A stretch of 16,772 nt of DNA. Source: Chloroflexota bacterium. GTDB taxonomy: Bacteria; Chloroflexota; Anaerolineae; UBA3071. Location: positions 1 to 16,772 of the forward strand of contig JACNHM010000369.1 in NCBI GenBank assembly GCA_014383605.1. The letters are read 5' to 3'. The first letter of the stretch is position 1. The number at the start of each line of letters is the position of its first letter. The notes beneath the pieces are model-generated. The model did not search any database. It was not told the origin of the DNA and worked only from the letters and a program-made list of their open reading frames with translations. The position numbers and the translations under genes were made by a program. Below, piece after piece: positions 1-16,772 of this stretch.

Positions 1-51
1 AGCCCGTGAACGCTGGCTTGAAAAGCTACAGACTGAAAGTTAGTGACATTA

Positions 52-118
52 GGTCCGTTACCGGCCCTGCAACGGGTCACCGACCCGTCGTGAGCGGGAA
101 CTTGGATCTACTGAGACT
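52..118. repeat. 67-bp perfect direct repeat, copy 1
   Basis: This 67-base stretch recurs without a mismatch at 214-280. It starts ggtccgttaccgg and ends atctactgagact. Inside it, acgggt and acccgt form a short hairpin. The 3' end (ggatctactgag, 105-116) pairs with ctcagtaaatcc just downstream (118-129) with one mismatch. I see no coding sense in any frame across both copies. Its nature is unknown: a dispersed repeat family or the remnant of a duplicated non-coding element are both possible. Confidence 0.9.
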
Positions 119-213
119 CAGTAAATCCCAAAAGCTCGCGGTGGACTGCCAAGTCCACCGCCTTCCTGCCGGACTTGGCAGTCCCAGTAGATCCAAATCC
201 TGTGCTCCAGGCC
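119..213. repeat. Palindrome-rich spacer between the 67-bp repeats
   Basis: The 95 bases between the two repeat copies carry nested inverted repeats. One perfect 10-bp stem is gcggtggact (138-147) with agtccaccgc (152-161). A competing perfect 10-bp pair is tgccaagtcc (147-156) with ggacttggca (171-180). The two stems share bases and are mutually exclusive. A reverse-oriented agtagatccaa (186-196) echoes the end of the flanking repeat. No gene is visible. Confidence 0.75.
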
Positions 214-280
214 GGTCCGTTACCGGCCCTGCAACGGGTCACCGACCCGTCGTGAGCGGGAACTTGGATCTACTGAGACT
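214..280. repeat. 67-bp perfect direct repeat, copy 2
   Basis: Identical to 52-118. The unit from the start of copy 1 to the start of copy 2 is 162 bp. The flanks differ: copy 1 is preceded by a and followed by cagtaaat, while copy 2 is preceded by ggcc and followed by ggtcttcg. This argues for a bounded 67-bp element and not a longer duplication. Bases 281-409, between this copy and the CRISPR-like repeats, show no gene that I can support. One weak additional CRISPR-like match lies at about 363-391. Confidence 0.9.
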
Positions 281-409
281 GGTCTTCGGACGCAGCAGAA
301 AGCGCAGGAACTTCGTGCGGCAGGTCAGGCGGTTTGTAGTAACCTCTCAGCAGATGTTCGGCGCTGTGCCCACACTGATCGGGGAGACCAGCATCCCCTT
401 CAACCTGCG

Positions 410-550
410 CGATTCCCCACCCGCGTGGGGGTGAACTGGATTATGTCAACGTTCGCGATCACCGTCACACGCCTGGGGGCGAACCGCGATGACCAATCGA
501 GCAATTGATCCCCCAAAAAAGGTTTTCCCCACACGCGTGGGGGTGAACCG
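410..550 (+). CRISPR. Degenerate type I-E-like CRISPR remnant (three repeats)
   Basis: The best repeat is at 522-550: it begins gttttccccacacg and ends gggggtgaaccg, the 29-nt form typical of type I-E arrays. A second copy at 410-438 matches 24 of 29 positions. A third, at 458-486, matches about 21 of 29 and keeps cacacg and the gaaccg end. The intervals are irregular (19 nt, then 35 nt), unlike a working array with spacers of about 32 nt. The ccccac/gtgggg hairpin is intact in the outer two copies. No cas gene is in the window. I read this as a decayed end of an array. An intact array could lie beyond the left edge, but that is inference. Confidence 0.65.
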
Positions 551-566
551 CCTGCCGTGAAGAGAT

Positions 567-595
567 TTGCCCACTCCCGTCTTTTGTGGTATGCT
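567..595 (+). promoter_or_regulatory. Predicted promoter of the dynamin-like gene
   Basis: A -35-like TTGCCC (567-572) is separated by exactly 17 bases from TATGCT (590-595), which is preceded by TG in the extended -10 position (587-588). Transcription would begin near 602. The roughly 100-nt leader would then contain the 625-682 inverted heptad repeat before the ribosome binding site. The same TG-N-TAT(A/G)CT pattern occurs upstream of the mevalonate kinase and DUF58 genes. Confidence 0.5.
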
Positions 596-624
596 GTGAG
601 ACAGCGAATGAGTGAGGCCAGGTA

Positions 625-682
625 CGAAACGTGAGGCGTAAAACGTAACTCTATCCGTTTTACGTTTCACGTTTTACGTTTC
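625..682. repeat. Inverted heptanucleotide repeat in the leader of the dynamin-like gene
   Basis: The left arm consists of 7-nt units ending acgt or gcgt (gaaacgt, gaggcgt, aaaacgt). The right arm at 656-682 is the reverse complement of the same unit family (cgtttta, cgtttca, cgtttta, cgtttc). The arms can pair into a hairpin of roughly 20 bp. The unit family is the one that reappears inside the DUF2723 gene at 4811-4873 and 5411-5480. Confidence 0.8.
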
Positions 683-705
683 TGTCAGTCAAAAGGGGAA
701 ACACC

Positions 706-2448
706 TTGCTGCGCAAGCTACTGAGCAAAGAACAGGACACGATCCTCAAAGAAGAACGGCTGCAACTGGAGGGGCTGCGGCTCACCCTGGCGCGGCTGGA
801 CCCCGCGCCCAAGGACATGCTGCCCCTGCAACAGGCGTTACGTCAGCTGGAAGAGCTGTTCCTGCTGGTCGTCGTGGGCGAATTCAACGCCGGCAAGTCG
901 GCCTTCATCAACGCCCTGCTGGGCGAACGGCTGCTGCCCGAAGGCGTCACCCCCACCACCACCCAGATCCAGATGCTGCGCCACGGCGACGAGCCCGGCC
1001 AGGGCTGGGAAGGGGACGTCCTGACCTTCACCTACCCCGCCGACTGGCTGCGAGACATCAACCTGGTGGACACCCCCGGCACCAACGCCGTCATCCAGCG
1101 GCACCAGGAGCTGACCGAGGAGTTCGTCCCCCGCAGCGACCTGGTGCTCTTCGTTACCTCGGCTGACCGCCCCTTCAGCGAGAGCGAGCGGGTCTTCATG
1201 GAGCGCATCCGCGCCTGGGGCAAAAAAGTGCTCGTGGTGGTCAACAAGATTGACATCCTGGAAGGAGAGACTGAGGTCGCCCAGGTGCTGGACTTCGTGG
1301 ATCAGAACGCCCGCACGCTGCTGGGCGTCGCCCCGCAGATCTTCCCCGTGTCGGCCAGGCTGGCCCGGCAAGCCAAAGAAGCAGCGACAACGGAAAGGCA
1401 GCAGACGCTCTGGTCGGCCAGCCGCTTCGCGCCGCTGGAACGCTTCATCCTGGAGACGCTGGACGAGCGGGAGCGCATCCGCCTCAAGCTGGAAAACCCC
1501 CTGGGCGTGGCCGACCGCTTGTCTGCGCAGTATCTGGACGTGACCCGCAACCGGCTGGTCCTGCTCAAAGACGACTTCTCCACCATTGACACCGTGGAGG
1601 CGCAGTTAGGGGCCTACGAAGAGGACATGCGCCGCGACTTCAGGTATCACCTCAGCCACGTGGAGAACGTGCTGCACGAGATGATGGCCCGGGGCACGGA
1701 ATTCTTCGACGACACGATACGCTTGCTACGCATCTTCGATCTGCTGAACGCCGAGCGGGTGCAGGGGGAATTCGAGCGCCGCGTAGTGGCCGACACGGTG
1801 AACCAGGTGGAGACACACGTCGGGGAGCTGATTGACTGGATGGTGGACAAGGACTTCCAGCAATGGCAGGCGGTGATGGACTACCTCAACCAGCGCAGCG
1901 CCCAGCACGAGGGGCGCATCGTGGGGCGCGTGGGGGGACGGTTCGAGCGCAGCCGCCAGGAGTTGCTGGCTTCCGTGGGCCACGCCGCCCAGCAGGTGGT
2001 GCGCAGTTACAACAAGGAGAAGGAAGCGCGGCAGTTGGCCGAGTCGATCCAGACCGCCGTGGCCCAGGCGGCGCTGATACAGGTGGGGGCCATCGGCCTG
2101 GGGGCCATCCTGATCAGGCTGCTAGCCACGGCCGTGGCCGACGTCACCGGCGTGCTGGCCGCCAGCGCGGTCGCCGCCCTGGGGCTGTACATCATCCCCG
2201 CCCGCCGGCGGCGTGCCAAAAAGGAACTGCAGCAGAAGGTCAACGACCTGCGGCAACGGCTCAGCGAGGCGCTGACTCGCCAGTTCGAGGAGGAATTGAG
2301 CCAGTCGCTGCGCCGCATCCGGGAGGCCATGGCTCCTTACACCCGCTTCGTGCGTGCCGAGCACGAGCAACTGCAGCGCATCGAACAAGACCTGCGGACG
2401 ACGCAGGCTATGCTGAACTCCTTGCGTACCCGCGTGCAACAACTGTAG
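706..2448 (+). CDS. Dynamin-family GTPase (bacterial dynamin-like protein)
   Basis: A 580-residue large GTPase. The GTP-binding motifs are clear: P-loop GEFNAGKS (residues 58-65), the TPTTT switch I (82-86), DTPGT (122-126) and NKID (180-183). A long, mostly helical region follows. A hydrophobic stretch at about 453-498 (GAIGLGAILI, then VLAASAVAALGLYIIP) is followed by RRRR and a coiled-coil-like C-terminus. This layout, GTPase then stalk with a membrane-inserting paddle, is that of bacterial dynamin-like proteins that bind or remodel the inner membrane. The start is TTG, preceded by aaaagggg at 691-698, with no better ATG near the N-terminus. Bacterial dynamins often occur as pairs, but no partner is present here. 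The biological role is unknown; membrane stress or phage tolerance are possible from family knowledge only. It stands alone with its own promoter and terminator. Confidence 0.9.
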   Translation: MLRKLLSKEQDTILKEERLQLEGLRLTLARLDPAPKDMLPLQQALRQLEELFLLVVVGEFNAGKSAFINALLGERLLPEGVTPTTTQIQMLRHGDEPGQGWEGDVLTFTYPADWLRDINLVDTPGTNAVIQRHQELTEEFVPRSDLVLFVTSADRPFSESERVFMERIRAWGKKVLVVVNKIDILEGETEVAQVLDFVDQNARTLLGVAPQIFPVSARLARQAKEAATTERQQTLWSASRFAPLERFILETLDERERIRLKLENPLGVADRLSAQYLDVTRNRLVLLKDDFSTIDTVEAQLGAYEEDMRRDFRYHLSHVENVLHEMMARGTEFFDDTIRLLRIFDLLNAERVQGEFERRVVADTVNQVETHVGELIDWMVDKDFQQWQAVMDYLNQRSAQHEGRIVGRVGGRFERSRQELLASVGHAAQQVVRSYNKEKEARQLAESIQTAVAQAALIQVGAIGLGAILIRLLATAVADVTGVLAASAVAALGLYIIPARRRRAKKELQQKVNDLRQRLSEALTRQFEEELSQSLRRIREAMAPYTRFVRAEHEQLQRIEQDLRTTQAMLNSLRTRVQQL

Positions 2449-2479
2449 ATCAGTCAGCGGGACGAGCGGAACGTGGACG

Positions 2480-2519
2480 CCTCCCGCGGGTTTACGCAAC
2501 CCACGGGAGGTTTTGTTTT
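2480..2519 (+). terminator. Rho-independent terminator after the dynamin-like gene
   Basis: Inverted repeat cctcccgcgggtt (2480-2492) and aacccacgggagg (2498-2510), 13 bp with one mismatch and a 5-nt loop, followed by ttttgtttt. It ends within the stop codon of the convergent minus-strand gene at 2518-2520. The T-run suits + strand transcription. On the minus strand the hairpin is not followed by a T-run, so it may be less effective there. Confidence 0.85.
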
Positions 2520-4038
2520 ACGGCCAGAACCAGGGCTGCGTGTTCTGGTAGACCCAGGCGGCGGTGTGCATCACCTGCACAGAGACCAGCGCCCAGCCGG
2601 CGGCGCGCAGGGCGGCCCGCTCCGGCAGAGCCCGCGGCAGAACGTAGGCCGCCAGCAGCGTCAGCGGCAGGCTGGCCGGGGCGAAGAGGTCCCAATCGCG
2701 CCGCCCGCCGTAGTCGGGGTTCCAGACGAGGGTGAGGAACAGGTAGCCGCCGGCGGCCAACAGCAGAAAGCGCAGCGCCCGGTCGCCCCCGTCCAGGCGG
2801 CGGCGGGCCAACAGCCAGATCAGCAACAGCGCCGGCAGCGCCACCGGCGCGGTCAGCAGTTGCTCGTTGACGACGTCCAGCAGATGGGGCCAGGAGAACA
2901 TGGTGTAGCGTTCCCAGCGGGTGGTGGTGCGCAACAGGGGCACCAGCCAGCGGTGGTCGCCGCCGCCGGGGAAGTCTTCGCCCAGGAAGGCCTCCAGGCC
3001 ATGCCCGCCCGCCTCCATCAGCGCCAGCACCCCAACCCCCACGATCAGGCTAGGCAGTAGCACCTTACAGCCGATCTGGAGAGCTCGGAGAGCCGACACC
3101 TTGTCGGCGGCCTGTCGGCGGCTGGGAACCGCCTCTGCAGGCGGGTCTGTCGCCGCCTGCCTCACTTCACCCTGTTTCCACAGCGTCCAACCCAGAACCC
3201 ACAGCGACGGCTGCAGCACCAGCGTCGAAGGGTGAAAACCGTGGGTCAGTGCCAGCACGCTGGCGGGCCACACCACGTCCACCTCCCCCCGCAGGCCGCG
3301 CAGCGCCAGCCAGAGATAGGCCAGGATGCCCACGCAGATGATCGTGTAGCTCTCCACGTAGCCGAAGAAGAGTTGCATGGTGCCCAGGCTGGCCACCAGC
3401 CCGAAGATCAGCAGCTTCTCCGTGCGGTTGCGGCCCAGCGCGTCGGCCAGCCAGCAGAGGACGAAGATGAAGCCCACGCCGGCGACGCTGCTCAGCACCC
3501 AGTAGGCAGGCATGGCGTCGGCCCAGCCGAAGAGGTGATGGCCCAACGCCCAGAGTTTGGCGTGCAGGAAGATGTCCAGCGGCGCTTGCCAGTTGTAGGC
3601 CAGCCGCGCGTCGGGATGGGGGATAGCGTTGACCAGGATGTAGGCGTCGCCCCAGCGGGTGTGCACGATGCGGCCCAGCCAGAAGAGCGGCGCAAAGGCC
3701 AAAGCGACGAGGGCGAAAAGGAGGCGACGAGGGACAAGGGATAAGGGATAGGGGATAGGGGATCGAAAACGGCTCAGAACTCGCAAGCCATGATGTGTGA
3801 TTTGCGATTTGCCATTTGCAGTCCGCAATCCGCAATCCGCAATCCGCAATCGGAGAGGCAGGCAAGCGAGCAGAGCCAGCAGCGCAAAGACCCATCGCCA
3901 GAGGGGCGGCAAGTACGTGTACGGCCAAAGGCCCCAGGCCTGCTCCTCCGGCAGCAGCGGGGCCAGGAGGTGCAGGGTCACGAGGATCAGGCAAAGCAGA
4001 CGCATCGCCATCAGCAGGCGGCGGGACACCGCGCTCAC
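2518..4038 (-). CDS. Polytopic membrane protein, probable GT-C-type glycosyltransferase
   Basis: About 506 residues with many hydrophobic segments. I chose the GTG at 4038 and not the ATG at 4011 or 4005. It overlaps the upstream stop as GTGA and has GGAGGT nine bases upstream, within the end of the preceding gene. After the first membrane helices comes WGDAYILVN (residues 129-137), an acidic residue in the first large loop, as GT-C enzymes have for the lipid-linked donor. Near the C-terminus is WNPDYGG followed by DWDLF (439-452). I cannot name the family with certainty. Two stretches look inserted: residues about 63-103, made from heptanucleotide repeats, and about 290-317, GC-rich and palindromic; both fall in predicted loops. 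Coupling to the DUF2723 gene suggests the two act in the same pathway, such as transfer of a lipid-linked sugar to protein or glycan outside the membrane. The substrate is unknown. Confidence 0.7.
   Translation of the reverse strand: MSAVSRRLLMAMRLLCLILVTLHLLAPLLPEEQAWGLWPYTYLPPLWRWVFALLALLACLPLRLRIADCGLRTANGKSQITHHGLRVLSRFRSPIPYPLSLVPRRLLFALVALAFAPLFWLGRIVHTRWGDAYILVNAIPHPDARLAYNWQAPLDIFLHAKLWALGHHLFGWADAMPAYWVLSSVAGVGFIFVLCWLADALGRNRTEKLLIFGLVASLGTMQLFFGYVESYTIICVGILAYLWLALRGLRGEVDVVWPASVLALTHGFHPSTLVLQPSLWVLGWTLWKQGEVRQAATDPPAEAVPSRRQAADKVSALRALQIGCKVLLPSLIVGVGVLALMEAGGHGLEAFLGEDFPGGGDHRWLVPLLRTTTRWERYTMFSWPHLLDVVNEQLLTAPVALPALLLIWLLARRRLDGGDRALRFLLLAAGGYLFLTLVWNPDYGGRRDWDLFAPASLPLTLLAAYVLPRALPERAALRAAGWALVSVQVMHTAAWVYQNTQPWFWP
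3092..3160. repeat. GC-rich palindromic insert inside the GT-C-like gene
   Basis: This coding stretch contains a perfect 7-bp stem (gccgaca 3092-3098, tgtcggc 3102-3108) and a perfect 8-bp stem (gcaggcgg 3137-3144, ccgcctgc 3153-3160). It encodes about residues 290-317, a polar Ala/Arg-rich segment between two membrane helices. It resembles in style the hairpins at 138-180, not the heptad blocks. The frame is kept open. Confidence 0.5.
3731..3854. repeat. Two heptanucleotide blocks within the GT-C-like gene
   Basis: At 3731-3765, five consecutive 7-mers: gggacaa, gggataa, gggatag, gggatag, gggatcg. At 3799-3854, eight in register: gatttgc twice, catttgc, agtccgc, aatccgc three times, aatcgga. 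The second block changes from the gatttgc form to a reverse-complement-like form (gcggatt read backwards) midway. Together they encode residues of about 63-103 of the protein, including LRIADCGLR and PIPYPLSLVP. They sit between membrane helices and add an odd polar linker. Confidence 0.85.
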
Positions 4039-6044
4039 GGTAGCGTGACCTCCCCCAGCTCCGCTCGCCCCACCTCGTGGCCGTCGGCGGCGCGGTAGAG
4101 GATGATCAGCAGGCGGTACGGCCCCAGCGCGGCACTCTCCGGCAGCGGTAAATCGTAGCCGTCGGCCACCGTCTCCCCCGGCTGCCAGGCCCAGGTGGGG
4201 TAGGTGTTGTGCACCGGCACCTCGTCCGCAGCCACCACCACCTGACCTGTCCCGTCCAGCAAGCGGGCAGACACCTTCAGGTCGTCGCCCACCGGCGCAG
4301 TGACCCGCCAGTGCAGCGTCACGCGCAGCACGGGGCCAGCGTGCGCTTGGCGCATTTCCACGCCGTAGCCCGCCAGATCCACCGCCTCGGTGAAGGGAAG
4401 CATCAGCGCGTGCGGCAGCTGCGGCGGTTGCGCCTGCCCCTTGGGCCAGACCCGCACCAGCGGCCCCACGGCGGCCAGCGAGTAGCGCGCCGGCGCGCCG
4501 GCCAGCGGCCGGGTGATGTAGACCAGCTTCCCCGCGGCCAGCGCGGCGCCGATGGCCGCGTGGCGATCTTCCTCGGCGTCGGCGGCCACGGCGACCACGT
4601 CCGGACGCAACCCTTCCGTGTGCTGGAAGTAGCGCAGCAGCGTCGTCTCCCCCAGCAAGCCCACCACCGTCGCTCCCTGCGGCAGCGGCTGCGCCAGCAC
4701 GTCCCGCCCGACGTCGTGCACGGCCCAGTCCTGGCTGCGGTCGAGGACGGGAAAGTTCGCCCAGGCCAGCGACAGCGGCTCCAGCAAGCAGGCAACAGCC
4801 AGCATGATGCAAAACGTGAAACGTAGAACGTGAAACGTAAAACGTGATGCGTGATGCGTGATGCGTGAAACGTAATTGAGGAGGGTGCCCAGGCCGGCGG
4901 CGATGAGCAGCGACCAGAGCAGGAAGGCGGGGATGAAGAAGACCTCCACGTCGGCGGCGCGGTAGGCCAGGGCAAAGGCCAGGTTGGCCACGAGGGCCAG
5001 GACGATCAGCGCCCAGCGTCTGGGCTTGCGCAGCAGGGCGACCATTCCCAGCAGTCCCAGGATCAGCCCGGCCCAGCCGAACTGTGTCCGGAAGAGGTCG
5101 AAGTAGAACGCCGCTCCCCGCTGCACGGCGAAGGGATCGCCGGTGAGGAAGACGGAGTACTGGCTGGCCATCACCCAGCGCCAGAAGCCGGCCCAGGTGT
5201 TCTCGTAGCGCCCGTCCAGCGAGGTGATCACCAGCCCGCGCAGGGGAAGATAGAAGTACAGGAGCAGCGGCAGGAGCAGCGCGGCCAGAAGTCCCGGCCA
5301 GCGGCGCGGTTGGCGCAGCAGTTTCGGCTCCGTCCACAGCACGAACACGGCCAGGGCGGGAGCCAACAGCAGGGTCAGGCGGTGGTGGGTCAACGAGAGG
5401 CCGAAGACGAGACACGTAAAACGTGAAACGTGAAACGTAAAACGTGATGCGCTATGCGTGATGCGTGATGCGTGATGCGTGAGTTCCCAGCGGAGGATAA
5501 GCCAGAGGAGGAGGGCGACAAAGAGGCCGTGCAGCGCATACACCTCGGCGATGACGGCCTGCGACCACCAGACGGGCGAGAGAGCGAAGATCACCGCACC
5601 GCAAACGGCGGCCAGCCGCTGTCCGCTGAGGTGCTGTCCCGCCCGGTAGACGAAGGACACGGCCAACGCGGCGCAGACAGCCGAGAGCAGGTTCACGCGG
5701 AAGGCCGCATCGCCCAGCGGCAGCAACCGGGTGAAGAGCCAGCTCAAGAGCGTGTACAGCGGGTAACCGGTCTCGTGGGCGATCCCCAGCGTCGGCCCGA
5801 CGAGCTGAAACTCCAACGTATCGCTGAAGATGTCTGTGACGGAAGGAGCCAGCGTGCGCACGTAGAGGCCCAGGCTGAACAAGAACATCAACGCCGTGAG
5901 AAAGCTATCCCAATGCGGATTGCAGATTGCAGATTGCAGATTGCTTCCTGCCTCTTGCCTCTTGCCTCTTGCCTCTTGCCTCCTGCCTCTTGCTTCCTGC
6001 TTCCTGACTCTTGCTTCCTGCCTCTTGCCTCTTGCATCTTGCAT
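4035..6044 (-). CDS. DUF2723 family membrane glycosyltransferase (GT-C fold)
   Basis: A 669-residue polytopic protein. The N-terminal half has the DUF2723 signature: LYVRTLAPSVT (60-70), then SDTLEF (74-79) with acidic residues, and HETGYPLYTLL (90-100), equivalent to the family's HPPGYPLY-type motif. About ten membrane helices follow, then a soluble C-terminal domain (from about 435) ending in a beta-rich part. The family contains TMEM260, a eukaryotic protein O-mannosyltransferase, so lipid-linked sugar transfer to protein is the likely chemistry; the substrate here is unknown. The ATG at 6044 follows the upstream stop by 8 bases, with AGGAGG overlapping that stop. The first 43 or so residues are heptad-derived (RQEAR repeated), and ancestral coding probably begins near DSFLTALMF (46-54). 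Two more heptad inserts occupy residues 189-212 and 391-412. Confidence 0.88.
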   Translation of the reverse strand: MQDARGKRQEARVRKQEARGRRQEARGKRQEAGSNLQSAICNPHWDSFLTALMFLFSLGLYVRTLAPSVTDIFSDTLEFQLVGPTLGIAHETGYPLYTLLSWLFTRLLPLGDAAFRVNLLSAVCAALAVSFVYRAGQHLSGQRLAAVCGAVIFALSPVWWSQAVIAEVYALHGLFVALLLWLILRWELTHHASRITHSASRFTFHVSRFTCLVFGLSLTHHRLTLLLAPALAVFVLWTEPKLLRQPRRWPGLLAALLLPLLLYFYLPLRGLVITSLDGRYENTWAGFWRWVMASQYSVFLTGDPFAVQRGAAFYFDLFRTQFGWAGLILGLLGMVALLRKPRRWALIVLALVANLAFALAYRAADVEVFFIPAFLLWSLLIAAGLGTLLNYVSRITHHASRFTFHVLRFTFCIMLAVACLLEPLSLAWANFPVLDRSQDWAVHDVGRDVLAQPLPQGATVVGLLGETTLLRYFQHTEGLRPDVVAVAADAEEDRHAAIGAALAAGKLVYITRPLAGAPARYSLAAVGPLVRVWPKGQAQPPQLPHALMLPFTEAVDLAGYGVEMRQAHAGPVLRVTLHWRVTAPVGDDLKVSARLLDGTGQVVVAADEVPVHNTYPTWAWQPGETVADGYDLPLPESAALGPYRLLIILYRAADGHEVGRAELGEVTLP
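4811..4873. repeat. Nine tandem heptanucleotides inside the DUF2723 gene (distal block)
   Basis: Nine units in uninterrupted register: aaaacgt, gaaacgt, agaacgt, gaaacgt, aaaacgt, gatgcgt three times, gaaacgt. At 63 bp the block is exactly 21 codons long, so it keeps the reading frame. On the minus strand it encodes residues about 391-412 (SRITHHAS, then RFTFHVLRFT), a polar, aromatic segment between two membrane helices. Confidence 0.95.
5411..5480. repeat. Ten tandem heptanucleotides inside the DUF2723 gene (proximal block)
   Basis: Ten units in register: gacacgt, aaaacgt, gaaacgt twice, aaaacgt, gatgcgc, tatgcgt, gatgcgt three times. The unit family matches the block about 600 bp away at 4811-4873. 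Read on the minus strand it gives residues 189-212 (HASRITHSAS, then RFTFHVSRFT), nearly the same peptide as the other block. Both inserts are therefore read in the same one of three possible frames. Confidence 0.95.
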
Positions 6045-6067
6045 CTTGCCTCCTACCCCTCGCCCCT
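5914..6067. repeat. Twenty-two tandem heptanucleotides across a gene junction
   Basis: From tgcggat at 5914 to cgcccct ending at 6067 every 7 bases form a unit: tgcagat three times, then tgcctct, tgcttcc and tgcatct variants, 154 bp without a slip. Read on the minus strand the block provides the last codons and the TAG of the Mut7-C gene (6053-6055), the Shine-Dalgarno-like AGGAGG, the ATG at 6044 and the first 43 or so codons of the DUF2723 gene. The encoded peptide has a seven-residue periodicity (KRQEAR, RKQEAR, RRQEAR, KRQEAG), as expected when three heptads make seven codons. Confidence 0.95.
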
Positions 6068-6547
6068 CAGCTTGTTCATCACCGGCTGCATGCGCGCCCA
6101 GTGGCCGCCCGGCCAGTAGATTTTATCACATTGCGGGCAGCGGTGGAAAATCTCCTGCGTGCGCAACACGTACGGCGGCACCCGTCCCTCGATGTCCGCT
6201 TTGCCCACGGGCTCCAGCACTCCGTTGCAGACCGAGCAGCGAGAGCCTGCCTCGGCCGGCGGCAGGTGCAACTCGTTCATGATCTGCGCCATCTGCTCTT
6301 CAAGCTCATCACTGCTGAGCAACAGCGCCCACACTCCCCGCCGCGCCGCCAGTTCGCGATCGCGAGTCAAGATCACCCGCCCCTCGGCGCGGGCCAGACG
6401 CACGATCGCCGCGTCGTCCCAGGTAGGGTCGTAAGTCGTATCGTAGCCCAGCAGCCGCAGCCACCTGGCCAGCTTGCCCAGCATGGCATCGGCGAGCAAA
6501 CGCACCTCACCCGTCGGCTTGTCCGATTCGCTCATTTGTGGTAGCAT
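6053..6547 (-). CDS. Mut7-C RNase domain protein with C-terminal zinc ribbon
   Basis: A 164-residue protein matching the Mut7-C family (DUF82/PF01927), a PIN-like fold thought to act as a ribonuclease. Visible features are LLADAMLGKLARWLRLLGYD (residues 17-36, with acidic D20), the paired DD (44-45), ILTRDREL (59-66, with D63) and a zinc ribbon C104-x2-C107 and C137-x2-C140. Length and order match stand-alone bacterial members. The start could be the ATG at 6547 or the one at 6535 (MSESDK); neither has a good ribosome binding site. It is the first gene of a three-gene minus-strand run with the GT-C proteins, but the link looks positional only. Its last codons lie in a heptad block, so the C-terminal KLRGEG may be partly repeat-derived. 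The RNA target is unknown. Confidence 0.85.
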   Translation of the reverse strand: MLPQMSESDKPTGEVRLLADAMLGKLARWLRLLGYDTTYDPTWDDAAIVRLARAEGRVILTRDRELAARRGVWALLLSSDELEEQMAQIMNELHLPPAEAGSRCSVCNGVLEPVGKADIEGRVPPYVLRTQEIFHRCPQCDKIYWPGGHWARMQPVMNKLRGEG

Positions 6548-6550
6548 TCG

Positions 6551-6610
6551 TTGGTCGGATAGTCCTTGGTCTGGTGGTCATTGGTCGGGTAATCCTTGGT
6601 CGCCTGGTCT
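6551..6610. repeat. Tandem 30-bp repeat in a divergent intergenic region
   Basis: Two adjacent 30-base units (6551-6580 and 6581-6610) match at about 24 of 30 positions. Each contains three ggtc words spaced 15, 8 and 7 bases, so the unit itself seems built from 7- and 8-mers. It lies between the divergent starts of the Mut7-C and ammonium-transporter-like genes and occupies nearly the whole gap. I found no convincing promoter for either gene in what remains. Confidence 0.75.
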
Positions 6611-6635
6611 TCATTAGCTCATCGCTGGAGGAAAG

Positions 6636-8255
6636 ATGTTCAGATATCGCTCTGTTTCCAGTTTGCGCCACATCCCCTCCCCCCTATCTCTTATCGTCGC
6701 CATGCTGGTGATGTTGCTGGCAGTCAGCGGAGCAGCCGCGGCGCCGGAAATCGCTGATGCTGCCCCCGACCCCGCCCTGAGCTGGCCGTTGCTCAACGGC
6801 GCGCTGGCCTTCCTCGTGCCCATCGGCTTCCTGCTGCTGGCCGCCGGCGGGCTGCCGGCCGAGGAAACACGTCAGGTCACGCTGGCCGGGCTGGCGGCAC
6901 TGGCCCTGGCCACGCTGGGCTACTGGGCCTGCGGCTTCGCCCTCCAATTTGGCGGCGTGGGGCTGGTTCACCGCACCGCCGGCCTGGAAGGGTTGATTTG
7001 GGAATGGTCAGCCCTGGACATCCGCTGGGGCACCGGCTGGGGCATGGCCGGGCTGCATGGCTTCGGCCTGACCGACGGCGCCGCCACGCCCGGCGCGCTG
7101 GCCCTCTTCCTCGCCCAACTCCCCTGGGTGACCACGGCGACGCTCATCCCCCTGCTGACGCTGCGCGGCCGGGCTCCAGCCCCCGTGGCGGCGCTCGGCG
7201 GTCTGCTCGTCGGCGCGCTGCTCTACCCGCTGGCGGGCAACTGGATCTGGGGCGGCGGCTGGCTGGCCAACCTGGGCTACAACCTGGGGCTGAGCCATGG
7301 CTTCGTGGACTTCGGCGGCAGCGGCCTGGTGCACCTGCTCGGCGCGGCCGTGGCCTGGGCCGGCCTCCTCACCTTTGTGCCGAGGAGCCAGGGGGCGGGG
7401 GAGCAGAGGAGCAAGGGAGCAGAGGAGCAGGGGAGCGGAGGAGAATCACCCCAGCACCTCCGCACTTCCGCACCTCCGCAACTGCCCCCCGTCCACCTGC
7501 CGCTGTTGGCCACGCTGGGAGCTATCCTGCTGCTCATCGGCAGCGTGGCCTGGGCCTGGGCCAACCCCCTCCTCGACTGGGCTTCCCTCGATCCCGCCCG
7601 CCTGACGGTCAACCTGCTGCTGGCGGCGGCCGCCGGCGCCTTCCTGCCGCTGGCCTACACCTGGTTCGTCGCCAACCGGCCCGACCCGCTGATGGCCGCC
7701 CGCGGCCTGGCTGCCGGGCTCGTCGCCGTCAGTGCCAGCGGCCCCTTCGTGCCGCCCTGGGCAGCGCTGGTCATCGGCGGCGTGGCTGGCCTGCTCACGC
7801 CACTGGCCTGCTACCTCGTGGACCACCTCCTGCGCTGGAACGATCCCACGGCCGCGCTCACCGTGCACGGGCTGGGCGGGCTGTGGGGACTGCTAGCCGT
7901 GGCCCTCTTCGCCGATGGCACGTTCGGCGCCGGCTGGAATGGCATCGGCCCCGACGAGTATCTGCACGTGGCCGGTCAGGGCGTCAGCGGCCTGTGGACG
8001 GCGGCGGGCTTCCAGCCCGACTGGCCGGGACAACTTCAGGCGCAAGCCGTGGGCCTGGCGGCCATCGCCCTCTTCACCTTCCTCGTGGCCAGCCTGGCCT
8101 TCGGCCCGCTGGCCGGGCTCGCGCACATTGTCAGGCGACGTTCAGTGCCGGCACCACTCGTCGAGGAATCGGAGCCAGCGAAAGAGACTGAATCCAAAGA
8201 GCCAGTTGAGGCGGAGGAGCCCACCGCCGAGCCCGCGGCCTCTCCCCATCCCTGA
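6636..8255 (+). CDS. Ammonium transporter (Amt/Rh) family protein, divergent
   Basis: A 539-residue polytopic membrane protein with a signal-peptide-like N-terminus (hydrophobic 16-36, ending SGAAAA). Amt signatures are present: ACGFALQFG (98-106), GNWIWGGGWL (201-210), VDFGGSGLVH (224-233) and ALTVHGLGGLWG (407-418). These place both pore histidines (H233, H411) where Amt proteins have their twin His. The start ATG has GGAGGAAAG just upstream. Residues about 251-285, in the loop after VPR, are an octamer-repeat insert (GAGEQRSKGAEEQGSGG). The C-terminus ends in an acidic Glu/Pro/Ala tail. No GlnK/PII gene is adjacent, though these are often coupled to amtB. The usual NG before LAGLVAIT is RG here, and divergence elsewhere leaves open whether it carries ammonium or has a sensing role. 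Confidence 0.8.
   Translation: MFRYRSVSSLRHIPSPLSLIVAMLVMLLAVSGAAAAPEIADAAPDPALSWPLLNGALAFLVPIGFLLLAAGGLPAEETRQVTLAGLAALALATLGYWACGFALQFGGVGLVHRTAGLEGLIWEWSALDIRWGTGWGMAGLHGFGLTDGAATPGALALFLAQLPWVTTATLIPLLTLRGRAPAPVAALGGLLVGALLYPLAGNWIWGGGWLANLGYNLGLSHGFVDFGGSGLVHLLGAAVAWAGLLTFVPRSQGAGEQRSKGAEEQGSGGESPQHLRTSAPPQLPPVHLPLLATLGAILLLIGSVAWAWANPLLDWASLDPARLTVNLLLAAAAGAFLPLAYTWFVANRPDPLMAARGLAAGLVAVSASGPFVPPWAALVIGGVAGLLTPLACYLVDHLLRWNDPTAALTVHGLGGLWGLLAVALFADGTFGAGWNGIGPDEYLHVAGQGVSGLWTAAGFQPDWPGQLQAQAVGLAAIALFTFLVASLAFGPLAGLAHIVRRRSVPAPLVEESEPAKETESKEPVEAEEPTAEPAASPHP
7397..7485. repeat. Octanucleotide repeats inside the Amt-like gene
   Basis: Six 8-mers at 7397-7444 (cggggagc, agaggagc, aagggagc, agaggagc, aggggagc, ggaggaga). 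After a 9-base gap come four 8-mers at 7454-7485 (gcacctcc, gcacttcc, gcacctcc, gcaactgc). This is the only block in the window with an 8-nt period. It encodes a polar linker (about residues 251-285) in a loop of the transporter-like protein and keeps the frame. Confidence 0.85.
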
Positions 8256-8285
8256 TCACCCATTCCCAATAACCAATACCATCCC
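8244..8285. repeat. Heptanucleotide block spanning two convergent stop codons
   Basis: Units in register: ccccatc, cctgatc, acccatt, cccaata, accaata, ccatccc. The palindrome TGATCA (8253-8258) within it is both the TGA of the + strand Amt-like gene and the TGA of the minus-strand TIGR00725 gene, back to back with no gap. The last seven or so residues of the minus-strand protein (VLVIGNG) come from the repeat. Confidence 0.75.
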
Positions 8286-8723
8286 CACCACTTCCTCCGG
8301 CGTCTCGGCGCGGATGATGCCGCGGTCGGGCGCGCCGCCGCGGGCCAGTTCCCACGTGCCCAGTCCCACCACCCGCTTGCCCCATCGCAGGGCAAAGGCG
8401 ATCTCCGACAGCGTGCCATAGGCGCCGCCGATGGCGATCACCGCCTCGGCGCTGCGCACGACGATGGTATTGCGCGCCTCGCCCATACCGGTGGCGATAG
8501 GCACGTCCACCCAGGGGTTCGCCTCGCCAGCATCGCCCCCCGGCAGGATGCCCACGGTGAGCCCGCCGGCGGACTTGGCCCCGCGGCAGGCCGCGGCCAT
8601 CACCCCACCCCGCCCACCGCAGACGAGCACCGCCCCCGCCTCCGCCAGCAGACGGCCCACGGTTTCGGCTGTGGCGGCCTCGGCGTCCGTACAAACTGCG
8701 GCACCGATGACAGCAACGATCAT
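8256..8723 (-). CDS. TIGR00725/LOG-like nucleotide-binding protein
   Basis: About 155 residues, chosen from the ATG at 8723 because GGAGG lies five bases upstream and the Rossmann-like beginning MIVAVIGAA is standard for the family; the longer upstream reading crosses a repeat. Family motifs are CGGRGGVMAAACRGA and IGGAYGTLSEIAFALRWGK, the counterpart of the PGGxGTxxE motif of LOG (cytokinin-activating) phosphoribohydrolases and the mis-named lysine decarboxylase group. A GEARN stretch precedes it. Members of TIGR00725 bind nucleotides, and activity on nucleoside monophosphates is plausible but untested for most. The C-terminal tail (VLVIGNG) derives from a heptad block. It lies 130 bp downstream of thpR on the same strand, with a repeat between, so co-transcription is uncertain. 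Confidence 0.85.
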   Translation of the reverse strand: MIVAVIGAAVCTDAEAATAETVGRLLAEAGAVLVCGGRGGVMAAACRGAKSAGGLTVGILPGGDAGEANPWVDVPIATGMGEARNTIVVRSAEAVIAIGGAYGTLSEIAFALRWGKRVVGLGTWELARGGAPDRGIIRAETPEEVVGMVLVIGNG

Positions 8724-8748
8724 GCAGCCTCCCTGGGGTCTGAGCATT

Positions 8749-8840
8749 CCCCTCCCTGGCAGGGAGGGGTTAGGGGAGGGTGGAATCCGCATCAGGATCG
8801 TCACTTCCACCCCCTCCCAACCTCCCCCTCATAGGGGAGG
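8749..8840. repeat. Intergenic palindromic G/C-run element
   Basis: A perfect 9-bp stem, cccctccct (8749-8757) and agggagggg (8761-8769), is followed by gttaggggagggtggaa. An approximate inverted copy follows further on (ttccaccccctcccaac), and then a 7-bp stem cctcccc (8821-8827) with ggggagg (8834-8840). The element fills the 130-bp gap between thpR and the TIGR00725 gene and could fold into a large hairpin on either strand. It lacks a trailing T-run, so I do not call it a terminator. Confidence 0.7.
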
Positions 8841-8853
8841 GGATGCTTTCCCC

Positions 8854-9471
8854 TTAGCCCCCTTTCAATCCCGCCTCGTACAGGATCGTGTACACCGCCC
8901 CTGTGGGCTTCAGATCGCTGCTGATGAAGCTCACCGCCCGCACGGTCATGCTGCTCAACCGCCCCACGTCGCTGCGCTCCACCAGTTCGCCCAGCGCCCG
9001 GAGATCGGCTGAGCTGGCGCGGCGCTGCACGCGGCCCAGGGTCAGGTGCGGCTGGAAGCCTCGCTGCTCCGTGGGCCAGCCCAGCGGGGCCACCTGCGCT
9101 TCCACCGCCTGCCACAGCGCCCGCAGCGTCCCCGTCGGCTCCTTCACGCCCACCCAGACGTTGCGCGGACGGCGCGTGTGGGGAAAGCAGCCCAACCCTT
9201 CCACGCTGAAGGAGAAGGGGGGCACCTCCGCGGCCGCCGCGGTCAGCGCCCGCTGGATCTCCTCCAGCCGCGCCGCCGGTGTGTCGCCCAGGAATTTCAG
9301 CGTCAGATGGATGCCTTCGGGACGCACCCAGCGCATGCTACGCGGCGGCGCGGCAGCCTCCAGTTTGCCTTGGACTGCTGCCAGAGAGCGGAGCACCTGG
9401 TCATCGAGTTCGACAGCGATGAAGGTGCGCAGAACAGAAGGCAGTGACGTGCCCGATTTGGAATGATGCAT
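8854..9471 (-). CDS. thpR: RNA 2',3'-cyclic phosphodiesterase (2H family, ThpR)
   Basis: A 205-residue 2H phosphoesterase. The two catalytic HxTx motifs are HLTLKFLG (residues 55-62) and HLTLGR (142-147), separated by about 87 residues as in ThpR/LigT. The protein opens with RTFIAVEL (15-22), the family's usual first strand, so the 14 residues before it are an extension. The ATG at 9471 has GGAG about seven bases upstream and no start codon lies nearer to RTFIAVEL (the Val and Leu codons there are GTT and CTG). ThpR opens 2',3'-cyclic phosphate RNA ends to 2'-phosphate and can ligate RNA in reverse. It is cytoplasmic, and its physiological role in bacteria is not well settled. It is separated from the ubiD-like gene by a heptad hairpin. 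Confidence 0.93.
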   Translation of the reverse strand: MHHSKSGTSLPSVLRTFIAVELDDQVLRSLAAVQGKLEAAAPPRSMRWVRPEGIHLTLKFLGDTPAARLEEIQRALTAAAAEVPPFSFSVEGLGCFPHTRRPRNVWVGVKEPTGTLRALWQAVEAQVAPLGWPTEQRGFQPHLTLGRVQRRASSADLRALGELVERSDVGRLSSMTVRAVSFISSDLKPTGAVYTILYEAGLKGG

Positions 9472-9493
9472 GGCCTATCTCCATTCGCTTGAA

Positions 9494-9570
9494 GGGGTAA
9501 GGGACAGGGGTTATGGGTTAGGGGAAACGCCCCTCGCCCCTCACCCTCAACCCCTATCCCCTGTCCCGAC
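9494..9570. repeat. Eleven tandem heptanucleotides forming a large inverted repeat
   Basis: Eleven units in register: ggggtaa, gggacag, gggttat, gggttag, gggaaac, gcccctc twice, accctca, acccta-type, tcccctg, tcccgac. The first half is G-rich and the second is its approximate reverse complement; gggacagggg (9501-9510) pairs perfectly with cccctgtccc (9558-9567). It contains the stop codon of the UbiD-family gene (9547-9549) and its last codons. It might act as a transcript-end hairpin, although no T-run follows. Confidence 0.9.
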
Positions 9571-10887
9571 GTATTCAGCTACGTTGATCGACTCCAACGC
9601 CACCCTCCGATACCCCTCTGGCTCACTTGGCCCGTGCGGCGTGTCCCAGGGGACGGTGGCGTCGAGGGCCATCTTGCTGGTGCGGGCCTTGCGCCCCGGC
9701 ACCTGCTCCGCTGAAGGGTCCAGCGAGCTGGATGGCTGATCCTCGAAGACGAAGAGGTCGCGGGCCGCCTGGAAGCGGGTGGCGATGGCCCATTCCACCT
9801 GCCGCATGTCGAAGAGGTCCACGTCGGTGTCCAAGACGACCACGTGCTTGAGCGACGCATGGCCGCGGAAGGCGGCTTCGGCTGCCCGCCGCCCGTCGTC
9901 GGGGTGATGCTTCTCGATCTGCACCACAGCGTGCAGCCAGGAGGTGCCGCCCGGCGTGATGTGCACGTTGCGGCAGTCGCAGACCTCGTTGACAGCGGCA
10001 TATATGGTCGGCTCCCGCGGCAGCCCCATGAGCAGCTTGTGCTCCAGCCCGCCCGGCAGCAGCGCCTGGTAGATGGGCTCCTGGCGATGCGTGATGAGGT
10101 CTATCTCGATCACCGGCTGCTGGCGCACGATGTCGTAGGTTTCCGTCAGGTCAACGAAGGGTCCTTCGGCCACGGTGCGGTGGGTGATGCGCCCTTCCAG
10201 GACGAACTCGGCGGTCGCCGGCACACGCAGGGGCACGGTGCGGCAGCGCACGACGGGCGTGGGGGCCAACGCCTGGGCGATGGTCAGCTCGTCCACGTCC
10301 GGCGATGGGGACATGGCCGCGGCCAGCAGCACGTGCGGCGGCAGGCCAATGCAGATGGCCACCGACAGGTCGCCCTGCGCCTTGCCCAGCGCTGTGTGTG
10401 TGCCCCTCCCCTCCACCACGCGCGCCGCAAACCTCCGTTCGTCCAGCCGCAGCAACCGGTGAAAGGACATGCTGGGGCCGGTGTCCGGGTCCTCGATGAA
10501 GGTCACGGCGGCGGTAGCATAGGGTCCGGCGTCGTGCGGCCAGTGGGTGAGGAAGGGCAGCGTTGTCAGATCCACGCCCGGCTCCACGACTTCCTGGCAA
10601 GGGGCGGAGTCCACCACCGGCAGGGGCTGCCGATGGGCCAGCGCCTCCGCCAAGCGGAAGAGCAACTCGTCCGGCGGGCAGCCCAGCGCCAGGGCGAAAT
10701 ACCGCCGGTCGGAGCAGACGCCCGCAGCGACGCGGGTGGCCGAGCCCTTCACGTCGGTGAAGAGCAGCGGTCGCCCCTCCAGCGCGCCGATGACCCGCGC
10801 CATCTCCAGGTGCGGGTCCACGGGCCGGGTGATGGTCAACAGGTACCCAGCAGCATCAGCTTTGTCCAGAAACTCTCGCAGATCCAT
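9547..10887 (-). CDS. UbiD-family prenylated-FMN decarboxylase, candidate anhydromevalonate phosphate decarboxylase
   Basis: About 446 residues from the ATG at 10887, which has GAGGAG six bases upstream; the longer reading from 10914 lacks this. UbiD family features include DAGPYATAAVT (119-129), EGPFVDLTETYD (241-252), LPGGLEHKLLMG (277-288), KHVVVLDTDVDLFD (347-360) and WAIATRFQ (366-373), then DATVPWDTP (409-417). The catalytic acid pair of the EGPFxE/D motif is E241 and D246. Such enzymes need prenylated FMN made by UbiX, which is not in this window. The gene lies 29 bp downstream of mevalonate kinase on the same strand. That placement suggests the archaeal-type step, decarboxylation of trans-anhydromevalonate 5-phosphate to isopentenyl phosphate. 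Ubiquinone/menaquinone or aromatic-acid decarboxylation remains possible. The last residues (GDRG) are heptad-encoded. Confidence 0.85.
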   Translation of the reverse strand: MDLREFLDKADAAGYLLTITRPVDPHLEMARVIGALEGRPLLFTDVKGSATRVAAGVCSDRRYFALALGCPPDELLFRLAEALAHRQPLPVVDSAPCQEVVEPGVDLTTLPFLTHWPHDAGPYATAAVTFIEDPDTGPSMSFHRLLRLDERRFAARVVEGRGTHTALGKAQGDLSVAICIGLPPHVLLAAAMSPSPDVDELTIAQALAPTPVVRCRTVPLRVPATAEFVLEGRITHRTVAEGPFVDLTETYDIVRQQPVIEIDLITHRQEPIYQALLPGGLEHKLLMGLPREPTIYAAVNEVCDCRNVHITPGGTSWLHAVVQIEKHHPDDGRRAAEAAFRGHASLKHVVVLDTDVDLFDMRQVEWAIATRFQAARDLFVFEDQPSSSLDPSAEQVPGRKARTSKMALDATVPWDTPHGPSEPEGYRRVALESINVAEYVGTGDRG

Positions 10888-10916
10888 GAGCACTCCTCGG
10901 TTGGACGCGGACAAAG

Positions 10917-11888
10917 TTAAGAATCCATGGTTGTCCGCGGTTGTACGCGTCCCTCTTGCTTCACTTGCGTGATGATAACTTCAGTCGTTCTCGAGGCTCG
11001 CAAGGCAGCGGCCACCTCCTGCGCTGTCTGCGGTGTCACCAGAGTGATGACGTTGCCGCCGCGGCCGGCACCGGAGAGCTTGGCCCCGCCCGCGCCAGCC
11101 TGCCTCGCCGCCGCGCACAGTTCGTCCAGTAGGGGCGAGGAGACGTTGATGGCCGCCAACAGCCGCTGGTTCTCGTCCATCAGCGGGCCGAGTTCGGCCA
11201 CAGCGCCCGTTTCGATGGCCTGGCGAGCAGCTTCGGCAATGCCGCCCATCTCGTCGAACAGCGTGTCGTAGCGGGCCGTCTCCGCCTGCCAGGCGCGGCG
11301 CACATCCCCCACGACGACCCTCGTGGGGCTGGCAACGCCGCTGTCGGCGATGGCCAGCCAGAAGTCGGCACCGACGCTCAACGGCTGCGGCGGCTGCCCC
11401 CTCACAAAATACACCGGCCGCTCGTAGGCCACCACGGTGTTGTCAATGCCGCTGGGCGTGCCGTGGTGCAGCCGTTCCGTCTCGTAAACCAGTCCGGAAA
11501 TGACGTCCGGGGACAGAGGCCTCCCGGCATGCTGCGCCAACGCCCGCACGATGGCCGTGGAGACGGCCGCGCCGCTGCCCAGCCCGCCGGCGATGGGAAT
11601 GTCGGAGCGGAGCGTGATCGTCCAGTCCGGCTCGGCGACGATGCCCAGTTCACCCAGCGTCAGACGGACGATGAGGGCCAGCGGATCGTCGGGCGGCGCG
11701 TCGGCAAGGGAAAGTCGCCGGTTCAGGTCAGCGGCGAGGACCGTGCAGCCCGCGCCCGGCGGCGCATCGGCCACCGTGGCCCAGGCCCGCAATTCGGCCA
11801 CCGGCACGGCAATGGCCGGCCGGCCGTAAACCACGGCGTGCTCGCCGAACAGAATCACCTTGCCCGAAGCAGAAGCCGTTGTTGCCAT
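10917..11888 (-). CDS. mvk: Mevalonate kinase
   Basis: A 323-residue GHMP kinase. SGKVILFGEHAVVYG (residues 8-22) is the mevalonate-kinase N-terminal motif. IPIAGGLGSGAA (97-108) is the ATP-binding GHMP motif 2. ETERLHHGTPSGIDN (136-150) holds the Mg-binding Glu and the catalytic Asp (D149), and KLSGAGRGGNVI (270-281) is motif 3. It phosphorylates mevalonate to mevalonate 5-phosphate for isoprenoid synthesis. Motif 2 reads GLGSGAA where most homologues have GLGSSAA, a small change in the phosphate loop. The start ATG has GGAGAG four to five bases upstream, and a promoter with a 17-bp spacer precedes it. It probably heads a two-gene operon with the UbiD-family gene. No phosphomevalonate kinase or diphosphomevalonate decarboxylase is in the window. 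Confidence 0.93.
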   Translation of the reverse strand: MATTASASGKVILFGEHAVVYGRPAIAVPVAELRAWATVADAPPGAGCTVLAADLNRRLSLADAPPDDPLALIVRLTLGELGIVAEPDWTITLRSDIPIAGGLGSGAAVSTAIVRALAQHAGRPLSPDVISGLVYETERLHHGTPSGIDNTVVAYERPVYFVRGQPPQPLSVGADFWLAIADSGVASPTRVVVGDVRRAWQAETARYDTLFDEMGGIAEAARQAIETGAVAELGPLMDENQRLLAAINVSSPLLDELCAAARQAGAGGAKLSGAGRGGNVITLVTPQTAQEVAAALRASRTTEVIITQVKQEGRVQPRTTMDS

Positions 11889-11902
11889 GTCTCTCCGCCG
11901 TC

Positions 11903-11931
11903 AGTATAGCACAGACAGCAACGAAGAGCAA
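11903..11931 (-). promoter_or_regulatory. Predicted promoter of the mevalonate kinase-UbiD operon
   Basis: Read on the minus strand: TTGCTC (11931-11926), a 17-base spacer, then TATACT (11908-11903) preceded by TGC (11911-11909), an extended -10. The predicted transcription start is about 11896, leaving a leader of only about 8 bases upstream of the ATG; GGAGAG at about 11898-11893 lies at the start itself. It sits just beyond the end of a heptad inverted repeat that separates it from the upstream transglutaminase gene. Confidence 0.6.
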
Positions 11932-11934
11932 GAC

Positions 11935-12011
11935 AAAATCCAAAGCTCAAAATCCAAAGAGGCTCTCCGAGGATTCCGCTTTGAGCTTTGAACTTTGGGC
12001 TTTGGTTTTTG
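11935..12011. repeat. Eleven tandem heptanucleotides at the transglutaminase 3' end
   Basis: Units in register: aaaatcc, aaagctc, aaaatcc, aaagagg, ctctccg, aggattc, cgctttg, agctttg, aactttg, ggctttg, gtttttg. The right half is the reverse complement of the left-type units, so the block can form a hairpin. Read on the minus strand it encodes about the last 20 residues of the transglutaminase and contains its TGA (11947-11949). Confidence 0.92.
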
Positions 12012-14346
12012 CCAGCCACTGGGTCATCCACAGCGTCCACAGCCGACGCTGCAACCGCTGCCAGAGCGCCTGCGCACGGTACTGTTCGGCCTCGGTCAGT
12101 GGGTGCAAGCTGTATTGCGCCCGCACGAAGACGGAGGCCAGCTCCCCTGCTTCTCGACTGGCGGCCTGTCCCTGTTCCCACAGACGGGACCGGCCCCAAC
12201 GGGCTGCCGCGGCCAGCGTGGTCAGCCGGTCGGCCAGGCCGCGGGCAAACTCCGCCGGCGTCTCGTGGGCTACTGGCCGCCGCCCCAGCCGAGCGCTCCA
12301 GCGGGTCAGACGCAGGTAGAGCCGCTGCGCCACACTCAGTTCCGCTTCCCGTCGCCGCCGCCGGATGGCCCACACCGCTGCTCCGGCGGCCAAGGCCGCG
12401 CCGCCTATCCCCAGCCAGAGTGACCAACGCTGCAGCGCCTCGCGGAACTGTCTGAACTCGCCCTGCTCCCGCAGCTCCCGCAGCCGCTCGTCCAGATCGG
12501 GCGGTCGCTCAGCCAGCAGCCCACCGCGCCGCTCGAACGTCGCCCGCGCTGCTGTGGGCTCGAAAGGGATCCAGCCGTAACGCGGGAAGTACACCTCCAC
12601 CCAGGAGTGGGCCTGCTCCTCCGTCACCTGGAAAAAGCCCGCCTCCTCGTCGTACCTGCCGGAGGCATAGCCCACCGCCAGCCGCGCCGGCAGCCCCACG
12701 CTGCGGGCCAGCACCGCCATGGCCGTGGCGTAGTAGTCGCAATACCCCTCGCGCAGGTCGAACAGGAAGACATCCACCACGTCCCGCTCCGGCGGTGGCG
12801 GCGCCACGTCCAGCGTGTAGGCGATGGTGCGCAGGTACGATTCCAGGGCCAGCGCCCGATCGTATGGCGTCTCCGCTCCAGCCACCAGTTGCTGAGCCAG
12901 TTCGGTCACCCGCTGCGGCAGCGGCTCCAGTTGCAGGTAGCGTTCCAGCACCCCGTCCGGATAGGTTTCCCCGGCTTCCCGCAGCGTTTCCTCGCTGACC
13001 GCCGGCACGGCGGAGAGGATGGTGTACTCCTCGGCCCGTCGCGCCACCTGCAGCGCGGCCAAGTCACGCTCATCCCGCAGCAGCGCCCGATAGGGACGGT
13101 CGGGGGCCAGCGGCTCGCCCGCGCCGTACAGCACGTTGCCCGCCGCGCCGATCACCTGCACGGTCTGCAGGAGTTCCCGCCGGCCGACCAGCCATTCCTC
13201 CAACCACGGTTCCCCGGCGCGGCGCTCCAGCGCCTGCAGTTCTTCCTCGTCCCATCCGCGGCCGTTGTAGACGGCGTACGTATGGGCACGCCAGTAGTGC
13301 TGCTGGCCTCCCTGGTCCGGCGGCGGCTCATGCGCCCACACCCGCAGCGCCACCCGCGTGCTCAACGCCGGATCGCCGCCCAGGAGATGAGCACGGGGCA
13401 AGCCCCCAGCGCCGGGAGTGGCACCTCCCAACGGCGAGCGGGCCGGCCGCTGCAATTCGGGGAACAGCCGCTCGGCCGTCTCCTCCACCTGCTCCCAAGG
13501 TTTGGAAAAATGGCGCCAGAACCACTCCGCCGTGCGGCGGGAGGCGACGGCAGGCACGGCCACGCTCACGCCGAGCACCACGATCGTCAGCGCCGCTCCC
13601 ACGAAGGCCAGATCGAGACGCACCTCTTCGGAGTAGTCGGTTCCCGCCGCCGTCCAGCGCTGCTCCAGCGCCGCCAAGCGCACGGCGATCAGCAAAGCGG
13701 TCAGGCAGCCCAGAAAGCACAGCAGCCAGGGTTGCCCCTCGTCAGCAAAAAAGACGTTCGTGGCCAGCAACGCGCCTGTGGGCAACAGGGCCAGCAGCAC
13801 CCGCCGCTGGCGATACACCCACCAACCGGCCCAGCCACTCACCGCCCACACCAGCAGGGCAACGAGGAACAGGAAGACGAGGTTATCCTGCTGTGCGCCG
13901 CCTCTTGCCACCCCCTGAGTCCACCACCACAGCCGGTTGCCGAAAGTCCCCAGCCGCCGTGCCACGTCGCTGACCAACGTCTGGAAGGGAAACGGCGGCA
14001 ACCTCTCGCCGGGCAGTCGCCACAGCCAGCGGAAGGCATAGGCCCATTCGTCGAGCACCAGCCGCAGCGGCGGCAGCGTGCGCCCCACGAACCCCACTGT
14101 CGTCGCCAGGCCGAGGACGGCCATGAGCGCGCCGGCGAGCCAGCCGGGGAAGCGCCACGTCGCCAGGGCCATCCCCAGCAGCGCCGCCAGCAGGGCCAGC
14201 CCCACCAGCGTGCTGCTTCCCTGCACCCAACGCACCTGCAACAGCGACGCCGGCAGACAGAGCACGGCGACCAGGCTCAGGAGCAGGATCAGCCAGCCCT
14301 CTCGGGGGCGTATTCGTCTCAGCAGTCGCAGCAATAAGGGCAACAT
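11947..14346 (-). CDS. Transglutaminase-like membrane protein (TgpA type, DUF3488/DUF4129-like)
   Basis: About 799 residues from the ATG at 14346; a TTG at 14358 would add four. The N-terminal part has roughly seven membrane segments (about 15-30, 45-62, 68-86, 155-172, 182-198, 206-224, 248-266). A large extracytoplasmic domain follows with the transglutaminase core: C536 in GYCDYYATAMAVLAR, H580 in HSWVEVYF and FEPT (595-598), where the third position is Glu, as in many TgpA-like proteins. One more membrane helix (about 643-661) leads to a cytoplasmic tail like DUF4129. Such proteins sit next to DUF58 and MoxR genes and probably crosslink or cleave envelope proteins; the substrate is unknown. 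Here DUF58 is directly upstream. The final 20 or so residues (KAQSSKLKAESSESLFGF) come from heptad repeats, so the ancestral end is probably near WMTQWLAK. Confidence 0.88.
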   Translation of the reverse strand: MLPLLLRLLRRIRPREGWLILLLSLVAVLCLPASLLQVRWVQGSSTLVGLALLAALLGMALATWRFPGWLAGALMAVLGLATTVGFVGRTLPPLRLVLDEWAYAFRWLWRLPGERLPPFPFQTLVSDVARRLGTFGNRLWWWTQGVARGGAQQDNLVFLFLVALLVWAVSGWAGWWVYRQRRVLLALLPTGALLATNVFFADEGQPWLLCFLGCLTALLIAVRLAALEQRWTAAGTDYSEEVRLDLAFVGAALTIVVLGVSVAVPAVASRRTAEWFWRHFSKPWEQVEETAERLFPELQRPARSPLGGATPGAGGLPRAHLLGGDPALSTRVALRVWAHEPPPDQGGQQHYWRAHTYAVYNGRGWDEEELQALERRAGEPWLEEWLVGRRELLQTVQVIGAAGNVLYGAGEPLAPDRPYRALLRDERDLAALQVARRAEEYTILSAVPAVSEETLREAGETYPDGVLERYLQLEPLPQRVTELAQQLVAGAETPYDRALALESYLRTIAYTLDVAPPPPERDVVDVFLFDLREGYCDYYATAMAVLARSVGLPARLAVGYASGRYDEEAGFFQVTEEQAHSWVEVYFPRYGWIPFEPTAARATFERRGGLLAERPPDLDERLRELREQGEFRQFREALQRWSLWLGIGGAALAAGAAVWAIRRRRREAELSVAQRLYLRLTRWSARLGRRPVAHETPAEFARGLADRLTTLAAAARWGRSRLWEQGQAASREAGELASVFVRAQYSLHPLTEAEQYRAQALWQRLQRRLWTLWMTQWLAKTKAQSSKLKAESSESLFGF

Positions 14347-14359
14347 CTCCCAATCCAAG

Positions 14360-14429
14360 TGATCAGGTATCAGGTCTCAGGTCTCAGTGATCAGGGGTCC
14401 CCCTGATCACTGATCACCGATCCCTGGCC
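14360..14429. repeat. Ten tandem heptanucleotides between the DUF58 and transglutaminase genes
   Basis: Units in register: tgatcag, gtatcag, gtctcag twice, tgatcag, gggtccc, cctgatc, actgatc, accgatc, cctggcc. The two halves are reverse complements around gggtccc. tgatcagggg (14388-14397) and cccctgatca (14400-14409) pair over 10 bases with a 2-nt loop. It fills the whole 80-bp gap and touches the DUF58 stop codon. No separate promoter for the transglutaminase is visible. Confidence 0.92.
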
Positions 14430-15739
14430 TAAACTTCCTCTTCGACCTCCATGGCCACGACCCGTCCGGTGCCCCTCAGCACCTTGTACACCAGCCGCCG
14501 TCGCCGGTAGGAAACGAGGGGCCGGAAGGGGAAACCCTTGCGGATGACGTGGCTGGGCACGCCTTGCTCGGCCAGGAGGCCGCGCAGCGCGGCCACGCTG
14601 CCGGGTTCCTGGCCTTGGCCATCGAACGAGGCCCGGTCGAGTAAGACCGCCGCCGGGGCGATGCCGCGGCGCGCCAGCGGCAGCAAGGGGGCGATCCAAT
14701 CGGGGTTCAGCGAAGGTGTGATGACCACCAGCGTCAGCCCGCGGCCCAGCGTGGGGCTGATGTCTTCCAGCACGCCGGCCAGCGGCCAATCGGAAGCGGC
14801 GGTCACTCCGGCCAGCAGGTGCAGCAGCCGCCAGAGCTGGGCCTGGCCCCGCTGCGGCAGGACAAAAGCAGGCTCTGCTCCAAAGGCGACCAGGCCCACG
14901 CCGCGGTTCTGGCGCAGCATCTCGGCGGCCAGCGAGGCGGCCAGGATGACGCCGTATTCTTCCGTGGACTCCTGCCCCTCCCCCGCCTGCACGCGGCGAT
15001 CCAGGTCGAGCACGATCCACAGGTTGCCCGAGGGTTCGAGATCGAACTCCCGCACCATCAGCGCGTCGCGGTGCGCCGTGACAGGCCAGTGGACGCGGCG
15101 CAGCGCATCGCCGGGCGCGTAGTCGCGCACGCTGGCGGCGGCCACGGTGGGCTCCACGGAACGCTGGCTGGCGCGCGAAGCGCCCACGGCCGCGCCGCGG
15201 GGCAGGTTCAGCGCGGGCAGATGCATGACGCGGGGATAAACGAGCAGGGTGCGGATGTCGGCGTAGCGGTGGACGATGTGGAAAAGGCCGAAGGGATCGC
15301 CCAGGTGCAGCTCCCAGGGCCCGAGGGAGAACAGCCCGCGCCGCTGGCACGTCCCTTGCGTCTGCCAGTGCCGCACGCCCTGCGCGGGGGCGGTCTCCAC
15401 GCGGTCAGCGCGATAGCCGGGGACGTCAGAACCGTCCACCACCTCGGCCCAGAGCACGGGCAGGAGCGAAGCGTTCTGCAGCCGGAAATGCTCCTGCAGG
15501 ACGTCGCCGACGACGACCCAGGTGCCGCTCAGCTCCCGGCTGGCGATGACCTCGTCGCGCATCTGGCGCGCCCAGACGTAGGCGATGGCGAGAATGGTCG
15601 TCAGGCCAACAAGAAGCCAGCTCCAGACCCTGGCGGGATTGGTGAGCTGCAGGAGGAGCAGCAGGGCGATGAGGGCCAGGGGCAGTGGCGTGGTCAAGCG
15701 CAGCGAGCGCTGCGGCGCGTGCCTTTCCGTGGTGTCCAT
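14429..15739 (-). CDS. DUF58 domain protein
   Basis: A 436-residue protein with two N-terminal membrane helices (about 19-33 and 41-56), a beta-rich extracytoplasmic-type region, then the DUF58 signature RDYAPGDALRRVHW (residues 205-218) and a vWA-like strand WIVLDLD (241-247). The C-terminal half resembles a degenerate von Willebrand A fold. DUF58 proteins are typically encoded with a MoxR AAA+ ATPase and a transglutaminase and are thought to work with them on envelope proteins. The transglutaminase follows here, but the gene upstream is miaA and no MoxR is present in the window. The ATG at 15739 has no Shine-Dalgarno; a promoter -10 ends only nine bases upstream, so the transcript may be leaderless. 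Confidence 0.9.
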   Translation of the reverse strand: MDTTERHAPQRSLRLTTPLPLALIALLLLLQLTNPARVWSWLLVGLTTILAIAYVWARQMRDEVIASRELSGTWVVVGDVLQEHFRLQNASLLPVLWAEVVDGSDVPGYRADRVETAPAQGVRHWQTQGTCQRRGLFSLGPWELHLGDPFGLFHIVHRYADIRTLLVYPRVMHLPALNLPRGAAVGASRASQRSVEPTVAAASVRDYAPGDALRRVHWPVTAHRDALMVREFDLEPSGNLWIVLDLDRRVQAGEGQESTEEYGVILAASLAAEMLRQNRGVGLVAFGAEPAFVLPQRGQAQLWRLLHLLAGVTAASDWPLAGVLEDISPTLGRGLTLVVITPSLNPDWIAPLLPLARRGIAPAAVLLDRASFDGQGQEPGSVAALRGLLAEQGVPSHVIRKGFPFRPLVSYRRRRLVYKVLRGTGRVVAMEVEEEV

Positions 15740-15748
15740 CGTGGCTCA

Positions 15749-15757
15749 AGTATACCA
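15749..15757 (-). promoter_or_regulatory. Extended -10 promoter for DUF58, possibly leaderless
   Basis: On the minus strand TGGTATACT (15757-15749) is an extended -10 element. Only nine bases separate it from the ATG at 15739, so initiation seven or so bases downstream would place the RNA start at or within two bases of the start codon. No -35-like hexamer lies 17 bases upstream, where the sequence is the end of miaA (TAGCGC). It lies in the 35-bp gap after miaA. Confidence 0.45.
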
Positions 15758-15774
15758 CGATTCCCGCCGACGCG

Positions 15775-16692
15775 CTAGAGAAACTCCCTCACCGCATCCC
15801 CCACTCGTTCGGCGCAATCCGGCGCGCTGGCGTCGAACCAGCGGATGGCCGTGTCGTCCAGCCGGAACCAGGTGGATTGCTGGCGCACGAAACGGCGCGT
15901 CTCCCGCTTGATCAACGCCACCGCCTCCTCCAGCGTGGCCTCGCCCTGCAGATAGAGGCCGATCTGCCGGTAGCCGAGACCGCTCAGGGCCGGCAGGTCG
16001 AAGCCGTAGCCCTGGGCCACCAGCGCCCGCACTTCCTCCACCAGGCCGCTGGCGATCATGCGCTCCACCCGCTCGTCAATACGCCGATAGAGCAGGGACC
16101 GTGGCATGGTCAGCCCGAGGCGCAGGATGCGGTACGGCGGCGGCCGTTTGGCCTGCAATGCGCTGATGGGCCGTCCCGCCGTCACACACACCTCCAGCGC
16201 CCGGATCACCCGCCGCACGTTGCGCGGATCCATGCGCGCCGCCGCCTGCGGATCGAGCGCCGCCAGCCAGCGGTGCAGCGCCGCGCCGCCCTGCCGCTCG
16301 GCCTCCTGCTCCAGCGCCGCCCGCAGCGCGGGGTTGGGTTTCACGCGGGGAATCGTCCATCCTTCCAGCACCGCCCGCACGTAGAGGCCGCTGCCGCCCA
16401 CCAGCAGCGGCAGCTTGTCGCGGCGCAGGATGTCCTCTATAGCCGCGTAGGCCAGACGCTGATAGTCGGCCAGCGTCAGCGGTTCATCGGGATTCGTCAG
16501 ATCGAGGAGATGATGGGGCACGCGGCGCTGTTCATCGGGCGTGGCCTTGGCCGCGCCGATGTCCAGGCCGCGATAGACCTGCCGCGAGTCGCCAGAGACC
16601 ACCTCGCCGGCGAAGGCCTCGGCCAGATGCAGGGAGATGGCCGTTTTGCCCACGGCCGTGGGGCCGATCACAGCGATCAGGGGAGGGAACAA
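15775..16692 (-). CDS. miaA: tRNA dimethylallyltransferase
   Basis: A 305-residue protein, normal for MiaA. It has the P-loop GPTAVGKT (residues 10-17), then GDSRQVYRGLDIG and the RRVPHHLLDL and PLLVGGSGLYVRAVLEG stretches, all MiaA hallmarks. The RNVRRVIRALEV and LGYRQIG motifs follow. It transfers a dimethylallyl group from DMAPP to A37 of tRNAs reading UNN codons, so it depends on isoprenoid supply. The start is TTG, with AAGGG six bases upstream and the upstream gene's TAG three bases away, indicating translational coupling. A later in-frame GTG would cut into the first beta strand and is less likely. No mutL or hfq is seen in the visible flank. Confidence 0.95.
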   Translation of the reverse strand: MFPPLIAVIGPTAVGKTAISLHLAEAFAGEVVSGDSRQVYRGLDIGAAKATPDEQRRVPHHLLDLTNPDEPLTLADYQRLAYAAIEDILRRDKLPLLVGGSGLYVRAVLEGWTIPRVKPNPALRAALEQEAERQGGAALHRWLAALDPQAAARMDPRNVRRVIRALEVCVTAGRPISALQAKRPPPYRILRLGLTMPRSLLYRRIDERVERMIASGLVEEVRALVAQGYGFDLPALSGLGYRQIGLYLQGEATLEEAVALIKRETRRFVRQQSTWFRLDDTAIRWFDASAPDCAERVGDAVREFL

Positions 16693-16695
16693 CGC

Positions 16696-16772
16696 CTACC
16701 CTTCCACCGCGTTTTCGATCACCGTCAACCGCTCTAGCCGCCCGCTGCGGCTGAACTGCACGGCCACGACGT
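16696..16772 (-). CDS. C-terminal fragment of an unknown protein (runs off the window)
   Basis: The minus-strand frame ends at a TAG (16698-16696) three bases before the miaA start. The visible residues are the end of a protein, about 24 aa: VVAVQFSRSGR, then LERLTVIENAVEG. The pattern of a strand followed by SRSGRLERLTVI suggests a beta-rich C-terminus with alternating polar and hydrophobic residues. The fragment is too short to assign a family. The tight spacing suggests it shares an operon with miaA. Confidence 0.6.
   Translation of the reverse strand, partial: VVAVQFSRSGRLERLTVIENAVEG

What the first reader, a model, noticed from the sequence alone, without database searches (positions are those of the whole stretch)
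9547..11888. Mevalonate kinase paired with a UbiD-family gene: possible archaeal-type mevalonate route in a bacterium
Seen: a UbiD-family decarboxylase starts 29 bp after mevalonate kinase on the same strand, behind one predicted promoter. Established: in many archaea a UbiD homologue decarboxylates trans-anhydromevalonate 5-phosphate to isopentenyl phosphate, which isopentenyl phosphate kinase then phosphorylates; an aconitase-X-like phosphomevalonate dehydratase makes the substrate. Inferred: this UbiD is that enzyme. Most bacteria with mevalonate pathways use the diphosphomevalonate decarboxylase route instead, so this would be notable.
Basis: partly seen in the sequence, partly recalled or inferred. 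Interest (0 to 1): 0.75.

Follow-up and report, generated by a model that had tools for sequence, protein, structure and literature searches.

The report
Archaeal-type isoprenoid gene in a bacterium
This Chloroflexota bacterium most likely builds its isoprenoids (the units of quinones, carotenoids and other lipids) by a mevalonate route once thought confined to archaea; the route was already reported from one bacterium of the same phylum, and here it looks common in a whole bacterial class.

Summary
In detail: mevalonate kinase (10917-11888, -) is followed after 29 bp by a UbiD-family gene (9547-10887, -). The UbiD protein groups with archaeal homologues (100/100), with HmfF, AnInD and E. coli UbiD outside. 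The window's genome is not held. The closest held genome, G043, has the same gene order (proteins 85% and 83% identical), plus PMDh-clade aconitase X, its small subunit, isopentenyl phosphate kinase and UbiX, and no match for an MDD-type decarboxylase or DXR. In L006, L136 and L140 these genes are clustered. Of 397 genomes of the class, 115 have the orthologue; AcnX is over cut-off in 111 of these against 28 of the other 282, and an MDD-type match occurs in 11 of 96 of the main group against 242 of 282. The pathway in a bacterium is not new: Kanno et al. 2024 (title seen in a reference list) reported it from Ca. Promineifilum breve. Breadth, a subclade with both routes, and fused dehydratase genes are what I add. 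No activity was tested.

The parts
10917..11888 (-). mevalonate kinase (MVK), makes mevalonate 5-phosphate
   Evidence: TIGR00549 231.8 bits, cut-off 163.05; the eleven best PDB matches are mevalonate kinases
10888..10916 (-). 29-bp gap between MVK stop and UbiD ATG
   Evidence: read directly
9547..10887 (-). [quoted passage not shown]
10456..10458 (-). Arg144, equivalent of the conserved Arg of the UbiD catalytic triad (role recalled from Fdc1 work)
   Evidence: present in all 41 aligned UbiD rows
10165..10167 (-). Glu241 of the EGPF motif, catalytic triad (role recalled)
   Evidence: present in all 41 aligned rows
10150..10152 (-). Asp246, third triad residue (role recalled)
   Evidence: Asp in 31 of 31 rows of the AMPD group
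10015..10041 (-). His283 to Arg291 (HKLLMGLPR), stretch shared with the archaeal rows; proposed phosphate-binding site (inference)
   Evidence: His in 31 of 31 and Arg or Lys in 31 of 31 AMPD-group rows; also kept in HmfF and L110
8854..9471 (-). RNA 2',3'-cyclic phosphodiesterase (LigT family), next gene downstream; a recurrent neighbour, not part of the pathway
   Evidence: TIGR02258 145.2 bits, cut-off 65.7; just downstream of the UbiD gene in L001, L002, L004, L009, L012, L131, L132, L139

Best explanation
The window carries two genes of an archaeal-type mevalonate pathway in a bacterium related to Anaerolineae (Chloroflexota). Mevalonate kinase makes mevalonate 5-phosphate. A two-subunit aconitase X (phosphomevalonate dehydratase, PMDh; genes elsewhere in the genome) removes water to give trans-anhydromevalonate 5-phosphate. 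The window's UbiD protein, with prenylated FMN made by UbiX, decarboxylates this to isopentenyl phosphate, and isopentenyl phosphate kinase (IPK, elsewhere) makes isopentenyl diphosphate. Shown by sequence: gene order, families, tree position, conserved catalytic residues, and partner genes in the syntenic genome G043 and in most relatives searched. Inferred: substrate and activity of every enzyme; that the window's genome holds the partners as G043 does; and that His283/Arg291, kept in HmfF and the archaeal rows but not in E. coli UbiD, hold the substrate phosphate.
For: Tree of 41 UbiD proteins: window, 20 other Chloroflexota rows, 9 archaeal rows and one MAG labelled archaeon form one group (100/100); HmfF, AnInD, E. 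coli UbiD and seven paralogues lie outside. The archaeon of L024 (G024) has AcnX, IPK and UbiX, no MDD or DXR match and one UbiD gene, so its member of the group is AMPD by elimination. Gene clusters: MVK, UbiD, a protein kinase-like ORF, AcnX large, AcnX small, IPK (L006); UbiD, AcnX large, small, IPK (L136, L140); UbiD, AcnX large, small, UbiX (L134); UbiD, AcnX large, small in the archaeon-labelled MAG (L020). UbiD and AcnX lie within 6.3 kb on one contig in at least 55 genomes, within 400 bp in 35 of these (from the capped lists). Class survey of 397 genomes: orthologue in 115; AcnX over cut-off in 111 of 115 against 28 of 282; MDD-type match in 11 of 96 of the main group against 242 of 282; full-length DXR in 3 of 397, none with the orthologue. 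IPK over cut-off in 73 and UbiX in 65 of the 80 genomes given (of 115). The AcnX of G043 and G001 falls in the clade of T. kodakarensis PMDh (SH-aLRT 100), in which 37 of 37 other rows keep the three Cys that match the A. pernix PMDh ligands (Cys122/297/356; PMC10040528, passages); the other AcnX clade has Ser at one of them in 14 of 14 rows. The window protein is 61% identical to a protein named from Promineifilum sp. (P0158), the genus in which the pathway was reported.
Confidence: 0.92

Rival explanations
1. The UbiD protein is a decarboxylase of aromatic or heteroaromatic acids of the HmfF kind, and its place beside mevalonate kinase is incidental.
For: HmfF is the closest solved relative; one source calls many relatives '2,5-furandicarboxylate decarboxylase 1'; a His and an Arg that I recall as pocket residues of HmfF are conserved.
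Against: HmfF lies outside the group that joins the window with archaeal proteins (100/100). The third triad residue is Asp in 31 of 31 rows of that group and Glu in HmfF. Clusters with AcnX, IPK, UbiX and MVK in relatives and co-occurrence with AcnX (111 of 115) are not expected of a catabolic enzyme.
Confidence: 0.03
2. It is the quinone-pathway decarboxylase (UbiD or the menaquinone type).
For: UbiD family membership; in 20 of 28 relatives searched it is the only UbiD-family gene found.
Against: Far below the NCBIfam cut-offs for the menaquinone (176.1 of 495.9) and ubiquinone (140.4 of 788) models; four relatives have a second UbiD gene that groups with E. coli UbiD (L096-L099).
Confidence: 0.01
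3. The enzyme is the anhydromevalonate phosphate decarboxylase, but the organism also keeps an MDD-type decarboxylase, so the archaeal-type route is a second, conditional route.
For: 17 of 19 genomes of a subclade with 47-52% identical orthologues carry both, in G149 and G357 side by side; so do 11 of 96 in the main group.
Against: G043, the syntenic relative, has no MDD match, nor have 85 of 96 genomes of the main group.
Confidence: 0.04

Closest known systems
Archaeal mevalonate pathway in Candidatus Promineifilum breve, Chloroflexota (Kanno et al. 2024, AEM 90:e0110624; title seen in the reference list of PMC13001223, paper not held, its content recalled)
   Same: Same pathway in the same phylum; the window's UbiD is 61% identical to a protein named from Promineifilum sp..
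   Different: Another lineage. In G043 and most other relatives of the window the dehydratase large subunit stands alone; in G082, whose decarboxylase is 82% identical to the Promineifilum protein, large and small are fused (L137). As I recall, Kanno et al. present the case as nearly unique among bacteria; here the orthologue is in 115 of 397 genomes of the class.
Archaeal modified mevalonate pathway of Aeropyrum pernix (phosphomevalonate dehydratase and anhydromevalonate phosphate decarboxylase; Hayakawa et al. 2018, seen as a citation; PMC10040528, abstract and passages)
   Same: Same enzyme families; ligand cysteines of the dehydratase kept.
   Different: Bacterial host; PMC10040528 calls the pathway unique to archaea.
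Roseiflexus alternative mevalonate pathway (mevalonate phosphate decarboxylase + IPK; Dellas et al. 2013, PMC3857490, passages)
   Same: Chloroflexota, mevalonate-based, no DXP pathway, ends through IPK.
   Different: There an MDD-like decarboxylase acts on mevalonate 5-phosphate; here dehydratase plus UbiD take its place. That paper found IPK only in the class Chloroflexi of the phylum (five genomes then).
HmfF of Pelotomaculum thermopropionicum (PDB 6h6v)
   Same: Closest solved structure, same UbiD fold, His and Arg at the same two positions.
   Different: Outside the AMPD group in the tree; third triad residue Glu instead of Asp.

Membership tests
Anhydromevalonate phosphate decarboxylase (AMPD) | UbiD fold, all three domains | tested here: met
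   Pfam domains over cut-off; predicted fold matches UbiD enzymes over the full length
Anhydromevalonate phosphate decarboxylase (AMPD) | conserved Arg-Glu-Glu/Asp of UbiD catalysis | tested here: met
   R144, E241, D246; role recalled, not from a call
Anhydromevalonate phosphate decarboxylase (AMPD) | groups with archaeal AMPDs, apart from quinone and aromatic decarboxylases | tested here: met
   100/100; the archaeal rows are MAG proteins, none biochemically tested
Anhydromevalonate phosphate decarboxylase (AMPD) | decarboxylates trans-anhydromevalonate 5-phosphate with prFMN | not testable with these tools
   needs an assay
Archaeal-type mevalonate pathway | PMDh-type aconitase X, large and small subunit, in the genome | tested here: inconclusive
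   window's genome not held; present in the syntenic G043; AcnX over cut-off in 111 of 115 orthologue-bearing genomes
Archaeal-type mevalonate pathway | isopentenyl phosphate kinase in the genome | tested here: inconclusive
   window's genome not held; over cut-off in G043 and in 73 of 80 relatives
Archaeal-type mevalonate pathway | UbiX present | tested here: inconclusive
   window's genome not held; G043 236.2 bits, 65 of 80 relatives over cut-off
Archaeal-type mevalonate pathway | no diphosphomevalonate decarboxylase-type gene and no DXR | tested here: inconclusive
   window's genome not held; no match in G043; 11 of 96 and 17 of 19 relatives have an MDD-type match
Archaeal-type mevalonate pathway | no phosphomevalonate kinase | not tested
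   no search made
HmfF (furandicarboxylate decarboxylase) | groups with HmfF | tested here: not met
   HmfF outside the 100/100 group
Menaquinone decarboxylase TIGR03701 / UbiD PRK10922 | over the curated cut-off | tested here: not met
   176.1 of 495.9 and 140.4 of 788 bits

The most novel reading that the evidence does not exclude
The anhydromevalonate route is not an archaeal speciality with one bacterial exception but the main isoprenoid route of a large part of the class Anaerolineae, where it has displaced the MDD-type route. One subclade, with both sets side by side in G149 and G357, is a living intermediate of the replacement, and other lineages have fused the dehydratase subunits to each other or the small subunit to isopentenyl phosphate kinase.
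Probability: 0.75. Interest if true: 0.6.

Novelty: new member of a known kind. Interest (0 to 1): 0.5.

Why it matters
The archaeal route is called ATP-saving and its dehydratase is oxygen-sensitive (PMC10040528, passages), so who uses it says something about the energy budget and oxygen history of these bacteria. A class-wide bacterial distribution gives many new orthologues for engineering, material for working out transfer between archaea and bacteria, and genomes with both routes in which replacement can be studied directly.

Tried and rejected
Rejected: HmfF-like, quinone-type and dual-route readings (see rivals). AcnX of the window's relatives as hydroxyproline dehydratase: in the large-subunit tree, 11 of the 16 rows from genomes without the UbiD orthologue, and second copies in three genomes with it (L038, L041, L044), form a separate clade with Ser at one cluster ligand; the rows of G043 and G001 do not. 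The other 5 of the 16 (L152, L159, L164, L166, L167) fall in the PMDh clade; I read them as gaps in assemblies, which is not shown. The type I row of that tree (7d2r) has Cys at this ligand where 7cnp and 7cnq have Ser; it is probably an engineered form, so it is no control for that position. 51 of 397 genomes have weak DXR matches (under 33 bits, mostly 35-65 residues), two of them with the orthologue (G209, G303); I did not count these as DXR.

Led nowhere: promoter scan. For the pathway across Chloroflexota I searched titles and full text of an open-licence library, saw the listings, and looked at passages of PMC11052028, PMC10040528, PMC13001223, PMC8184944, PMC3857490, PMC11129491 and PMC13412983; none describes it. 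The other listed papers were not opened.

Rows left out: UbiD tree, 3 of 33 loci (L022, L025 partial, L023 broken). AcnX tree, four short rows (L052, L061, L062, L063) and identical copies; quick method, SH-aLRT only. 16 of the 28 AcnX-bearing genomes without the orthologue were fetched.

Limits: 16 of the 115 orthologue-bearing genomes had already been reached through; without these the figure is 99 of 381. The orthologue threshold (47% identity or more; other genomes' listed matches 39% or less) was read off the gap in the capped list; a few matches are fragments. IPK and UbiX were given 80 of the 115 genomes (67 of 96 of the main group, 13 of 19 of the subclade). The Fisher values ignore kinship and are not used.

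Full report
What is there. The window comes from a Chloroflexota bacterium: the UbiD protein's nearest relatives in named genomes are Anaerolineales UBA3071 (86% in the best stretch) and Caldilineales and Anaerolineae MAGs. On the minus strand a mevalonate kinase (10917-11888; TIGR00549 231.8 bits) is followed after 29 bases by a UbiD-family decarboxylase (9547-10887). A LigT-family phosphodiesterase follows (8854-9471).

Partner genes. The window's genome is not held, so relatives were searched. In the 24 genomes of L001-L024 (22 bacterial, the archaeon-labelled L020, the archaeon L024) AcnX is over cut-off in 22, IPK in 18, UbiX in 16; an MDD-type C-terminal domain matches in 2 and DXR in none. 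In 28 genomes (these 24 and four more archaea) 20 have a single UbiD-family gene. The closest held genome, G043, has the window's local order (transglutaminase-like, MVK, UbiD, LigT, LDcluster4; L132), with UbiD 85% and MVK 83% identical. It has AcnX (L133), the AcnX small subunit and IPK in one frame (L146) and UbiX (contig C100), and no DXR or MDD match.

Clusters. L006 has MVK, UbiD, a protein kinase-like ORF (named by eye, not by a profile search), AcnX large, AcnX small and IPK in a row; L136 and L140 have UbiD, AcnX large, small and IPK; L134 has UbiD, AcnX large, small and UbiX. UbiD and AcnX lie within 6.3 kb on one contig in at least 55 genomes, within 400 bp in 35 of these (the lists it draws on are capped).

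Is the aconitase X the right one? Against solved structures a representative (L039, genome G016) scores 355.6 bits with T. kodakarensis PMDh and 225 with type I hydroxyproline dehydratase. In the tree of 53 large subunits the linked, fused and G043/G001 forms group with that PMDh (SH-aLRT 100); another clade holds 11 of 16 rows from genomes without the UbiD orthologue. 37 of 37 rows of the PMDh clade keep the three cysteines that match the cluster ligands of A. pernix PMDh; 14 of 14 rows of the other clade have Ser at one. NCBIfam has no PMDh model among the hits; the AcnX proteins score 325.7 and 359.6 with the hydroxyproline dehydratase model, cut-off 700.

Spread. Of 397 genomes of the class (90% completeness asked for, not shown), 115 have the UbiD orthologue (47-86% identity; other genomes' listed matches 39% or less). 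AcnX is over cut-off in 111 of 115 against 28 of 282; an MDD-type match (E up to 0.001) occurs in 11 of 96 of the main group, 17 of 19 of a subclade with 47-52% identity, and 242 of 282 of the rest. Full-length DXR occurs in 3 of 397, none with the orthologue. So the class seems to live mainly on mevalonate, and two ways of finishing it mostly exclude each other outside that subclade. 40 of the 282 show neither. IPK is over cut-off in 73 and UbiX in 65 of the 80 genomes given, of 115.

What was known. Dellas et al. 2013 (PMC3857490, passages) showed mevalonate phosphate decarboxylase plus IPK in Roseiflexus. PMC10040528 (2023; abstract, passages) calls the anhydromevalonate route unique to archaea. 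PMC11052028 (2024; passages) takes AcnX and AMPD as its specific enzymes and finds it dominant in archaea. PMC13001223 (2026; passages) says that some Chloroflexota encode an archaeal-type pathway and cites Kanno et al. 2024 on Ca. Promineifilum breve; that paper is not held and its content I only recall. The window's UbiD is 61% identical to a protein named from Promineifilum sp.. The window is therefore a new member of a known kind. The class-wide spread, the genomes with both routes and the fusions I did not find in the papers seen (searches named under Tried and rejected); Kanno et al. may treat some of it.

How sure. Identity of the decarboxylase 0.92; the substrate and all activities remain inferred.

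Noticed in passing
L134 (G149), L135 (G357) and 15 further genomes of the 47-52% subclade: 17 of 19 genomes have both the UbiD orthologue and an MDD-type match; in G149 and G357 the MDD gene lies divergently beside UbiD-AcnX large-small. L135's MDD scores over the diphosphomevalonate decarboxylase cut-off (256.8 of 171.35) and under the phosphomevalonate decarboxylase one (220.4 of 475).
   Followed up: partly
L146:8845-11436 (-), genome G043: AcnX small subunit and IPK lie in one uninterrupted frame, joined by a linker that reads like a translated intergenic repeat (NPQSAIRNPQSA), a possible fusion.
   Followed up: partly
L014, L017, L019, L137 (G082): AcnX large and small subunits fused in the order large-small (590-599 aa), unlike type I, which has the small domain first (PMC10040528); on a long branch within the PMDh clade, cysteines kept.
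   Followed up: partly
L020 (MAG labelled archaeon, Dive96_bin4.413): UbiD, AcnX large and small in a row behind a weakly MVK-like open end (29% identity); its UbiD groups with the Chloroflexota rows rather than the other archaea, so either a transfer or a mislabelled bin.
   Followed up: partly
L153-L158, L160-L163, L165 (AcnX clade): Another AcnX in genomes of the class, with Ser in place of one cluster cysteine (GSPHFS); function unknown.
   Followed up: no
window 3790-6050: Reading frames contain many short copies of dispersed repeats (SAIRNPQS, HHASRFTFHVSRFT and the like), as if repeats had spread inside coding sequence.
   Followed up: no
window 15775-16692 (-): MiaA, which uses dimethylallyl diphosphate, a product of the pathway, lies 3.9 kb upstream of mevalonate kinase on the same strand; probably coincidence.
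   Followed up: no
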